64,000 bases of DNA from Massilia sp. Root351 (GTDB lineage Bacteria > Pseudomonadota > Gammaproteobacteria > Burkholderiales > Burkholderiaceae_D). A program made the position numbers and the translations under genes. Below, piece by piece: positions 1 through 64,000 of the stretch. The notes under the pieces are model-generated. The model saw only the letters and a program-made list of their open reading frames with translations, searched no databases and had not been told where the DNA came from. Where the stretch lies: contig NZ_LMDJ01000032.1 of NCBI RefSeq assembly GCF_001425045.1, positions 63,126-127,125 on the forward strand. The letters are read 5' to 3'. The first letter of the stretch is position 1. The number at the start of each line of letters is the position of its first letter.

Positions 1-2594
1 AAGGCCCGGACCGCGCGCACTATCTGATGGAACGTTTGATCGACCTGGCCCGCCAAAGCGGCTCGGACATCCCGTTCTCGGCCAACACCGCCTACGTCAA
101 CACCATCCCCGCCCACCTCGAGCAGCACTGCCCGGGCAACCTGGAATACGAAGAGAAGCTGCGTTCGTGGATGCGCTGGAACGCCATGGCCATGGTGGTC
201 AAGGCCAACCGCGTGGACGGCGACCTCGGTGGCCACCTGTCCTCGTTTGCTTCGCTGGCCAACATGCTGGGCATCGGCTTCAACCACTTCTGGAAAGCGC
301 CGAGCGACACCCACGGCGGCGACCTGCTGTACATCCAGGGCCACTCCTCGCCCGGCGTGTACGCCCGCGCCTTCCTGGAAGGCCGCCTGACCGAAGAACA
401 ACTGACCCATTACCGCCGCGAAGTCGACGGCAAGGGTCTGTCGTCGTATCCGCACCCGAAACTGATGCCGAACTTCTGGCAGTTCCCGACCGTCTCCATG
501 GGCCTGGGCCCGCTGATGGCGATCTACCAGGCGCGCTTCCTGAAGTACCTGCACGCCCGCTCGATCGCCGACACCACCGGCCGCAAGGTCTGGGCCTTCT
601 GCGGCGACGGCGAGATGGACGAACCGGAATCGCTGGGCGCCATCGGCATGGCCGCACGCGAGAAGCTGGACAACCTGGTCATCGTGGTCAACTGCAACCT
701 GCAGCGCCTGGACGGCCCGGTGCGCGGCAACGGCAAGATCATCCAGGAACTGGAGGCCGACTTCCGCGGCGCCGGCTGGAACGTGGTCAAAGTCATCTGG
801 GGTCCGGGCTGGGATGCCCTGCTGAAGCAGGACAAGGAAGGCATCCTGCAAAAAGTCATGATGGAAACCATCGACGGCGAATACCAGAACTACAAGGCCA
901 AGGACGGCGCCTACGTGCGCAAGCACTTCTTCGGCAAGCATCCGAAGCTGCTGGAAATGGTCGCCAACATGACCGACGACGACATCTGGCGCCTGACCCG
1001 CGGCGGCCACGATCCGCACAAGATCTACGCCGCCTTCAAGGTCGCCCAGGAACACCAGGGCCAGCCTACCGTCCTGCTGGTGAAAACCATCAAGGGCTTC
1101 GGCATGGGCAAGCACGGCGAAGCGCGCAACACCGCGCACAACACCAAGAAGCTGACCGACGAAGCCGTGCGCGAAATGCGCGACCGCTACTCGATCCCGA
1201 TCCCGGACGACCAGCTGGCCGACATCCCGTTCTACAAGCCGGCCGACGACGCGCCTGAAATCAAGTACCTGCACGAGCGCCGCGCCGCGCTGGGCGGCTA
1301 CCTGCCGCAGCGCCGCATGCAGGCGGACGAGAAGCTGACCGTGCCGCCGCTGTCCGCGTTCCAGAACGTGCTGGACGCGACCGCCGAAGGCCGCGAAGTA
1401 TCGAGCACCCAGACCTTCGTGCGTATCCTGACCACGCTGCTGAAGGACCCGAGCATCGGTTCGCGCGTTGTGCCTATCCTGGTCGACGAGTCGCGCACCT
1501 TCGGTATGGAAGGCCTGTTCCGCCAGGTCGGCATCTTCAACCAGCAAGGCCAGTTGTACGAGCCGGTCGATAAAGACCAGGTGATGTACTACCGCGAAGA
1601 CAAGGCCGGCCAGATCCTGCAAGAGGGTATCAACGAAGCCGGCGGCATGAGCTCGTGGATCGCCGCGGCGACCTCGTACTCGACCAACAACCGCGTGATG
1701 ATCCCGTTCTACACGTACTACTCGATGTTCGGCATGCAGCGTATCGGCGACCTGGTATGGGCTGCCGCCGACATGCGCGCCCGTGGCTTCCTGATGGGCG
1801 GCACCGCCGGCCGCACCACGCTGAACGGCGAGGGCCTGCAGCACGAAGACGGCCATAGCCACCTGTTCGCAGCCGCTGTGCCGAACTGCATGCCGTACGA
1901 TCCGACCTTCGGCCACGAAGTGGCAGTGATCGTCCAGGATGGCCTGCGCCGCATGGTGGAGAACCAGGAGGATGTGTTCTACTACATCACCATCATGAAC
2001 GAGAACTATCCGCACCCAGGCATCAAGCCGGGCCAGGAAGAGGGCATCCTGAAGGGCATGTATCTGCTGCAGGAAGGCGACAAGTCGCTCAAGCAGCGCG
2101 TGCAGCTGATCGGCTCCGGCACCATCCTGCGCGAATCGCTGTTCGCACAAGAGCTGCTGAAGAACGACTGGAACATCGCCGCCGACGTGTGGTCCGCTCC
2201 GTCGCTGACCCTGGTGGCGCGCGATGGCCAGGACGCCGAACGCTGGAACCTGGTCAACCCGACCAAGGAACCGCGCGTGCCGTACGTGGCCAACCTGCTG
2301 AAGGACACCACCGGTCCTATCGTGGCGACCACCGACTACATGCGTGCCTTTGCTGAGCAGATCCGCGCCTTCATCCCGAAAGACCGCACCTACCGCGTGC
2401 TGGGCACCGACGGCTTCGGCCGCTCGGACACCCGCGCCGCGCTGCGCGAGTTCTTCGAAGTGAACCGTTACTACATCACGGTCGCTGCGCTGAAATCGCT
2501 GGCTGAAGAAGGCAAGATCGAGGCTTCCGTGGTTGAGCAGGCAGTCGTCAAGTACGGCCTGAACCCGAACAAGCCAAATCCGGTGACCCAATAA
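1..2594 (+). CDS. aceE: Pyruvate dehydrogenase E1 component, homodimeric type (5' end outside window)
   Basis: Thiamine-diphosphate E1 subunit that decarboxylates pyruvate and reductively acetylates the E2 lipoyl groups in the cytoplasmic PDH complex. The reading frame is open from base 3, and the residues before the first in-window Met (base 27) already align with family sequence, so the true start lies upstream and roughly 40 residues are missing. The ThDP-binding stretch GDGEMDEPES followed by NCNLQRLDGPV is intact, as are YSTNNRVMIPFY, GRTTLNGEGLQHEDGHSH and the C-terminal VLGTDGFGRSD. Length and order match the 885-890 residue AceE family rather than the alpha2beta2 E1 type. It is first of three co-directional genes; aceF starts 21 bases after its stop. 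Confidence 0.97.
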   Translation, partial: GPDRAHYLMERLIDLARQSGSDIPFSANTAYVNTIPAHLEQHCPGNLEYEEKLRSWMRWNAMAMVVKANRVDGDLGGHLSSFASLANMLGIGFNHFWKAPSDTHGGDLLYIQGHSSPGVYARAFLEGRLTEEQLTHYRREVDGKGLSSYPHPKLMPNFWQFPTVSMGLGPLMAIYQARFLKYLHARSIADTTGRKVWAFCGDGEMDEPESLGAIGMAAREKLDNLVIVVNCNLQRLDGPVRGNGKIIQELEADFRGAGWNVVKVIWGPGWDALLKQDKEGILQKVMMETIDGEYQNYKAKDGAYVRKHFFGKHPKLLEMVANMTDDDIWRLTRGGHDPHKIYAAFKVAQEHQGQPTVLLVKTIKGFGMGKHGEARNTAHNTKKLTDEAVREMRDRYSIPIPDDQLADIPFYKPADDAPEIKYLHERRAALGGYLPQRRMQADEKLTVPPLSAFQNVLDATAEGREVSSTQTFVRILTTLLKDPSIGSRVVPILVDESRTFGMEGLFRQVGIFNQQGQLYEPVDKDQVMYYREDKAGQILQEGINEAGGMSSWIAAATSYSTNNRVMIPFYTYYSMFGMQRIGDLVWAAADMRARGFLMGGTAGRTTLNGEGLQHEDGHSHLFAAAVPNCMPYDPTFGHEVAVIVQDGLRRMVENQEDVFYYITIMNENYPHPGIKPGQEEGILKGMYLLQEGDKSLKQRVQLIGSGTILRESLFAQELLKNDWNIAADVWSAPSLTLVARDGQDAERWNLVNPTKEPRVPYVANLLKDTTGPIVATTDYMRAFAEQIRAFIPKDRTYRVLGTDGFGRSDTRAALREFFEVNRYYITVAALKSLAEEGKIEASVVEQAVVKYGLNPNKPNPVTQ

Positions 2595-2615
2595 ATAGAA
2601 TACGGAGCAAACGCT

Positions 2616-4286
2616 ATGAGCATTGTGGAAGTTAAAGTCCCGGATATCGGCGATTTCAAGGAAGTTGAAATCATCGAGCTGATGATCAAAGTCGGCGACA
2701 CCATCAAAGTAGACCAGTCGCTGATCACCGTTGAATCGGACAAGGCCAGCATGGAGATTCCTTCGAGCGCCGCCGGCGTGGTCAAGGAAATCAAGGTCAA
2801 GGTAGGCGACAAGGTTGCCGAAGGTTCGCTGCTGCTGTTGCTGGAAGCTGATGGCGCAGCCGCCGCTCCTGCCGCCGCACCGGCCGCCGCCCCTGCCGCT
2901 GTTGCTGCCCCGGCAGCGCCTGCCGCCGCTGCTCCGGCTCCGGCTGCCGCTGCGCCGGCCGCCTCGGCTGGTCCGGTCGAAGTCAAAGTGCCGGACATCG
3001 GCGACTTCAAGGAAGTGGAAGTCATCGAAGTGATGGTCAAGGTTGGCGACACCATCAAGGTGGACCAGTCGCTGCTGACCGTTGAATCGGACAAGGCCAG
3101 CATGGAGATTCCGTCGTCTCATGCCGGCGTGGTCAAGGAAGTCAAAGTCAAGCTGGGCGACAAGGTTGCCATGGGTACGGTTGTGCTGGTGGTGGAGGCT
3201 TCGGGCGGCGCTGCCGCTGCTGCACCGGCCGCTGCACCTGCCGCCGCTGCACCGGCTGCTGCCTCGACGCCGGCACCGGCCGCTGCGCCGGCACCAGCCG
3301 CAGCCGCAGCCGCTCCGGCCGCATCGCAAGGCTCGGTCACCACTGGCAAGCTGGCGCACGCATCGCCATCGATCCGCAAGTTCGCCCGTGAACTGGGCGT
3401 GGACCTGGGCAAAGTGCCTGGCAGCGGTCCGAAAGGCCGCATCACCCAGCAGGACGTGCAGAACTTCGTCAAGGGCGTGATGGCCGGTACCGTGGCAGCG
3501 CCTGCCGGCGCCGCATCGCCAGCCTCCTCGGGCGGCGGCAACTTCAACGTGCTGGCATGGCCGTCGCTGGACTTCAGCAAGTTCGGCGAAACCGAACTGC
3601 TGCCACTGTCGCGCATCAAGAAGATCTCCGGTCCCAACCTGCACCGCAACTGGGTCCAGATCCCGCACGTCACGCAATTCGACGACGCGGACATCACCGA
3701 CCTGGAAGCATTCCGCGTCGAGACCAACAACGCCAACGCCAAGAACAAGGATGCCGCCAAGCTGACCATGCTGGCCTTCGTGATCAAGGCATCGGTCGCC
3801 GCGCTGAAGAAGTTCCCGACCTTCAATGCCTCGCTGGACGCAAACGGCGAAAACCTGATCCTGAAGAAGTACTACAACATCGGTTTCGCTGCCGATACGC
3901 CGAATGGCCTGGTGGTACCGGTTGTGAAGAACGCCGACCAGAAGTCCGTTTCGCAGATCGCCCGCGAAATGACCGAACTGTCGCTGCAAGCGCGCGAAGG
4001 CAAGCTGAAGCCGACCGACATGCAAGGCGCCACCTTCACCATTTCCTCGCTGGGCGGCATTGGCGGCACGCATTTCACGCCTATCGTGAACGCACCGGAA
4101 GTGGCCATCCTGGGCCTGTCCAAAGCGTCGATCAAGCCTGTGTGGGACGGCAAAGCCTTCCAGCCGCGCCTGATGATGGGTACGTCGCTGTCCTACGACC
4201 ACCGCGTGGTCGACGGCGCGATGGGGGCCCGCTTCTCCGTGTACCTGAGCGAAGTGCTCGGCGACATGCGCAAAATTCTGCTGTAA
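2616..4286 (+). CDS. aceF: Dihydrolipoyllysine acetyltransferase, PDH E2, with two lipoyl domains
   Basis: E2 core of the PDH complex; transfers acetyl from lipoamide to CoA. The 556 residues run: lipoyl domain 1 (about 1-77, lipoyl Lys43 in SDKASME), Ala/Pro linker, lipoyl domain 2 (about 119-194, Lys160 in the same motif), Ala/Pro linker, peripheral-subunit-binding domain (about 248-285, SPSIRKFARELGVDLGKVPG), short linker, then the acetyltransferase domain with the catalytic DHRVVDG motif (His529). The two lipoyl domains are nearly identical in both protein and DNA, implying recent duplication or gene conversion. A GGAG-like ribosome site precedes the ATG. It lies between aceE and lpdA with very short spacers, indicating one transcript. 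Confidence 0.97.
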   Translation: MSIVEVKVPDIGDFKEVEIIELMIKVGDTIKVDQSLITVESDKASMEIPSSAAGVVKEIKVKVGDKVAEGSLLLLLEADGAAAAPAAAPAAAPAAVAAPAAPAAAAPAPAAAAPAASAGPVEVKVPDIGDFKEVEVIEVMVKVGDTIKVDQSLLTVESDKASMEIPSSHAGVVKEVKVKLGDKVAMGTVVLVVEASGGAAAAAPAAAPAAAAPAAASTPAPAAAPAPAAAAAAPAASQGSVTTGKLAHASPSIRKFARELGVDLGKVPGSGPKGRITQQDVQNFVKGVMAGTVAAPAGAASPASSGGGNFNVLAWPSLDFSKFGETELLPLSRIKKISGPNLHRNWVQIPHVTQFDDADITDLEAFRVETNNANAKNKDAAKLTMLAFVIKASVAALKKFPTFNASLDANGENLILKKYYNIGFAADTPNGLVVPVVKNADQKSVSQIAREMTELSLQAREGKLKPTDMQGATFTISSLGGIGGTHFTPIVNAPEVAILGLSKASIKPVWDGKAFQPRLMMGTSLSYDHRVVDGAMGARFSVYLSEVLGDMRKILL

Positions 4287-4295
4287 GGAGCGACC

Positions 4296-6095
4296 ATGAG
4301 CACAGTGGAAGTCAAAGTCCCCAACATCGGCGACTTCGCCGAAGTTGAAGTGATTGAAGTGATGGTCAAGGTCGGCGATACGATCAAGGTCGACCAGTCG
4401 CTGATCACCGTCGAATCGGACAAGGCCAGCATGGAAGTGCCTTCGTCGCACGCCGGCGTGGTCAAGGAACTGAAGGTCAAGCTCGGCGACAAAGTGAAGG
4501 AAGGCGTTGTGCTGCTGGTGGTTGAGGAAGCCGCCGGCGCAGCCGCCGCAGCCGCACCTGCTGCTGCGCCTGCGGCCGCAGCTCAGGCACCGGCCGCCGC
4601 AGCGGCTCCGGCTGCTGCCGCACCGGCCGCACCGGTCGCCGCCCCAGCCGGTGGCAGCTATGCCGGCCAGGTCGACATCGACTGCGACATGATGGTGCTG
4701 GGCGGCGGTCCTGGCGGCTACTCGGCTGCCTTCCGCGCTGCGGACCTGGGCATGAACACGGTGATCGTCGAGCGTTACGAAACGCTGGGCGGCGTGTGCC
4801 TGAACGTGGGCTGCATCCCGTCGAAAGCGCTGCTGCACGTGGCTTCCGTGATCGACGAAACCGCGCACATGTCCAAGACCGGCGTCACCTTCGCCAAGCC
4901 GACCATCGACATCGACCAGGTGCGCGCCTACAAAGAAGGCGTCATCAAGAACATGACCGGCGGCCTGGCCGGCATGGCCAAAGCCCGCAAGACGCAAGTC
5001 GTTACCGGTGTCGGCCAGTTCCTGAGCGCGAACCACATCGAAGTCACCGCCAAGGACGGCAGCAAGAAGGTTGTCCAGTTCAAGCAAGCCATCATCGCCG
5101 CCGGTTCGGCGGTTGTGAAGCTGCCGTTCGTGCCTGAAGATCCGCGCATCGTCGATTCGACCGGCGCGCTGGAACTGCGCCAGATCCCGAAACGCATGCT
5201 GGTCATCGGCGGCGGCATCATCGGCCTGGAAATGGCCACCGTCTACTCCACCTTCGGCGCGCGCATCGACGTGGTCGAAATGATGGATGGCTTGATGCAA
5301 GGCGCCGACCGCGACGCGGTCAAGGTCTGGCAGAAGTTCAACGAGAAGCGCTTCGACAACATCATGACCAAGACCAAGACGGTCGCGGTCGAGGCCCTGC
5401 CGGAAGGCATCAAGGTCACCTTCGAAGCAGCGGAAGCCGGCGCCACCGCGCCAGCCCCGCAGGTCTACGACATGGTGCTGGTGGCCGTTGGCCGCAGCCC
5501 GAACGGCAAGAAGATCGCCGCCGACAAAGCCGGCGTGATCGTCACCGACCGCGGCTTCATCAACGTCGACAGCCAGATGCGCACCAACGTGCCCAACATC
5601 TTCGCCATCGGCGACCTGGTGGGCCAGCCGATGCTGGCGCACAAGGCGGTGCATGAAGGCCACGTTGCGGCAGAAGCGGCGGCAGGCCAGAAGTCGCACT
5701 TCGACGTGAAGGTGATTCCATCGGTGGCCTACACCGATCCGGAAGTGGCATGGGCCGGCATCACCGAAGACGAAGCGAAAGCCAAGGGCATCAAGGTCGA
5801 GAAGGGCCACTTCCCTTGGGCAGCGAGCGGCCGCGCCGTGGCCAATGGCCGCGCCGAAGGCTTCACCAAGCTGCTGTTCGACGCTGAAACGCACCGCATC
5901 ATCGGCGGCACCATCGTCGGCACGCACGCCGGCGACATGATCGGCGAAATCGCGCTGGCCATCGAAATGGGCTGCGACGGCACCGACATCGGCAAGACGA
6001 TCCACCCGCACCCGACCCTGGGCGAGTCGATCGGCATGGCCGCCGAAGTGTACGAAGGCGTCTGCACCGATCTGCCGCCACCGCGCAAGCGCTAA
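4296..6095 (+). CDS. lpdA: Dihydrolipoyl dehydrogenase, PDH E3, with N-terminal lipoyl domain
   Basis: FAD/NAD disulfide oxidoreductase that reoxidises the lipoyl groups of E2. Residues 1-78 form a lipoyl domain with lipoyl Lys43 in SDKASME, joined by an Ala/Pro linker to the flavoprotein (from about 127). The FAD motif GGGPGG (136-141), redox-active cysteines in [13 protein letters not shown] (Cys168 and Cys173), the NAD motif GGGIIGLE and the C-terminal HPHPTLGE active-site His/Glu are all present. At 599 residues it is longer than the ordinary 470-residue Lpd because of the extra domain, an arrangement known in Neisseria and Ralstonia PDH operons. The ATG follows AAGGAG and the aceF stop is 9 bases upstream. 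A strong terminator follows. Confidence 0.96.
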
Positions 6096-6104
6096 GCAGC
6101 AAAC

Positions 6105-6131
6105 AAAAAACCCGCCACGGCGGGTTTTTTT
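6105..6131 (+). terminator. Rho-independent terminator of aceE-aceF-lpdA
   Basis: An inverted repeat CCCGC/GCGGG flanked by an A-run on the left and seven T on the right, starting about 10 bases after the lpdA stop. The A/T arms extend the stem, so it could also work on the minus strand for the convergent gene at 6156. Confidence 0.9.
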
Positions 6132-6155
6132 ACACCCGCGACGCGCCTGTCCGGC

Positions 6156-6461
6156 TCATCGAAAGCCGGCAACCGAATCGTTTGCGTGAGCGCGAATTAT
6201 TTTCGTCACGCGGGGATTCTTCCTGTATTTGGCGCTTAGCTGCTCAAGTTGTTTTTGCGCAGTCTGGCAGTGCTTGACGACGGACCGCTCGATTTCCCGC
6301 TGCCGCTTTTCGCTCAACCCGCCGTCAAACTCTCCCGCAAAATGTTCGCAAGCGTTGGCGTTACGTATGAATGCCTGCACATCCTGCGGAGTTGTGTTTT
6401 TGGCGAATACGGTTGCGGGGGCCGATAGGCACGCAAGCAGGACCACTGTTTTAATCCTCAT
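6156..6461 (-). CDS. Small secreted protein, candidate periplasmic immunity partner
   Basis: 101 residues with a clear Sec signal (MRIKTVVLLACLSAPATVFA, cleavage after AFA) and an approximately 80-residue mature part rich in charged residues. Two cysteines occur in ACEHFAGE and KHCQTAQ. The mature part, with spacing ACEHFAGEFDGG...KHC, resembles a family of short periplasmic proteins of unknown function that I recall from proteobacterial accessory regions; I cannot name a Pfam entry. It lies 15 bases downstream of an M15-like peptidase gene on the same strand and has its own GGGGGAG ribosome site, so the two are probably co-translated. A cytoplasmic-looking cell-wall hydrolase followed by a tiny periplasmic protein is the usual layout of an effector/immunity pair; that role is inference. 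Local base composition is visibly more AT-rich than the neighbours. Confidence 0.75.
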   Translation of the reverse strand: MRIKTVVLLACLSAPATVFAKNTTPQDVQAFIRNANACEHFAGEFDGGLSEKRQREIERSVVKHCQTAQKQLEQLSAKYRKNPRVTKIIRAHANDSVAGFR

Positions 6462-6476
6462 TGCTCCCCCCTCGTA

Positions 6477-7091
6477 TTAGCGTCCGTTGTTCGACCAGTG
6501 AGGGACATCACGGCCGCCACCACCGTATTTCTTCACGCCATATGTGGCGCCGATTTCGATCAACTGCCGATTCATTCCGGTACGAGGCATTGTTCTGATC
6601 GTTACCAACTTGCCGTTTGCGTCCTTCACTGAAACTGTTCCATGCCAGGACAGCGACATGTCTATTGCCAGGCCCAAGTTATGTTGGGAGCGAAGCGCGG
6701 GTCTCGTGCGCAGTCGGCGTATCGACAGCGCACCGACCATGTCCTCTGCTGCCCGCACTGTGTCGGCACCTGCCGGATGCTGCCATTCGATATCCACGCC
6801 TCCCATGGCAGGAATCGAGCTGACGTCGGCTTTGTCATTCACGATGCGCCAAGCCCAATGCATCAGGTCGTATCGTTTTGTGGGCCGGTATGTGGCATCC
6901 ATTTTGACCCTGATGCCGGCTTCAGCCATGGCGGCTATAAAATCTTCCACGGCATGACGGAAAGTGCCGCTAAGGTCACTGGTGCCTCTACTGCCTGGAA
7001 AGCGTCGCGCCCATTGCGCGCCGCTTAATTCCTTGCCAGCTCGATTTTCATGCGCACTTGCCTGCTTGCGCGCGAGATGGCTTGTCGCCAT
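6477..7091 (-). CDS. M15-like (D-Ala-D-Ala carboxypeptidase/endolysin type) peptidase
   Basis: 204 residues without signal peptide or membrane segment. Zinc-peptidase signatures of the M15/VanY fold are visible: YRP at 68-70, SQHNLGLAID (Ser135, His137, Gly140, Asp144 of the SxHxxGxAxD motif) and a C-terminal PHW (His198) that would supply the last metal ligand. These enzymes cut peptidoglycan stem peptides. The lack of an export signal in a cell-wall hydrolase implies delivery by another route, such as type VI secretion or phage lysis; no phage genes are near. A GGAGG ribosome site lies just before the ATG. The downstream small secreted gene makes an antibacterial effector/immunity pair the most economical reading. 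The alternative is a domesticated endolysin. Confidence 0.8.
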   Translation of the reverse strand: MATSHLARKQASAHENRAGKELSGAQWARRFPGSRGTSDLSGTFRHAVEDFIAAMAEAGIRVKMDATYRPTKRYDLMHWAWRIVNDKADVSSIPAMGGVDIEWQHPAGADTVRAAEDMVGALSIRRLRTRPALRSQHNLGLAIDMSLSWHGTVSVKDANGKLVTIRTMPRTGMNRQLIEIGATYGVKKYGGGGRDVPHWSNNGR

Positions 7092-7200
7092 GTCGAACCT
7101 CCATTTTTCGGCTTAGCGCGCCGATGTCGGTGGAAGTTCAAAGCCTAGCGGGGGGCGTGGTTCAGGGCGTTGATCCCGGCCAAGCTAAGCGCTCAAAGGT

Positions 7201-7626
7201 TCAACGGGCCATCGCCGAAGCGGGCAGGCCGAATACCCGGTCGAAGGTCCAGCTGAAGATGAAGGTGTAGACCATGAAGAAGATCACCAGGCCCAGGTCC
7301 AGCACGAAGGCGTCCCACAGCGACATGTTCAGCCACCACGCGAACAGCGGCACCAGCACCAGCACCAGGCCACCCTCGAAGCCAAGCGCGTGCGCCACCC
7401 GGCGCTTCACGCTGCGGCCGCGCGTGGCCTGGCGCGCTTCCCACGCTTCGAACAGCGAGTTGTAGATCAGGTTCCACACCACCGCCGTCAGCGACGAGCC
7501 CACGGCGGCAATGCCCGCGTGCCCGGCGTCGTGTCCGCCCAGCAGCATCAGCGCGCTGCTGGTGAGGCCGACGGCGATCAGTTCAAACAACGACACGTAG
7601 ACGACTTTTCGCTTGATTCCTTGCAT
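7201..7626 (-). CDS. PACE-family (AceI-like) multidrug efflux transporter
   Basis: 141 residues with four hydrophobic segments arranged as two tandem bacterial-transmembrane-pair repeats, beginning MQGIKRKVVYVSLFELIAVG. The conserved acidic residue in the first helix (FELIAV) and the WNLIYNSLFEAWEAR loop are family hallmarks. The family exports biocides such as chlorhexidine and short diamines across the inner membrane. It is divergent from a LysR-type regulator with 83 bases between the chosen starts, the same arrangement as aceI and its regulator aceR. The physiological substrate cannot be told from sequence. Confidence 0.9.
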   Translation of the reverse strand: MQGIKRKVVYVSLFELIAVGLTSSALMLLGGHDAGHAGIAAVGSSLTAVVWNLIYNSLFEAWEARQATRGRSVKRRVAHALGFEGGLVLVLVPLFAWWLNMSLWDAFVLDLGLVIFFMVYTFIFSWTFDRVFGLPASAMAR

Positions 7627-7709
7627 GGCTTTCCCCTTGATTCAGTGGCGCCATGGTATCGATGTTTTTTTGATTGAAAAAGTCGACAGCCATCAGTTTT
7701 TCTGACAGT

Positions 7710-8630
7710 ATGTGGCGTATGGCTTTCTCCAGCGACAACGTCGCCATCTTCCTTGCCGTGCTCGACCACGGCTCATTTTCTGCGGCGGCCCGCACGCTGG
7801 GCCGGGTGCCGTCGGCCGTCAGCATGGCGGTGGCGCAACTGGAAGCGGAACTCGACCTGCAGCTGTTCGAGCGCAGTTCGCGCAACGCCCGCCCGACCGA
7901 GATGGCGCGCGCGCTGGAAGCCGAGGCGCGCCAGATGGCCGGCCAGCTGCGCCGCCTGCAGGCGCACGCCTTGTCGCTGCACCGGGGCCTGGAGCAGCGC
8001 CTGACGCTGGCGATTGCGCCGGAACTGTTGTCGGCGCCGTGGAGCCATCCGCTGGCGCGGCTGGCGGAGGAATTCCCGTCGCTGGAGGTCGAGGTGCGTT
8101 CGGCGCCGCAGGCCGACGCGCTGCGCATGCTGCACCAGGGCGAGGCCCAGCTGGCGCTGATCTACGAGCGCCAGCGGGTGGACGAGCGCGAGGATTTCCA
8201 GGAGTTGGGCAGCGAGGTGCTGGTGGCGGTGATTTCGCCGCAACATCCGCAGGCACGGGGCCGCAACGGCAGTTTCCGCTGGGAAGACCTGGTCGACATT
8301 CGCCAGATCGCCATCGCCAGCCGCGACACGCAGGCGCAGGACGAACGCATCCTCATCTCGCGCAAGGTATGGCGCACCGACAGCCACCTGGCCACGCTGG
8401 GACTGGTGCAGGCGGGACTGGGCTGGGCTTACCTGCCGAAACGGCTGGCCGCGCCGCTGGTGGACGCGGGCGAGCTGCTCGGCATCGGCTTCGAGCACAT
8501 GAGCAACCAGGTGCGGCTATGGGTGGATGTGGTGTGGCTGAATGACAAACCGCTCGGCCTGGGGGCCAAGCGGCTGATCGCCCTGATGAAGGATATCTCG
8601 GGGCTGGAGGCGCGCCCGGCGCAGGACTAG
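7710..8630 (+). CDS. LysR-family transcriptional regulator, divergent from the PACE pump
   Basis: An N-terminal winged HTH (VAIFLAVLDHGSFSAAARTLG, recognition helix around SAVSMAVAQLE) is followed by a LysR substrate-binding domain. I chose the ATG at 7710, 306 residues; an in-frame TTG further up would add 12 unlikely residues and the ATG at 7719 is equally possible. There is no good ribosome site for any of them. Position and orientation suggest it controls the efflux gene at 7201-7626 in response to the exported compound, an inference from the AceR/AceI precedent. Confidence 0.88.
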   Translation: MWRMAFSSDNVAIFLAVLDHGSFSAAARTLGRVPSAVSMAVAQLEAELDLQLFERSSRNARPTEMARALEAEARQMAGQLRRLQAHALSLHRGLEQRLTLAIAPELLSAPWSHPLARLAEEFPSLEVEVRSAPQADALRMLHQGEAQLALIYERQRVDEREDFQELGSEVLVAVISPQHPQARGRNGSFRWEDLVDIRQIAIASRDTQAQDERILISRKVWRTDSHLATLGLVQAGLGWAYLPKRLAAPLVDAGELLGIGFEHMSNQVRLWVDVVWLNDKPLGLGAKRLIALMKDISGLEARPAQD

Positions 8631-8643
8631 GCCGGGCGGCGGA

Positions 8644-8931
8644 TTACTTGGTGCGGTATTTCTCGAAGTTCACTTCGAAGTCGCCGAAGTTATCGTTCAG
8701 CATCTTCTCGTGTTGCTCCTTGTAGTACTGGATGGCAGCGTCCTTCTGTTGGGCGAAGGCTTCCTGGTTGCCGGTCGAGACAGCCAGCATATAGGCGTTG
8801 AAACGGGTGGCCGCGAACAGGATGGCCGGGCCGATGGTGTTGCGGTCCAGGGTCTGGGCCTTGTCGTTGGCCAGGTTGATGAAGGCGTCGACAAGTTGCC
8901 AGAATTGTTCGTCGGAGGTAGGGGTAGTCAT
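8644..8931 (-). CDS. DUF3144 family protein
   Basis: 95 residues, all helical and soluble in appearance. The central segment FINLANDKAQTLDRNTIGPAILFAATRFNAYM is typical of the DUF3144 family, and the C-terminus (HEKMLNDNFGDFEVNFEKYRTK) fits too. The family is widespread in proteobacteria with no known function. It converges on the LysR gene with 13 bases between stops and no obvious terminator. It is probably monocistronic. Confidence 0.85.
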   Translation of the reverse strand: MTTPTSDEQFWQLVDAFINLANDKAQTLDRNTIGPAILFAATRFNAYMLAVSTGNQEAFAQQKDAAIQYYKEQHEKMLNDNFGDFEVNFEKYRTK

Positions 8932-9040
8932 GGATGTCTCTGGAAATAATTTAAACGAGTGGGCATCCTGCCACGAATCGGCGCATTAGTCGAGCGGCGG
9001 CGCGCGCAGGCGCCGCCTTGTGGACGGCCGGCGCGGCAGG

Positions 9041-9646
9041 CTAGCCGTATTTCACCGAGCAGCCGTAGGGCTGGGTCACCGGCTTGCTGACCGGCTTGCC
9101 TGCGGTGGCCTCGTCGATGGCTTGCACCACGTAGTTGCTGGCGCCGGGGATATCGGCGGCGTTGGCGCTGGGCTTGCTGTCGATGGCGCCGGCGTACACC
9201 AGCTTGCCGGCCGGATCGATCAGGTACATATGCGGCGTGGTGCGCGCGCCATAGGCGCGGCCGATCTTGCCGCTGTCGACCAGGATGGCGTTGGCCGTGG
9301 CCTTCTTCTCCTTGGCCCAGCTGGCCAGCGACGCCGCCGCTTTCGGGTCGCCGTCCGGCGCGGCGCTGGTGCTTACCGACAGCCACACCACCTGCTTGCC
9401 GGCCGCGTGCTTCTGCGTGTTTTGCATATTGCCGCTGTTGTAGTGCTTTTGCACGAAGGGGCAGTCGGGATTGACCCATTCGAGTACCACGTATTTGCCT
9501 TTCAGGCTGTCCAGCGAGACCGCCTTGCCGGCCGTATCCACCCCGGTGAACAGCGGGGCGGGCTGGCCCACCACCGCTTGCGCCATGGCCAGTGCGCTGC
9601 CCGTCAAACCTGCGATCAATGCTGCTGTCAACGTCAGGGTTTTCAT
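9041..9646 (-). CDS. Periplasmic redoxin (thioredoxin-fold, AhpC/TSA-like)
   Basis: 201 residues with a signal peptide (MKTLTLTAALIAGLTGSALAMA). The thioredoxin-fold core has a peroxiredoxin-like NPDCPFVQKHY with Cys62 as the only reactive-type cysteine in the core, and RTTPHMYLIDPAGKLVY further on, where TPH is the cis-Pro loop. A second cysteine lies near the C-terminus (YGCSVKYG). It is the third gene of an apparent operon, 16 bases downstream of the DsbD-like reductase, which could supply electrons to it in the periplasm. It may reduce peroxide or protein thiols; sequence alone does not decide. Confidence 0.88.
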   Translation of the reverse strand: MKTLTLTAALIAGLTGSALAMAQAVVGQPAPLFTGVDTAGKAVSLDSLKGKYVVLEWVNPDCPFVQKHYNSGNMQNTQKHAAGKQVVWLSVSTSAAPDGDPKAAASLASWAKEKKATANAILVDSGKIGRAYGARTTPHMYLIDPAGKLVYAGAIDSKPSANAADIPGASNYVVQAIDEATAGKPVSKPVTQPYGCSVKYG

Positions 9647-9662
9647 GCGATTTCCTTTCAGG

Positions 9663-11915
9663 TCAGAGTTGGTTTAAAGCCGTCCTTACTTGTTCCACCG
9701 TCAGCAGTTCGGACAGCAACTGCGGCGGGGCGTCGCCGGGGGCGTACAGCGCGTACACCGGCACCCCGTTACGGCCCAGCCGGGCCAGTTGCTGCGTGAT
9801 GGCCGGATCGCGGCGGGTCCAGTCTGCGCGCAGCAGTACTACGTTCCTGGCCTCGAAGTCCGCCAGCAGGCTGGCATCGGCCAATGCCGCCCGCTTGTTG
9901 AATTGGCAGGTGACGCACCACGCGGCGGTGAAGTCGACGAACACCGGCTGGCCTGCCGCGCGCGCTTGCGCCACTGCCGTTTCGGACCAGGCGGACCAGC
10001 GCGCGCCAGCCAAGGATGCGCTCTTCGCGCCATTCGCTGCGCTGTTGGCCGCCCCAACGCTGCCATCGCCGGCGCGCAGCAGCGGGCCGGCGGTGCCGAC
10101 TGCCGCCGCCAGCGTCAGCAGGCCTGCACCTCCCAGCAGCACGCGCGAGCGGGGCCGGCGCACCGGCGTGCCCAAGGTCCAGGCGGCGAAGGCCAGCGCC
10201 ACCAGCATGGCCAGTGCAGCGGTCATGCCGTCGATCCCGGTCTGCTGGCCGAGCACCCAGGCCAGCCACACCACGGTGGCGAACATGGGGAAGGCCATCA
10301 GCACCTTGAAGCGTTGCATCCACGCGCCCGGTTTCGGCAGTACGCGGGCCAGGCCCGGCCAGCAGGATGCCGCCAGATAGGGGGCCGCCATGCCGAGGCC
10401 GAGCACCACGAAGATGGCCAGCGCCTTCGGGGCCGATTCCGTTAGCGCGGCGCCCATGGCGGCGCCCATGAAGGGCGCGGTGCACGGCGAGGCCACCGCC
10501 ACCGCGAGCGCGCCGCTCAAGGCGTCGTCCAGCAGGCGGTTGCGGGCGCGGAAGCTGGCCAGCGCGCTGGGCAGCATGGTGCCGAACTCGAATGCGCCCG
10601 CCAGGTTCAGGCCGATCAGCGTGAACAGCGCGGCCAGCAGGAACACCACAAGCGGCGACTGCAGCTGGAAGCCCCAGCCCAGCTGCTCGCCGCCCGCGCG
10701 CAGGGCCAGCAGCAGGCCGGCCAGCGCGGCGAACGACAGCACCACGCCGGCAGTATAGGCAAGGCCGCCGGCGATTGCCTGATTGCGCGCCTGTTCGCGT
10801 TCGCTGCCGTGCTGCGCCAGGCTGACCAGCTTGAGCGACAGCACGGGGAACACGCAGGGCATCAAATTCAGGATGGCGCCGCCGAGGAAGGCGAACAACA
10901 GCGTGAGCAGGAAGGCGGGCGCGCTGCCGGCGGATGCCGGGACTGTTGCTGGTGCAGGGGCCGCAGCAGGGGCAGCCGCAGGGGCAGCCGCACTGGTGCC
11001 GGCCGAGCCAGGGGCGGGCCAGCCGCCAGCGATGGTGACCGGCAGCGCCCATCCTGCGGGCTGGCTGGCGGCTTTCAGGACGATGTGCAGCGCGGCGGGG
11101 CTTTCGCTGCGCTGCGCCGACAGCGGCACGCGCAGCGTGAGCAGGCCATCCGCCCAGCGCTGGTCCACCTTGGCGGCGTAATCGATGACGCCCGCGTCTT
11201 CCACCATCAGGCGCAGCGGCTGGCCTTGCGCGGCTGCGGGCAGGCCGCGAATCTCCATGGCCAGCGCCTTGCCGTCCACGCGGGCGCTGGCGCTGGCCTG
11301 CGGCAAGGCTAGCGGCGCGGCGGCGCGCGCCGCGTCGAACAGCGCCTGGTGCGCGCTGACGGGCGCGTCGACGGGGATGGTGAGGTGAAAGTCGCCTGAT
11401 TCCGGCAGGCAGATCTCCTTGCACACCAGCCATTCCGCATGCAGCTTGACGCCCAGCGTCTTGCCTGCATAGCCGGCTGGGACGGTCACCGGCACCGGCA
11501 GCAGCACGCGGCCTTCGTAGCCGTAGTTGAGCAGCGGGCCAAGCGGCAAGTGCTGCGGCGTTGGCCACGCGATCTCGCCAGCCGCAAAGCCGGGCGGCAG
11601 CGTCCAGGACAGCGTGGTCGGCAGGCCCGAGTCGCCCGGATTCTTCCAGTAGGTGTGCCAGTGCGGCTGATGCTCGATCGCCAGGCCCAGCCACAGTGGT
11701 TTGCCGGGCTGTAGGCCCTGCGGCGCGTGCGCCAGCAGCTCGGCCCGCACGTGCTCAGTGACCACGGCGGCCGTGGCTGCAGTGGCAGTAGTCGCTGCGG
11801 CTGCGCTGATGCTGGCGGCCGCTGCGGCGCTGTCGTTGGCCGCCGCAGCGCGCGCCGGTGGTGCGGACATCAGGGCGGCTGCCAGCACGGCAGCAAGAAA
11901 CTTTACGTTACGCAT
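9663..11915 (-). CDS. DsbD/ScsB-like thiol:disulfide interchange membrane protein
   Basis: About 750 residues from the ATG at 11915 (a TTG one codon earlier is less likely). Order: signal peptide, a large periplasmic N-terminal domain of the DsbD/ScsB type (to about 300), a Pro/Ala linker, eight hydrophobic segments of the DsbD/CcdA transmembrane domain (with VASPCTAPFMGAAMG and LMPCVFPVLSLK supplying the paired membrane cysteines), and a C-terminal thioredoxin domain with WCVTC. It transfers reducing power from cytoplasmic thioredoxin to periplasmic acceptors. It sits between the ECF-type sigma gene and the redoxin with 15-18 base spacers, so the redoxin is a likely acceptor. The linker contains short GCAGGGGCAGCC DNA repeats, a low-complexity Ala/Pro tract. 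Confidence 0.92.
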   Translation of the reverse strand: MRNVKFLAAVLAAALMSAPPARAAAANDSAAAAASISAAAATTATAATAAVVTEHVRAELLAHAPQGLQPGKPLWLGLAIEHQPHWHTYWKNPGDSGLPTTLSWTLPPGFAAGEIAWPTPQHLPLGPLLNYGYEGRVLLPVPVTVPAGYAGKTLGVKLHAEWLVCKEICLPESGDFHLTIPVDAPVSAHQALFDAARAAAPLALPQASASARVDGKALAMEIRGLPAAAQGQPLRLMVEDAGVIDYAAKVDQRWADGLLTLRVPLSAQRSESPAALHIVLKAASQPAGWALPVTIAGGWPAPGSAGTSAAAPAAAPAAAPAPATVPASAGSAPAFLLTLLFAFLGGAILNLMPCVFPVLSLKLVSLAQHGSEREQARNQAIAGGLAYTAGVVLSFAALAGLLLALRAGGEQLGWGFQLQSPLVVFLLAALFTLIGLNLAGAFEFGTMLPSALASFRARNRLLDDALSGALAVAVASPCTAPFMGAAMGAALTESAPKALAIFVVLGLGMAAPYLAASCWPGLARVLPKPGAWMQRFKVLMAFPMFATVVWLAWVLGQQTGIDGMTAALAMLVALAFAAWTLGTPVRRPRSRVLLGGAGLLTLAAAVGTAGPLLRAGDGSVGAANSAANGAKSASLAGARWSAWSETAVAQARAAGQPVFVDFTAAWCVTCQFNKRAALADASLLADFEARNVVLLRADWTRRDPAITQQLARLGRNGVPVYALYAPGDAPPQLLSELLTVEQVRTALNQL

Positions 11916-11933
11916 CAAGGCCTGAGCCCTCCG

Positions 11934-13166
11934 TCACAACAGATTCAGCGTCATATCGATATGGCTGGCGACCGGCGCGCTGTTGACCAGCTCGCGCGCG
12001 CGCAGCATGGCCGCTTGCGCGTCGCCGTTGCGCCCCAGGCGCTTGAGCAGCATGCCGCGCACGCTGAAATAATATGCGTAGCCGGACAACTCCGCCGCCA
12101 GCGGATCGATCAGCACCAGCGCCGCCGTTGGTCCGCGCAATTTGTCCACTGCCACCGCCCGGTTCAGGGTCACGATGGGGGAGGGGTGCACCACTTGCAG
12201 CACGGCGTACAGGCGGTCGATTTCAGCCCAGTCGGTGTCGGCCGCGTTCTCGGCCTGCGCGTGCACCGCCGCCACCGCCGCCTGGATCTGGTAGGGCGTC
12301 AGTTCGCGGCAATGCAGCGCCGTGTCCACCATGGGCAGCGCCTGCTCGATCAGGGCCTGGTTCCAGCGCCGCCGGTCCTGGTCGTCCAGCAGGATCAGCG
12401 CGCCGCTGGCGTCCACCCGCGCGCCGGCGCGCGCGTGCTGCAGCATCAGCAGCGCGGCCAGCCCCAGCGCGCCGCCGTCGTGCGGGAACATGCGCGCCAG
12501 CAGGCGCGCCAGCCTGATGGCCTCCTCGCACAGCTCCATGCGGATGTACTGCCGGCCGCTGCTTGACGCGTAGCCTTCGCTGAACAGCAGGTACACCATG
12601 GCCAGCACCGTCTTCAGCCGCTCGGCGCGCTCGTGCGCCGCCGGCTGCTCGAACGAGGTGCCGGTTTCGGCCACGCGGCGCTTGGCGCGCGCGATGCGCT
12701 GTTCCATGGCCGGCTGGCGGATCAGGAAGGCGTGCGCAATCTGCTGCACGTCCAGGCCGCACACCAGGTGCAGCAACAGCGGGATCTGGTAGGACGGCGG
12801 CAGGCCCGGACTGGCGCAGATATAGAGCAGCCGCAGCGTGTCCTCGCGAAACGGGATGAAGTCCGCGTTGCGCTGGATGCCGATATTGGCGTCCACGCTG
12901 TCGGCCACGTAGTCGGGGTCGGACAGGGCCTGGCCGTGCATGCTGACCGGCGCCAGGCCGGCATTGCGGCCGCAAGCGACCAGCCAGGCCAGCGGATCGC
13001 CCGGCAGGCCGTTGCCCGGCCACAGCAGGCGCGCGCGCATGGCCGCGTCCTGCCAGGCGTTCAGCGCCAGGTCCAGGTCGCGGAAGGTGCGCAGCAGCGC
13101 CGCCAGCGCCTGCGGGCGGTACAGGGACAGCACGTGCGCGATGGTGTCGGTGTCGGGTGGTGCCAC
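11934..13166 (-). CDS. ECF-type RNA polymerase sigma factor with C-terminal DUF6596-like domain
   Basis: 410 residues from a GTG start; no ATG lies before residue 43. The N-terminal half resembles sigma-70 regions 2 and 4 in divergent form (DLALNAWQDAAMRARLLW; YQIPLLLHLVCGLDVQQIAHAFLIRQPAMEQRIARAKRRV). The C-terminal half (HERAERLKTVLAMVYLLFSEGYASSSG ... LNRAVAVDKLRGPTAALVLID) is the TPR-like domain of the SigJ-like ECF sigma factors. Those genes usually neighbour a YCII-related protein; none is present here. Instead it lies 18 bases upstream of the thiol:disulfide reductase on the same strand, suggesting a link to envelope redox control. No anti-sigma gene is seen. Confidence 0.88.
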   Translation of the reverse strand: MAPPDTDTIAHVLSLYRPQALAALLRTFRDLDLALNAWQDAAMRARLLWPGNGLPGDPLAWLVACGRNAGLAPVSMHGQALSDPDYVADSVDANIGIQRNADFIPFREDTLRLLYICASPGLPPSYQIPLLLHLVCGLDVQQIAHAFLIRQPAMEQRIARAKRRVAETGTSFEQPAAHERAERLKTVLAMVYLLFSEGYASSSGRQYIRMELCEEAIRLARLLARMFPHDGGALGLAALLMLQHARAGARVDASGALILLDDQDRRRWNQALIEQALPMVDTALHCRELTPYQIQAAVAAVHAQAENAADTDWAEIDRLYAVLQVVHPSPIVTLNRAVAVDKLRGPTAALVLIDPLAAELSGYAYYFSVRGMLLKRLGRNGDAQAAMLRARELVNSAPVASHIDMTLNLL

Positions 13167-13240
13167 GTCGGATCGGTCAGGGTTGTGCGCAAGGATCTAG
13201 CTTAAGGCAAAGCGCGTGCCAGCGCCTAGCCGGGGGCGTA

Positions 13241-13266
13241 AAAAAACCGGGAAAAATTCCCGGTTG
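13241..13266 (-). terminator. Rho-independent terminator
   Basis: A perfect 9-base stem AACCGGGAA/TTCCCGGTT with a 3-base loop, followed on the minus strand by a run of T. It closes the small gene at 13321-13503 and insulates the sigma-factor operon that starts at 13166. Confidence 0.88.
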
Positions 13267-13320
13267 GTGTGCCGCCCTCGGGCGCGCTGGGTGGTGACCC
13301 GTTTGGTGCCAGGCTAGCGT

Positions 13321-13503
13321 TCAGCTAGCGATGAAGCGCGAAGGGATCTCGATGCCGCCCGCTCGCGCAGCCTCTGCGTAGGCGCGCAATTCGTCGATGG
13401 CCGCTTCGAGCTGTTCCTTGGTGGGGTTCGCCTGGAAGCCCTTGATGCGCTCGTTCAGCGCGGCTACTTGTTTGCTCCATTCAAGACGAGTGAACTTGCT
13501 CAT
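13321..13503 (-). CDS. Small hypothetical helical protein
   Basis: 60 residues, MSKFTRLEWSKQVAALNERI onward, predicted as two amphipathic helices with no signal peptide. I do not recognise the family. Support for expression is good: an AGGAGG ribosome site 7 bases before the ATG and a strong terminator downstream. It is flanked by the TetR gene upstream and the sigma operon downstream, both on the same strand but separated by the terminator, so it seems to be a monocistron. Confidence 0.7.
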   Translation of the reverse strand: MSKFTRLEWSKQVAALNERIKGFQANPTKEQLEAAIDELRAYAEAARAGGIEIPSRFIAS

Positions 13504-13585
13504 ACAACCTCCTGTTTAAAGGCACAGGATGCGCGGGACGGCGGTTTTTCTCAGTGCGCTAGCGCACACAAGCTTACAGCGCGGC

Positions 13586-14302
13586 TCAGTCCTTGCGCAG
13601 CGCGCCGCCCAGGAACAGCTCCACCCCCACTTCCACCTGCCGGCGCACATCGGGCATGGGCGCGGTCGCGTTGATCACGAACAGGTAGCGTTTCAACTGG
13701 TCGCCCATGATGCAGTTCAGCAAATGCACGGTGAGCGCGTCGGGCGGCATGTCCTGGCGCAACTGGGCGCGGATATCGGGGCGGGCGAAGTAGCGCTGCA
13801 CCGCTTCGCGGGTCTGCTTGGGGCCGGCCTCGAAGAAGGCCAGCGCCAGTTCCGGATTGGACATGGACTCGGCGATGACCATGCGGTGCACCGCCAGCAC
13901 CTGCGGCGACGCGACCAGCTGGCCGAAGCGCAAGGCAAAGTCCAGCAGGACCTCGCGCAGCGGGCGCACCGAAGTCTCCATGTCGTGCATGGTGGCGAAG
14001 AAGGGCGCGCAGCCGGCGTTGATGACGGCCGTAAACAGCCCGGCCTTGCCGCCGAACTTGACGTAAATGGTGCGCACCGCCACCCGCGCCTGCCTGGCGA
14101 TCATTTCCAGGCTGACCTTGCTGTAACCCTTTTCCAGGAACAGCCGGCCGGCCGTGTCCACCAGTTCCTGGGTACGGGCTTCGGTCTCGGAGGCGCGCGG
14201 ACGGCCCGCAGTCTTGGCGGGGCAGTGGGCGACGCCGAAAAACTCGACTTCTGGCATTGCAGGTAGTATTCCTTGCAACTTTTCTGGACTGGCGGATGTC
14301 AT
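13586..14302 (-). CDS. TetR/AcrR-family repressor of the adjacent efflux operon
   Basis: 238 residues from the ATG at 14302; a Met at 14257 or a TTG at 14356 are alternatives and none has a clear ribosome site. The TetR HTH spans about 43-90 (ARTQELVDTAGRLFLEKGYS, then VSLEMIARQARVAVRTIYVKFGGKAGLF). The rest is a helical ligand-binding domain of the AefR/YcfQ-like type. It is divergent from an EmrA/EmrB/outer-membrane efflux operon. A perfect dyad with TetR-operator geometry lies between the genes next to the operon promoter, so repression of the pump and of itself is likely. Confidence 0.92.
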   Translation of the reverse strand: MTSASPEKLQGILPAMPEVEFFGVAHCPAKTAGRPRASETEARTQELVDTAGRLFLEKGYSKVSLEMIARQARVAVRTIYVKFGGKAGLFTAVINAGCAPFFATMHDMETSVRPLREVLLDFALRFGQLVASPQVLAVHRMVIAESMSNPELALAFFEAGPKQTREAVQRYFARPDIRAQLRQDMPPDALTVHLLNCIMGDQLKRYLFVINATAPMPDVRRQVEVGVELFLGGALRKD

Positions 14303-14360
14303 GGCGGCTTGCTGTCTGGTTACTCGGCATCTTATCAGATGGGGACTGTAGTCCAAAATA

Positions 14361-14384
14361 AAATGAAATGCAATCGTTTCATTT
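14361..14384. promoter_or_regulatory. Candidate TetR operator
   Basis: A perfect inverted repeat AAATGAAA-N8-TTTCATTT in the tetR/emrA spacer. It ends one base before the TTGACT -35 box of the efflux operon. A related half-site (CATTTCATT) recurs at 14425-14433 between the -10 box and the start codon. Confidence 0.7.
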
Positions 14385-14385
14385 C

Positions 14386-14414
14386 TTGACTTGCCGCAGC
14401 GCTTGTCGAATAAT
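14386..14414 (+). promoter_or_regulatory. Sigma-70 promoter of the efflux operon
   Basis: TTGACT (14386-14391), 17-base spacer, AATAAT (14409-14414), with the emrA-like ATG at 14448. The candidate TetR operator abuts the -35 element, as expected for a repressed promoter. Confidence 0.75.
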
Positions 14415-14447
14415 GCACCTATTCCATTTCATTATTTCGGAGCCCGC

Positions 14448-15560
14448 ATGTCCAACCAAGCAGAGCAAAAAATGCTGAGCGCCGCTGCCGGCCAAGCGGC
14501 GCAGCCGGCCGCCCCGGCGGCCCCCGCCGCCGCACCCAACCGCCGCGTGCTCGTCATCGCCGGCCTGATCGCCCTGGCCGCCATCGGCGCCGGCGCCCGC
14601 ATGTGGTACCGCAGCCATTACTTTGTTGAAACTGAAAACGCCTATGTGGCCGGCCATGTGCACCCGGTGTCGGCCCGCATTTCCGGCGTGGTGACCAAGG
14701 TGCTGATCGAAGACAACCAGATGGTGAAACAGGGCGACGTGATCGCCGAGCTGGACCCGTTCGACCAGCACGTGAAGGTGGAGCAGATCGAAGCGCAGAT
14801 CGCCACCGCCGAGCAGCAGGTGCTGCAGGCCGACGCGCAGATCGCGCAAGTCAACGCCCAGGCGTCGGCCGCCGCCGCGCAAGTGGCGCAGTCCGAAGCG
14901 CAGCTGCTGCGCGCCAGGCAGGACGCCGAGCGCTACGGCCAGCTGTACAACAGCCAGATGAAGGCCGTGTCGAAGGCGGAACTGGACGCGGCCAACGCCG
15001 GCCGCTCCGGCGCCACCGCCGACCTGGCCGCGCGCAAGGACAGCGCCGCCGCCGCCAAGGCCCAGACCACCGCCGCCACTGCCGCGCGCGAAGTGCTCAA
15101 GGCGCAAGTGCATGTGCTGCGCGTGCAACTCAAGGACGCGCGCCAGCAGCTGGCCTACAACCGCATCCTGGCGCCGGTGGACGGCCGCATCGGCAAGCGC
15201 TCGCTGGAAGTGGGCCAGCGCGTGCAGCCGGGCCAGCAGCTGACCGCCATCGTGCAGGACAACGTCTGGGTCACCGCCAACTTCAAGGAAACCCAGCTGG
15301 CCGAACTGAAAGTGGGCCAGCCGGTGCACGTGACGATCGACGCCATGCCGGGCAAGGCCCTGGTGGGCCGCGTGGACAGCTTCGCGCCCGCCTCCGGTGC
15401 GCAGTTCGCGCTGCTGCCGGCCGATAACGCCACCGGCAACTTCACCAAGATCGTCCAGCGCGTGCCGGTCAAAGTCACCTTCAAGCCGGAAGACGTGAAA
15501 GCGCTGAGCGGCCGCCTGGTGCCCGGCATGTCGGCCATCGCCGAAGTGGAACTGAAGTAA
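14448..15560 (+). CDS. HlyD/EmrA-family membrane fusion protein
   Basis: 370 residues. The periplasmic adaptor joins an inner-membrane drug pump to an outer-membrane channel. It has a short cytoplasmic Ala/Pro-rich N-terminus, one transmembrane helix (VLVIAGLIALAAIGAGA), a biotinyl/lipoyl-like half (VSARISGVVTKVLIEDNQ), a long coiled-coil hairpin (about 110-225), then LAPVDGRIGKRSLEVGQRV and a beta-barrel end. The ATG at 14448 has a CGGAG ribosome site; a TTG at 14391 would place the start inside the promoter. First gene of a three-gene operon. Confidence 0.94.
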   Translation: MSNQAEQKMLSAAAGQAAQPAAPAAPAAAPNRRVLVIAGLIALAAIGAGARMWYRSHYFVETENAYVAGHVHPVSARISGVVTKVLIEDNQMVKQGDVIAELDPFDQHVKVEQIEAQIATAEQQVLQADAQIAQVNAQASAAAAQVAQSEAQLLRARQDAERYGQLYNSQMKAVSKAELDAANAGRSGATADLAARKDSAAAAKAQTTAATAAREVLKAQVHVLRVQLKDARQQLAYNRILAPVDGRIGKRSLEVGQRVQPGQQLTAIVQDNVWVTANFKETQLAELKVGQPVHVTIDAMPGKALVGRVDSFAPASGAQFALLPADNATGNFTKIVQRVPVKVTFKPEDVKALSGRLVPGMSAIAEVELK

Positions 15561-15564
15561 AGCC

Positions 15565-17166
15565 ATGAGCAGCACCAATACACTCGCCGCAGGCGCCCCG
15601 GCGCTGCCGCAGAACGGCCAGAAGGTCGACCTGCGCACCTGGATCGCGGTCGGCGCCGGCATGCTGGGCGCCTTCATGGCGGTGCTCGACATCCAGATCA
15701 CCAACGCCTCGCTGAAGGACATCCTCGGCAGCCTGTCGGCCACGCAGGAAGAAGGCTCGTGGATCTCCACCGCCTACCTGGTGGCCGAGATCATCGTCAT
15801 CCCCATGACCGCGCTGTTTACCCGCGTGTTCGGCGCGCGCCGCTACATGATGGGCACCACCGCCTTGTTCCTGCTGTTCTCCACCCTGTGCGGCGCGGCC
15901 TGGAACCTGGAAAGCATGATTGTGTTCCGCATGGCGCAAGGTTTCACCGGCGGCGCGCTGATCCCGATGGCGTTCACCCTGGTGATGCTCAAGCTGCCGC
16001 CTTCCAGGCGCGCCGCCGGCATGGCCATCTTCGGCTTGACCGCCACGCTGGCGCCGTCCATGGGCCCGACACTGGGCGGCTACCTGAGCGAAATCTACGG
16101 CTGGCCATCGATCTTCTACATCAACTGGGTGCCCGGCCTGCTGCTGATGGCCGGCATCGCCTACGGGCTGGATTCGGAAAAGACCAAGTGGGGCGACCTG
16201 CTGAAGACCGACTGGATCGGCATCGGCTTCATGGCGCTGGGCCTGGGCTGCCTCACCATCTTCCTCGAAGAAGGCAACAGCAAGGACTGGTTCGACTCCG
16301 GCTTCATCATCGCCTTCGCCTCGCTGGCGCTGGTGGGTTTGCTGGGCTGGGTGGTCACCAGCGCCACGCGGGCCAACCCCTTCGTCAACCTGGCGCTGTA
16401 CGGCCAACGCAACTTCCTGGTCGCCACCGCGCTGTCGGCGGTGTTCGGCATGGCGCTGTACGGCTCGTCCTTCCTGCTGCCGCTGTACCTGGGCCAGATC
16501 GCCGGCTACTCGCCGATGCAGATCGGCGAAGTCATCATGTGGGCCGGCCTGCCGCAGCTGTTCATCATGCCCTTCGTAGCCAAGCTGTCGGGCAAGGTGG
16601 ACAACCGCATCCTGTGCTCCTTCGGGCTGCTGCTGTTCGGCCTGTCCTGCCTGATGAACGCCTACATGGACGCCACCACCGGCTACGACCAGCTGCTGGC
16701 GTCGCAGGTGGTGCGCGCGCTGGGCCAGCCCTTCGTGATGCTGACGCTGTCGAACTTCGCCATGCAAGGCATCCCGCAGAAAGACGTGGCCTCGGCATCG
16801 AGCCTGTTCAACATGACGCGCAACCTGGGCGGCTCGATCGGCATCGCGCTGCTGGCCACCTCGCTGTCGCAGCGCGAGCACTTCCATTCGCAGCGGCTGG
16901 GAGAGGCCATCAACTCGTTCGCGCCGGCCGCGCAGGAGCGTCTGGCCGCACTGACGCAGTCCTTCATCAGCAAAGGCTACGACGCCTCCATGGCGGCCGA
17001 CCAGGCGCTGAAGGCGATCGACGGCATCGTGCGGCGCGAATCCTACGTGATGGCCTACAACGACGGCTTCTTCATTGTCGCCGCGATCCTGCTCGCTTGC
17101 ATACCGGTGCTGTGGATGTCCGACAAGGTCAAATCCCCCGGCGGCGCCGGCGGCGGCGCGCATTAA
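15565..17166 (+). CDS. DHA2-family (EmrB/QacA) multidrug efflux MFS transporter
   Basis: 533 residues with about 14 transmembrane segments. DHA2 markers include AFMAVLDIQITNASLKDI in helix 1, WISTAYLVAEIIVIPMTALF and FRMAQGFTGGALIPMAF. It exports hydrophobic compounds using the proton gradient. It starts 4 bases after the membrane fusion gene and is followed 19 bases later by the outer-membrane component, completing a tripartite pump. Confidence 0.95.
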   Translation: MSSTNTLAAGAPALPQNGQKVDLRTWIAVGAGMLGAFMAVLDIQITNASLKDILGSLSATQEEGSWISTAYLVAEIIVIPMTALFTRVFGARRYMMGTTALFLLFSTLCGAAWNLESMIVFRMAQGFTGGALIPMAFTLVMLKLPPSRRAAGMAIFGLTATLAPSMGPTLGGYLSEIYGWPSIFYINWVPGLLLMAGIAYGLDSEKTKWGDLLKTDWIGIGFMALGLGCLTIFLEEGNSKDWFDSGFIIAFASLALVGLLGWVVTSATRANPFVNLALYGQRNFLVATALSAVFGMALYGSSFLLPLYLGQIAGYSPMQIGEVIMWAGLPQLFIMPFVAKLSGKVDNRILCSFGLLLFGLSCLMNAYMDATTGYDQLLASQVVRALGQPFVMLTLSNFAMQGIPQKDVASASSLFNMTRNLGGSIGIALLATSLSQREHFHSQRLGEAINSFAPAAQERLAALTQSFISKGYDASMAADQALKAIDGIVRRESYVMAYNDGFFIVAAILLACIPVLWMSDKVKSPGGAGGGAH

Positions 17167-17185
17167 TCTAAAAGGTATAAACGAT

Positions 17186-18637
17186 ATGTTCAGTTCATTC
17201 AAAAAGGTCACGCTGGCCGCCGCTGTTGGGCTGGCGCTGGCAGGCTGCAGCACCGTGGGTTCCGATTTCAGCGCGCCGCAGAATGTGGCCGACGCCGGCT
17301 ACCGCCATGCCCCGGTGGGCGAGCGGGGCGCAGCGCGCCTGCCGGCGCAATGGTGGACCATCTACGGCGACGACACCTTGAACCGCCTGGAACAGAGCGC
17401 GCTGCGCGACAATCCCAGCGTGAAAGCGGCCGCGCAGCGCCTGCTGCAGGCGCAGGCGCAGCTGGGCCTGGCGCGCGCCAGCGAATCGCCCTCGCTGAGC
17501 GTAAATGGCGGCGTGTCGAACTCGCGCACCTCGGCCAACACCTCGCAAGGCATCGCGCTGGGCAACCGCTCCATCCACGGCAACAACTACTCGCTGGGCG
17601 CCTCGATGTCGTACGAAGTGGACCTGCTGGGCCGCGTGCGGCGCATGGTTGAAGCGGCCGACGCGCAAGCGCTGGCGGCTGTGGCGGACCGGGACGGCGT
17701 GCTGTTGCTGCTGTCCTCGCAGGTGGCCACCACCTACTGGCAGCTGCGCGGGCTGGACACCGAGATCGCCATCCTGAACGGCGCGCTCGACAGCCGCCGC
17801 GAAAGCGAGGAACTGGTCAACGCCCGCTTCAACGCCGGGCTGTCGAATGAGCTGGACACCTCGCGCGCCCGCATCGAGCGCGCCAACGCCGAAGCGGACC
17901 TGCAGGAAGTGCAACGCCAGCGCAACACGCTGGAGCACAGCCTGGCCACGCTGACGGGCGCATCGCCGTCGGCCATGCAACTGCCGGCCGCTGCGGTGGC
18001 CAGCCTGCCGCAGCCGCCGGCGATCCCGGTCGGGCTGCCGGCCAGTTTGCTGTCGCAGCGTCCCGACCTGGCTGGCAGTGTCGCCACGCTGCGCGCCGCC
18101 AACGCGCAGATCGGCGTGGCCGAAGGCGCGTTCTACCCCACGCTCAGCCTGACCGGCAATTTCGGCTACGCGTCCGAAAGCCTGAGCGAAATCGCGCGGG
18201 GCGGTTCGCGCCAGTTCAGCGTCGGCCCGCTGGCATTGTCGCTGCCGATTTTTGACGGCGGCCGCAACCGCGCCAACCTCGCGCTGGCCAAGGCGCGTTA
18301 CGAAGAAGCACTGGCCAACCACCAAGGCAAGCTGCTGACGGCGCTGCGCGAAGTGGAAGACGCGTTATCGGACGTGCAGCAAAGGCAGAAGCAGGAGCTG
18401 GTGCAAGCGCAATCGCGGGAAGCCGCGGCGCGCGCCTACCTGGTCGCGCGCGCCCGCTACGAGCGCGGCGTCTCCACCTACCTGGACGTGACGGATGCCC
18501 AGCGCAGCAGTCTGGCTGCCGACCGCGCCGCCGCCCAAATCACCACCCAGCGCCTGCTCGCCACGGTCGCCGTCGCCCGCGCCCTCGGTGCCGGCTGGCA
18601 ATCCCAAGGCCCCCTCGCCGCCATCGCCTCCCGCTAA
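17186..18637 (+). CDS. Outer-membrane efflux lipoprotein, NodT/OprM family
   Basis: 483 residues. The lipoprotein signal ends in LALAGC with lipidated Cys21. Two outer-membrane-efflux-protein repeats follow (about 60-250 and 270-470), with the conserved YEVDLLGRVRR and LPIFDGGRNRANL segments. It forms the TolC-like duct for the EmrA/EmrB pair upstream. An in-frame extension to 17075 overlaps the transporter gene and lacks a signal peptide, so the ATG at 17186 is preferred. No typical terminator follows; two REP-like palindromes occupy the next 200 bases. Confidence 0.94.
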   Translation: MFSSFKKVTLAAAVGLALAGCSTVGSDFSAPQNVADAGYRHAPVGERGAARLPAQWWTIYGDDTLNRLEQSALRDNPSVKAAAQRLLQAQAQLGLARASESPSLSVNGGVSNSRTSANTSQGIALGNRSIHGNNYSLGASMSYEVDLLGRVRRMVEAADAQALAAVADRDGVLLLLSSQVATTYWQLRGLDTEIAILNGALDSRRESEELVNARFNAGLSNELDTSRARIERANAEADLQEVQRQRNTLEHSLATLTGASPSAMQLPAAAVASLPQPPAIPVGLPASLLSQRPDLAGSVATLRAANAQIGVAEGAFYPTLSLTGNFGYASESLSEIARGGSRQFSVGPLALSLPIFDGGRNRANLALAKARYEEALANHQGKLLTALREVEDALSDVQQRQKQELVQAQSREAAARAYLVARARYERGVSTYLDVTDAQRSSLAADRAAAQITTQRLLATVAVARALGAGWQSQGPLAAIASR

Positions 18638-18651
18638 CCAAACCAAGCAAG

Positions 18652-18710
18652 CTGAGCCGCATTCCCTGAACACCGGGGTCAGACCCCGAATCCTTTCGAA
18701 TGCGGCACAG
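18652..18710. repeat. REP-like palindromic element, copy 1
   Basis: A nested palindrome. Outer arms are CTGAGCCGCATT and AATGCGGCACAG; the core is CGGGGTC-A-GACCCCG, a perfect 7-base inverted repeat around one base (18674-18688). It lies between the efflux operon and the convergent LysR gene. Confidence 0.75.
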
Positions 18711-18784
18711 CTCGCCAGGCTGGAATATTGCGGCGGGGCAGATCCAGATGGCGGTTGCTGGCGTTGTTTCACTCTATAAGCGAA

Positions 18785-18835
18785 CTCAGCCGCACACTCG
18801 GGGTCTGACCCCGAAGTGGGGGAAATGCGGCTCAG
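18785..18835. repeat. REP-like palindromic element, copy 2 (inverted relative to copy 1)
   Basis: Outer arms CTCAGCCGCA and TGCGGCTCAG surround the core CGGGGTC-T-GACCCCG (18799-18813). Together with copy 1 it forms a head-to-head pair about 75 bases apart, as in BIME/REPIN elements. Confidence 0.75.
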
Positions 18836-18848
18836 AGCGCTTGTAGGA

Positions 18849-19757
18849 TTAGGATGAAGGGGTAGGAAAAGGCGTCGTGGGGCTGAAGCGGTCGAGCATG
18901 AAGGCGATGAAGGTGGTGAGCTTGGGCGTGGGCTGGCGGTCGCGGGAGTAGACCAGGTGCATGGGGCGCGCCGCCGGGACGTGGTCGTGCAGCACCGGTA
19001 CCAGGCGGCCGGCGGCGATGTCTTGCGCCAGCAGGATTTCGGCCTGCATCACGATGCCGAAGCCGCGCAACGCTGCGATCCGCAAGGCTTGGCCGTTGTT
19101 GGAGCGGAAGCGGCTTTCGCGCACCTTGCCGGCGCCGGGCTGGCCTTTCAGGCGCCAGCGCACCTGGTGCGTCCATTGCATGAAGTCCAGGCATTCGTGC
19201 TGCGCCAGGTCTTCCGGCGTGCGCGGCGTGCCGGCCCGCGCCAGGTAGGCGGGCGAAGCGCAGATCACCATGCCGTAGGGCCGCAGCGCGCGCGCTACCA
19301 GCCCCGAGTCTTCCAGCACGCCGATGCGGATCGCGGCGTCGTAGCCTTCTTCCACAATGTCGACCATGCGGTCGTTCAGGTTCAGCTCCAGGCTGACCTC
19401 GGGGTGCAGCGCCAGGTACTCGGTCATGGCGGGGCTGACCCATTCGCTGCCGAACGATACCGGCGCCGTAATCTTCAGCTTGCCGCGCGGGACGGCGCGC
19501 ATCGCTTCGGCGCCCGATTCGGCCGCGCTGATCTGCGCCAGGATGGCCCTGCACTGGTCGGCGTACTGGCGGCCGATCTCGGTCAGGCTCTGGCGCCGCG
19601 TGGTGCGCGCCAGCAGGGCGGCGCCCAGCCGTTCTTCCAGTGCGCGGATGTGCTTGCCGACCATCACGGGCGAGATGCCGAAGGCCTCGGCGGCGGCCGT
19701 GAAACTGCCGCGCTCGACCACCGCGACGAAGACTTCCATGCTGCGCAGCTTGTCCAT
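18849..19757 (-). CDS. LysR-family transcriptional regulator
   Basis: 302 residues: HTH (MDKLRSMEVFVAVVERGSF then SPVMVGKHIRALEERLG) and a LysR effector domain of the CrgA/DmlR-like type (LKITAPVSFGSEWVSPAMTEYLA). It is divergent from a short-chain dehydrogenase gene with 103 bases between starts. The spacer holds a dyad directly at the regulator's start codon, so control of the dehydrogenase and autoregulation are likely. The ligand is unknown. Confidence 0.93.
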   Translation of the reverse strand: MDKLRSMEVFVAVVERGSFTAAAEAFGISPVMVGKHIRALEERLGAALLARTTRRQSLTEIGRQYADQCRAILAQISAAESGAEAMRAVPRGKLKITAPVSFGSEWVSPAMTEYLALHPEVSLELNLNDRMVDIVEEGYDAAIRIGVLEDSGLVARALRPYGMVICASPAYLARAGTPRTPEDLAQHECLDFMQWTHQVRWRLKGQPGAGKVRESRFRSNNGQALRIAALRGFGIVMQAEILLAQDIAAGRLVPVLHDHVPAARPMHLVYSRDRQPTPKLTTFIAFMLDRFSPTTPFPTPSS

Positions 19758-19780
19758 ATTGCTAACTTCCGATTAGTAAT
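19758..19780. promoter_or_regulatory. Candidate LysR-type operator
   Basis: The near-perfect dyad ATTGCTAA-N7-TTAGTAAT (one mismatch between arms) begins at the base before the LysR start codon and lies between the regulator and the divergent SDR gene. Confidence 0.5.
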
Positions 19781-19860
19781 GTTGTTCATTCTAGTGCATT
19801 TATTCCTGGCGTGAAGGTGGCCATACTGGCTGCACTTACCAACACTACAGGAGAACCAGC

Positions 19861-20472
19861 ATGAAAATCATCGTCATCGGCGCAACCGGCACCGTGGGCA
19901 AGGCAGTGGCGGAGCAGCTCGGCCAGCGCCACGAGATCGTCGCTGTCGGCAGCAGCAGCGGGCAGTATCGCGCGGACATTGCCGACATCGGCCAGGTGCG
20001 CGCCGTGTTCGCGCAAATCGCTGCAGCGCACGGCAGGGTGGATGCGGTGGTGGTGGCGGCCGGACGGCTGGCTTTTGCGCCGCTGGCCGAATTCACGCCG
20101 GAGCAGTTCCGCGTGGGCCTGGAGAGCAAGCTGATGGGGCAGGTGAACGCGGCGCAGGTGGCGCAGGAGTTCCTCGCCGACGGCGGCTCCATCACGCTCA
20201 CCAGCGGCATCGTGGCGCACCAGCCGATCCGCAACGGCGCCAGCGCCGCCATGGTCAATGCGGCGGTCGAGGGCTATGCGCGCGGCGCGGCCATCGAGCT
20301 GCCGCGCGGGATCCGCATCAACGTGGTCAGCCCGACCCTGCTGACGGAATCGCTGGACAGCTACGGGCCCTTCTTCCCCGGCTTCGAGACCGCGCCCGCC
20401 AGCCGCGTGGCGCTGGCCTACAGCCGCAGCGTGGAGGGCGCGCAGACCGGGCAGGTGTACAAGGTCTGGTGA
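19861..20472 (+). CDS. Short-chain dehydrogenase/reductase-like protein lacking the catalytic Tyr/Lys
   Basis: 203 residues with a Rossmann start IVIGATGTVGKAVAEQLG. The family NAG-equivalent segment is VVVAAGRLAF. Where classical SDRs have YxxxK, this protein reads GASAAMVNAAVEGYARG, so both catalytic residues are absent. Shorter SDR relatives of this type exist and often accompany LysR regulators. It may bind NAD(P) without classical catalysis or use another residue. An AGGAG ribosome site precedes the ATG. The divergent LysR gene probably controls it. Confidence 0.85.
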   Translation: MKIIVIGATGTVGKAVAEQLGQRHEIVAVGSSSGQYRADIADIGQVRAVFAQIAAAHGRVDAVVVAAGRLAFAPLAEFTPEQFRVGLESKLMGQVNAAQVAQEFLADGGSITLTSGIVAHQPIRNGASAAMVNAAVEGYARGAAIELPRGIRINVVSPTLLTESLDSYGPFFPGFETAPASRVALAYSRSVEGAQTGQVYKVW

Positions 20473-20518
20473 TCGGTTATACCATGGGCGCTTTCCGATC
20501 AACCATCGCAAAGTCCCC

Positions 20519-22219
20519 ATGAAAAATATCCTGATTCCTCTGGTGCTGGCCTTCGCGGGCAGCGCTGCCACCGCAGCGCCCGCGAGCGTCGATGAACTGA
20601 ACAAGATGGCCAGACGCTTTGCGCCGGTCGAGCTGAAGGCCGATACGTCCAGGCTGTCGGCCGGCGACAAGCAGGCCATCGTCAAGCTGATCGAGGCGGC
20701 CAAGGTCGTCGACGTGCTGCAGTTGCGCCAGCGCTGGGAGGGCAACGAGGCGCTGTGGTCCGCGCTGCAAAAGGACGCGACGCCGCTGGGCAAGGCGCGG
20801 CTGGACTACTTCTGGCTCAACAAGGGGCCGTGGTCCATCCTGGATGGCAACGTGTCCTTCCTGCCGGCCGACGTGGCAGGCATCAAGGTCCCGCAGAAGA
20901 AGCCGGAAGCGGCCAACTTCTATCCGTCCGGCGCCGGCAAGGCGGCCATCGAGGCGTGGATCAACAGCCTGTCGGGTGCGGACAAGGAGCAGGCGCAGTG
21001 GTTCTTCACCACCATCCGTGCCGACGCGGCCGGCCAATTCAAGACCGTGAAGTATTCGGAGGAATACAAGCCGGAACTGGAAAAGCTGGCCGCGCTGCTG
21101 CGCGAGGCGGCCGCCGCCACCGGCAACGTGTCGCTGAAAAAATTCCTCACCTTGCGCGCGGACGCCTTCCTGTCGAACGACTATCTGGCGTCCGACTTCG
21201 CGTGGATGGACCTCGATTCGCCGGTCGATGTCACCATCGGCCCGTACGAGACCTACAACGACGAGCTGTTCGGCTACAAGGCCGCCTTTGAGGCTTACGT
21301 GAGCATCCGCGACCAGAAGGAAACCGAGAAGCTGAACTTCTTCGCGCAGCACATGCAGGAGCTGGAGGACAACCTGCCGCTGGACCCGCAGTACCGCAAT
21401 CCGAAAGTCGGCGCGCTGGCGCCCATGGTGGTGGTAAACCAGGTCTACGGCGCCGGCGACGGCAACATGGGCGTGCAGACCGCCGCCTACAACCTGCCGA
21501 ACGACGAGCGCATCATCAGCCAGCGCGGATCCAAGCGGGTGATGCTGAAGAATGTGCAGGAGGCGAAATTCAAATCCACGCTGACGCCGATCTCGAAGCT
21601 GGTGCTGAAGCCGGCGGACCAGAAGGACGTCGATTTCGATTCCTTCTTCACCCATATCCTGGCGCATGAAATCATGCACGGCCTGGGCCCGCACGCGACC
21701 AAGGTGAGCGGCGTGGCGTCCACGCCGCGCCAGGATCTGAAGGAAACCTATTCCACCATCGAGGAGGCCAAGGCGGACATCACCGGCCTGTACGCGCTGA
21801 TGCACATGATGGACAAGGGCCAGTTGCAAAGCACGCTGGGCCAGGGCGAGGCGGCCGAACGCAAACTGTACACCACCTTCCTGGCGTCGGCCTTCCGCAC
21901 GCTGCATTTCGGCCTGACCAGCTCCCACGCGCGCGGCATGGCGATCCAGGTCAACTACCTGCTGGACAAGGGGGCCTTTGTGTCGCACGGCGGCGGCATC
22001 TTCTCGGTGGACTTCAAGAAGATCAAGCAGGCGGTGCTGGACCTGGACCGCGAGTTCCTGACCATCGAGGCCACCGGCGACTACGCCCGCGCCAAGGACA
22101 TGATGGCCAGGTACGTGGTGATCCGCCCCGAAGTGCAGCAGGCCCTGGACAAGATGAAGACGGTGCCGAACGATATCCGCCCGGCTTTCAGCACGGCCAA
22201 AGCCTTGCTGAAAAAATAA
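20519..22219 (+). CDS. Secreted M49-like (dipeptidyl peptidase III type) zinc peptidase
   Basis: 566 residues with a Sec signal (MKNILIPLVLAFAGSAATA). The M49-type segment GPYETYNDELFGYKAAFEAY (241-260) is followed by the zinc site HEIMH (383-387, Glu384 catalytic) and, about 28 residues later, EEAKADITGLY, which matches the family's third-ligand EECRAE region. Most DPP III enzymes have HELLGH; a pentapeptide HExxH form is known in Caldithrix abyssi DPP III. The protein is probably a periplasmic peptidase removing dipeptides, but substrate specificity is not readable. It stands alone between the SDR and MCP genes. Confidence 0.82.
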   Translation: MKNILIPLVLAFAGSAATAAPASVDELNKMARRFAPVELKADTSRLSAGDKQAIVKLIEAAKVVDVLQLRQRWEGNEALWSALQKDATPLGKARLDYFWLNKGPWSILDGNVSFLPADVAGIKVPQKKPEAANFYPSGAGKAAIEAWINSLSGADKEQAQWFFTTIRADAAGQFKTVKYSEEYKPELEKLAALLREAAAATGNVSLKKFLTLRADAFLSNDYLASDFAWMDLDSPVDVTIGPYETYNDELFGYKAAFEAYVSIRDQKETEKLNFFAQHMQELEDNLPLDPQYRNPKVGALAPMVVVNQVYGAGDGNMGVQTAAYNLPNDERIISQRGSKRVMLKNVQEAKFKSTLTPISKLVLKPADQKDVDFDSFFTHILAHEIMHGLGPHATKVSGVASTPRQDLKETYSTIEEAKADITGLYALMHMMDKGQLQSTLGQGEAAERKLYTTFLASAFRTLHFGLTSSHARGMAIQVNYLLDKGAFVSHGGGIFSVDFKKIKQAVLDLDREFLTIEATGDYARAKDMMARYVVIRPEVQQALDKMKTVPNDIRPAFSTAKALLKK

Positions 22220-22353
22220 GGCGGCACTGCGGCGGGGCGTTCCCGGCTTCGACCCGCCGCAGCCTCTCTCTTGGTCGGCAAGCAGGAATGTCCGGTCCGT
22301 GTTAAATTTTCCCGTTATTTCCAATAGTCAATAACAGTAACCGGGATACCAAC

Positions 22354-24108
22354 ATGGACATCGAAAGCAGCAAAATCAGCACGCGCCTGGCGACCGGCTT
22401 CGGCCTGGTTTTCCTCCTCCTCATCATCGTCACCGCGCTGGGCATCAACCGGGTGCAGAAGATCGACACCATCCTCACCAATATCAGCGACGTGAACAAC
22501 GTCAAGCAGCGCTACGCGATCAACTTCCGCGGCAGCGTGCATGACCGTTCCATCGCGCTGCGCGACGTGGTGCTGGCGGCCGACGCCGGCGCGGCCGCGC
22601 CGCACATCGAGCAGATCAAGACGCTGGCCGACAACTACGCCAAGTCGGCCGCGCCGCTGGACCAGATCATCTCGGCCGGCAAGAACGTCACGCCGGAAGA
22701 GAAGAGCGCGCTGGAGGGCATCAAGGCCAGCGAGGCCAAGGCCCAGCCGCTGATCGCCAAGGTGATCGCGCTGCGCAGCGCCGACCAGCTGGCGGAAGCG
22801 ACCGCCCTGCTGCAGCAGCAGGCCGCGCCGGCCTTCGTCGAGTGGCTGGCGTCGGTCAACAAGCTGATCGACCTGGAAGAAAAAATGAGCATGGAGCAGG
22901 CCAACAGCGCCACCAGCGTGGCGCGCAGCTTCTTCGTGTTCATGGTGGTGCTGTGCCTGATCGCCATCGGCGTGGGCGTGGCGGCGGCCTGGTTCATCAG
23001 CCGCGGCCTGCTGCGCCAGCTGGGCGGCGAGCCGGAGTACGCGGCCTCCATCGTGGCCTGCATCGCGTCCGGCAACCTGGCGGTGAAGATCGACACCAAG
23101 CCGGGCGACAACAGCAGCCTGCTGCACGCCATGCAGGGCATGCGCGACAGCCTGGTCAACATCGTCAGCCAGGTGCGCGCGGGCACGCAGACCATCGCCA
23201 CCAACTCGCGCGAAATCGCGGCCGGCAATATGGACCTGTCCAGCCGCACCGAACAGCAAGCGGCCAACATCGAGGAGACCGCCTCGTCGATGGAGCAGCT
23301 GACCGGCACCGTCAAGCAGAACTCGGACCACGCCCACCAGGCCAACCAGCTGGCGCTGTCGGCCTCCGAAGTGGCGGTCAAGGGCGGCGCGGTGGTCAAC
23401 CAGGTGGTGCACACCATGGCGTCGATCAACGAATCGTCCAAGAAGATCGTGGACATTATCGGCGTCATCGACAGCATCGCCTTCCAGACCAACATCCTGG
23501 CGCTGAACGCGGCTGTCGAGGCGGCGCGCGCGGGCGAGCAGGGCAGGGGCTTTGCCGTGGTGGCCACCGAAGTGCGCAACCTGGCGCAGCGCTCGGCCGG
23601 CGCCGCGAAGGAGATCAAGAGCCTGATCGACGACTCGGTGGAGAAAGTGGACGCCGGCGCCAAGCTGGTGGACCAGGCCGGTGCGACCATGCAGGACATC
23701 GTCAACAGCGTCAAGCGCGTGACCGACATCATGGGCGAGATTTCCACCGCCAGCGCGGAGCAGACCTCGGGCATCGAGCAGGTAAACGAAGCGGTGGGCA
23801 AAATGGACCAGGTGGTGCAGCAGAATGCCGCGCTGGTGGAGCAGGCCGCCGCTGCCGCCTCGTCGCTGCAGGACCAGGCCGGCAACCTGTCGGAAGTGGT
23901 CAGCATCTTCAAGCTGGACGAGTCCAGGCTGCCGGCCCTGGCCGCCCCGCCGGCCGCGCGCCCCGCCGCCAGCGTCAGCCCTGCGGCTGGCCGTGCCGCG
24001 CCCGCCCCGCGCGCCGCAGCGCTGCCTGCCGCAAAGCCGGATGCCAAGCCTGCTCCCAAGAAAGCCGCCGCCAGCGCGGGCCCGGACGACGGCTGGGAAG
24101 AGTTTTAA
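22354..24108 (+). CDS. Methyl-accepting chemotaxis protein
   Basis: 584 residues. Transmembrane helix 1 (about 13-32), a periplasmic four-helix-bundle sensor (33-188), transmembrane helix 2 (about 190-213), HAMP, then the signalling domain with the invariant hairpin tip [20 protein letters not shown] (about 371-390). An Ala/Pro-rich tail ends in DDGWEEF, resembling the NWETF-type pentapeptide that tethers CheR/CheB. The ligand is unknown. No che genes are nearby; it is a single-gene unit. Confidence 0.95.
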
Positions 24109-24162
24109 AAAAGCGACAATTTTTTGTTTGGCAAATATGCCATTTCACCAAGCAAATATTTT

Positions 24163-24176
24163 GTAACAGCTGTTAC
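24163..24176. promoter_or_regulatory. Perfect 14-base palindrome upstream of the HExxH protein gene
   Basis: GTAACAGCTGTTAC is a perfect palindrome overlapping the place of the -35 box for a TATTAT -10 element at 24195-24200. It lies 46 bases before the ATG at 24222 and is a plausible operator. Confidence 0.45.
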
Positions 24177-24221
24177 GAGTTGACTTGCGGCATGTATTAT
24201 TCCCTTCAGAGGGGTAAAAAC

Positions 24222-24920
24222 ATGCCTAAAGTCATCTTGCCAATTTTGTCCGCCGCGCTGCTGTCCTTGCCGGCCTTTGCTGCGGCCGCGCAGCTCACCG
24301 ATGTGGAGTCGCGCTGGCTGCAGGCGGGCGCTTCCGTGCTGGCGTATGCCAAGCAGCAGCAGCTCCCGATCGATATCATCGTGCAGCCGCAAGCCCAGCC
24401 GGGCGCGGTGCCGCTGGCCATGGGCTTCGACGGCGGCCGCTGCAAACTGGTGCTGACCATGCGCGGCAACCCTGCTGCGGAAGACGTGCTGCGGACCGTT
24501 CCTGCCGCGCAGCGCGCCTTGATGATAGAGGCCATGACGGCGCACGAAGTGGCGCATTGCTGGCGCTACGCGCAGGGCGCCTGGCACTCGGTGCCGAGCG
24601 GCTTCCAGGAGCGCACGGCGGACGCGGCCCAGCCTCCCGAAATCCAGAAACTGACCCAGGAGCTGCGCGAGACGCGCCGCGAAGAGGGCTTTGCCGACCT
24701 GGTGGCGCTGGCATGGATGCAGCGCAGCCATCCCGGCCAGTATGCCCAGGTCTACAGCTGGCTGCAGCAAGTGCGCGCGGCGCAGCCCGATAGTCACGTG
24801 TCGCATGATACCGAGGCCTGGCTGGCGCTGGCGTCCAATGGCGCCGCGTTCGCGGACGGCGCCACGCCGTTCGAGCAAGCCCGTTCCTTGTGGAAGCAGG
24901 GCTTGCAAGCGACGGAGTAG
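24222..24920 (+). CDS. Secreted protein with HExxH motif (putative zinc metallopeptidase)
   Basis: 232 residues with a signal peptide (MPKVILPILSAALLSLPAFA). HEVAH at 108-112 in an otherwise helical context (MTAHEVAHCWRY) and a downstream REEGFADLVALAW, which could give the third metal ligand, suggest a gluzincin-like zinc site. I do not recognise the family by name. The open frame extends upstream into the MCP gene, but the ATG at 24222 has an AGAGGGG ribosome site and begins the signal peptide. A palindrome and a likely promoter precede it. Confidence 0.75.
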   Translation: MPKVILPILSAALLSLPAFAAAAQLTDVESRWLQAGASVLAYAKQQQLPIDIIVQPQAQPGAVPLAMGFDGGRCKLVLTMRGNPAAEDVLRTVPAAQRALMIEAMTAHEVAHCWRYAQGAWHSVPSGFQERTADAAQPPEIQKLTQELRETRREEGFADLVALAWMQRSHPGQYAQVYSWLQQVRAAQPDSHVSHDTEAWLALASNGAAFADGATPFEQARSLWKQGLQATE

Positions 24921-25030
24921 GCTGTATCGGCCCCCGCCGATTTGATGAGTCTTGTGTTGGTTAGCGTACAGAGTGGATTTCGCCACGGGCGTTTAATCAC
25001 TAGGCCAACCATCACTTAGGGGGACCTATC

Positions 25031-25798
25031 ATGAACAAATTCGTAATCCTTGCACTGGCCGGCGCCATCAGCAGTGGCTATGCCATTGCCGACAACGATC
25101 CTGCTGCCTACAAATCCATGAAAGACAAGGCTGCCGCCGACTACAAGGCAGCCAAGGCGCAATGTGGCAGCCTGAAAGGCAACGCCAAGGACATCTGCCA
25201 GGAAGAGGCGAAAGTGGCCAAGGCCAAAGCCGAAGCCGACGCTGTGGCCCAGCACAAATCCGACGCCAAGGACATCCGCAAGGCCCGCGAAGATGTGGCC
25301 GACGCCGAGTATGAACTGGCCAAGGAAAAATGCGACGACATGACCGGCAACGCCAAGAGCGCTTGCAAGCATGACGCCAAGGCTGCCAAGGACACGGCCA
25401 TCGCCGACGCCCGCCGTGCCGACCCCACGCCGACCGTAGCCGAGCGCACCGCCGCCGCCACCGATACCATGCGCGACCGCACCGCCGCCACCACCGACAC
25501 CATGCGCGACCGCACGGCCGCCACCACCACCACGGCCGCCGACAGCACCCGCAACGCCACCGCCGCCGCCGGCGACGCTGTCAGCGACACCGTCATCACC
25601 ACCAAGGTGAAAGCCGACCTGGCTGCCGATCCCGGCGTGAAGGCCATGGACGTGCACGTGGAAACCGTGAAGGGCGTGGTCATGCTGAGCGGCTTCGTGC
25701 CTTCCAAGGCGGAGGCCGATAAAGCCGTGCAGCTGGCCCGCGGCGTGAAGGGCGTGGCCGAAGTGAAAAGCTCCATCCAGGTGAAAAACACCAAATAA
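25031..25798 (+). CDS. Periplasmic BON-domain protein with repetitive linker
   Basis: 255 residues: signal peptide (MNKFVILALAGAISSGYAIA), an Ala/Lys/Asp-rich helical region with four cysteines (to about 130), a low-complexity linker with the repeat RTAAxTDTMRD (about 138-165), and a C-terminal BON domain (about 180-252: TTKVKADLAADPGVKAMDVHVETVKGVVMLSGFV). BON domains bind phospholipid surfaces, and OsmY-like proteins act in envelope stress. AGGGGG precedes the ATG and a terminator follows. Confidence 0.9.
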   Translation: MNKFVILALAGAISSGYAIADNDPAAYKSMKDKAAADYKAAKAQCGSLKGNAKDICQEEAKVAKAKAEADAVAQHKSDAKDIRKAREDVADAEYELAKEKCDDMTGNAKSACKHDAKAAKDTAIADARRADPTPTVAERTAAATDTMRDRTAATTDTMRDRTAATTTTAADSTRNATAAAGDAVSDTVITTKVKADLAADPGVKAMDVHVETVKGVVMLSGFVPSKAEADKAVQLARGVKGVAEVKSSIQVKNTK

Positions 25799-25846
25799 CG
25801 GAAGCGGACCGGGATGGGCCCGCCGGGCCGTTCCGCCGCGCCATCC

Positions 25847-25870
25847 AGCCCGCGCCTGCGCGGGCTTTTC
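25847..25870 (+). terminator. Rho-independent terminator of the BON gene
   Basis: AGCCCGCGC and GCGCGGGCT form a perfect 9-base stem with a 2-base loop, followed by a short T-rich tail, 48 bases after the stop codon. Confidence 0.8.
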
Positions 25871-25880
25871 TCTGCTTGCT

Positions 25881-25900
25881 TAAATTATGATCATAATTTA
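25881..25900. promoter_or_regulatory. Perfect 20-base palindrome upstream of the MFS gene
   Basis: TAAATTATGA followed by its exact complement TCATAATTTA. It lies 46 bases before the MFS start, just after the upstream terminator. Length and AT content suit a dimeric repressor such as a MarR- or GntR-type protein. No regulator gene adjoins. Confidence 0.6.
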
Positions 25901-25946
25901 AAATCCGGTGGAATGCAGCATTGATTAACATTCCAAGAGGCAACTT

Positions 25947-27257
25947 ATGTTCGCTCAACCCCTTTCCGCCTGGCTCGCGCGCCGTGGCTGGCACTATTCC
26001 TGGGTCATCGTCGCCCTCACTTTCTTTACCGCGCTGACCTCGTCGGCCGCGCTCGGCCTGCCGGGTGCGCTGCTGCAGCCGCTCAGCAAGGAGTTCGGCT
26101 GGGACGTGGAGCAGATTTCGTCCGCGCTGGCGATCCGCTTCGCACTGTTCGGCCTGATGGGACCGTTCGCCGCCATCCTGATGGAGCGCTTCGGCCTGCG
26201 CAACGTGGTGGTCACGGCGCTGGGCCTGGTGGCCGCCGGCTTGCTGCTGGCCACCCGCATGAGCCAGTTCTGGCACCTGGTGGCGCTGTGGGGCGTGATG
26301 CTGGGCGTAGGCTCGGGCATGACGGCGCTGGTGCTGAGCGCGGTGGTGGCCAACCGCTGGTTTGAAACGCGGCGCGGCCTGATCATCGGCTTGCTGACGG
26401 CCAGTTCGGCCACCGGCCAGCTGGTGTTCCTGCCGCTGGGCGCCTGGCTGATCGAGCATTATGGCTGGCGCATGGCGCTGCTGCCGGTGTTCTTCGCCTG
26501 TTCGCTGGTGGCCGTGGCGGCCTTCTTGCTGATGCGTAACCGGCCATCGGACCTCGGCCTGCTGCCGTTCGGCATGGATCCGGCCGCCGCCGCTGCCGCC
26601 GCGCCGGCTGCCGCGCCGATGAAAATCACTTTCGGCACGCCGTTCGCCGTGCTGCGCAGCGTGTCCGGCAACCGCACCTTCTGGATACTGTTCGGCACCT
26701 TCTTCATCTGCGGCCTGAGCACCAACGGCCTGATCCAGACCCACTTCATTTCGCTGTGCGGCGACGCCGGCCTGTCGGCCGTGCCGGCCGCCTCGGTGCT
26801 GGCCATGATGGGGGCGTTCGACCTGATCGGCACCATCGCCTCCGGCTGGCTGTCGGACCGCTACGACAACCGCAAGCTGCTGTTCTGGTATTACGGCCTG
26901 CGCGGCCTGTCGCTGCTGTGGCTGCCGTATTCGGACTTCACGCTGTACGGGCTGTCGCTGTTCGCCATGTTCTATGGCCTGGACTGGATTGCCACCGTGC
27001 CGCCTACCGTCAAGCTGGTGGGCGCCACTTTCGGCAAGGAGCGTGCGGGCATGGTGTTCGGCTGGGTGTTTGCCGGCCACCAGCTGGGCGCGGCCGTGGC
27101 GGCGTACGGCGCGGGCCGGGTGCGGACCTTGTGGTTCACCTACAATCCGGCGCTGTTCGCGGCGGGCGCGGCCTGCCTGGCGGCGGCGCTGCTGGTGCTG
27201 GCGATACGGCGGCAGCAGGCTGCCGCGGCTGCGGTACCGGTGAAGGCGGCCGCATAA
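25947..27257 (+). CDS. MFS transporter (monocarboxylate/oxalate-type)
   Basis: 436 residues with 12 predicted transmembrane segments. The N-terminus WHYSWVIVALTFFTALTSSA and the loop MERFGLRNVVV are typical of the MFS branch containing monocarboxylate and oxalate:formate transporters. The middle loop carries an Ala/Pro tract (about 211-223). The substrate is unknown. It is monocistronic, with an AGAGG ribosome site and a perfect palindrome in its promoter region. Confidence 0.9.
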   Translation: MFAQPLSAWLARRGWHYSWVIVALTFFTALTSSAALGLPGALLQPLSKEFGWDVEQISSALAIRFALFGLMGPFAAILMERFGLRNVVVTALGLVAAGLLLATRMSQFWHLVALWGVMLGVGSGMTALVLSAVVANRWFETRRGLIIGLLTASSATGQLVFLPLGAWLIEHYGWRMALLPVFFACSLVAVAAFLLMRNRPSDLGLLPFGMDPAAAAAAAPAAAPMKITFGTPFAVLRSVSGNRTFWILFGTFFICGLSTNGLIQTHFISLCGDAGLSAVPAASVLAMMGAFDLIGTIASGWLSDRYDNRKLLFWYYGLRGLSLLWLPYSDFTLYGLSLFAMFYGLDWIATVPPTVKLVGATFGKERAGMVFGWVFAGHQLGAAVAAYGAGRVRTLWFTYNPALFAAGAACLAAALLVLAIRRQQAAAAAVPVKAAA

Positions 27258-27269
27258 AGCTGCGGGGTA

Positions 27270-27707
27270 TCAGTTCGAGCCGGAGACCTGGTGCAGCGCT
27301 GCCTCGGCCTGGCGCACCGGGCTGTGCTTGGCGGCAGGGTAGCTGCGGTCGGCCATCAGGTTCTCCCAGAAATCGCGTTCCACGCGGTTGGCCGCCAGCT
27401 TGCCGTAGGGTTGGCCGTTGCTTTGCGCTACGGTTGCCTTCACCCAGGCTTCGTGCCGCGCCTTGACCAGCTGGTAGTCGTGTGCGGAAGCCATCATGTC
27501 GTCCACCCCCTGGCGCTGGGCGGTGGCGACGCGGAAGCAGGCGCGCCACTCGCGCAGGGCTTTTTCCACCAGGCGCACGCTCTCCAGCGTGGTGGAGCGG
27601 ACGGGAAAGTTCGGCTGCGCGCAAGGCGATTTTTGCTGGGGATCGATTTCCGCGCCATGGGCGGCTTGGGCAAAAACCAGGAACAAGGCAGCGTACAGCT
27701 GTTTCAT
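27270..27707 (-). CDS. Hypothetical secreted protein
   Basis: 145 residues with a signal peptide (MKQLYAALFLVFAQAAHGA). The mature protein is helical, with two cysteines (SPCAQPN and RACFRVA) that could form a disulfide. I do not recognise the family. It converges on the MFS gene and is divergent from the LprI-like gene at 27864 across a 156-base AT-rich spacer. A similar secreted-protein style suggests both act in the envelope. Confidence 0.65.
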   Translation of the reverse strand: MKQLYAALFLVFAQAAHGAEIDPQQKSPCAQPNFPVRSTTLESVRLVEKALREWRACFRVATAQRQGVDDMMASAHDYQLVKARHEAWVKATVAQSNGQPYGKLAANRVERDFWENLMADRSYPAAKHSPVRQAEAALHQVSGSN

Positions 27708-27863
27708 TGGGTTTCCCGCAGTAGTGAACTTGCACTTATTGTAACTTGCTCAAAGGGAAGTAGTATATATTTTTGTAACTTTTTTGCCACAGCGAATCTG
27801 CGTGGTGCTGTGGCTGTTTCGTCTCTATACTGTGGGAACAACAACAGTGGTGGAGACGCATAC

Positions 27864-28901
27864 ATGAGCCGGACCGGTCTTTTCGCGATAGTGTGCCTGC
27901 TGCAGCCTGTGCTGGCGGCGGCGCAAGCCGATTATCCGAACACGTCCGCCATGGGCAGCATGGCCGACCGCAAATCGGCCTGGTACCGCCAGTGCCTGAG
28001 CGTGCAGCATGTGCAGCCGCCCGCGCGCGAGCTGCCGCCGCCGGGTTCCCTGCACGGGCTGCGCGGCTGCGGCGCCGAAAATCTGTATTACGACACCCGC
28101 GCCCGCCCCGGCGCCTCGCCGGCCGACTGGGACAAGGTGCGCCACTGCGCTTACGCCGAGAGCGACGCCAGCGTGCTGATGATGCTGTATGCCAACGGCT
28201 ATGGCGTGTCGCGCAATGACGGCCTGGCGGTCCGCTACGCCTGTTCGCTGGCGGCCGCGCCGGCCGAAATGGACGGCCGCGTGGCCCACCTGAACGAGCG
28301 CATGCAGCACCACGAAGCGCAGCCTTTCGACCAGTGCGACGACATCACCAGCGGTTTCATGGGCAGCCATTGCGCGGCCATCGAGGAAAGGCTGGGCAGC
28401 AAGGAGCGCAGCGGCAAGCTGGCGGCGCTGATGAAATCATGGCAGCCGGGACAGCAGGCCGCCGCCGCCAGGCTGCAGCAGGCGCTGGAGCAGTTCGCAG
28501 CGCGCCGCGCCGACCAGGAGACCGACATGAGCGGCACCCTGCGCGGCGCGCTGGCCATCGAGGCGCGCGCCGTGGAAATGGATCTGTTCGCGCACGATGT
28601 GCGGGACGCGGAACGGGGCAAGCTGCCGCGCTACTCCGAGCAGCAGTACCAGCAACTGGACAAGAAACTGAACCAGGTCTACCAGCGCCTGATGCAGCAT
28701 CCGCAGCAGGAGGGCGCACCTGCCCTGGGGCATGGCACGGTGACGAAGGAGGGGGTGACGCTCACGCAGCGCGCCTGGCTGGCGTACCGCGACGCCTGGG
28801 TGGCGCTGGGCGCGGCGCGCTACCCGGGGGTGGCGCCGCACGCGTGGAAGGCGCTGCTGACGCAGCGCCGCATCGAACAGCTGGAAGAGTTCGAGTCCTG
28901 A
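27864..28901 (+). CDS. Secreted protein with C-terminal LprI/DUF1311-like domain
   Basis: 345 residues with a signal peptide (MSRTGLFAIVCLLQPVLAAA). The C-terminal part (YQQLDKKLNQVYQRLMQ ... LTQRAWLAYRDAWVALGAARYPG) is the DUF1311/LprI lysozyme-inhibitor-like fold. The N-terminal part has cysteine-containing Sel1-like stretches (YGVSRNDGLAVRYACSLA). The long upstream in-frame extension from 27291 overlaps the divergent gene and has no signal peptide, so the ATG at 27864 after GGAGA is chosen. It may interact with lysozyme or peptidoglycan; this is inferred from the domain. Confidence 0.82.
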   Translation: MSRTGLFAIVCLLQPVLAAAQADYPNTSAMGSMADRKSAWYRQCLSVQHVQPPARELPPPGSLHGLRGCGAENLYYDTRARPGASPADWDKVRHCAYAESDASVLMMLYANGYGVSRNDGLAVRYACSLAAAPAEMDGRVAHLNERMQHHEAQPFDQCDDITSGFMGSHCAAIEERLGSKERSGKLAALMKSWQPGQQAAAARLQQALEQFAARRADQETDMSGTLRGALAIEARAVEMDLFAHDVRDAERGKLPRYSEQQYQQLDKKLNQVYQRLMQHPQQEGAPALGHGTVTKEGVTLTQRAWLAYRDAWVALGAARYPGVAPHAWKALLTQRRIEQLEEFES

Positions 28902-28923
28902 GCGCCGCCTGGGCGGGGAGCGC

Positions 28924-31086
28924 TTATTTCAGGTACTTCGCCAGCCAGCCGTGCACTTCGTTGTAGAAGTAGCGGCTGTTTTCCCCTTTCAGCACCCAGT
29001 GGTTTTCGTCCGGGAACACCACCAGCTTGCTGGGCGTGTTCAGGCGCTGCTGCGCGGCAAAGTTCATCAGCGCGTTGTTGACCGGCACGCGGTAGTCCAG
29101 CTCGCCCACCGTGATCAGGATGGGGGTCTTGAAGCCGGTGCCCTTTTCGTGATTCCCGGCCTGCATGATCGGGCTCTGGTCGCGCCACACCGGCAAGTTG
29201 CCCCACACCGGGCCGCCGCTGTTGACTTCGCGGCCGTACACGCTGTCGCTGGTGCCCCATTGCATCACCAGGTCCATCTCGCCGGCGTGCGACACGATGG
29301 CCTTGTAGCGCGTGGTGGTGGCCTGCAGCCAGTTGGCCAGGTGGCCGCCGTAGCTGGCGCCGCCGGCGGCCAGCTTGCTGCCATCGATGAAGCTGTACTT
29401 CTTGATGGCCTCGTCCACCGCCTGGTTGATCTCGTCGCCCGGGCCTTTCAGCGGATCGAACTGGATCGAGCGGGCGAATTCCTCGCCGTAGCCGGTGGAG
29501 CCCTTGTAGTCGGTCAGCAGCACGATGTAGCCCGGCTTGGCCAGCAGGTGGTAGTTCCAGCGCAGCACGAACTGGTCGCGCCACATATTGGCGGCGCCGC
29601 CGTGGATCACGGCGAACAGCGGATACTTCTGGTTGGGGTCGAAGTTGGCCGGCTTGACGATCATGTTGTGGATCTGGCGGCCATCCGGCGTCTTGAACCA
29701 GAAGTGCTCGGGCGCCTGCCAGTCGATGCCGGCGGCTTTCTCCACGTTGAAGGAGGTCAGGCGCTTGGGGGCCTTGCCATGGAAGGCAAACACCTCCGGC
29801 GGATTGATGGCCGATTCCCACACGCCCACCAGCGCGGTGCCGCCCGCGTTCAGCGAGTTGATGCTGCCGGTTGGGGCCGACGCTTCCGCCTTCACTTCGC
29901 CGCCCGCGTAGCCGATCGAGTGCAGCTGCTCCAGGCCGGCGTGCTCGAAGGTGAAGTAGATGCGCTTGCCGTCCGCCGGCAGCGCGTAGCGCGACACCGA
30001 GCGGTCCAGCGCGGCGGTCAGGATTTTCGGCTGCGGGCTGGTCAGCGGCCACGCGAAGCTGGCCAGGCGGTCCAGGTCGTACACCTTGCCTTCGGTTTCG
30101 GCTTGGGTCAGGCACAGCAGGGTCTTGCCGTCCGGCGAGAACTTCAGGCTGCTGTAGCTGTGCTTGTCCGCCGTCAGCCGGGTCGCCTCGCCGCCGGTGG
30201 CCGGCAGCGAGAAGATCTGGGTGTAGGCCGAGGCGCGCGCCAGTTCGTCGCGGTTGGTCGAGGCGCTGAAGACGACGGCCTTGCCGTCCGGGGTCCAGAT
30301 CGCGTCCAGCGACTGGCCTTCGTCGCCCTGGCCGCCGCCGAAGCCCGGCATGGCCGCCAGCTTGCTGCCGGACAGGATGTCTTTGGCCTTGGCGCCGATC
30401 TGCGCGTCCATCACGAACAGGCGCACCTGCTTGTCGTCCAGCCACTTGTCGAAGAAGCGCGGCGGGAAGGTTTCATAGGCGCGCGCGCTGTACTTGCGGT
30501 CCTTGCGTTCCTTGAAGGTTTTCTTGACCGATTCCTCGTCGGTATTGCCGGGAAACAGGTCGCTGACGAACAGGATCTGCTTGCCGTCCGGGCTGAACTT
30601 GGGCGAACGCGCGCCCAGCGTCAGGGTGGTCAGGCGCTGGGCCTCGCCGCCGCCGGCCACGTCGATGCGGTAGATCTGGCTGGCTTCGTCGCCGTCGCGC
30701 TTGGCCACGAAGATCAGCTGCTTGCTGTCCGGCGACCAGTTCAGGGCACCTTCGCCGCCCTTGGAAAAGGTCAGGCGGCGCGCGGTGCTGTCGTCGGTGA
30801 GGGACTTGATCCACAGGTCGGACCACTGCTCCTTGCTGTCGTAGGCGGTGTCGGTGACGGCGAACACGGCCCACTTGCCGTCCGGGCTGGGCATGGGCGC
30901 GCCGACGCGCTTCATCAGCCACACGTCTTCGTGGGTGATGGCGTGCTTGGCGGCGATGCCGGTGCTGGCAGTCGCCGCGGCGGCCGGCGCGGTAGCGTCG
31001 GCGGCGTGGGCGGTATGCGCCGCGCCGAAGCCGGCGGTGGCCAGCAGCAGGGCGGTCAGGGGATGGAGCAATCGGGTAGGGGTCAT
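28924..31086 (-). CDS. Secreted S9-family prolyl oligopeptidase-like serine peptidase
   Basis: 720 residues: signal peptide (to about 29), an N-terminal WD40/beta-propeller region (about 55-450, with repeated PDGK turns), then an alpha/beta-hydrolase peptidase domain. The catalytic triad is readable: Ser578 in GGASYGGH, Asp664 in GELDYRVP and His696 in DENHW. The family includes acylaminoacyl peptidases and DPP-like enzymes that act on short peptides in the periplasm. It is a single gene, convergent with the LprI-like gene, with 22 bases between stops. Confidence 0.95.
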   Translation of the reverse strand: MTPTRLLHPLTALLLATAGFGAAHTAHAADATAPAAAATASTGIAAKHAITHEDVWLMKRVGAPMPSPDGKWAVFAVTDTAYDSKEQWSDLWIKSLTDDSTARRLTFSKGGEGALNWSPDSKQLIFVAKRDGDEASQIYRIDVAGGGEAQRLTTLTLGARSPKFSPDGKQILFVSDLFPGNTDEESVKKTFKERKDRKYSARAYETFPPRFFDKWLDDKQVRLFVMDAQIGAKAKDILSGSKLAAMPGFGGGQGDEGQSLDAIWTPDGKAVVFSASTNRDELARASAYTQIFSLPATGGEATRLTADKHSYSSLKFSPDGKTLLCLTQAETEGKVYDLDRLASFAWPLTSPQPKILTAALDRSVSRYALPADGKRIYFTFEHAGLEQLHSIGYAGGEVKAEASAPTGSINSLNAGGTALVGVWESAINPPEVFAFHGKAPKRLTSFNVEKAAGIDWQAPEHFWFKTPDGRQIHNMIVKPANFDPNQKYPLFAVIHGGAANMWRDQFVLRWNYHLLAKPGYIVLLTDYKGSTGYGEEFARSIQFDPLKGPGDEINQAVDEAIKKYSFIDGSKLAAGGASYGGHLANWLQATTTRYKAIVSHAGEMDLVMQWGTSDSVYGREVNSGGPVWGNLPVWRDQSPIMQAGNHEKGTGFKTPILITVGELDYRVPVNNALMNFAAQQRLNTPSKLVVFPDENHWVLKGENSRYFYNEVHGWLAKYLK

Positions 31087-31205
31087 GTGCTAAGTCCGGC
31101 TGGTGGATCGAAGCAGTAGATGGTGGGCAAAACCTTGCCCCCTGTCAATCAGCCAATTGTTTCTCCAATGTATCCGTCCAGATCCGATCGGCGGCCGGCT
31201 CCGCC

Positions 31206-32138
31206 TTATTCCTGCAGCGTCCAGACGTATTGCATCTTCATCCAGAGTGCAGCCGGCTTGCCGTCGATGACTGCGGCACTGAATTTGCAAGAGGCAAGGC
31301 CGGCCATGGCCGCCAGGTCCAATGCAATATGGCCGCTTGAGCCGGCATTTCGGATGCCTGCCAATTTCCCGTTTTCATCGACGTAGAAGGCGATTGTCAC
31401 GGTCCCGGTTTCTTCGCGCCGCAGCGAGTGCCGCGGCCAATCCGGCTTGGCGCATTCCTCGGGATTTTGAATTGCGATCATCTTGTCCGGCTTGTTTTTC
31501 TTGCCGGTGCCGGTCTCGGGCAGTGGCGGCATGGATGCCAGTGCTGCCAGGGTTTCGGCGTACACAGGGCGCATGGCTTGCAGCGGCGACATGGCGGCGG
31601 CCTGCTCATAAAGTTTGCGGGCCTGCCCTTGGTCCGCTGCGAAGGCGTAGGCAACCACCAGTGCCGAGACGGCATCGCTGGTCTTGCCCTGCATGGTGAG
31701 TGCCGTCGCCAGGTCGCCCCATAGCTGCGCGTGGATTGGTATCAGGGCGACCGACTCCCGCAGATAACGTTCCGCATCGTGCGGTCTGCCGGCGCTCAAG
31801 TAGGCTTGCGCCAGCGTGCGCCGTACGTCGGGCGAGAATTCATCTTTGGCACTGGCTGCTTCCAGCGTGGCGATCAGCGTATCGTCGGCGTTTCCGTGAG
31901 GTGGGTCGGATGGGCCAAGGGGCGCGCTGGCGCTGCCGGGTTTGGTAGCGGGCAATAGTGCCGTCTTTCGCAGCTCGGTGGTGAGCTGCAGGGTGGAGAC
32001 CAGATTGCCTGAACGGGCTGCATCCATGACGGCCGAGATACAAACGTCGCGCGTACTGCATGCGGCTGCGTCAGCGTGAATGGCGCCAGCGGCGCCGATG
32101 GCCAGCAACAGCTGTGCAATTGAAACCTGGAATTTCAT
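31206..32138 (-). CDS. TPR-containing TonB-family protein
   Basis: 310 residues with a signal-like N-terminus (MKFQVSIAQLLLAIGAAGAIHADA). TPR-like helical repeats occupy about 85-190 (RRTLAQAYLSAGRPHDAERY). The C-terminal domain (about 225-305: RREETGTVTIAFYVDENGKLAGIRNAGSSG) has the TonB C-terminal fold. No ExbB/ExbD genes are nearby and there is no Pro-rich TonB spacer, so it is more likely a TonB-C-domain periplasmic adaptor than a classical energy transducer. It begins 19 bases after rodA on the same strand. Confidence 0.8.
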   Translation of the reverse strand: MKFQVSIAQLLLAIGAAGAIHADAAACSTRDVCISAVMDAARSGNLVSTLQLTTELRKTALLPATKPGSASAPLGPSDPPHGNADDTLIATLEAASAKDEFSPDVRRTLAQAYLSAGRPHDAERYLRESVALIPIHAQLWGDLATALTMQGKTSDAVSALVVAYAFAADQGQARKLYEQAAAMSPLQAMRPVYAETLAALASMPPLPETGTGKKNKPDKMIAIQNPEECAKPDWPRHSLRREETGTVTIAFYVDENGKLAGIRNAGSSGHIALDLAAMAGLASCKFSAAVIDGKPAALWMKMQYVWTLQE

Positions 32139-32157
32139 ACGGACCTAAAAAAGAAAG

Positions 32158-33240
32158 TTAAGCCAGCTTGCGCTGGCGCTGAATGCTCATGAGGATGCCG
32201 GCGCCGACACCTAGCGTCATCAGCGCCGTGCCGCCGTAGCTGATGAAGGGCAGCGGCACGCCGACCACCGGGAAGATGCCGCTGACCATGCCGATGTTGA
32301 TGAAGGCGTAGGTAAAGAAAATCATGGTGACGGCGCCGCCCAGCAGGCGCGCGAACAGCGTGGTGGCGCCGGCCGTGATGGCCAGCCCGCGCGCGATCAG
32401 CAGGAAGTACAGGGTCAGCAGCACCGCGATGCCGAGCAGGCCGAATTCCTCGGCGTACACGGAGAAGATGAAATCGGTCGTGCGCTCGGGCACAAAGCCG
32501 AGGTGTCCCTGGGTGCCTTGCAGCCAGCCTTTGCCGTCCACGCCGCCCGAACCGATGGCAATGCCGGCCTGCTTGATCTGGAAGCCCTTCCCCAGCGGGT
32601 CGGCTTCCGGATCGAGCAGGGTCAGCACGCGCTGGCGCTGGTATTCGTGCAGCATGGGCCAGGCGATGGGGATGCTGGCGGCGCCCGCCACGGCCAGCGC
32701 GGCCATGGCCTTCCACGACAGCCCCGCCAGCACGATCACGTAGCCGCCTGCCGCCAGCACCAACAGCGCGGTGCCAAGGTCGGGCTGCTTCATGATCAGG
32801 GCGGCTGGCACCAGCAGCAGCAAGGCCGCCACCGCGAAGGTCTTCCAGCGCTTCAGGCTGGCGTACTGGTGGAAGAACCAGGCCAGCATCAGCGGCATGG
32901 CGATCTTCATCATCTCGGACGGTTGCATGTCGAAGCCGATATGCAACCAGCGCCGCGAGCCTTTCTTGATCTCGCCCACCATGAACACCGCCAGCAGCAA
33001 CAGCACGCCGGCCGCGTAGATCGGGGCGGCGTAGCGCATCAGCGTGGGCGGCGGCACGCTGGCCACCGCCCACATGATGCCCAGCGCGATCAGCACATTG
33101 CGCAGATGCAGCGCGAAGCGGCCCGGGAAGTCTGCGCCGGCCGAGTACATGGTCAGTACGCCGGTGGCCAGCAGCAACAGAATGCACAGCGTCAGCTGCG
33201 GGTCCAGCACGGCGAACAGCGCCTTGAGACGGCGCTGCAT
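32158..33240 (-). CDS. rodA: Rod-shape peptidoglycan polymerase RodA (SEDS family)
   Basis: 360 residues with about 10 transmembrane segments. The SEDS glycosyltransferase makes septum-independent lateral wall peptidoglycan with PBP2. Signatures include SRRWLHIGFDMQPSEMMKI, KQPDLGTALLVLAAG, FVPERTTDFIFSVYAEEFG (with the catalytic-loop acidic residues) and VGVPLPFISYGGTALM near the end. The start overlaps by one base the stop of a 46-codon gene that is the N-terminal stump of PBP2. It is not in the usual mreBCD-mrdA context, so it could be a paralogue; this window cannot decide. Confidence 0.95.
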   Translation of the reverse strand: MQRRLKALFAVLDPQLTLCILLLLATGVLTMYSAGADFPGRFALHLRNVLIALGIMWAVASVPPPTLMRYAAPIYAAGVLLLLAVFMVGEIKKGSRRWLHIGFDMQPSEMMKIAMPLMLAWFFHQYASLKRWKTFAVAALLLLVPAALIMKQPDLGTALLVLAAGGYVIVLAGLSWKAMAALAVAGAASIPIAWPMLHEYQRQRVLTLLDPEADPLGKGFQIKQAGIAIGSGGVDGKGWLQGTQGHLGFVPERTTDFIFSVYAEEFGLLGIAVLLTLYFLLIARGLAITAGATTLFARLLGGAVTMIFFTYAFINIGMVSGIFPVVGVPLPFISYGGTALMTLGVGAGILMSIQRQRKLA

Positions 33241-33380
33241 TACAGCATGCCTTGCGCGCCGTGCAGCACCTGCAGCCAGACCAGGCGCGCCGCCAGGGCC
33301 AGCAGCCCCACCAGCGCGATGGCCGCCAGGATCAGCAGGCGGCGGCGGAAACGGCGGTCTTCGTGTTGTTGCTGGCTCAT
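33240..33380 (-). pseudogene. mrdA: N-terminal stump of PBP2 (MrdA), 46 codons, coupled to rodA
   Basis: A 46-codon frame starting MSQQQHEDRRFRRRLLILAA continues with one transmembrane helix and ends in RLVWLQVLHGAQGML. This matches the start of class B PBPs (FRxRL, hydrophobic helix, R-L-x-x-LQV-x-x-G), where PBP2 would normally continue for about 580 more residues. Here it stops and the TAA shares its last A with the rodA ATG (TAATG). mrdA normally precedes rodA, so this looks like a deletion that kept the first 46 codons and translational coupling. It may now act only as a leader or as a one-helix RodA partner. Confidence 0.65.
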
Positions 33381-33448
33381 GCTTGTTCTCTCGTGGAAAG
33401 ATGCTATTTTAGCATTTCCAGAGCCTGGCAGCGGCCCCGCGCAAACCC

Positions 33449-34459
33449 TCAGGCAAACCTTTCGCGGTACTCGCTGGGCAGAACGCCCAGTTGTTTCGCG
33501 AACGCGCGGCGCAGCTTGTATTCGGTGCCGAAGCCGGACAGCCGCGCCACCTGCTTGATGCTGCAGCCGGCCGCTTCCAGCAGCCTGCACGCGGTTTCCA
33601 TCCGCACGCGCGCCAGCAGCTGTGCTGGGGAAGTCCCGGTTTCTTCGCGCAGGCGGCGGTGCAGGCTGCGCGCCGACAGCGCCATCGCCTCCGCCATCCG
33701 CTCCACATCGATGTCATCCGCCGCGCGCGGCCGCAGCCACGCGGTCAGCCGCTGGGCCAGGCCGCCGCCGCTGGACTGCGCCAGCAGCTCCGCGCTGAAC
33801 TGGCGCTGCCCGCCGGACCGCTTGTGGTACACCACCAGCCGCTTGGCGGCGCTGACGGCGGCGGCGCGTCCCAGGTCCTCCTCCACCAGGCTCAGGCAAA
33901 GGTCGATGCCGGCCGTGATGCCGGCCGACGTGTAGACCGGCCCGTCCTTGATGTAGATGGCGTCGTCCTGCACCTGCACTGCCGGGTATTCGCGGCGCAG
34001 GCTGTCCACATCCTGCCAGTGCGTGACGGCGCGGCGGCCCGCCAGCAGGCCCGCTTCGGCCAGCAGGAAGGCGCCGGTGCAGACCGAGGCGCAGCGCCGC
34101 GCCACGCGCGCCGCCGCCGTTACCCAGTGCAGCAGCGCGGGCTCGGCCAGCGCCGCGCGCACGCCGCGCCCGCCGGAAACAAGTAGCGTGGCGCCTTGCA
34201 TGGCGTCAGGCGAGGGCAGCGGCGAGGTCATGACAGCGACGCCGGAGCAGGACGCGACCGGTCCGCCATGCAGCGACAGCAGTTCGATGCGGTAGGCCGG
34301 CGGACGGCCGGCGTCGCGGCACTCGTCGTTGGCGGTGGAGAAGACCTGCACCGGGCCGGTGGCGTCCAGCAGCAGAAAGTCGGGGAAGACCAGGAGGCGT
34401 ACCGTGGCCACAGCGGCAATCGCAGCAGTGTCTGGCAGTTTTTCAACGTTGAATGTCAT
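33449..34459 (-). CDS. GlxA-family transcriptional regulator (DJ-1/PfpI domain plus AraC HTH)
   Basis: 336 residues from the ATG at 34459; upstream in-frame codons overlap the divergent gene. The N-terminal DJ-1/PfpI domain (RLLVFPDFLLLDATGPVQVF ... SVCTGAFLLAEAGLL with the nucleophile-elbow Cys) is followed by a C-terminal AraC HTH (AQRLTAWLRP, LSARSLHRRLREETG, IKQVARLSGFGTEYKLRRAF). GlxA-type regulators often answer to nitrogenous metabolites. It is divergent from a DUF1272 gene with 55 bases between starts. The target is unknown. Confidence 0.92.
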   Translation of the reverse strand: MTFNVEKLPDTAAIAAVATVRLLVFPDFLLLDATGPVQVFSTANDECRDAGRPPAYRIELLSLHGGPVASCSGVAVMTSPLPSPDAMQGATLLVSGGRGVRAALAEPALLHWVTAAARVARRCASVCTGAFLLAEAGLLAGRRAVTHWQDVDSLRREYPAVQVQDDAIYIKDGPVYTSAGITAGIDLCLSLVEEDLGRAAAVSAAKRLVVYHKRSGGQRQFSAELLAQSSGGGLAQRLTAWLRPRAADDIDVERMAEAMALSARSLHRRLREETGTSPAQLLARVRMETACRLLEAAGCSIKQVARLSGFGTEYKLRRAFAKQLGVLPSEYRERFA

Positions 34460-34514
34460 GAATGCCAAGTCTAGCACGGCTACACTGGCTGGACATTCAA
34501 TCCCTGGAGTAGTC

Positions 34515-34823
34515 ATGCTGGAACTGAGACCGAGCTGCGAACACTGCAACAAAGACTTGCCGCCGGCGGCGCCGGACGCGCGCATTTGCAGCTACGAATG
34601 CACTTTCTGCGCCGCCTGCGTTGACGGCGTGCTGGCCAACGTCTGTCCCAATTGTGGCGGCGGCTTCGAGAAGCGGCCGGTGCGGCCAGCGCGCAACTGG
34701 AAGAACAACAACTACCTGGGCAACGATCCGGCGCGCACCGAGCCCAAGCATCGTCCGGTGGACGCGGCGGCGCATGCCCAGTTCGCGGCGCAGTTCAAGG
34801 CGCTGTCGCCGGAAGAGCGCTAA
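34515..34823 (+). CDS. DUF1272 zinc-ribbon-like protein
   Basis: 102 residues. The N-terminal half has eight cysteines in paired CxxC-like form (CEHCNKDL, ICSYECTFCAACV, NVCPNCGGGF), a likely double zinc ribbon characteristic of DUF1272. The C-terminal half is polar and may be disordered. The ATG at 34515 follows CTGGAGT. Regulators of the GlxA type often neighbour DUF1272 genes, so shared control is plausible. Function is unknown. Confidence 0.88.
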   Translation: MLELRPSCEHCNKDLPPAAPDARICSYECTFCAACVDGVLANVCPNCGGGFEKRPVRPARNWKNNNYLGNDPARTEPKHRPVDAAAHAQFAAQFKALSPEER

Positions 34824-34920
34824 GCGCCGGCTTGGGCGCGGCGGCGCCGCACGAACGCCAGCGCAAGCAGGCCGGCGCCCGCGACGGCCGCTGTGCCTGG
34901 CCACGCGCGCCAACAGGTCC
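34820..34920 (-). other. PEP-CTERM-like tail without a gene body
   Basis: The minus-strand frame ending at the TAG at 34820-34822 reads WPGT, then AAVAGAGLLALAFVRRRR and a short end. That is a hydrophobic helix followed by an Arg cluster, the form of a PEP-CTERM sorting tail. A stop codon lies about 41 codons upstream and no start is seen, so if real it is a gene remnant. It overlaps the 3' end of the DUF1272 gene by four bases. Confidence 0.3.
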
Positions 34921-34963
34921 AGCCCGCCGTGCTTGGCGCTCAGGATTTCACGAAGGAAGCCCC

Positions 34964-35386
34964 ATGCCTATGTCCGTGCCTGTATTCCGTCTGGCGGCAT
35001 TCCTGCTGGCGGCGGCGTTCCTGCCGGCGGCGGCGCAGCCAAAGCCACAGCCTGCCTGCGAGGCGGAACCGCTCCCGGTCGTGGTGCTGACCGGCGGCCT
35101 GCACGCCACCCGTACGCGCGGCAACCGCTTCAATCCCAACTTTGAATCGATGACTTATCTGCTGGCTGACCTGAAGCCGCTGGCGCTGACGGTGGTCACG
35201 GACGGCTGCAGCGCCTGGGTCTGCAGCGGGCCTGCGGCGGCAGCCTGCGGCGCGAAGAACTGGACCGTCAGCCAGGGCGCGCGTTCGGCGGCGGGCAGCG
35301 TGGCAATGGAGGCGCCCAGCCCGCAGTTCGACGGCAGTTTCCATGTCGGCGCAACCACCGCATCGCCGCCGGCCGTGTCGCCCTGA
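34964..35386 (+). CDS. Hypothetical secreted protein
   Basis: 140 residues starting MPMSVPVFRLAAFLLAAAF, a signal peptide ending near AAAQ. The mature part has four cysteines (PACEAE, TDGCSAWVC, AACGAK) that could form two disulfides. I recognise no domain. The ATG at 34964 has an AAGGAAG ribosome site; the frame is open further up but without signal features. It is convergent with the gene at 35407-36141, with 20 bases between stops. Confidence 0.6.
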   Translation: MPMSVPVFRLAAFLLAAAFLPAAAQPKPQPACEAEPLPVVVLTGGLHATRTRGNRFNPNFESMTYLLADLKPLALTVVTDGCSAWVCSGPAAAACGAKNWTVSQGARSAAGSVAMEAPSPQFDGSFHVGATTASPPAVSP

Positions 35387-35406
35387 CCGCAGGTCCAGCG
35401 CCGCGG

Positions 35407-36141
35407 CTATTCCTTGGAGGCCGGGGTGATGGACTTGCTGATCTTGCCGGTTTCGTCCAGCATCTGGATTTCAGCCTTGCCGTCTGCGCTCACCAGCAGC
35501 AGCATGCGCACCCGGCCCTGCGCGTCCTTCAACTGCAGGGACGATCCCTTTTCCCCGGTGTTGCCCAGCCAGATGCGGTTGGTGCTCAGGCGGCCCTGCT
35601 CGGACAGTTTCCGCCAATACGCCTGGCGCTCGGTTGCGGGCAGCTTCTTCGCCTCCTCGCCAAAGCGGCGCACGTCTTCCATCGACGTCGTTTTGAAGTT
35701 GGGCACGTCGTTGATCTTGAGCGCCGTCATCTGATGGTTTGCACTGTCGTTGTTCAGCAGTTGTAGCGCCTGATCCTGGCGGAAGCGGTCGAAGGTTAGC
35801 GACAGGCCGGACGATACCTTGCCATCGGCGGCAATGCTGCCTTTCTGGATCAGACCGCCGTTTTCGGTGCCTTCCTCGTTAATGAACAGCATGCCCGCAA
35901 AGCTGTTGCGGTCGGGGCGGGCGCCTTCCTTGCCTTGTGTGAAGTCGCCGGGGAACTGCGCCATGTTCGAAATCACCATGCGCTTGGTGCCGTCCGGCTC
36001 GACGATGTTGATCCTGCCCACGGTGATTTCGTCAAAGTGCTCGTGCCGTGGCGGCTCTTTGGCGCCGGTCAGCATGCACACGGCGGCCAGCGTGCTGGCC
36101 ATGGTGGTTGCACCTGCTAAAAACGTCCTGATTTGCGACAC
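35407..36141 (-). CDS. Hypothetical exported or membrane-anchored protein
   Basis: 244 residues from a GTG start supported by AGGAG 8 bases upstream. The N-terminal hydrophobic segment (TMASTLAAVCMLTG) is a signal or anchor. The mature part contains beta-rich DITVGRINIVEPDGTKRMVI-like turns (here starting at EITVGRINIV), a central helical region (MEDVRRFGEEAKKLPATERQ) and a second beta part (NRIWLGNTGEKGSSLQLKDA). I know no function. It is 28 bases downstream of a membrane-anchored XRE regulator, so the pair probably forms an operon. Confidence 0.7.
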   Translation of the reverse strand: MSQIRTFLAGATTMASTLAAVCMLTGAKEPPRHEHFDEITVGRINIVEPDGTKRMVISNMAQFPGDFTQGKEGARPDRNSFAGMLFINEEGTENGGLIQKGSIAADGKVSSGLSLTFDRFRQDQALQLLNNDSANHQMTALKINDVPNFKTTSMEDVRRFGEEAKKLPATERQAYWRKLSEQGRLSTNRIWLGNTGEKGSSLQLKDAQGRVRMLLLVSADGKAEIQMLDETGKISKSITPASKE

Positions 36142-36169
36142 GTCACATCTCCTTTTTCAGTTATATGGC

Positions 36170-36928
36170 TTACTTCAATTCGTTTGCTATCACTGCACTG
36201 GTCCTGCGCATCCGCCATTCCAGCAATAAGGCCAGTACGCCGCAGAACGCGAACAGGCCGCCGAGGTACTGCAGCACCTTGTTGGCGGGCGAGCGCACAT
36301 AGCGCACCCCCGCCAGTTCGAACTTGCGCCGTCCGTTCCCGGCGTCTTCGAAAAACACGCTGCCCCGGTCGCCCCAGAATTCCACGGTCATCAGCCGCAC
36401 CCGGGACGCCTCGAACTCGGCCAGCTGCCGGGCATGCTCTTCGCGGCCGATGGTGTTGGCGGCCAGCTTCAGGTCCTGGATCTGCTTGAACTGGTCAAAC
36501 ACATTGTCTGACTCGTTCTTCAGGATCACGCCCCTGGAAACATATTTGTACTGGTTGTTGGCCGAGAAAATGCCGTCGTTGGCCGCCAGCATCAGCGCGA
36601 AGCCCAGTGCGCAGGCAGAGGCCGCGCCGAACAGCCACTTGCGGGCGTCGTGCACGCGCCGCGTCACGCTGCCCTCCAGAAACTGGCTAACCTCCGGGAT
36701 ATGGCGCAGCGAGGAGTGCAGCACCTTGCTGTCGATGCCGTTCAGGAACTCGGCGGGAGTCAGCTCCAGCGCTTTCACGACCGCGCTGAACATGTCCGCC
36801 GACGGCTGCGATTTGTCGTTTTCGAGTTTGGACAAGTAGGACTGCTCAATGCCGATCGCCGCCGACAGTTGCGGCTGCGTGAGGTTTTTGTCCGTTCTCA
36901 GTTGTTTGAGCCGCTCGCCGAAGTTCAT
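36170..36928 (-). CDS. Membrane-anchored XRE-family regulator
   Basis: 252 residues. The N-terminal Cro/C1-type HTH covers about 1-62 (MNFGERLKQLRTDKNLTQPQ, then IGIEQSYLSKLENDKSQPS). Two hydrophobic helices follow (about 98-116, WLFGAASACALGFALMLAA; and about 219-237, VLQYLGGLFAFCGVLALLL), with a roughly 100-residue extracytoplasmic domain between them. The layout fits a one-component sensor that binds DNA from the membrane. It is divergent from the Dyp/glycyl-radical fusion gene. Phased GAATA repeats in the spacer are candidate binding sites. An AAGGA ribosome site precedes the ATG. Confidence 0.85.
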   Translation of the reverse strand: MNFGERLKQLRTDKNLTQPQLSAAIGIEQSYLSKLENDKSQPSADMFSAVVKALELTPAEFLNGIDSKVLHSSLRHIPEVSQFLEGSVTRRVHDARKWLFGAASACALGFALMLAANDGIFSANNQYKYVSRGVILKNESDNVFDQFKQIQDLKLAANTIGREEHARQLAEFEASRVRLMTVEFWGDRGSVFFEDAGNGRRKFELAGVRYVRSPANKVLQYLGGLFAFCGVLALLLEWRMRRTSAVIANELK

Positions 36929-36983
36929 TGATTCCTTACCTTTCTGGGAATGTTATGGGGCATATTCTTGGGGATTCGTGCAT

Positions 36984-37035
36984 GAATTAGAAGATGAATA
37001 TGCAGGAATATTGCAGAATATGTAATGAATAGGCA
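36984..37035. promoter_or_regulatory. Phased GAATA direct repeats between the XRE regulator and the fusion gene
   Basis: Copies GAATATGCA (36996), GAATATTGCA (37006), GAATATGTA (37016) and GAATAGGCA (37027), plus a weaker GAATTAG at 36984, recur every 10-11 bases, one helical turn. An inverted copy (CATATTC) lies at 36961-36967. The spacer of 233 bases is markedly AT-rich and otherwise shows no gene. Confidence 0.6.
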
Positions 37036-37161
37036 AAAATGTGTCGTCACTGCAATAAAGCTAGTAACCGGCAGTGACAATAAGTGAGATTGTTGGTCGC
37101 CTGGCGCCGGTAGTATCTGGCAACACCCAGCCGCCAGATCGCCTTTTCTGAAGGAAATTCC

Positions 37162-40100
37162 ATGTCCGAACTAGCCGTCCGCCATGCTCAATACGGGTTG
37201 CTTACCCGTGCCGTTTTTGGCCAGATCGTTACCATCACGCTGCGTGACCGCAGTCCGGCCACCCGGCCTGCGCTGCTGGCGGCGGTGCGCGCGCTGGCGC
37301 ACACGGCGCACGCCGCCGGCGGCAACGCCGGCCTGATCGCCGCCTTCGATCCGGGGCTGTGGGGCAGTTGGCACGACCGCCACATTCCGGTGGAACGGCG
37401 CGTACTGGACGCCTTCTCCAAGCTGGCCGACACCGGCGGCGATGTGCTGCTGTATGTGAAAGCGGACAGCGTGTCCGCCGCCGCGCAGCTGCTGGAGGGC
37501 GTGCGCGGCGCGCTCGACGCGCTGGCCGCGCAGATCGAGGTGCAGCCTGTGGGCAAGCGGCCGGACGGCAAAGTGATGGCGGGGCGCTACCTGGACGGCA
37601 TCACCAACCCCAATGACCCGGTCAACCTGGCCTCCGACATCCTGACCGGCGGTGCTTTCCCCGGTGCCTGCTTCGGCTTTACGCAGAAATTCCTGTTCGA
37701 CTGGGACAGCATCGGCGCCATGCGGCCAGACGCGCAAGACGCCATGCTGGGTCGTAATCCGGCCGGCGCCATCCTGCCGCAGCACGACGCCGATGCGCAC
37801 ATCCACCGGGTCCACATCAAGGACGCCAACGGCGACAACCGCAAGCTGCTGCGCCAGGCGCTGCCGTTCGGCACCGAGGACGGCAGCGCGGCGCGCGAGA
37901 AGGGCTTGATGTTTGTGGCCTTCTGCAACGAGCAGCCGCGCTTCGAAGCCATCCTCGGCCACATGATGGGCGACGTGCCGGGCCGCCCGGTGGACCGCCT
38001 GATGAGCGTGGTGCAGGGCGTGGCGGGCAGCTACTGGTACGTGCCCAATGCGCAGGAGCTGGACGTGCCGGCGGCCACTATCGACGACGTGCAGGAAGAT
38101 CCGCATTGGCAGGTGCGCAGCGCCAACGGCTATATGTTCTACAACTCGCAGGATTATCTGCACCAGATGAGCGAAGGGCGCTACATTGGCGGCGATGCAC
38201 CCGGCCCGCGCATGCTGGCCCTGCTGGGCCGCGCGTTCTCGCACTGGAGCGATGGCTGGCTGGAACGCACGCCGTTCCCGCGCCTGCCGCACCTGTCCAC
38301 GCTGGCGCCGGCTGCGGACATGGGCAGATCTGTGATGGTGCGCAAGGGCCTGGCCAACCAGGCCACGCTGGGCGGCCTGTTGTCCGACCCGGCATCCGCG
38401 CTGGCGCGCGACAACAATCTGCTGCGCATCCATGCCGAGGAACTGGTGGTCGGCGTGCTGCCGGACTTCACGCTGGGCCGGGGCAAGGAAGTGATGCCCT
38501 ACCTGAGCGAGGAGGAAACCATGGCGGGCTGGCTGGGCGGCCAGGTCAACGAATGGTCGGCCATGGGCCACATCGTACCGGGCTACCAGAAGCTGGTGAC
38601 GCTGGGCGTGGCAGGGCTGATGCGCGAAATCGGCGCTGCCGCCGACACTGTCGCCGCCAGGCTGCGCCGGCAGCCGGACGACGCGGCCCTGCTGGCGCAG
38701 GCCGACTTCCATGCCTCCGCGCTGGCTTCGCTCAGCGGTGTGCAAGCCTACCTGGGCAACTGGGCGCGCGTCGCCGACGCCGCCGCGCCGGCGGGCGCGC
38801 AGGGCGACAACCTGCGCGAGGCGGCGCAGCGCCTGCGCCGCCTGCGCGAGGAAGCGCCGTCCAGTTTCCTCGACGGCGTGCAGCTGGTGTTCTCCTTCCA
38901 CTGCTGCTTGCACCTGGTGGGCGAGCTGACCTCGTTCGGCCGCCTGGACCAGATCCTGGCGCCGCTGCTCGAGCGCGATAATATCGCCACCGAGCGCGCG
39001 CAGGAAATCATCGATTGCCTGTGGCTGAAGATAGGCGAGAACGCCTTCGTCAACCGCGGCGCCATCACCGACTACGTCACTTACGGCACCACGGCGGTAT
39101 GCGGCACCGGCGGCAATTTCCCGCAGGGCGGCGGCATCAACCAGTGGGTGCAGCAGATCACGGTGGGCGGCTATGTCGCCAACGACGATCCGGTCCCGAC
39201 CGGCGGGGCCAACGCCGTCACCATGCTATGCCTGAAGGCGGCACGCCGCATCCCGGTCAACGCGCCCACGCTGTCGCTGCGCGTGTACCGCGACATGCCG
39301 GCCGAATACCTGGACGAGGCGGCGCGCTGCGTATTGGCCGGCGGCGCCCATCCCATCCTGTACCAGGACGACCGCCTGTGCCAGGCCTTGCGGCAGTCCG
39401 GCGTGAACGGCAGCGTGTCGCTGAAATGGTCGCGCGACTACGCGGCCGACGGCTGCTACGAGCCGATGCTGGCAGGCGCCACCGCCTTCTCGTTCAACAA
39501 CGTCACGCCCATGGCGGCGCTGGAGCAGACCTTGAACCAGGGCGCCACTTACGGCGCGGCCGGGCCGGTGTACCTGCGCGGCCTGAAGCAGACCTTCCGC
39601 TCGCCGCCTGCGGACCAGATCACCAGCTTCGTCATGCTGACCGATATCTTCCTGAAACAGCTGGAATGGCTGACGGTGCAAAGCTACAACGTGATCCTGC
39701 AGAACTTCGGCAACCTGGCCGCATATTGCCCCAGCCCGCTGCTGTCGACGCTGATCGAAGGCTGCGTGGACAGCGGCACGGATCTGACCAATGGCGGCGC
39801 CAAATTCAACATGATCGCGCCGCTGTGCGTGGGCGTGTCCAATACCATTGATTCGCTGTACGCCATCCGCGCCATGGTGTTCGACCCGGCCACCGCCGTC
39901 ACCACCTTGCCGGAACTGGTGGACTGCCTGATCAACGACTGGGGCAGCACCATGATCGAGCCGTACCAGAGCGAGCTGCTGGGGCCGGCCGACGCCGGCG
40001 AGCGCGGGCGCCGCTACCAGGAGCTGCGCGAGATTGCGCTGGCGCTGCCGAAGTGGGGCGCGGGGAATGCCGAGGTGGATGAACTGGGGCAGTGGATGAT

Positions 40101-40683
40101 CGAACGCATGGTGCACACTTGCGTCGACGTGATCCGCAACCCGCGCGCGCTGAAAGGCGCGCTGGATAACATCACGCAGAAATTCGGGCCGATCGAATTC
40201 GTGGTCACGCCCGGCATCGGCACCTTCGAAGGCTATGTCGGTGACGGCCTGGGCTGCGGTGCGTCGGCCGACGGCCGGCGCAACGGCATGCCGATCGCCT
40301 CCGACCTGTCACCCGCGCCCGCGCCGCAAGACCTGCCGCCGGCGCCCGCCTTCCGCAACATCTACCAGTCGCTCAGCAGCGTGGACTTCGACGCCGTCAA
40401 CTTCGGCCTGTCGAACGCCTCGCCGGTGGACATGAACATCAAGGAAGACTTCCCGCTCGAGCAGCTGCGCCAGTTCGTGCGCGCCTACGCGCGCGGCGAA
40501 ACCGGCTCCAACCTGATCACGCTGACCTGCGCCGACCTGGCCACCTACCAGGCGGCGGCGCTGGACCCGGAACGTTACGACCTGGTGCGGGTGCGCATGG
40601 GCGGCTGGACCGAGTTCTACGCCGCCATGTTCCCGGCCCACCAGGCGCAGCACCAGCGGCGCCAGTACTTCACGCCGGACTAG
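37162..40683 (+). CDS. Fusion of Dyp-type heme peroxidase and glycyl-radical enzyme (PFL/eliminase-like)
   Basis: 1173 residues, no signal peptide. Residues 1-305 are a Dyp-type peroxidase of the B/YfeX kind: YLDGITNP holds the distal Asp145, AHIHRVHI holds the proximal heme His213, and LLRQALPFG holds the distal Arg231; the domain ends SYWYVPN. A joining region (305-415) leads into a glycyl-radical-enzyme domain (about 416-1173). It has GHIVPGYQKL, GRLDQILAPLLERD, the active-site loop DGCYEP (Cys765, Glu767), GTDLTNGGAKFN, and the C-terminal radical loop VRVRMGGWTEFYAAMF with Gly1148 where PFL has RVSGY. Both catalytic sets are thus retained. The loop has Trp where Tyr or Phe is usual. Glycyl-radical enzymes need a radical-SAM activase, and none is encoded in this window. 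AAGGAA precedes the ATG. It seems to be a single-gene unit divergent from an XRE regulator. The substrate is unknown. Confidence 0.88.
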   Translation: MSELAVRHAQYGLLTRAVFGQIVTITLRDRSPATRPALLAAVRALAHTAHAAGGNAGLIAAFDPGLWGSWHDRHIPVERRVLDAFSKLADTGGDVLLYVKADSVSAAAQLLEGVRGALDALAAQIEVQPVGKRPDGKVMAGRYLDGITNPNDPVNLASDILTGGAFPGACFGFTQKFLFDWDSIGAMRPDAQDAMLGRNPAGAILPQHDADAHIHRVHIKDANGDNRKLLRQALPFGTEDGSAAREKGLMFVAFCNEQPRFEAILGHMMGDVPGRPVDRLMSVVQGVAGSYWYVPNAQELDVPAATIDDVQEDPHWQVRSANGYMFYNSQDYLHQMSEGRYIGGDAPGPRMLALLGRAFSHWSDGWLERTPFPRLPHLSTLAPAADMGRSVMVRKGLANQATLGGLLSDPASALARDNNLLRIHAEELVVGVLPDFTLGRGKEVMPYLSEEETMAGWLGGQVNEWSAMGHIVPGYQKLVTLGVAGLMREIGAAADTVAARLRRQPDDAALLAQADFHASALASLSGVQAYLGNWARVADAAAPAGAQGDNLREAAQRLRRLREEAPSSFLDGVQLVFSFHCCLHLVGELTSFGRLDQILAPLLERDNIATERAQEIIDCLWLKIGENAFVNRGAITDYVTYGTTAVCGTGGNFPQGGGINQWVQQITVGGYVANDDPVPTGGANAVTMLCLKAARRIPVNAPTLSLRVYRDMPAEYLDEAARCVLAGGAHPILYQDDRLCQALRQSGVNGSVSLKWSRDYAADGCYEPMLAGATAFSFNNVTPMAALEQTLNQGATYGAAGPVYLRGLKQTFRSPPADQITSFVMLTDIFLKQLEWLTVQSYNVILQNFGNLAAYCPSPLLSTLIEGCVDSGTDLTNGGAKFNMIAPLCVGVSNTIDSLYAIRAMVFDPATAVTTLPELVDCLINDWGSTMIEPYQSELLGPADAGERGRRYQELREIALALPKWGAGNAEVDELGQWMIERMVHTCVDVIRNPRALKGALDNITQKFGPIEFVVTPGIGTFEGYVGDGLGCGASADGRRNGMPIASDLSPAPAPQDLPPAPAFRNIYQSLSSVDFDAVNFGLSNASPVDMNIKEDFPLEQLRQFVRAYARGETGSNLITLTCADLATYQAAALDPERYDLVRVRMGGWTEFYAAMFPAHQAQHQRRQYFTPD

Positions 40684-40722
40684 CGGGCGGTGGCGGCGCC
40701 GGCAGCAGTGGCGGCAATGGTG

Positions 40723-42201
40723 TCAGCGCTTGCCGTCCGGACCGGCCATGCCGCTGGCCGCACCGCTGGCGCGCGCCAGGCTTGAGCGCGCGCCGGCCAC
40801 GGCCTGCAAGCGCTCCTGCAGGTAGGCGCTCAGGCGCGGATGCTGGCTGAAGGCGACGTTGAAGCGGATGTGGCGGTCCGGCGTGTCGTTCGCCGAGAAG
40901 GCGGCGCCGCGCATCAGCAGGATCTTGTTGCGGTAGGCGTCCTGCACCAGCAAGTCCACGTCCAGCCCTTCCGGCATGGTGCCCCACAAGAACAGGCCGG
41001 CGTCGCCGGGCTGCTCGAACAGCACGCCCGCCGCGCTCAGCTGGCGCGTGCTGGCGTTGCGCGCCGCCATGATCTTGCGCTGCAAGCGGTCCAGATGCTT
41101 GCGCAGGCCGCCGGCCCTGAGTACTTCCAGCAGCACGTATTCGTTCAGCGCCGGCGTCGTCATGATGGAATGGATCTTGGTGCGCATCAGCACCTTGAGC
41201 AAGCCCGGCGCGGCGGCCAGGTAGCCCATGCGCAGGGCAGGGCTGAGCGCCTTGCAGAAGCTGGAGTAGTAAATCACGCCGTCCAGCCCGGACAGGGACG
41301 CCAGCCGCGTGCTGTGGCCTTGCTGGAAATGGCCGTGCACGTCGTCCTCGGCGATCAGGAAACCGTATTGCTGCGCCAGTATCAGCAGCTTGTGCAGATT
41401 GGCCGCGCTGCTGCTCCACCCCGTAGGGTTGTGCAAGGCCGTCTGCACGAACAGCAGGCGCGGGCGGTGCTCGCGGCAGGCGGCCTCCAGCTCGTCCAGG
41501 TCCAGGCCATCCGGGCGGCGCTTGATCGGCACCAGCCGCATGCCGTCCTGGCGCAGCCGGCCGAACATCAGGAAGTAGCCAGGGTCCTCCACCAGCACGG
41601 TGTCGCCGGGCTGCAGAAAACTGCGGCAGATCAGGTCGATCGCATGGGTGCTGCCAAAGGTGGTGAGGATATGGCCGGCGTCGAAGGACGCGCCGATGCC
41701 ACGCAACAGCAGCGCGATCTGCTCGCGCAGTTCCGGCAGCCCCTGGGGCGGACAGCGCGAGGCCATGCCTGCGGCGCTGCGTGACAAGGCCTTTTGCACG
41801 GTGGCGGCCGGCACCGCATCCTGCAGCCAGGTGGGCGGCAAGGCGCCGCTGCTGGCCAGCAGGATGCCGCTGCGCTGATCGTTCGATTGCTGCGCCAGCC
41901 AGACCGGCTCCTGCTCTTCGCCCGCTTCCAGCGCAACCTCGTCGGGAATCGACCTGGCGGCGTCGTTGGTGGAGCACACGAAGAAGCCCGCCGTGCCATG
42001 CGTATCGATCACGCCCGCCGCCACCAGCCTGTCGTACGCCGCCACCACGGTGTTGGTGCTCACTGCCAGCTGGGTGGCGAGCTGGCGTATCGATGGCAGC
42101 TTGGCGCCGCCGGGCAAGGCCCGGCTTTCGACCATATGGCGCAGCTTGGTCTCAATCTGCTTGGACAGGGCAATGGGCGAGGAACGGTCAATGGAGAACA
42201 T
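40723..42201 (-). CDS. MocR/PdxR-type regulator (GntR HTH fused to aminotransferase fold)
   Basis: 492 residues from the ATG at 42201 (a TTG two codons upstream is less likely). The N-terminal GntR winged HTH (SKQIETKLRHMVESRALPGG, SIRQLATQLAVSTNTVVAAYDRLVA) is followed by a fold-type I aminotransferase domain with the PLP lysine in SFCKALSPALRMGY and the NPTGW motif. These regulators sense PLP or amino compounds. It lies 9 bases downstream of a LysE-family exporter on the same strand, so it probably regulates that exporter and itself. Confidence 0.93.
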   Translation of the reverse strand: MFSIDRSSPIALSKQIETKLRHMVESRALPGGAKLPSIRQLATQLAVSTNTVVAAYDRLVAAGVIDTHGTAGFFVCSTNDAARSIPDEVALEAGEEQEPVWLAQQSNDQRSGILLASSGALPPTWLQDAVPAATVQKALSRSAAGMASRCPPQGLPELREQIALLLRGIGASFDAGHILTTFGSTHAIDLICRSFLQPGDTVLVEDPGYFLMFGRLRQDGMRLVPIKRRPDGLDLDELEAACREHRPRLLFVQTALHNPTGWSSSAANLHKLLILAQQYGFLIAEDDVHGHFQQGHSTRLASLSGLDGVIYYSSFCKALSPALRMGYLAAAPGLLKVLMRTKIHSIMTTPALNEYVLLEVLRAGGLRKHLDRLQRKIMAARNASTRQLSAAGVLFEQPGDAGLFLWGTMPEGLDVDLLVQDAYRNKILLMRGAAFSANDTPDRHIRFNVAFSQHPRLSAYLQERLQAVAGARSSLARASGAASGMAGPDGKR

Positions 42202-42210
42202 GGCCAAAGT

Positions 42211-42795
42211 CTAGCGTAAAAACATCACGGCCAGCACCACCAGGGTTGCGCCCATGGTCAAATTGAACACGCGCTGCTTGCGCGGGTCTGTCAGCAGGCG
42301 GCGGATCGAGACGCCGAACAAGGCCCACATCGCATTGCATGGCATGCCCACCAAGGTGCCGACGGCGGCCACCAGCAGCGCGCCGGCGAATGGGTTGTGC
42401 CCCGCAGGCATGAACACCGACGCCACCGTAATGGCCTTGACCCAGCTCTTGGGATTCAGCGCCTGAAACGTCGCGGCCTGGGCAAACGACACCGCCTTCG
42501 GCGCCTGCGCGCCGCCCACCGCAGCCCCGCTCAGCTTCCAGGCCAGATACACCAGGTACAGCGATCCCGCCACGCGCAGCACCTGCTGCGCCAGCGGGTA
42601 GGCCACGAACACGCTGCCCAGCCCCGCGCACATCAGCATGGTCTGCGCGAACATGCCGGCCTGGATGCCCAGGATGGCCGGCAGCGCGCCGCGCCCGCCG
42701 AAGTTGGCGCCGGTGGCGGCCAGCATCACGTTGTTCGGCCCGGGCGTGGCCGACATGACCAGGCAATAGCTCATCAAGGGAAGGAGTTCGGTCAT
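42211..42795 (-). CDS. LysE-family amino-acid exporter
   Basis: 194 residues from the ATG at 42795 (upstream codons give a non-hydrophobic extension). Six hydrophobic segments, with the family motif SATPGPNNVMLAATGANFG near the start and FQALNPKSWVKAIT in the middle. It exports amino acids or related metabolites. It is the first gene of a two-gene unit with the MocR regulator. The 197 bases upstream to the hcp remnant contain no gene I can support. Confidence 0.93.
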   Translation of the reverse strand: MTELLPLMSYCLVMSATPGPNNVMLAATGANFGGRGALPAILGIQAGMFAQTMLMCAGLGSVFVAYPLAQQVLRVAGSLYLVYLAWKLSGAAVGGAQAPKAVSFAQAATFQALNPKSWVKAITVASVFMPAGHNPFAGALLVAAVGTLVGMPCNAMWALFGVSIRRLLTDPRKQRVFNLTMGATLVVLAVMFLR

Positions 42796-42991
42796 GGTGT
42801 GCAATCCGCAGCGTGGAGATGGCACAAGTCTAGAAGCGGGGTGGGGAAGGGACAAGGCACAAGGCCGAGGGCACAGAGGCATGCTGTATCAGTCGGTGGA
42901 CAGTTACAGTTGCCACGGATGGAAAAAGGCGTTGGGCCGAGGGGGGAAGCCTTCAGGATACAGCTTAATTCGCCGCAGGCCCGTGTGTTCC

Positions 42992-43285
42992 CTAGCAAAT
43001 CCTGTTGGCCGACAAATCCCAGCCACCTGCAGTGTTTCCACCCGCGCCGCCCATAATCTTCTGCTGAGTGTACTTCCACTTCACTTTCGAATACTTGATG
43101 CTGACGTGCTCCGTAAGAATGTTGCCGTCCATGACATTCGGTACGACCGCCCCGATCAAAACATTTTCGAGTTCGATCTCGACATACCTGACTCTTTCGC
43201 CTTGTCCGTCCGCGCGCATGAATTCGAACTTGGCTCTGGGGATCGTTTTCCCTGCCGAACAAGTCTGCAGCAGAATGGGCGTGTG
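42992..43285 (-). pseudogene. hcp: C-terminal remnant of hcp (type VI secretion tube/effector protein)
   Basis: The minus-strand frame reads TPILLQTCSAGKTIPRAKFE, then FMRADGQGERVRYVEIELEN, then VSIKYSKVKWKYTQQKIMGG and NTAGGWDLSANRIC with a stop. This is the C-terminal two thirds of the Hcp family (compare IEFMRADGxGE and KYTQQKxxGGxxGNTxGGWDL). The N-terminal third (normally starting MAxDxYxKIDGIKGES) is missing; homology begins abruptly at TPILLQ near 43285. Only an internal Met (at 43219) could start translation, so no functional tube subunit can be made. No other T6SS genes are in the window. Confidence 0.85.
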
Positions 43286-43323
43286 CCAGGCATGTCGATG
43301 ACGAATCGAGCGGCGCCACCACG

Positions 43324-43743
43324 ATGGATTGTCCCGGTGTCCAAGGCTTCCGCTTGCTCATGCTGGACGACGATGAACGTAGTTCCATCAGTGTCGTAAC
43401 GCCAGAAAGGCGGGTTTTTCCGCTTGATTACCGGGACGTGGTCACGCGTGGTTTTTCGACCTTGGGGGCCAAGGCTGAATGGCGCATGGCGAAGGTGGAC
43501 GGAAAACTGATGCCAGTCGCGGTCATCGTGCGAGTCCACAGTCTCGACCAGAGTGATTTGGAGTATCCGAAACGCGTATCGTTCCTGGCCGTCGCGAAAA
43601 TATCCCCCGATGGTGCCTGCGTCACCCGGGCTGTTGAGGTCCTCGGACCGGAGGCGTATGAGCAAGCCAGACGATTCGCCAACGACCGGCACCTGGAGTG
43701 CCTGCGAACCGACTTGAAGTCAAAACCACAAATGAAAGGATGA
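43324..43743 (+). pseudogene. Secreted hypothetical protein lacking its N-terminus
   Basis: 139 codons beginning MDCPGVQGFRLLMLDDDERS. The body (VVTPERRVFPLDYRDVVTRG, FSTLGAKAEWRMAK, VSFLAVAKISPDGACVT) resembles a family of small exported proteins I recall from proteobacteria in which a signal peptide and about 40 residues precede the CPGV segment; I cannot name it. Here those residues are absent, and the frame is interrupted by stops at 43189 and 43219. The 5' break lies about 40 bases from the point where the divergent hcp remnant loses its own 5' end. It precedes an M15-like peptidase by 3 bases, so it may once have been its partner. Confidence 0.6.
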
Positions 43744-43746
43744 CGT

Positions 43747-44130
43747 ATGCCTCAGCCATCAGCCGCATGCAAACGTGCTCTAGCCGACGCTACCGCCCTC
43801 TGCTCGAAACGCAGCCGCATAGCCGACCGATTGATGGGCGACGCAGCCCATCAGAAAAGGAAAAGCGACCATAACGACGGCAACGCGTTCGATCTGACCC
43901 ATGATCCGGAAAACGGCGTGGATTGCCACTTTTTCTCCAAGCTCGTGCTTCTGGATTTCAGGGTGAGCTACGTGATCTGGAACAGGCGGATCTACAATGC
44001 CGACAAGGCAGGCAAGGGCTGGCGACCGTACAGGGGTAAGAACGGGCATACGCATCATATGCACGTCTCGGTTAAGGCGGCGCTGCGCGATATCGCATTG
44101 CCTTGGCCGTGGGCTTCACTGGAGTCATAA
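43747..44130 (+). CDS. Small M15-like peptidase (VanY/endolysin fold)
   Basis: 127 residues, no signal peptide. The zinc motif SDHNDGNAFDL (Ser40, His42, Gly45, Asp49 of SxHxxGxAxD) and GHTHHMHVS (final ligand His106) define the M15-like site; the chain is near the minimum for the fold. It has an AAAGGA ribosome site and follows a truncated gene by 3 bases. With the hcp remnant next to it, a type VI effector origin is plausible; a phage endolysin origin is the alternative. It carries the same motif set as the peptidase at 6477-7091 but otherwise the two differ. The DNA is AT-richer than the neighbours. Confidence 0.75.
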   Translation: MPQPSAACKRALADATALCSKRSRIADRLMGDAAHQKRKSDHNDGNAFDLTHDPENGVDCHFFSKLVLLDFRVSYVIWNRRIYNADKAGKGWRPYRGKNGHTHHMHVSVKAALRDIALPWPWASLES

Positions 44131-44188
44131 GTCAGGAAGCTGCACATTCCCCAGTTGAGCAGTTCCGAGCAGTTCCTTATAGGGACGC

Positions 44189-44223
44189 AAAAAAGGCTTA
44201 CGCGCCGGAGCGGGTAAGCCTTC
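44189..44223 (-). terminator. Rho-independent terminator of tRNA-Lys
   Basis: AAGGCTTAC and GTAAGCCTT form a perfect 9-base stem; on the minus strand it is followed by a run of T. It lies 18 bases beyond the 3' end of the tRNA. Confidence 0.85.
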
Positions 44224-44241
44224 GTTGGTACTGCGTATTCG

Positions 44242-44317
44242 TGGTAGGCCGTGCGGGATTCGAACCTGCGACCAACGGATTAAAAGTCCGCTGCTCTACC
44301 AGCTGAGCTAACGACCC
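44242..44317 (-). tRNA. tRNA-Lys (anticodon UUU)
   Basis: A 76-base minus-strand gene starting GGGTCGTTAGCTCAGCTGG and ending in encoded CCA. The anticodon loop CTTTTAA gives UUU (plus-strand 44282-44284). The T arm GGTTCGAATCC and a 7-base acceptor stem with one G-U pair are intact. It separates the decayed hcp region from core genes, and tRNA genes are frequent integration sites. Confidence 0.97.
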
Positions 44318-44380
44318 GAAAGAGGCCGTATTATATACAGGTCGCTGCGGGCTTGCAAAGGTTTTTGCGCGCTTTTTTCT

Positions 44381-46147
44381 TCAGGCCAGCGCCGAGGTCA
44401 CTTTCAGCACCTCTTCAGCGCTGGTGACGCCCTCGGCGATCTTGTAGGCGCCGGCGATGCGCAGCGGCTTCATGCCGTCGGCGATGCTCTGGCGGCGCAG
44501 CGCGGCGATGTCGGTCTCCTCCTGTACCTGCTGGCTGAACGCCTCCGTCACCGTCAGCAGCTCGTAGATGCCGGTGCGGCCCCGGTAGCCGGTCTGGCGG
44601 CACTCGGGGCAGCCCAGCGGGCGGTACACGCGCTCCGGCTTGGGCAGGTCCCAGGCGCCGCCTATGCCTTGCCACACGTCGTCGGCGATCTGGCCGTCCG
44701 GCGATTTGCAGTCCGGGCACAGCGTGCGCACCAGGCGCTGCGCCATGATGCCGATCAGCGTCGCTTCCAGCAGGTAGTGCGGCACGCCCAGCTCCAGCAG
44801 GCGCATCACGGCCGACGGCGCGTCGTTGGTGTGCAAGGTGGACAGCACCAGGTGGCCGGTCAGCGCGGCCTGGATCGCCATTTCGGCGGTGGCCAGGTCG
44901 CGGATCTCGCCCACCATGATGATGTCCGGGTCCTGCCGCATCAGCGCGCGCACGCCGTCGGCGAAGGACAGGTCGATGCCCGGTTGCACCTGCATCTGGT
45001 TGAAGGCCGGCTCCACCATCTCGATCGGGTCCTCCACCGTGCACACGTTGACTTCCGAGGTGGCCAGCGCCTTGAGCGTGGTGTACAGGGTGGTGGTCTT
45101 GCCCGAGCCGGTGGGGCCGGTGACCAGGATGATGCCGTGCGGACGCTTGGTGAGCGCGTCCCAGCGCGCCGCGTCGTCTTCCGGGAACCCCAGTTCGGGC
45201 AGGGTCTTGACCACCACTTCCGGGTCGAAGATGCGCATCACCAGCTTTTCGCCGAAGGCGGTGGGCAGGGTCGACAGGCGCAGTTCGATCTCCTGGCCGC
45301 CGGCGGTGCGGGTCTTGATGCGGCCGTCCTGCGGGCGGCGCTTCTCGATCACGTCCATGCGGCCCAGCAGCTTGATGCGCGCGGTCATGGCGATCATCAC
45401 CACGGCCGGCACCTGGTACACCTGGTGCAGCACGCCGTCGATGCGGAAGCGTATCGTGCCCAGGTCGCGTTTGGGCTCCAGATGGATGTCCGAGGCGCGC
45501 TGCTCGAAGGCGTACTGCCACAGCCAGTCGACGATGTTGATCACGTGCTGGTCGTTGGCGTCCACCTGGCGGTTGCTCTTGCCCAGCTCCACCAGCTGCT
45601 CGAAGTTGTTGCGCAGCGCCAGGTCCTGGCCGTTGGACTTGTTGGCCTTCTTGATGGACTTGGCCAGCGCGAAGAACTGCGAGGTGTACTGCGCGATGTC
45701 GAGCGGATTGGAGATTACCCGGCGCACCACGCGGCGCGAAATCTTGGCGATTTCCGCTTCCCATTCGTGCGCGAACGGGTCGGCGGTGGCCACCACCAGC
45801 GTGTCCATGCTCATTTCCACCGGCAGGATGTTGAAGCGCGACGCGTAGTTGGCGGACATCACGTCGGCCACCTTGGTAAAGTCGATTTTCAGCGGGTCGA
45901 TGCGGTAGAAGGGCAGCTTGGCGTGGCCGGCCAGCCATTCGGTCAGCATGTCCAGCGTGAGCAGGCGGTGCGGCGGCTGGGCCGACAGCAGCTTGCAGTG
46001 GGCCACCGCACACAGCGGGTGCATGGCGCCGACCGTGTTCTTGAGGATGCCCTGGGCCTGGGCGTAGGCGGCCTTGACGTTGGCCTTCTCGACCAGGCCA
46101 TCGGCCAGCAGCCAGGTGAAGATTTGTTGCAGGTCTAGTGCTTTCAT
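44381..46147 (-). CDS. GspE/PilB-family secretion or pilus assembly ATPase
   Basis: 588 residues. An N-terminal MshE-N-like region is followed by the ATPase: Walker A GPTGSGKTT (344-352), Asp box TVEDPIE, Walker B IIMVGEIRD, His box LSTLHTNDA, and a C-terminal four-cysteine metal site (LCPDCK and LGCPECR). These hexameric ATPases drive type II secretion or type IV pilus assembly. No gsp or pil partner is adjacent; the only neighbour on the strand is a spermidine-synthase-like gene upstream, 18 bases away. It is probably an orphan or the ATPase of a dispersed system. Confidence 0.92.
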   Translation of the reverse strand: MKALDLQQIFTWLLADGLVEKANVKAAYAQAQGILKNTVGAMHPLCAVAHCKLLSAQPPHRLLTLDMLTEWLAGHAKLPFYRIDPLKIDFTKVADVMSANYASRFNILPVEMSMDTLVVATADPFAHEWEAEIAKISRRVVRRVISNPLDIAQYTSQFFALAKSIKKANKSNGQDLALRNNFEQLVELGKSNRQVDANDQHVINIVDWLWQYAFEQRASDIHLEPKRDLGTIRFRIDGVLHQVYQVPAVVMIAMTARIKLLGRMDVIEKRRPQDGRIKTRTAGGQEIELRLSTLPTAFGEKLVMRIFDPEVVVKTLPELGFPEDDAARWDALTKRPHGIILVTGPTGSGKTTTLYTTLKALATSEVNVCTVEDPIEMVEPAFNQMQVQPGIDLSFADGVRALMRQDPDIIMVGEIRDLATAEMAIQAALTGHLVLSTLHTNDAPSAVMRLLELGVPHYLLEATLIGIMAQRLVRTLCPDCKSPDGQIADDVWQGIGGAWDLPKPERVYRPLGCPECRQTGYRGRTGIYELLTVTEAFSQQVQEETDIAALRRQSIADGMKPLRIAGAYKIAEGVTSAEEVLKVTSALA

Positions 46148-46165
46148 CTGGCTGAGGTCCCGGTT

Positions 46166-46978
46166 TTATTTCTGCAGCGCTTGCTGGATGCCCTTGACCC
46201 AGGACTTGGCCGGCAGCTTGGTGTCGGCCACGATCTGCGCGGCGCGCACCTTCAGCGCTTCCAGGTCCATCGGGCGGGCCTGCTTGAAGGCGACCGCCAC
46301 CACGTTGCCGTCGTGTACCTGCGGCAGGCACACCACCTGGCCGAAGGCAAACTTCATCGCCTTGATATTCTTGGCATAGCTTGGATGGTCGCCGAACAAG
46401 TTGACGGTCATGATGCCATGGTCCGCCAGGCAGGCATTGCAGGCCTGGTAGAACTGCGGCGTGTCCAGCACCGGGCCGCGCGCGGTGGCGTCGTACAGGT
46501 CCACCTGCAGCGCGTCGAGCGCGCCGTGGTTGGCCTTGTCGTTGACGAAGTCCAGCGCATCCATTTCCAGCACGTGCAGGCGCTCGTCGTTGGCCGGCAG
46601 CTTGAACATCGACGCGCAGATCGCCATCACCGACGGGTTCAGCTCGATCGCGGTGATGTCCGCCTGCGGAAACTGTTTATAGCAAAACTTGGTCAGCGCC
46701 GCCGTGCCCAGGCCCAGCTGGGCGATGCGCCGCGGCTGTTCGATCCACAGCATCCACGCCATCATCTGCTGAGCGTACTCCAGTTCCGGCCAGTCCGGCT
46801 TGCGGATGCGCATGGCGCCCTGCACCCACTCGGTGCCGAAGTGCAGATAGCGCACGCCATCCTGTTCCGACAGGGTGACCGGCGCGTATTTCACCTTGCG
46901 CGGCGCTTTCGGCGCGGCCGCCGCGGTGGCGGGGCGCGAGGATTCTACTTGTTCGATGGATTTGCGTTTGATCAGCAT
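46166..46978 (-). CDS. Spermidine-synthase-like methyltransferase-fold protein
   Basis: 270 residues. After a basic N-terminus, the Rossmann core shows AQLGLGTAALTKFCYKQFP (glycine-rich motif I), ITAIELNPSVMAI (acidic end of strand 2) and LQVDLYDATARGP. This is the SpeE/PMT-like fold, but classical spermidine-synthase residues (GGGDGG, DLxDP) are changed to LGLGTA and VDLYDA, so polyamine synthesis is doubtful. It is upstream of the GspE-like ATPase on the same strand. Confidence 0.8.
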   Translation of the reverse strand: MLIKRKSIEQVESSRPATAAAAPKAPRKVKYAPVTLSEQDGVRYLHFGTEWVQGAMRIRKPDWPELEYAQQMMAWMLWIEQPRRIAQLGLGTAALTKFCYKQFPQADITAIELNPSVMAICASMFKLPANDERLHVLEMDALDFVNDKANHGALDALQVDLYDATARGPVLDTPQFYQACNACLADHGIMTVNLFGDHPSYAKNIKAMKFAFGQVVCLPQVHDGNVVAVAFKQARPMDLEALKVRAAQIVADTKLPAKSWVKGIQQALQK

Positions 46979-47044
46979 GAGAGGGCCAGCCTGGAGATGA
47001 AGGTCTATTATCCCGCGCCTGCTTACCGCAAGGCAAGGCGCAAT

Positions 47045-47070
47045 GAAAAAAGCCGGTCGGCGACCGGCTT
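47045..47070 (-). terminator. Rho-independent terminator of the glycine-zipper gene
   Basis: AAGCCGGTC and GACCGGCTT form a perfect 9-base stem with a 3-base loop; T-run on the minus strand. It lies 20 bases after the stop of the gene at 47091-47600. Confidence 0.88.
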
Positions 47071-47090
47071 GCTGTGGCGTAAGTTACGAA

Positions 47091-47600
47091 TCAGTTCTGC
47101 ATCGGCTCGACCGATACGCGCAGGCGCACGCGCTGGCCGGGGTCGAAGGACATGATGCTGGTGTAGTTGCGGCCGCGGTAGTCGTACGTCACTTCGTAGC
47201 CGTTGGTGCGCGACTCCCAGTGGTCCACGGTGCGGCACTGTTTCACCGCCTGTTCGCTGACCGCGCCCGGCTGGGCGTTCTGGTTGTCGACGCGGTCGCC
47301 CACCACGGCGCCGGCGATGGCGCCGGCCGCCGTGGCCGCCGTGCGGCCGTGGCCGCCGCCGATCTGGCTGCCCAGCAGCGCGCCGGCGATGCCGCCGACG
47401 ATCGAGCCGCCCGCGCTGCGCTGAGCCGGCTGCTGCACCTGCACATACTCGGTGCGGCATTCCTGGCGCGGCACGTTGACCTGCTCAACCTGCGGCTGCA
47501 CGCGCACCACGCGGCCGAAATCTTCAAATTCCGTCGCTTGCGCGAACGGCAGCGCGCCCAGGCACAGGGCCGACAGCAACAGTTTGGATGGCATGTTCAT
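47091..47600 (-). CDS. Glycine-zipper 2TM-domain (17 kDa surface antigen-like) protein
   Basis: 169 residues from the ATG at 47600 (AAGAGGT upstream), with a signal peptide (MNMPSKLLLSALCLGALPFA). The central glycine zipper (GGSIVGGIAGALLGSQIGGG and AGAIAGAVVGDRVDN) forms two membrane-associated hairpins. The C-terminal part resembles the SH3-like portion of Rickettsia 17 kDa antigens (YEVTYDYRGRNYTSIM). It is probably an outer-membrane or envelope-stability protein. Monocistronic with its own terminator. Confidence 0.9.
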   Translation of the reverse strand: MNMPSKLLLSALCLGALPFAQATEFEDFGRVVRVQPQVEQVNVPRQECRTEYVQVQQPAQRSAGGSIVGGIAGALLGSQIGGGHGRTAATAAGAIAGAVVGDRVDNQNAQPGAVSEQAVKQCRTVDHWESRTNGYEVTYDYRGRNYTSIMSFDPGQRVRLRVSVEPMQN

Positions 47601-47958
47601 TTGATACCTCTTGTTTGTGTTGGATAGTCCGGGTATGCAATCCACAGGGGAGGGATGGCTGATGCTATGGTAATCCTGCCGCTGCGCGGAAAACAGTGCT
47701 CATGGCAACAATTTGTAACAGCGCCGATTCCCGTGGAATACTGACGAAATGTTCTATTTCTTACAAAACTTGCGTTAGACGTCACTTACGTGTTGATTCG
47801 CAGGATACAACACGTTACCCTAACAACCGTATGGGATCAGATTGACATAGAGAAACGCGACTCGCCGCCGGCGCAATGACCCGCCCGTGGCCTCCATGTA
47901 TAGGTAACCACTATAGCGAAAAGCAAACCGTACATTAACAGGTCGATTTGAGGGAAAA
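47601..47958. other. Intergenic region without a recognised gene
   Basis: 358 bases between two divergent genes. It is more AT-rich than average and contains a TTGACA at 47842-47847 without a matching -10, and a small dyad GAAAT-N5-ATTTC near 47748-47762. I see no RNA gene, repeat or open frame that I can support; it probably holds both promoters. Confidence 0.5.
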
Positions 47959-48357
47959 ATGAGTTTGTTGATAACTGTGCCGCCCAACCTTGTCCAGTCC
48001 ATTCGTGCATTTCGTGTCACCGATCTGCAAGACGAGGCAGCCCGCCTGGGGCAGCACTTTTTATACGCGCATTGCAATGCCGGCCTGACCAAGCAGCAAG
48101 TGCTGGGCATCATCGCGGAGTCATTCCTTTTCCCTAAGCCTTGCGGCAAGAACTTCGAGGCGCTGCGCGTCACCTTGACCGACACCATGGCCAAGGCCGG
48201 CGAGCAGACCGGTTTCCTGATCGTGCTGGAACAGCTGCCCAACACCCAGAAATTCGACCGCGAGGCGCGCGAGTGCCTGCTGGACGTGTTCCGCGACGCG
48301 GCCGACTTCTGGGCCGAGAAGAAAGTGCCGTTCCGCGTCTTCTATTCCTTCGAATAA
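47959..48357 (+). CDS. Barstar-family protein (ribonuclease-inhibitor fold), orphan
   Basis: 132 residues, cytoplasmic. The C-terminal half has the barstar pattern: FLFPKPCGKNFEALRVTLTD, LIVLEQLPNT and DVFRDAADFWAEKKVPFRVF. Barstar binds and blocks barnase-type ribonucleases. No barnase gene is adjacent, so it may be a housekeeping relative or an immunity protein against incoming toxins. AGGGAA precedes the ATG. purN begins 58 bases after the stop, probably from its own promoter. Confidence 0.85.
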   Translation: MSLLITVPPNLVQSIRAFRVTDLQDEAARLGQHFLYAHCNAGLTKQQVLGIIAESFLFPKPCGKNFEALRVTLTDTMAKAGEQTGFLIVLEQLPNTQKFDREARECLLDVFRDAADFWAEKKVPFRVFYSFE

Positions 48358-48401
48358 GGCCGCGCCAAACCCGGTTTGGAAGGCCCGGCCCGCCACGCAG
48401 G

Positions 48402-48407
48402 TATAAT
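48402..48407 (+). promoter_or_regulatory. Consensus -10 box immediately before purN
   Basis: TATAAT ends 8 bases before the purN ATG at 48416. Transcription from it would start at or within a few bases of the start codon. A loose TTGGAA lies 20 bases upstream as a possible -35. Confidence 0.5.
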
Positions 48408-48415
48408 AGCGGGCT

Positions 48416-49027
48416 ATGAAAAACATCGTCATCCTCATTTCTGGACGCGGCAGCAATATGGAAGCCGTGGTCCGCGCCGCGCAAGCCGAGCAATGGCCGG
48501 CCCGCATCGCGGCTGTCATCAGCAACCGTCCCGACGCGCTCGGCCTGGCTTTCGCCGACGAGCACGGCATTCCGACCGCCGTCGTCGCCAACAAGGAATA
48601 CCCTAGCCGCGAGGCCTTCGACGCCGCGCTGCAGGAAGTCATTGACGGCTTCAAGCCGGACCTGGTGGTGCTGGCCGGCTTCATGCGCATCCTGACCCCG
48701 GCGTTCACCGCCCATTACGCCGGCCGCATGCTGAACATCCATCCCTCGCTGCTGCCGCTGTTCCCCGGCTTGCACACGCATGAGCAGGCGCTCGCGTCCG
48801 GCATGCAGGAACACGGTGCGACGGTGCATTTCGTTACCGCCGAACTCGATCACGGTCCCATGGTGGACCAGGCCGCCGTGCCTGTGCTGCCGGGCGATAC
48901 GCCCGCCACGCTGGCGGCGCGCGTGCTGGTGCAGGAGCATGAACTCTATCCACGCGCCATCCGCTGGTTTGTTGAAGACCGGCTGACGATCGAAGACGGC
49001 AAGGTCATCGTTGACCATAACAAGTAA
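48416..49027 (+). CDS. purN: Phosphoribosylglycinamide formyltransferase 1
   Basis: 203 residues. It transfers formyl from 10-formyl-THF to GAR in purine synthesis (step 3). Motifs: VILISGRGSNMEA, ADEHGIPTAVV, LAGFMRILTPAF, the catalytic block NIHPSLLPLFPGLHTHEQAL (Asn/His) and DHGPMVDQAAV (Asp). Length matches E. coli PurN (212). A TATAAT box right before the ATG suggests a leaderless or near-leaderless mRNA. The RNA methyltransferase gene follows after 16 bases. Confidence 0.97.
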   Translation: MKNIVILISGRGSNMEAVVRAAQAEQWPARIAAVISNRPDALGLAFADEHGIPTAVVANKEYPSREAFDAALQEVIDGFKPDLVVLAGFMRILTPAFTAHYAGRMLNIHPSLLPLFPGLHTHEQALASGMQEHGATVHFVTAELDHGPMVDQAAVPVLPGDTPATLAARVLVQEHELYPRAIRWFVEDRLTIEDGKVIVDHNK

Positions 49028-49043
49028 TTAACCAAGGAATTCC

Positions 49044-50363
49044 ATGAGATTGCCACCAGCGATACTCGCCAGCACCGAAGAAGTGCTGCGCGAGATTTTG
49101 CGCTTTACCGCCCCCGCCGACAGCACCCTGTCGCGCTACTTCAAAGACCATCCCCGCCTTGGCGGCCGCGAACGCGGCGCCATCGCCGAGGGCGTGTACG
49201 CCGTGCTGCGCAACCGCGCCTTCTTCACCGACCAGTCGGAAGCGGGCAGCGGCGCCACCATGCGCCGTTTGACCCTGCTGGGCCTGGCCGACGCCGTGGG
49301 CGCCGACTCGCTGGGCGGCGTCACGCCGGAAGAGCTGGAGTGGATCGAGCGCGTGATGCAGATCGACCGCAAGCTGATGCACAAATCGATGCGCTCGAAC
49401 ATGCCGAAATGGCTGTTCGAGAAGCTGGTGGCCCAGTTCGGCGAGGACGAGGCGCTGCTGCTGGCCGACGCGCTGAACACCCCGGCGCCGCTGGACCTGC
49501 GCGTCAACACCATGAAGTCCGGCCGCGATGAAGTGATCGCCGAACTGGCGCAAGCGCCGATCGCCGCCGATCCGACCCCGTACGCGCCGCTGGGCCTGCG
49601 CGTGCACAAGAAGCCGCAGTTGCAGAACCTGCCGCTGTTCAAGAGCGGCGCCATCGAGGTGCAGGACGAGGGCAGCCAGGTGCTGGCCCAGATCCTGGGC
49701 GCCAAGCGCGGCGAGATGGTGGTGGACTTCTGCGCCGGCGCCGGTGGCAAGACGCTGGCGCTGGGCGCGCTGATGCGCAACACCGGCCGCCTGTACGCGT
49801 TCGACGTGTCCGAGAAGCGCCTGGCCAAGCTGAAGCCGCGCCTGGCACGCTCCGGCCTGTCCAATGTGCACCCGGTGCAGATCGCGCACGAGCGCGACGC
49901 CAAGATCAAGCGCCTGGCCGGCAAGATCGACCGCGTGCTGGTCGACGCGCCATGCTCGGGCATGGGCACGCTGCGCCGCAATCCGGACGTCAAATGGCGC
50001 CAGGCGGAAAGCGCCATCGGTGAAATGCACGACAAGCAAGTGGCCATCCTGGCCGGCGCCGCGCGCCTGGTCAAAGGCGGCGGCCGCCTGGTGTATGCCA
50101 CCTGCTCTTTCCTGAACGAAGAAAACGACGACGTGGCGGCCGATTTCCTGGCCAAGCATCCTGATTTCGAACTGGTGCCGATGAGCAAAGTGCTGGCCGA
50201 GCAGAAGATCGCGCTGGAGATGGGCGACTACCTGAAGCTGCTGCCGCACAAGCACCAGACCGACGGCTTCTTCGCCGCCGTGTTCGAGCGCAAGCCGATG
50301 CCGAAGAAGGAAAAACCGGCGCCGGACGCCGACGAGGCCGGCGACCGGGACAGCGCAGGCTAA
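49044..50363 (+). CDS. RsmB/NOP-family SAM-dependent RNA (cytosine-5) methyltransferase
   Basis: 439 residues. The SAM-binding motif VVDFCAGAGGKTLALGALM, the two catalytic cysteines in DAPCSGMGTLRRNPDVKWR and VYATCSFL, and the NOL1/NOP2 fold identify it. The N-terminal third resembles a divergent NusB-like domain (LSRYFKDHPRLGGRERGAIA). The substrate, 16S rRNA C967 or another cytosine, is not certain. It follows purN closely, and the pair ends in a terminator at 50380. Confidence 0.93.
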   Translation: MRLPPAILASTEEVLREILRFTAPADSTLSRYFKDHPRLGGRERGAIAEGVYAVLRNRAFFTDQSEAGSGATMRRLTLLGLADAVGADSLGGVTPEELEWIERVMQIDRKLMHKSMRSNMPKWLFEKLVAQFGEDEALLLADALNTPAPLDLRVNTMKSGRDEVIAELAQAPIAADPTPYAPLGLRVHKKPQLQNLPLFKSGAIEVQDEGSQVLAQILGAKRGEMVVDFCAGAGGKTLALGALMRNTGRLYAFDVSEKRLAKLKPRLARSGLSNVHPVQIAHERDAKIKRLAGKIDRVLVDAPCSGMGTLRRNPDVKWRQAESAIGEMHDKQVAILAGAARLVKGGGRLVYATCSFLNEENDDVAADFLAKHPDFELVPMSKVLAEQKIALEMGDYLKLLPHKHQTDGFFAAVFERKPMPKKEKPAPDADEAGDRDSAG

Positions 50364-50379
50364 GTAACTAAGTGATAAT

Positions 50380-50407
50380 AGGGCCGGCCGCTGAGCTGGC
50401 CCTTTTT
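50380..50407 (+). terminator. Rho-independent terminator after the RNA methyltransferase
   Basis: AGGGCC and GGCCCT arms with three further weak pairs and a T-run, 16 bases after the stop. Confidence 0.75.
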
Positions 50408-50426
50408 CCATCTACCCGCGAGAACG

Positions 50427-51749
50427 ATGAAGCAAGAACCCCTGAAGAACCTGATTACCGATTTACTGACCGACCTGCGCGATCCCGGCCTGATGTGGCA
50501 GCTGGGCGCGCTGGTGCTGGCCATCGTGCTGGGCTATGTGCTGTCCGGGCTGCTGCGCAAGCGCGTCACGGCGCATGAGCCGGCCACCGGCATGGCGCGC
50601 TTCGGCATGGAGAGCTTCAGCCGCGTGATCGGCCCGCTGGCCATCGCGTGCCTGATCTTCATCGCCCAGGTGGTGCTGGTGCGCTACCAGAAAGTGCACC
50701 TGCTGAAGGTGGCGCTGCCGATCTTCGGCTCGCTGGCGGCGATCCGCTTCGTTTTCTTCCTGCTGCGCCGCGTGTTCGCGCGCCGCGGCGGCGAGATCGG
50801 CGCCACCATGCTGACCTTCGAAAAGATTTTCCAGCTGCTGGTATGGGCCTGCGTGGCCATGTATATCACCGGCTGGTGGGACGATGTGTTCTTCTACCTC
50901 GACCATACGGTACTGCCGCTGGGCAAGAACAAGGTATCGGTGGCCGACATCCTGCAGGCGGCCATTTCGGTGGTGGTGCTGCTGATGCTGGCGCTGTGGG
51001 CCGGCGCGGCGCTGGAGGAGCGTCTGATGGGCTTGCAGACCGTGCACTCCAGCCTGCGCGTGGTGCTGGCGCGCTTCGGCCGCGCGCTGCTGATCGTGGT
51101 GGCGGTGCTGGGCAGCCTGTCCATGGTCGGCATCGACCTGACCGTGCTGTCGGTGTTCGGCGGCGCGCTGGGCGTGGGCCTGGGCCTGGGCTTGCAGAAG
51201 ATCGCCAGCAACTACGTGTCCGGTTTCATCATCCTGCTGGACCGCAGCCTGACCATAGGCGACATGATCACGGTGGACAAGTACACCGGCCGCGTGACGC
51301 AGATCAACACCCGTTACACGGTGCTGCAGGGCCTGGACGGGGTGGAATCCATCGTGCCGAACGAAATGCTGGTGTCGGGCGCCGTGCAGAATTCCTCCCT
51401 GTCGAACAAAAACTTGTGGCTGAGCACCAAAGTGTCGGTCGCATACGACACCGACGTGGACCAGGCGCTGGGCTTGCTGGAGCAGGCGGCGCTGTCGATC
51501 GAGCGCGTGGTGAAGGACAAGCCGCCGTCGGCCACGCTGGTCAATTTCGGCGCCGACGGGCTCGACCTGCAGGTGGGCTGGTGGATAGCGGACCCGGAAA
51601 ACGGCCGTGGCGGAGTGACGTCGGACGTCAACCGGGCGATCTGGAAAGCCTTGCAAGAACACAAAATTTCGGTGCCATTCCCGCAACGGGAGATGCGCAT
51701 CATTGGTCCAGTACCGTTACCAGAAGATACAGAAACGCCTAAAAAATAG
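50427..51749 (+). CDS. MscS-family mechanosensitive channel
   Basis: 440 residues. About five hydrophobic helices (30-230) lead to the MscS pore and beta domain: FGGALGVGLGLGLQKIASNY (pore-lining Gly/Ala helix), then DRSLTIGDMITVDKYTGRVT and the VPNEMLVSGAVQNSS segment, with the C-terminal alpha/beta domain following. It opens on membrane tension and protects against osmotic downshock. No ribosome site of note. Monocistronic between two terminators or spacers. Confidence 0.94.
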   Translation: MKQEPLKNLITDLLTDLRDPGLMWQLGALVLAIVLGYVLSGLLRKRVTAHEPATGMARFGMESFSRVIGPLAIACLIFIAQVVLVRYQKVHLLKVALPIFGSLAAIRFVFFLLRRVFARRGGEIGATMLTFEKIFQLLVWACVAMYITGWWDDVFFYLDHTVLPLGKNKVSVADILQAAISVVVLLMLALWAGAALEERLMGLQTVHSSLRVVLARFGRALLIVVAVLGSLSMVGIDLTVLSVFGGALGVGLGLGLQKIASNYVSGFIILLDRSLTIGDMITVDKYTGRVTQINTRYTVLQGLDGVESIVPNEMLVSGAVQNSSLSNKNLWLSTKVSVAYDTDVDQALGLLEQAALSIERVVKDKPPSATLVNFGADGLDLQVGWWIADPENGRGGVTSDVNRAIWKALQEHKISVPFPQREMRIIGPVPLPEDTETPKK

Positions 51750-51873
51750 TCAGGCACAGCTGGCTGGCCGCTCAATCGGGGGGTGTTTCAGCGTACAATG
51801 ACGCACAACAATAGATATTCCGGCGGGCTACAAAAGCCGCGCCGGCGCATGGGACACCCTCTCTGGAGTAGTA

Positions 51874-53076
51874 ATGACTTTTAGTTTGCAAGCAGTTCTC
51901 GAATTTCTCAGCAACGGCATCACCGGCGCATCGGGCTGGCAAGTATTCGCCTTCACCATGATCGTCACCCATATCACCATCGCCAGCGTCACCATCTATC
52001 TGCACCGCCACCAGGCGCACCGCGCGCTGGAGCTGCACGCCATCCCGAGCCACTTCTTCCGCTTCTGGCTGTGGCTGACCACCGGCCAGGTGACCAAGGA
52101 ATGGGCCGCGATCCACCGCAAGCACCACGCCAAGTGCGATACCGAGGAAGATCCGCACAGCCCGGTCACCCGTGGCATCAAAAAAGTATTCTGGGAAGGC
52201 GCCGAGCTGTACCGCGCGGAATCCAAGAACATGGAGACCATGGAGAAGTACGGCCACGGCACGCCGACCGACTGGATCGAACGCAACCTGTACACCAAAT
52301 ACAGCTGGATGGGCGTGGTCCTGATGGCCGTAATTAACCTGGCACTGTTCGGCGTGATTGGCGCCACCGTGTGGGCCGTGCAGATGATGTGGATTCCAGT
52401 GACCGCCGCCGGTATTATCAACGGCATCGGCCACTATTGGGGCTACCGTAACTACGACTGCGCCGACGCCGCCACCAACATTATTCCATTCGGTATTATT
52501 ATCGGCGGCGAGGAACTGCATAATAATCACCACACTTTCGCCACCTCGGCCAAGCTGTCGTCGAAATGGTATGAGTTCGATATCGGCTGGTTCTATATCC
52601 GCACACTGGAAACTTTTGGCTTGGCCAAGGTAAAGAAAGTGGCGCCGGCGCCGAAATTCCAGCACGGCAAAGCGGAAGCGGACCTGGAAACGCTGCAATC
52701 GGTAATCGCCAACCGTTACGACGTGATGGCGAAATACGCCAAGTCCATGAAAAGCGCCTGGAAAGAAGAGCTGGAGCATTTGAAAGACAAAGCCAAGCTG
52801 GAAGCGCGATTCCTGAAATCGTCGCGTAAATTCCTGACGCGCGAGCCGGGCAAACTGGAAGCGCCGCAAAAGCAGCAATTGGTGGAATTGTTCGAGCACA
52901 GCAAAGCGCTGGAAACCATGCACAATATGCGCGTGGAATTGGGCGTGATCTGGGAACGCTCGCACTTCACCCGTGACCAATTACTGCACAAGCTGCAAGA
53001 CTGGTGCAACCGCGCGGAAGCATCCGGCATTAAATCCCTGCAGGACTTCTCGCTCCGACTGCGCAGCTACGCATAA
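51874..53076 (+). CDS. Acyl-CoA/fatty acid desaturase with long C-terminal extension
   Basis: 400 residues. The histidine boxes of membrane desaturases are HRHQAHR (44-50), HRKHH (81-85) and HNNHH (216-220), the di-iron ligands of a delta-9 type enzyme, with about four transmembrane helices. Residues from about 245 form a highly charged, helical extension of roughly 155 residues (SVIANRYDVMAKYAKSMKSA ... ALETMHNMRVELGVIWERS) of unknown role. It introduces double bonds to tune membrane fluidity. CTGGAGT lies before the ATG; a terminator follows. Confidence 0.93.
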   Translation: MTFSLQAVLEFLSNGITGASGWQVFAFTMIVTHITIASVTIYLHRHQAHRALELHAIPSHFFRFWLWLTTGQVTKEWAAIHRKHHAKCDTEEDPHSPVTRGIKKVFWEGAELYRAESKNMETMEKYGHGTPTDWIERNLYTKYSWMGVVLMAVINLALFGVIGATVWAVQMMWIPVTAAGIINGIGHYWGYRNYDCADAATNIIPFGIIIGGEELHNNHHTFATSAKLSSKWYEFDIGWFYIRTLETFGLAKVKKVAPAPKFQHGKAEADLETLQSVIANRYDVMAKYAKSMKSAWKEELEHLKDKAKLEARFLKSSRKFLTREPGKLEAPQKQQLVELFEHSKALETMHNMRVELGVIWERSHFTRDQLLHKLQDWCNRAEASGIKSLQDFSLRLRSYA

Positions 53077-53096
53077 TCCCGCTGCACTGCACCAAG

Positions 53097-53121
53097 ACGG
53101 CCCGCTGGGGCCGTTTTTTTT
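53097..53121 (+). terminator. Rho-independent terminator of the desaturase gene
   Basis: ACGGCCC and GGGCCGT form a 7-base stem with a GCTG loop, followed by eight T. Confidence 0.92.
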
Positions 53122-53270
53122 CGTCCGCAGTTTGTGCCCGCCCTGAGCGTGCGCTTGACTCATGCCAACTCTTGGCGCGTTCGTGCTTGAAACAGGCTTG
53201 CACCGCTTGCCACGCAGCACGGATCTGATAGTATGGGTTGGTTGCTTTTTTTGAAACTGGAGGAAAATCC

Positions 53271-54074
53271 ATGAAGAGTAAGATCCTGGGCAAGCTGTTT
53301 CTCATATTGGCCGGTATCGTGGTGCTGTTTGTGCTCACGCCATTTGCCATTGTCCCTGCCGGACACCGCGGGGTATTGACGACCTTTGGCAAGCCCTCCA
53401 GCGAAGTATTCGGCGAGGGTATTCATTTCCGCTGGCCGCTGGCGCAGAAAATGCACTTGGTGGGTGTGGCGATTGAAAAAGGAGAAGGCGAGGGCGACGC
53501 CGCTTCCAAGGATTTGCAGACGGTGCGAACCAAGGTTGTGATTAATTACCACGTGCGTCCCGATGCAGCGGTTACGGTTTATCGCGACCTGGGTAATCAG
53601 CCCGGCGAGCGCATTATCGTGCCGGCTGTGCATGAAGCGGTAAAAGCCGTCACCGCCCGTTATACCGCCGAGGAATTGATTTCAAAACGCGCCATCGTGC
53701 GCAACGATATTGTCGATGCTTTGCGGGAAAGGATGGCGCGGCACGGTTTGGTGATCGACGAATTCTCCATCGTCAGCTTTAACTTCAGTAAAACCTTTGA
53801 CGAGGCAATTGAAGCCAAGACCACGGCCGAACAATTGAAGATGAAAGCGGAAAGGGATTTACAGCGGATAGAAGTGGAAGCGCAGCAGAAAATCGCGCGC
53901 GCCAGGGCGGAAGCGGAATCGCTTTCGCTGCAGCGCCAGCAAGTCACGCCCGAGTTATTGCGCTTGCGCGAAACTGAAAACCAGGCCAAGGCCATCGAGA
54001 AATGGGACGGGAAATTGCCTGCCACGATGGCGGGCGGGGCGGTGCCATTTATCAGCCTGCCGGCGAAGCAATAG
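53271..54074 (+). CDS. Prohibitin/SPFH-domain membrane protein
   Basis: 267 residues from the ATG at 53271 (CTGGAGG upstream). One N-terminal membrane helix (LFLILAGIVVLFVLTPFAIV) precedes an SPFH/Band 7 domain (AGHRGVLTTFGKPSSEVFGE to about 190) and a coiled coil (KTTAEQLKMKAERDLQRIEV). Residue pattern and length match prohibitins, which form membrane ring assemblies that can modulate FtsH. No protease gene is adjacent. Confidence 0.92.
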   Translation: MKSKILGKLFLILAGIVVLFVLTPFAIVPAGHRGVLTTFGKPSSEVFGEGIHFRWPLAQKMHLVGVAIEKGEGEGDAASKDLQTVRTKVVINYHVRPDAAVTVYRDLGNQPGERIIVPAVHEAVKAVTARYTAEELISKRAIVRNDIVDALRERMARHGLVIDEFSIVSFNFSKTFDEAIEAKTTAEQLKMKAERDLQRIEVEAQQKIARARAEAESLSLQRQQVTPELLRLRETENQAKAIEKWDGKLPATMAGGAVPFISLPAKQ

Positions 54075-54083
54075 CCCGGCAAT

Positions 54084-54112
54084 AAAAAAAGCCGCTCAGT
54101 GAGCGGCCTTTT
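54084..54112. terminator. Bidirectional terminator between the SPFH gene and rpmG
   Basis: GCCGCTC and GAGCGGC form a 7-base stem with an A-run on one side and T-rich on the other, so it can end transcripts from both convergent units. Confidence 0.88.
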
Positions 54113-54130
54113 ATTTGAAACAAGGATCGA

Positions 54131-54298
54131 TTACTTGATCTTGGTTTCTTTGTACAGAACGTGCTTGCGTGCCTTAGGATCGAACTTCATGATCTCCATT
54201 TTGGTAGGCATGGTGCGCTTGTTCTTGTCGGTGGTGTAGAAGTGACCGGTACCTGCGGTCGATTCCAGCTTGATTTTGTCGCGGCCAGTTTTTGCCAT
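54131..54298 (-). CDS. rpmG: 50S ribosomal protein L33
   Basis: 55 residues, [20 protein letters not shown] then [10 protein letters not shown] and [20 protein letters not shown], a full-length L33. It lacks the zinc-binding cysteine pairs, so it is the zinc-independent form. It lies 15 bases downstream of rpmB on the same strand, the usual rpmB-rpmG pair, with a terminator after it. Confidence 0.97.
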
Positions 54299-54313
54299 GA
54301 TAGTGACTCCCTA

Positions 54314-54550
54314 TTAGACTTTTTCGCCGCGGGCACGCATGTCGGCCAGGACGGCGTCGATGCCGACCTTGTCGATTACGCGCAGACCGGCGTTGGACAG
54401 ACGCAGGGAGACCCAGCGATTTTCAGATTCAACAAAGATACGGCGGTTCTGCAGGTTAGGCAGGAAACGACGTTTAGTTTTGTTGTTTGCATGGGAAACA
54501 TTGTTGCCGACCATCGGCTTCTTCCCAGTGACTTGGCAAACACGTGCCAT
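54314..54550 (-). CDS. rpmB: 50S ribosomal protein L28
   Basis: 78 residues, [20 protein letters not shown] then [14 protein letters not shown] and [17 protein letters not shown], complete L28. The ATG at 54550 is preferred over an upstream start because of AAGGAG before it and family alignment. A very good promoter lies 42-70 bases upstream. Confidence 0.97.
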
Positions 54551-54591
54551 GGCGCACTCCTTGAATAGATTCCACAATTGGAAAAAACAAG

Positions 54592-54620
54592 AGTATATAG
54601 AAAAAACTGAGCTTTTTCAA
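54592..54620 (-). promoter_or_regulatory. Sigma-70 promoter of rpmB-rpmG
   Basis: On the minus strand: TTGAAA, 17-base spacer, TATACT, 42 bases before the rpmB ATG, in an AT-rich spacer. Confidence 0.8.
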
Positions 54621-54732
54621 CGACTTGCGAAAAACAATTGTGTCTCCTTTGCGTGGGAAAATTTAACAATTGTAAAATCCACCGCCAAACCCTTGTTTTT
54701 CATAGGTAAACTGCCAGGGCAGGCTGTGGTTT

Positions 54733-55407
54733 TCAGAGCTGGCCGTGCTCGGCGAAGGAGTGTACCTGGTGGCCGGCAACGACGAAATGGTCGAGGATGC
54801 GCACGTCCACCAGCGCCAGGGCTTGCACCAGCGCCCGCGTCAGCACCAGGTCCGACTCGCTCGGTTCCGGCGTGCCGGACGGGTGGTTATGCGCCAGCAT
54901 CACGCTGGCGGCGTTGCGCGCCAGCGCCTCCCGCACCACCTCGCGCGGATAGACGCTGGTGTGCGACAGGGTGCCGCGAAACAGTTCGCGCGCGTCGATC
55001 AGGCGGTTTTTCACGTCCAGGAACAGCACGTGGAAGGATTCGTAGGGCTGGGAGCCGAGCGCCAGGCGCAGGTATTGTTTGACGGCGGCGGGCGAACTGA
55101 GGGTTTGCCCGGCCTGCAGCTGCTCGCCGACCGCGCGCCGCGCCAGCTCCATCACCGCCTGCAACTGGGCGAACTTGGCGCTGCCCAGGCCGGGGATGGC
55201 GGAAAAGTCGTGCAACGTGGCGGCAAACAGCGCCTGCAGCGAACCGAAGTGGACCACCATGTCGCGGGCCAGCTCGACCGCGTTCTTGCCGCGCACGCCT
55301 ACCCGCAGGAACACCGCCAGCAGCTCGGCGTCGGACAGGGCGGTGGCGCCCTCGCGTATCAGGCGCTCGCGCGGGCGCTGCTGCTCCGGCCAATCGGCAA
55401 TTCCCAT
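54733..55407 (-). CDS. radC: RadC-family JAMM-domain protein
   Basis: 224 residues from the ATG at 55407 ([20 protein letters not shown]); upstream in-frame codons are unlike the family. The N-terminal helix-hairpin-helix region ([19 protein letters not shown]) is followed by the MPN/JAMM metal site ([18 protein letters not shown] ... [15 protein letters not shown]). The biochemical role is unsettled despite the historical DNA-repair name. It is upstream of rpmB-rpmG, the same neighbourhood as in many proteobacteria. Confidence 0.95.
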
Positions 55408-55522
55408 GCTGGACCTCGCTATGCCGGGAACACCCCGGCCTGGTCCAGTATTGTGGTCGGATAACGGGCAGCGGCGTTTGTGCCCGCGCAAGCGGGGGCC
55501 AAGTATTGGGCTTGCGGCCGGT

Positions 55523-55864
55523 TCAGCGCGCCAGCGCGAAGGCGCCGGCCGCCACCAGCACCATGCCCAGCATGCGGGTGGCTGTCATGGCTTCGCCCAG
55601 CACCGCGTAGCCGATCAGCAGCACGGTGGCCATGGTAATGGCCGTCATCAGCGGATAGGCCAGCGTCATGGGCAGCTTTTGCAGCGTGATGGTGTAGCAG
55701 ACGAAGCCCAGCCCATACACCGTGCAGGCGGCGCCCAGGTAGGCCAGGCGCTGGATGCCCCAGCCTTCACCGGCCCCGTGCGACAGTTTGATGAGGAAGG
55801 TGGCGCCGGCGCTGGCCAGCGAAGCCAGGGCGCACCAGAAATAGCCGTTCAGGACTGTGTTCAT
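55523..55864 (-). CDS. SMR/EamA-type small transporter
   Basis: 113 residues with four transmembrane helices. [38 protein letters not shown] and [20 protein letters not shown] have the EmrE/ArnE-like SMR layout; the family's helix-1 acidic residue is not obvious, which favours a lipid-linked or unknown substrate over EmrE-type drug exchange. It would act as a dimer in the inner membrane. It is downstream of a polytopic membrane protein gene on the same strand, 36 bases apart. Confidence 0.82.
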
Positions 55865-55900
55865 ATATAAAGAATAAGAAACCGCGAATCCGGCAGAATA

Positions 55901-56893
55901 TCACGCGGCGCGGCGCAGCTTGTCCGGCGCGGCGCGGCCGCGCTCCAGCCAGGGCTGGCAGGCGGCGACGGCAAACGGAATCAGCAGCGGATACAGGTTC
56001 CAGATGGCGCGCCCGTCCACCCGTACCGACAGCGCGGCATACAGCGGCGGCAGGGCCATGAGCAGCAGCAGGCGCTTGAACGGCTGCAGCTGCGGCGGCG
56101 CCCGGTGCATGCCCAGCAGGGCCAGCGGCAGCACCAGGCCGGCCGCCAGCGCGAGCGACGCCAGCGAGCGCACGTCGCGCAGCGCCTCGGCCACGCGCGC
56201 CATGCTGGGCACCCAGGTATAGCTGGGCAGGCCGCCGATGATCCACCAGCGCACGGCCAGCATCCAGGCCAGCGCCGCCGCCAGTGACAGCAGGCCGGCG
56301 CGCCAGCCGATCTGGCGCGCCACGAGCAGCCAGAACAGCAGCACGATGTTCTCTTCGCGCACACCGGTGGCTAGCACGCCGGCCAGCGCCGCCAGCCAGG
56401 GCTGGCCGGACACCAGGGCCAGCACGAAGGCGGCGCGCGCGCATACCGAGCCGGGATCGACCAGCAGGTAGGGGGCGTACCAGAAGGTGGGCACGGAGCA
56501 GACCAGCAGCAGGCCGGCGGCGATGGCGCCGTTGCGCCCCAGGCCCAGGCGCCAGACGCTCAGTGCCGTCATGCAGGCGGCGGCCGACACCAGCAGCCAG
56601 TTCAGCAGCGCGAAATTGTTGCGCACATCGCCCGGGAGGGCGGCGGCGGCGGCCGGCACCAGCAGGCGGTAGGGGAAGGGCGCCACCAGTTCGCTGGCCG
56701 GGAGCTCGCCGCGCAGGTGGCGCGCGGTATTAAAATAGTGCAGCGAATCTTCCACGGTGCCGCCCCAGCGCCACCACATGACAGCGAGGGCCAGCAAGGC
56801 AAAGCCGGCGGCGCCCAGCAGCAGGGGGGGCCACGGCAGGCGGCCGGCCGGTTGCCGATACGGATAGGGGGCGGGCAAGAGTAAATTCATCAT
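55901..56893 (-). CDS. Polytopic membrane protein of unknown function
   Basis: 330 residues with about 9 hydrophobic segments. An early DSLHYFNTARHLRG loop between helices 1 and 2 resembles the GT-C/glycosyltransferase-87-like proteins, but no DxD/ExD-type active site stands out, so I leave function open. It ends in a basic tail (ERGRAAPDKLRRAA). Adjacent to a small transporter gene on the same strand. Two ATGs one codon apart are possible starts. Confidence 0.75.
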   Translation of the reverse strand: MMNLLLPAPYPYRQPAGRLPWPPLLLGAAGFALLALAVMWWRWGGTVEDSLHYFNTARHLRGELPASELVAPFPYRLLVPAAAAALPGDVRNNFALLNWLLVSAAACMTALSVWRLGLGRNGAIAAGLLLVCSVPTFWYAPYLLVDPGSVCARAAFVLALVSGQPWLAALAGVLATGVREENIVLLFWLLVARQIGWRAGLLSLAAALAWMLAVRWWIIGGLPSYTWVPSMARVAEALRDVRSLASLALAAGLVLPLALLGMHRAPPQLQPFKRLLLLMALPPLYAALSVRVDGRAIWNLYPLLIPFAVAACQPWLERGRAAPDKLRRAA

Positions 56894-56997
56894 AGCGGCG
56901 CATTTTATGCGATCGCGGCCACAAGTGGCGGATTTGTCAACATGCGCTGCCGGCTGCGGAGTGGCTTACAATAGCGTTTTCAAGTTTTCTGCCTATC

Positions 56998-57453
56998 ATG
57001 TCCAACGCACAACCCCCAGTCGTCACCGCTTCGGCCTACCTCACGCTGCATTATCGCCTCGCCACCGTGGACGGCGCCGATATCGTCACCACGTTCAACG
57101 GCACTCCCGCCACGCTGATGCTGGGCCAGGGCCAGCTGGCGCCGGTGCTGGAACAGCTGCTGCTGGGCCTGCCGGAAGGCACGCACAAGACCTTCGACCT
57201 GGAACCGGGCGTCGGCTTCGGTCCGCGCAATCCGGAGCTGGTGCGCCCCGTCTCGCGCGCCACCCTGGACGCCAACTCGGTGCCGGGCGCCGACTACAAG
57301 GTGGGCGACCTGGTGGACTTCGCTGCGCCGGGCGGCGGCCGTTTCGCCGGCGTGCTGCGCGAACTGGGCGAAACCGAAGCGCTGTTCGACTTCAACCACC
57401 CGCTGGCAGGCCAGCCGGTGCGTTTCGAAGTCAACCTCATTTCCGTGCTGTAA
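56998..57453 (+). CDS. FKBP-type peptidyl-prolyl isomerase, SlpA/FkpB-like
   Basis: 151 residues. FKBP fold with inserted-flap domain: LTLHYRLATVDGADIVTTFN, LMLGQGQLAPVLEQLLLGLP, EPGVGFGPRNPELVRPV and NHPLAGQPVRFEVNLISV. It catalyses prolyl isomerisation and may chaperone. ispH starts 12 bases later, the conserved fkpB-ispH pair; the function link is by context only. Confidence 0.93.
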   Translation: MSNAQPPVVTASAYLTLHYRLATVDGADIVTTFNGTPATLMLGQGQLAPVLEQLLLGLPEGTHKTFDLEPGVGFGPRNPELVRPVSRATLDANSVPGADYKVGDLVDFAAPGGGRFAGVLRELGETEALFDFNHPLAGQPVRFEVNLISVL

Positions 57454-57465
57454 AGAGGAACCGCC

Positions 57466-58428
57466 ATGGACAAGGAAATCCTGCTGGCCCAGCCGCGCGG
57501 CTTTTGCGCCGGTGTCGACCGCGCCATTGAAATCGTCGAGCGCGCGCTGCAGCAGTTCGGCGCGCCGATCTATGTGCGCCACGAAATTGTGCACAACGCC
57601 TACGTGGTGGCGGACTTGCGCAGCAAGGGCGCCATTTTCATCGAAGACCTGGCCGACGTGCCGGCCGGCCAGACCCTGGTGTTCTCGGCGCACGGCGTGT
57701 CGAAAGCGGTGCGGGCCGAGGCGGACGCGCGCGGCTTCAGCATTTTCGACGCCACCTGCCCGCTGGTGACCAAGGTGCACGTGGAAGTGGCCAAGATGCG
57801 CAAGCAGGGCTGCGAGATCGTCATGATCGGCCACGACGGCCACCCGGAAGTGGAAGGCACCATGGGCCAGACCGACGAGGGCATGCACCTGGTGGAAACC
57901 GTGGCCGACGTGGCCAAGCTGAACGTGGCCAATCCGGACGCGCTGGCCTATGTCTCGCAAACAACGTTGTCAGTTGACGACACTGCGGACATTATCGAGG
58001 CCCTGAAACGGAAATATCCCAACATTATCGAACCGAAAAAGGGCGACATTTGCTACGCCACCACCAACCGCCAGGAAGCCGTGAAATTCATGGCCCCGCA
58101 AGTGGAACTGGTGATCGTGGTGGGCAGCCCGAACAGCTCCAATTCGAACCGCCTGCGCGAAGTGGCGGAGAAGAAGGGCACCCCGGCATACATGATCGAC
58201 AATGCCTCGCAGATCGACCCGGCTTGGCTGGACGGCAAGCTGCGCGTGGGGGTCACGGCCGGCGCGTCGGCGCCGGAGGTGCTGGTGCAAGCCGTGATCG
58301 ACCGCCTGAAAGAGCTGGGCGCGCGCAGTGTGCGGGCCCTGGACGGGGTGCAGGAAGCGGTGACGTTCCCCCTGCCGAAAGGCCTCGATGGTCCCAAAGA
58401 TGGGGCGGCAATTGCCAGCGACGTCTGA
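57466..58428 (+). CDS. ispH: 4-hydroxy-3-methylbut-2-enyl diphosphate reductase
   Basis: 320 residues. The last enzyme of the MEP isoprenoid pathway makes IPP and DMAPP. The three iron-sulfur cluster cysteines are visible in [12 protein letters not shown] (Cys14), [11 protein letters not shown] and [20 protein letters not shown] and [12 protein letters not shown] are also conserved. Length matches the family (316 in E. coli). AGAGGAA before the ATG. Downstream is a 206-base spacer before the liv operon. Confidence 0.98.
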
Positions 58429-58530
58429 TATCCCGGAATTGCCGCGCTGGCGGCTGAATTAAATTCGGTGAACTTAATTTTTTTTCGATATTAGTTTTCG
58501 TTAAACATCGCTATTATTGCGAACGCTTAT

Positions 58531-58564
58531 AGTTGCAGCAAGTTGCAGCATCGGAGTTGCAGCA
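58531..58564 (+). repeat. Three direct copies of AGTTGCAGCA
   Basis: Exact 10-base copies start at 58531, 58541 and 58555; the first two are adjacent and the third follows 4 bases later. They lie between ispH and the hairpin upstream of livH. Confidence 0.7.
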
Positions 58565-58575
58565 TCATCCAACGG

Positions 58576-58613
58576 CGGCACTGCGGAGTATCCTCTCCGG
58601 GTGCCGTTTTTGT
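58576..58613 (+). terminator. Terminator-like hairpin in the livH leader (possible attenuator)
   Basis: Outer arms CGGCAC/GTGCCG and inner arms CGGAG/CTCCG form a long stem-loop followed by TTTTTGTT. It ends 22 bases before the livH ATG, leaving no room for a promoter between, so transcripts of the operon must read through it. It may instead simply end ispH transcription if a promoter overlaps it. Confidence 0.7.
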
Positions 58614-58634
58614 TAACTCAAGAGGCTTTCCACG

Positions 58635-59564
58635 ATGGATACATTTATCCAACAACTTATCAATGGCCTGGTGCTGGGCAGCATGTACGCGCTGATCGCA
58701 CTTGGCTACACCATGGTGTATGGCGTCCTGAACCTGATCAACTTCGCCCACGGCGACGTGCTGATGGTCGGCGCGATGGCCGGCCTGACCATCCTGAACC
58801 AGCTGAACCAGCATTTCCCCGACATGCCGGGCTACCTCAAGCTGGGCATCGCCATCCTCGGCGCGATACCGGTGTGCATGGCCGTCAATGTGCTGATCGA
58901 GCGGGTGGCCTACCGCCGCCTGCGCAACGCGCCGCGCCTGGCGCCGCTGATCACCGCCATCGGCGTGTCCATCCTGCTGCAGACCTTCGCCATGATGATC
59001 TGGGGCCGCAACCCGCTGCCGTTCCCGCAACTGCTGTCGTCCGACCCCATCATGCTGGGCAATTCGGTCATCACGCAGACCCAGGTGCTGCTGCTGGTGC
59101 TGGCCGCCGCCGCCATGTTCGGCCTGGTGATGCTGGTGGAGAAAACCAAGATGGGCCGCGCCATGCGCGCCGTGGCGGAAAATCCCCGCGTGGCCGGCCT
59201 GATGGGCGTGGACTCGAACAAGGTCATTGTTGCCACCTTCGCCATCGGCGCCGCGCTGGCCGCCGTGGCCGGCGTGATGTGGGGCGCCAACTACGCTTCG
59301 ATCCAGTTCGCCATGGGCTTCGTGCCCGGCCTGAAAGCCTTCTCGGCCGCCGTGCTGGGCGGCATCGGCAACATCTACGGCGCCATGATAGGCGGCATCG
59401 TGCTGGGCATTATCGAAAGCCTGGGCGCCGGCTACATCGGCGACCTGACCGGCGGCTTCCTCGGCTCCAACTACCAGGACATCTTCGCCTTCGTGGTGCT
59501 GATCCTGGTGCTCACCGTGCGACCGTCCGGCATCATGGGCGAACGCGTGGCCGACCGCGCATAA
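58635..59564 (+). CDS. livH: Branched-chain amino-acid ABC transporter permease LivH
   Basis: 309 residues with about eight transmembrane helices. LivH signatures: LVLGSMYALIALGYTMVYGV, LNLINFAHGDVLMVGA near the N-terminus and RAVAENPRVAGLMGVDSNKV (the EAA-like loop). It pairs with LivM to form the inner-membrane channel. AAGAGG precedes the ATG. First gene of livHMGF; a substrate-binding protein gene is not in the window. Confidence 0.96.
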   Translation: MDTFIQQLINGLVLGSMYALIALGYTMVYGVLNLINFAHGDVLMVGAMAGLTILNQLNQHFPDMPGYLKLGIAILGAIPVCMAVNVLIERVAYRRLRNAPRLAPLITAIGVSILLQTFAMMIWGRNPLPFPQLLSSDPIMLGNSVITQTQVLLLVLAAAAMFGLVMLVEKTKMGRAMRAVAENPRVAGLMGVDSNKVIVATFAIGAALAAVAGVMWGANYASIQFAMGFVPGLKAFSAAVLGGIGNIYGAMIGGIVLGIIESLGAGYIGDLTGGFLGSNYQDIFAFVVLILVLTVRPSGIMGERVADRA

Positions 59565-59576
59565 GAGAGGACTGAC

Positions 59577-60794
<1,218 letters not shown>

Positions 60795-60802
60795 GGTAAA
60801 AG

Positions 60803-61573
60803 ATGAGCGAACAAGTCATTCTGAACATTGCCGGCGTCAACAAGCGCTTCGGCGGCTTGCAGGCGCTGACCGACGTCGGCATCAAGATCATGCAGGGCCA
60901 GATCTACGGCCTGATCGGCCCCAATGGCGCCGGCAAGACCACCTTCTTCAACGTCATCACCGGCTTGTACCAGCCGGACACCGGCACCTTCGAGCTGGCC
61001 GGCAAGCCGTATTCGCCGTCGGCGCCGCATGAAGTGGCGAAAGCCGGCATCGCGCGCACCTTCCAGAACATCCGCCTGTTCGGCGAGATGACCGCGCTGG
61101 AAAACGTCATGGTCGGGCGCCACGTGCGCTCGCACCAGGGCGTGTTCGGCGCCGTGTTCCGCCACAAGGCGGCGCGCGAAGAAGAGGCGGGCATCCGCAA
61201 GCGGGCACAGGAACTGCTGGACTTCGTCGGTATCGGCGCTTTCGCCAACCGCACCTCGAAATTCCTGTCCTACGGCGACCAGCGCCGCCTGGAAATCGCG
61301 CGCGCCCTGGCCACCGACCCGCAGCTGCTGGCGCTGGACGAGCCGGCGGCCGGCATGAACGCCACCGAGAAGCTGGCCCTGAAAGAGCTGCTGATCAAGA
61401 TCAAGGCCGAGGGCAAGACCGTGCTGCTGATCGAGCACGACGTGAAAATGATGATGAGCTTGTGCGACCGCATCACGGTGCTGGAATACGGCAAGCCGAT
61501 CGCGGAAGGCCTGCCCGCCGAGATCCAAAGCAACAAGGCGGTGATCGACGCCTACCTGGGAGGTTCGCACTAA
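60803..61573 (+). CDS. livG: Branched-chain amino-acid ABC transporter ATPase LivG
   Basis: 256 residues. Walker A GPNGAGKTT, the LSYGDQRRLEIARAL signature (with Tyr for the usual Gly), Walker B LLALDEPAAGM and the H-loop LLIEHDVKMMM. LivG-type ending TEKLALKELL... to AYLGG. Its TAA overlaps the livF ATG by one base (TAATG), indicating translational coupling. Confidence 0.96.
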   Translation: MSEQVILNIAGVNKRFGGLQALTDVGIKIMQGQIYGLIGPNGAGKTTFFNVITGLYQPDTGTFELAGKPYSPSAPHEVAKAGIARTFQNIRLFGEMTALENVMVGRHVRSHQGVFGAVFRHKAAREEEAGIRKRAQELLDFVGIGAFANRTSKFLSYGDQRRLEIARALATDPQLLALDEPAAGMNATEKLALKELLIKIKAEGKTVLLIEHDVKMMMSLCDRITVLEYGKPIAEGLPAEIQSNKAVIDAYLGGSH

Positions 61574-62295
61574 TGAGCGAGAATGTATTAAAAGTCGCGG
61601 GCCTGAAGGTCGCGTACGGCGGCATCAAGGCCGTCAAGGGCATCGACCTGGAAGTGAACAAGGGCGAGCTGGTCACGCTGATCGGCGCCAACGGCGCCGG
61701 CAAGACCACCACGCTGAAAGCCATCACCGGCACGCTGCCGGACTGCAAGGTTGAAGGCACGGTGTCCTACATGGGCCAGTCGCTCAAGGGCAGCAAGTCC
61801 TTCCACCTGGTCGAGCAAAAGCTGGCCATGGTGCCGGAAGGGCGCGGCGTGTTCACGCGCATGACCATCACGGAAAACCTGATGATGGGCGCCTACACGC
61901 GCGACGACAAGGCCGGCATCGAGGCCGACATCGCCAAGTGGTTCGACATTTTCCCGCGCCTGAAAGAGCGTTCGGCGCAGCTGGCCGGCACGCTGTCGGG
62001 CGGCGAGCAGCAGATGCTGGCCATGGCGCGCGCGCTGATGTGCCACCCGACGCTGCTGCTGCTGGACGAGCCGTCGATGGGCCTGTCGCCCATCATGGTC
62101 GACAAGATCTTCGAAGTGATCCGCAACGTCTCGAAGGAGGGCATCACCATCCTGCTGGTCGAGCAGAACGCCAAGCTGGCGCTGCAGGCGGCGCACCGCG
62201 GCTACGTGATGGACTCCGGCCTCATCACCATGACCGGCAACGCCAGCGATATGCTGGACGATCCGAGGGTGAAAGCCGCCTACCTTGGCGAATAG
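61573..62295 (+). CDS. livF: Branched-chain amino-acid ABC transporter ATPase LivF
   Basis: 240 residues from the ATG at 61573, coupled to livG. Walker A GANGAGKTT, signature LSGGEQQMLAMARAL, Walker B LLLLDEPSMGLSP and LLVEQNAKLAL H-loop region. An in-frame extension to 61462 lies inside livG and is not used. It forms the nucleotide-binding heterodimer with LivG. No terminator is evident; a REP-like hairpin follows. Confidence 0.96.
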   Translation: MSENVLKVAGLKVAYGGIKAVKGIDLEVNKGELVTLIGANGAGKTTTLKAITGTLPDCKVEGTVSYMGQSLKGSKSFHLVEQKLAMVPEGRGVFTRMTITENLMMGAYTRDDKAGIEADIAKWFDIFPRLKERSAQLAGTLSGGEQQMLAMARALMCHPTLLLLDEPSMGLSPIMVDKIFEVIRNVSKEGITILLVEQNAKLALQAAHRGYVMDSGLITMTGNASDMLDDPRVKAAYLGE

Positions 62296-62301
62296 CAAAA
62301 T

Positions 62302-62347
62302 GGGGTCAGGGTTCATTTTGCCGTGACGGAAAATTAACCCTGGCCCC
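62302..62347. repeat. REP-like imperfect hairpin downstream of livF
   Basis: Arms GGGGTCAGGGTTCATTTT and AAAATTAACCCTGGCCCC pair at 16 of 18 positions around a 10-base loop. It shares GGGGTCAG with the palindromes at 18.7 kb and has no T-run, so it is more like a dispersed repeat than a terminator. Confidence 0.65.
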
Positions 62348-62390
62348 GTTATGATTTACACTGGTGGCTCCCCGCTACGGAGCCGCCCGC

Positions 62391-63446
62391 ATGAGTCTCA
62401 AGTCGCTGCCTGAACTGCTTACACTGGAACAGCTGATCGAGGATGGCGGGGACTTGCTGAAGGCCAGCGTGGCCTGCACGGTGGCGGCAGACAGCCAGCA
62501 GTTCCCGGTCTATCTGCTGACCATGGGCAGCAGCGACCCGGCCGCGCCGGCACTGGGTTTCTTCGGCGGCATCCACGGCCTGGAGCGCATCGGCACCCAG
62601 GTTCTCCTTTCCTTTCTTCAAAGCCTGGTGGCGCGTTCGCGCTGGGACCACGGCCTGCACCACTTGCTGCAGAGCGTGCGCCTGGTGTTCATGCCGCTGG
62701 TGAATCCGGGCGGCATGTGGCAGGCCACGCGCTGCAATCCGCAAGGCGTCGACCTGATGCGCAACTCGCCGGTGCAGGCCAGCGAGCGCGTGCCTTTCCT
62801 GCTGGGCGGGCAGCGTGCCACGCCCATGCTGCCGTGGTACCGGGGCGCGTTCGGCGCGCCCATGGAAGCCGAGAGCCGCGCCGTGTGCGAGGTGGTGGAG
62901 CGCGAACTGCTGCCGCGCCAGTTCAGCCTGAGCCTGGATTGCCATTCCGGCTTCGGCCTGCGCGACCGCATCTGGTTTCCGCATGCGCACACCCGCACGC
63001 CGATCGCGCACCTGCCCGAGATCGCGGCGCTGGAGGAGCTGTTTACGGCCAGCTATCCGCACCACAACTACACCTTCGAGCCGCAGAGCCTGCAATACCG
63101 CACCCATGGCGACTTGTGGGACCACCTCTACCTGAGGTTCGAGCGCGGCGGCGCGCGCAGCGGCGAGGCCGAGGGGCATGACAGGGTATTCCTGCCGCTG
63201 ACGCTGGAGATGGGCTCGTGGCTGTGGGTGAAGAAGAATCCGCGCCAGCTGTTTTCCCGCCTGGGCGCCTTCAATCCGACCGCCGCGCACCGCCTGCAGC
63301 GCGTGCTGCGCAGCCACCTGGTGTGGTTCGAGTTCTTGATGCGGGCGGCCAATGCGCATGCGCGCTGGCTGCCGGACGCGCCGGCGCGGCTGCATCAGCG
63401 CAAGCGCGCGCTGGCGCGCTGGTACGGGCTGGGAGCGGCGGCATGA
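62391..63446 (+). CDS. M14-family zinc carboxypeptidase-like protein
   Basis: 351 residues from the ATG at 62391; upstream codons to 62364 are unlike the family. Zinc ligands of the M14 fold: His62 and Glu65 in GGIHGLERIG and His185 in LDCHSGFG, with NPGGMWQATRCNPQGVDLMR as the substrate-binding Asn/Arg segment. It is closest in style to DUF2817/M14-like proteins. A peptidase or deacylase acting on amino-acid derivatives is likely. Its stop overlaps the next ATG (ATGA). Confidence 0.85.
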   Translation: MSLKSLPELLTLEQLIEDGGDLLKASVACTVAADSQQFPVYLLTMGSSDPAAPALGFFGGIHGLERIGTQVLLSFLQSLVARSRWDHGLHHLLQSVRLVFMPLVNPGGMWQATRCNPQGVDLMRNSPVQASERVPFLLGGQRATPMLPWYRGAFGAPMEAESRAVCEVVERELLPRQFSLSLDCHSGFGLRDRIWFPHAHTRTPIAHLPEIAALEELFTASYPHHNYTFEPQSLQYRTHGDLWDHLYLRFERGGARSGEAEGHDRVFLPLTLEMGSWLWVKKNPRQLFSRLGAFNPTAAHRLQRVLRSHLVWFEFLMRAANAHARWLPDAPARLHQRKRALARWYGLGAAA

Positions 63447-64000
63447 ACTGGGTATTCCTGCGCGGGCTGATGCGCGAGAGCCGGCACTGGGGCGAGTTCC
63501 CGGACCAGTTCCGCGCGGCGCTGCCTGAGGCCGACATCGTGACGCCGGATCTGCCCGGCAACGGCGCCAACCGGCATCTGCGCAGCCCGCTGTCGGTGCA
63601 GGGCATGGTGGAGGCTTGCCGCGCCGGCCTGCGCGCGCGCGGCAAGCAGGGTCCGTACAACTTGCTGGCGCTGTCGCTGGGGGCGATGGTGGCGGTGCAG
63701 TGGCAGGCCAGCTATCCGGACGAGGTGGCGCGCTGCGTGCTGCTCAATACCAGCATGCGGCCGTTCAGCCGCTTTTACCAGCGCTTGCGCTGGCAGAACT
63801 ACCCGGCCATCGTGCGGCAGCTGGTGCTGGGCGGGGCGCGGCGCCAGGAGCAACTGGCGCTCAGACTTACCAGCGTGGTCCACGGCGGCGACACGCGCGA
63901 CAGCGAATTGCTCAAGCGCTGGATCGACTATCACAACGAGTTTCCCGTCTCGCGCCTGAACGCGCTGCGCCAGCTGACGGCTGCGGCGCGCTTCCATGCC
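63443..64000 (+). CDS. Alpha/beta-hydrolase (3' end outside window)
   Basis: The frame from the ATG at 63443 is open through the last base (about 186 codons). It starts MNWVFLRGLMRESRHWGEFP, with TPDLPGNGANRHL as the oxyanion/early strand region and the nucleophile elbow ALSLGAM (Ser). This is the esterase/lipase-type fold; catalytic Asp and His lie beyond the window. It overlaps the upstream M14-like gene by four bases, so the two are co-translated. The substrate is unknown. Confidence 0.85.
   Translation, partial: MNWVFLRGLMRESRHWGEFPDQFRAALPEADIVTPDLPGNGANRHLRSPLSVQGMVEACRAGLRARGKQGPYNLLALSLGAMVAVQWQASYPDEVARCVLLNTSMRPFSRFYQRLRWQNYPAIVRQLVLGGARRQEQLALRLTSVVHGGDTRDSELLKRWIDYHNEFPVSRLNALRQLTAAARFHA

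Follow-up and report, generated by a model that had tools for sequence, protein, structure and literature searches.

A DyP-type heme peroxidase fused to a glycyl-radical enzyme in Massilia, and a possible peroxide-driven start for glycyl-radical chemistry

To our knowledge, all glycyl-radical enzymes (GREs) described so far depend on a radical-SAM partner for activation and are kept under anoxic conditions. The passages of a published account of GREs that we used likewise give radical-SAM partner activation and anoxia for these enzymes in general, describe glycyl radicals as stable under strictly anoxic conditions, give a motif, RVXG[FWY], that permits Trp after the Gly, and name no peroxidases (PMC11528403). 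The joining of a GRE to a heme peroxidase is as an architecture not new, since passages of a 2016 paper already describe a DyP-PFL fusion of Chaetomium from sequence and call its significance 'elusive' (PMC5041501). Like the protein studied here, the Chaetomium cochliodes fusion has an N-terminal B-type DyP, also named DyP-B, and a C-terminal PFL/GRE domain; it was grouped with fused bacterial proteins, a transfer from proteobacteria to ascomycetes was inferred, and its gene responded to H2O2 with a 3-fold and to peroxyacetic acid with an 18.5-fold induction (PMC5041501). The earlier note on this DNA had called the joining paradoxical and knew of no characterised member, which still holds for function, though such a fusion had been described at sequence level in that paper. 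A more distant analogy is offered by the ribonucleotide reductases (RNRs), whose classes are described, in the part of the source used, as employing different oxidants for the Cys, that of class I being built with O2 (PMC8463856).

The window, which is the whole 64,000-nucleotide stretch of Massilia sp. Root351 DNA that was analysed, carries the fused gene at 37162..40683 on the + strand, as a single ORF of 1173 aa running from ATG to stop, with a likely ribosome-binding site, AAGGA, read directly in the sequence at 37151..37155 (+). Profile searches of the genome found its only PF02901 match and its only TIGR01413 match in this one gene. Pfam Dyp_perox_C matches residues 143-297 (E=5e-19) and PF02901, the PFL-like model, matches residues 461-996 (E=1.1e-94), which places the second half in the GRE-superfamily barrel. 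Of the domains that the earlier note expected, the Dyp and PFL-like ones were thus recovered by profile in one uninterrupted frame, and the Gly_radical model was not among the matches at E 0.001. From NCBIfam, TIGR01413 (Dyp-type peroxidase) scores 103.1 bits over residues 87-299, slightly above its cut-off of 100.5, and TIGR01774 (GRE subfamily) scores 153.3 bits, under its cut-off of 678.2. The named GRE equivalogs (CutC, HypD, sulfopropanediol dehydratase, formate C-acetyltransferase, HPAD and indoleacetate decarboxylase) all fall well under their cut-offs, CutC for instance with 102.4 bits against 1050. These results confirm that 37162-40683 encodes a complete DyP domain (residues ~1-305) and a GRE half (~310-1173) in one chain. 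The residues picked out in the earlier note, namely D145, H213, R231, DGCYEP with C765/E767, GTDLTNGGAKFN and RMGGW at 1145-1149, all lie where it had put them.

The DyP heme-peroxidase domain (37162..38076, +) aligns over nearly its full length with the solved DyP 7yzt (query 22-304 on 18-305 of 315). Its nearest solved relatives are 7yzt, 5de0, encapsulated DyPs, and then YfeX and DypB, and from these we take the B-type label. Among the 16 distinct fused proteins His213 (37798..37800, +), presumably the proximal heme ligand, and Arg231 (37852..37854, +), which we take to be the distal arginine, are invariant. Asp145 of the GxxDG motif (37594..37596, +), presumably the distal acid, is Asp in 14 of the 16 and Glu in the other two (L083 and L089). 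By profile, coverage of solved DyPs and these three residues the DyP half is a B-type DyP, which would be expected to bind heme and use peroxide. It resembles 5de0, YfeX and DypB in domain coverage, His, Arg and the GxxDG acid, and differs from them in being joined to a GRE and in having Glu as the acid in two of 16 members.

The joining stretch, residues ~306-460 (38077..38541, +), belongs mostly to the GRE half and holds an RSxNGxxxYN motif in 15 of the 16 members; its identity is 65-74% among close relatives and 32-38% in four distant members. Residues 461-1173 (38542..40680, +) follow and make up the catalytic barrel and the glycyl-radical domain of the GRE, recognised by PF02901 and by a low-confidence fold match to 1r8w. 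The Cys765-Tyr766-Glu767 triplet (39454..39462, +), made up of the catalytic Cys, a clade-specific Tyr and the acid/base Glu, is invariant in all 16 fused proteins and in a related GRE of Hymenobacter. By alignment the radical glycine is Gly1148, the second G of MGGW and position 837 of the GRE half (40603..40608, + together with Trp1149), and Gly is found there in all fused proteins and in five viral-contig GREs. RMGGW, residues 1145-1149, has Met in place of the Val of the published motif. Both C765 and G1148 have their counterparts in the aligned canonical GREs, so that the Cys and the radical Gly are in place for a predicted glycyl radical. Canonical GREs carry Val, Ile or Leu at the position of Tyr766 (11 of 11 rows) and Tyr at that of Trp1149 (10 of 11), where the fused proteins (16/16) and the Hymenobacter GRE carry Tyr and Trp, respectively. 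Trp1149 alone is not diagnostic, since the published motif allows Trp. The GRE half lies outside the 11 canonical rows, two of them nearly identical, that make up this comparison set (support 100/100).

The best sequence and structure matches of the GRE half are of the glycerol dehydratase, propanediol dehydratase and CutC types (1r8w, 5i2a and 5kdp), which have the same GRE barrel, Cys-x-Glu and C-terminal radical Gly. Its AlphaFold model (14 rows), with a mean pLDDT of 53.8, was used for fold matching alone and not for distances; this low-confidence model best matches glycerol dehydratase 1r8w (Z 20.4) and fits known GRE structures from residue ~343 onward. The full-chain model (8 rows; mean pLDDT 38.9) was not interpreted. 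We tentatively place the GRE half in the Cys-x-Glu (dehydratase/lyase) branch of the superfamily, as one part of the explanation preferred below.

The same fusion was found in 16 distinct proteins from several Pseudomonadota families, one Asticcacaulis plasmid and one 'viral' contig, in a sampling of 392 genomes within Pseudomonadota plus plasmid and viral contigs. None of the other same-genus genomes among the 392, at least 20 in number, gave a match. Identity among the fused proteins goes down to 38%, with His213, Arg231, Cys765, Glu767 and Gly1148 invariant; in four distant members the GRE half is 42-46% identical and the DyP half 26-29%. A second pairing occurs on a Hymenobacter plasmid, where a GRE of the fused clade stands with an EfeB-like DyP (its EfeB score is sub-threshold), unlike the fused DyP, which is nearest to 7yzt, 5de0, YfeX and DypB. 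This pairing is a single plasmid locus, and the DyP there is frameshifted. A recent foreign origin of the window copy was considered and found no support, its GC of 0.681 being at the top, and its GC3 of 0.894 inside, the range of six neighbours, although the other genomes of the genus gave no match.

Canonical GREs mostly have their activase within ~5 kb, as seen in 15 of the 16 loci inspected (plasmids 9/9, chromosomes of the class 4/5, Andreprevotia 2/2). The nine plasmid GREs differ from the fused clade in having an activase near each and no adjoining annotated DyP gene, and the sole canonical relative without an activase (L117) has Ser in place of the catalytic Cys. No PFL-type radical-SAM activase was detected in 12 of the 14 fusion genomes, by searches which a very divergent activase would escape and which covered G994 by TIGR02493 only and Asticcacaulis and Hymenobacter at their loci; the remaining two genomes, both Andreprevotia, retain a PFL activase beside an ordinary PFL. 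Chaetomium cochliodes, unlike these 12 bacterial hosts, is reported to have a putative PFL activase (PMC5041501). A second PFL-like gene (PF02901) is absent from 11 of the 13 fusion genomes other than G994. TIGR02494 gave nothing above cut-off in nine fusion genomes, with the two Andreprevotia at 127-128 bits and the best of the other seven at 26, and TIGR02493 (E up to 1e-6) found in nine only NrdG2, QueE or AmmeMemoRadiSam proteins, at best 59 bits. A profile of 11 activases (E up to 0.1) matched none of 17 fusion or pair loci, three of which (L005, L089 and L091) have short flanks. In the 11 genomes without a canonical PFL all Fer4_12 matches could be placed by their own scan or BLAST cluster, as MoaA, NrdG2, PqqE, HxsB, HxsC, QueE, EpmB, KamA-like, NirJ and quinohemoprotein-maturase-like proteins. 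All six in the Massilia sp. Root351 genome were identified by scan, and its NrdG2 adjoins NrdD, the anaerobic RNR. We found no paper reporting absence of an activase for DyP-GRE fusions in a literature search that had most subscription journals outside its scope.

The earlier note had offered two roles, protection of the radical domain by the peroxidase or sequential action on one substrate. A third fits beside these and is the one that we tentatively prefer: the peroxidase may make the GRE radical from peroxide, in place of an activase. The DyP heme would form Compound I with H2O2 or a peracid, and the oxidising equivalent would travel, presumably in the direction of the GRE, via aromatic residues to Tyr766/Cys765 and/or Trp1149/Gly1148. 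A Cys765 thiyl radical, stored at Gly1148, could then initiate chemistry on a putative substrate, with Glu767 as acid/base. In this way the DyP would substitute for the radical-SAM activating enzyme as the initiator inside a self-contained radical enzyme, and hosts that do not have one could gain GRE chemistry despite some oxygen or peroxide. We favour this because an activase is undetected in most hosts and near the canonical GREs in 15 of 16 loci, because a second DyP and GRE pair uses another DyP type, and because the clade-specific Tyr766 and Trp1149 stand beside the Cys and Gly; the peroxide and peracid induction of the Chaetomium gene (PMC5041501) and the RNR analogy point the same way. 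In class I RNR a metal-based oxidant built with O2 generates the thiyl radical of the catalytic subunit (PMC8463856), but its metal site is another one, no sequence kinship with DyP-GRE is shown and radical transfer in DyP-GRE is only proposed. The VIA-align matches of the GRE-half model include alpha chains of class Ia, with Z of 5.5-6.1; values of this size may reflect a common arrangement only. Against peroxidase initiation speak the oxygen lability of glycyl radicals (PMC11528403), the putative activase in Chaetomium cochliodes (PMC5041501), the PFL activase of the two Andreprevotia genomes, which could act in trans, the anaerobic RNR of the Massilia host, a quinohemoprotein-maturase-like radical SAM protein with no assigned target that four fusion genomes have in common, the Glu in place of the DyP Asp in two members, and the single, frameshifted locus behind the Hymenobacter pairing.

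A rival reading is an ordinary GRE whose radical is put in place in trans by NrdG2 or by a divergent or unrecognised radical-SAM activase, with the DyP only clearing peroxide near the radical site. Every GRE catalytic residue is retained, the window's genome and G587 encode NrdG2, two Andreprevotia genomes encode PFLA, Chaetomium has its putative activase, and peroxide induction fits protection equally well (PMC5041501). The NrdD/NrdG2 system also means that the host probably meets anoxia, where an ordinary anaerobic role would be possible. However, neither NrdG2 nor PFLA was found in G492, G505, G561, G576, G592, G372, G373 or G374, the NrdG2 of the window's genome adjoins NrdD, and the usual killer of glycyl radicals is O2, which removal of peroxide leaves in place. 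Altogether we consider activation in trans unlikely. A two-step catalyst, in which oxidation of a substrate by the DyP precedes the action of the GRE half on the product, or the reverse, with the halves activated separately, seems more improbable still: consecutive pathway enzymes are often fused and the DyP active-site residues are kept, but the GRE would still be without an activase, no neighbourhood is common to all copies, and a different DyP type partners the GRE in Hymenobacter.

The failure to detect an activase in most hosts would also suit a radical-inactive GRE half that offers the peroxidase a scaffold for binding or a channel for its substrate, and the loss of the Cys in L117 indicates that such decay happens. 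Cys, Glu and Gly do not vary in any of the 16 proteins, even at identities as low as 38%, and in the four distant members the GRE half is better conserved than the DyP half, which makes this very improbable. That two genes were joined by an error of frameshift, assembly or annotation, for which the earlier note had named residues 305-415 as the place to look, has next to no probability left; the frameshifted Hymenobacter DyP shows that such errors happen, yet we found nothing of the kind for the fusion, and independent assemblies carry the same full-length fusion, with this stretch conserved, in 16 distinct sequences. Peroxidase initiation could, more broadly, stand for a new start mode of GREs, in which a heme peroxidase driven by peroxide, whether joined to the GRE or paired with it, supplants the radical-SAM activase, possibly having arisen twice (B-type fused, EfeB-like paired), as an oxygen-side counterpart of GREs in the manner of class I versus class III RNR; this is conceivable, and we regard it as doubtful at present. 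A GRE clade with no detected activase in most hosts, with Cys and Gly kept and tied to heme peroxidases, makes radical formation by peroxide and heme a testable question. If true, GRE chemistry could be usable with oxygen present, and GREs would run parallel to the ribonucleotide reductases in their evolution.

The neighbourhood of the gene was considered as well. No sigma-70-like promoter was seen in 36900-37200, and upstream of nine copies neither an FNR-like nor an OxyR-like box came closer than two mismatches; two FNR-like sites, with two mismatches, are present upstream of the L004 and L005 copies. No neighbour gene is common to all fusion copies, and the neighbours are too patchy for any substrate claim. 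Of the substrates suggested earlier, nothing was found pointing to a lignin-derived compound, and phospholipase-family and DUF2608 genes near some copies give a weak hint of a choline-like one. A phospholipase C family protein is found in L001 and beside the G179 copy, a DUF2608 gene adjoins the fusion in G179 and G994, and a PLD-like protein occurs at the Hymenobacter locus. An MFS transporter is near the fusion in L007 and L094, with similar, unscanned ORFs in L093 and L095. A secreted-looking gene, which to us has the look of a histidine phosphatase, lies near the fusion in L002 (this copy has no Pfam match), L003 and L005.

The fused gene (37162-40683, + strand) is an uninterrupted frame of 1173 aa, and searches with Pfam and NCBIfam bear out the earlier note's claim of two enzymes in one chain by recovering a Dyp-type heme peroxidase (DyP) in residues ~1-300 and a PFL-like glycyl-radical enzyme (GRE) from ~460 onward. 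The DyP half aligns near-completely with solved DyPs, and the low confidence model of the GRE half (mean pLDDT 53.8) ranks GRE structures first, with Z scores of 20.4 for glycerol dehydratase, 20.2 for propanediol dehydratase and 19.7 for choline TMA-lyase. These nearest structures and the Cys-x-Glu motif suggest that the GRE half performs an elimination, as a dehydratase or lyase; it reaches no NCBIfam equivalog cut-off. The gene stands alone between opposite-strand neighbors: an HTH gene upstream (36170-36928, - strand) diverges from it, and a MocR-type gene (40723-42207, - strand) converges on it from the downstream side. It is the sole PF02901 match and the sole TIGR01413 match in its own 7.2-Mb genome.

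Homologues with the same fusion were sought, and 16 distinct fused proteins were obtained after duplicate removal (L032 is the genome of L007 and L036 that of L001; identical coordinates also paired the genome handles G375/G561 and G369/G587). His213, Arg231, Cys765, Glu767 and Gly1148, in the numbering of the window's protein, are invariant in all 16, and Asp145 is replaced by Glu in two. A peptide-pattern scan of 84,980 species genomes, whose count is by method a lower bound, found at least seven full-length relatives that are 69-76% identical. Distant fusions are also found on an Asticcacaulis plasmid and an IMG/VR contig, and the four distant members have an overall identity of 38-40%. Whole-genome searches gave fusion matches in 2 of 369 genomes of the class, 7 of 392 of the family and 2 of 398 of the phylum, with the own genome counted each time. 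The distribution is patchy: the 392 family genomes have matches in 3 of 44 genera and none in another genome of the window's genus, and the fusion genome G994 is the only one of 29 in its family.

The gene for the activase, the radical-SAM enzyme that makes the glycyl radical, typically lies near the GRE gene (PMC11528403). This was seen in our canonical controls, with a nearby activase at all nine plasmid loci (hand-picked from the listed matches and not all independent), four of five chromosomal loci (303 genomes of the class) and both Andreprevotia loci. The sole exception is a GRE homologue of G275 (L117, 5774-8257), which has Ser for the catalytic Cys, a RIGGC loop and no activase within its 15-kb stretch, nor any by TIGR02493; it is a candidate for a decayed or repurposed GRE, and the gene beside it we take to be a TonB-dependent receptor from its look. 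Acinetobacter and Moraxella are held to be strict aerobes, yet plasmids of both carry a canonical GRE with its own activase (L087 6542-9917 and L088 6542-9917).

No match to a profile of 11 activases was found at E up to 0.1 in the 17 fusion or pair loci, some of which have short flanks (1.5 kb at one end of L005, 0.4 kb past the fusion in L089, about 3 kb in L091). Of 11 control loci the profile picks up 10, whose activases had all been used to train it. Genome-wide, the fusion is the only PF02901 match in 11 of 13 genomes (15 handles with two duplicates, G994 left out). TIGR02494 has no match above cut-off in the nine fusion genomes searched with it. TIGR02493 (E up to 1e-6), also searched in nine fusion genomes, has matches in four only: NrdG2 (the window's genome and G587), a QueE (G179) and an AmmeMemoRadiSam protein (G994). 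All Fer4_12 matches (E up to 0.01) in the 11 genomes without a canonical PFL were placed, the scanned proteins through NCBIfam and the others through their BLAST clusters, and none is a PFL-type activase; weak matches in the two Andreprevotia genomes were placed in part only. A PFL-type activase is thus undetected in 12 of 14 fusion genomes, with G994 counted by TIGR02493 alone; for the two plasmid-borne cases the search covered the plasmid records. Four fusion genomes have a quinohemoprotein-maturase-like radical SAM/SPASM protein (L039, L041, L042, L043), which is under the family cut-off in both copies scanned.

A related but unfused GRE lies in two ORFs on a Hymenobacter cellulosilyticus plasmid, followed by a Dyp-type peroxidase gene that is frameshifted in the plasmid record (L084, 8929-12268 and beyond). 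The GRE split may be a frameshift as well; the candidate causes are errors of assembly, decay into pseudogenes and a genuine split. In a tree with 11 canonical GREs it groups, on its first ORF, with the fused GREs (support 100/100), and the 16 fused GREs form one group (97/95), with the exact joins unsure because long branches meet. The fused proteins and Hymenobacter have Tyr right after the catalytic Cys, where the canonical GREs have Val, Ile or Leu, and Trp right after the radical Gly, where these have Tyr (Cys in L117); His584, Trp362 and, within an insertion, Trp662 also separate them from this small set of 11 rows, in which L087 and L088 are near-identical. The GRE motif as given in PMC11528403 permits Trp after Gly. 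The best solved relatives of the Hymenobacter DyP are of the EfeB/deferrochelatase type, which differs from that of the DyPs closest to the fusions, and its truncated ORF scores 91.9 bits against TIGR01412 (cut-off 428). Given this difference in type, the GRE clade may have teamed with DyPs on two occasions, the second represented by one locus.

The linkage to a DyP, the absent activase, the kept Cys, Gly and Glu and the adjacent aromatics are most simply explained by peroxide-driven initiation, in which the DyP heme, once oxidised by peroxide, would start the GRE radical; we infer every chemical step of this. By analogy, the ribonucleotide reductases show the principle of alternative radical starters, since different oxidants, one of them built with O2, yield the same thiyl radical (PMC8463856). 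The main rival, which we think unlikely, is that the GRE is activated in trans and the DyP acts as a peroxide guard. The chief counter-evidence to DyP initiation is the putative PFL activase that PMC5041501 reports for Chaetomium cochliodes, together with two further points: glycyl radicals are sensitive to oxygen, and the window's host has an anaerobic ribonucleotide reductase (NrdD with NrdG2), which suggests that it meets anoxia. Induction of the Chaetomium fusion gene, 3-fold by H2O2 and 18.5-fold by peroxyacetic acid in the same paper (PMC5041501), is compatible with a guard and also with initiation by the DyP. The fusion itself was reported there in 2016, its significance being termed elusive (PMC5041501); as far as searches of an open-access library show, the hosts with no detectable activase, the pairing with a second DyP type and the residue signature are new.

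A complete fusion of 1303 aa lies at 6867-10778 of the IMG/VR contig (L089), which is catalogued as viral and is probably bacterial DNA; the ORF ahead of the fusion (5940-6503) resembles a transposase. A DUF2608 protein is encoded immediately 3' of the fusion in two loci (L090 10973-11926 and L091 2042-3034), and the two copies are 48% identical in distantly related host genomes, as if a two-gene cassette moves.
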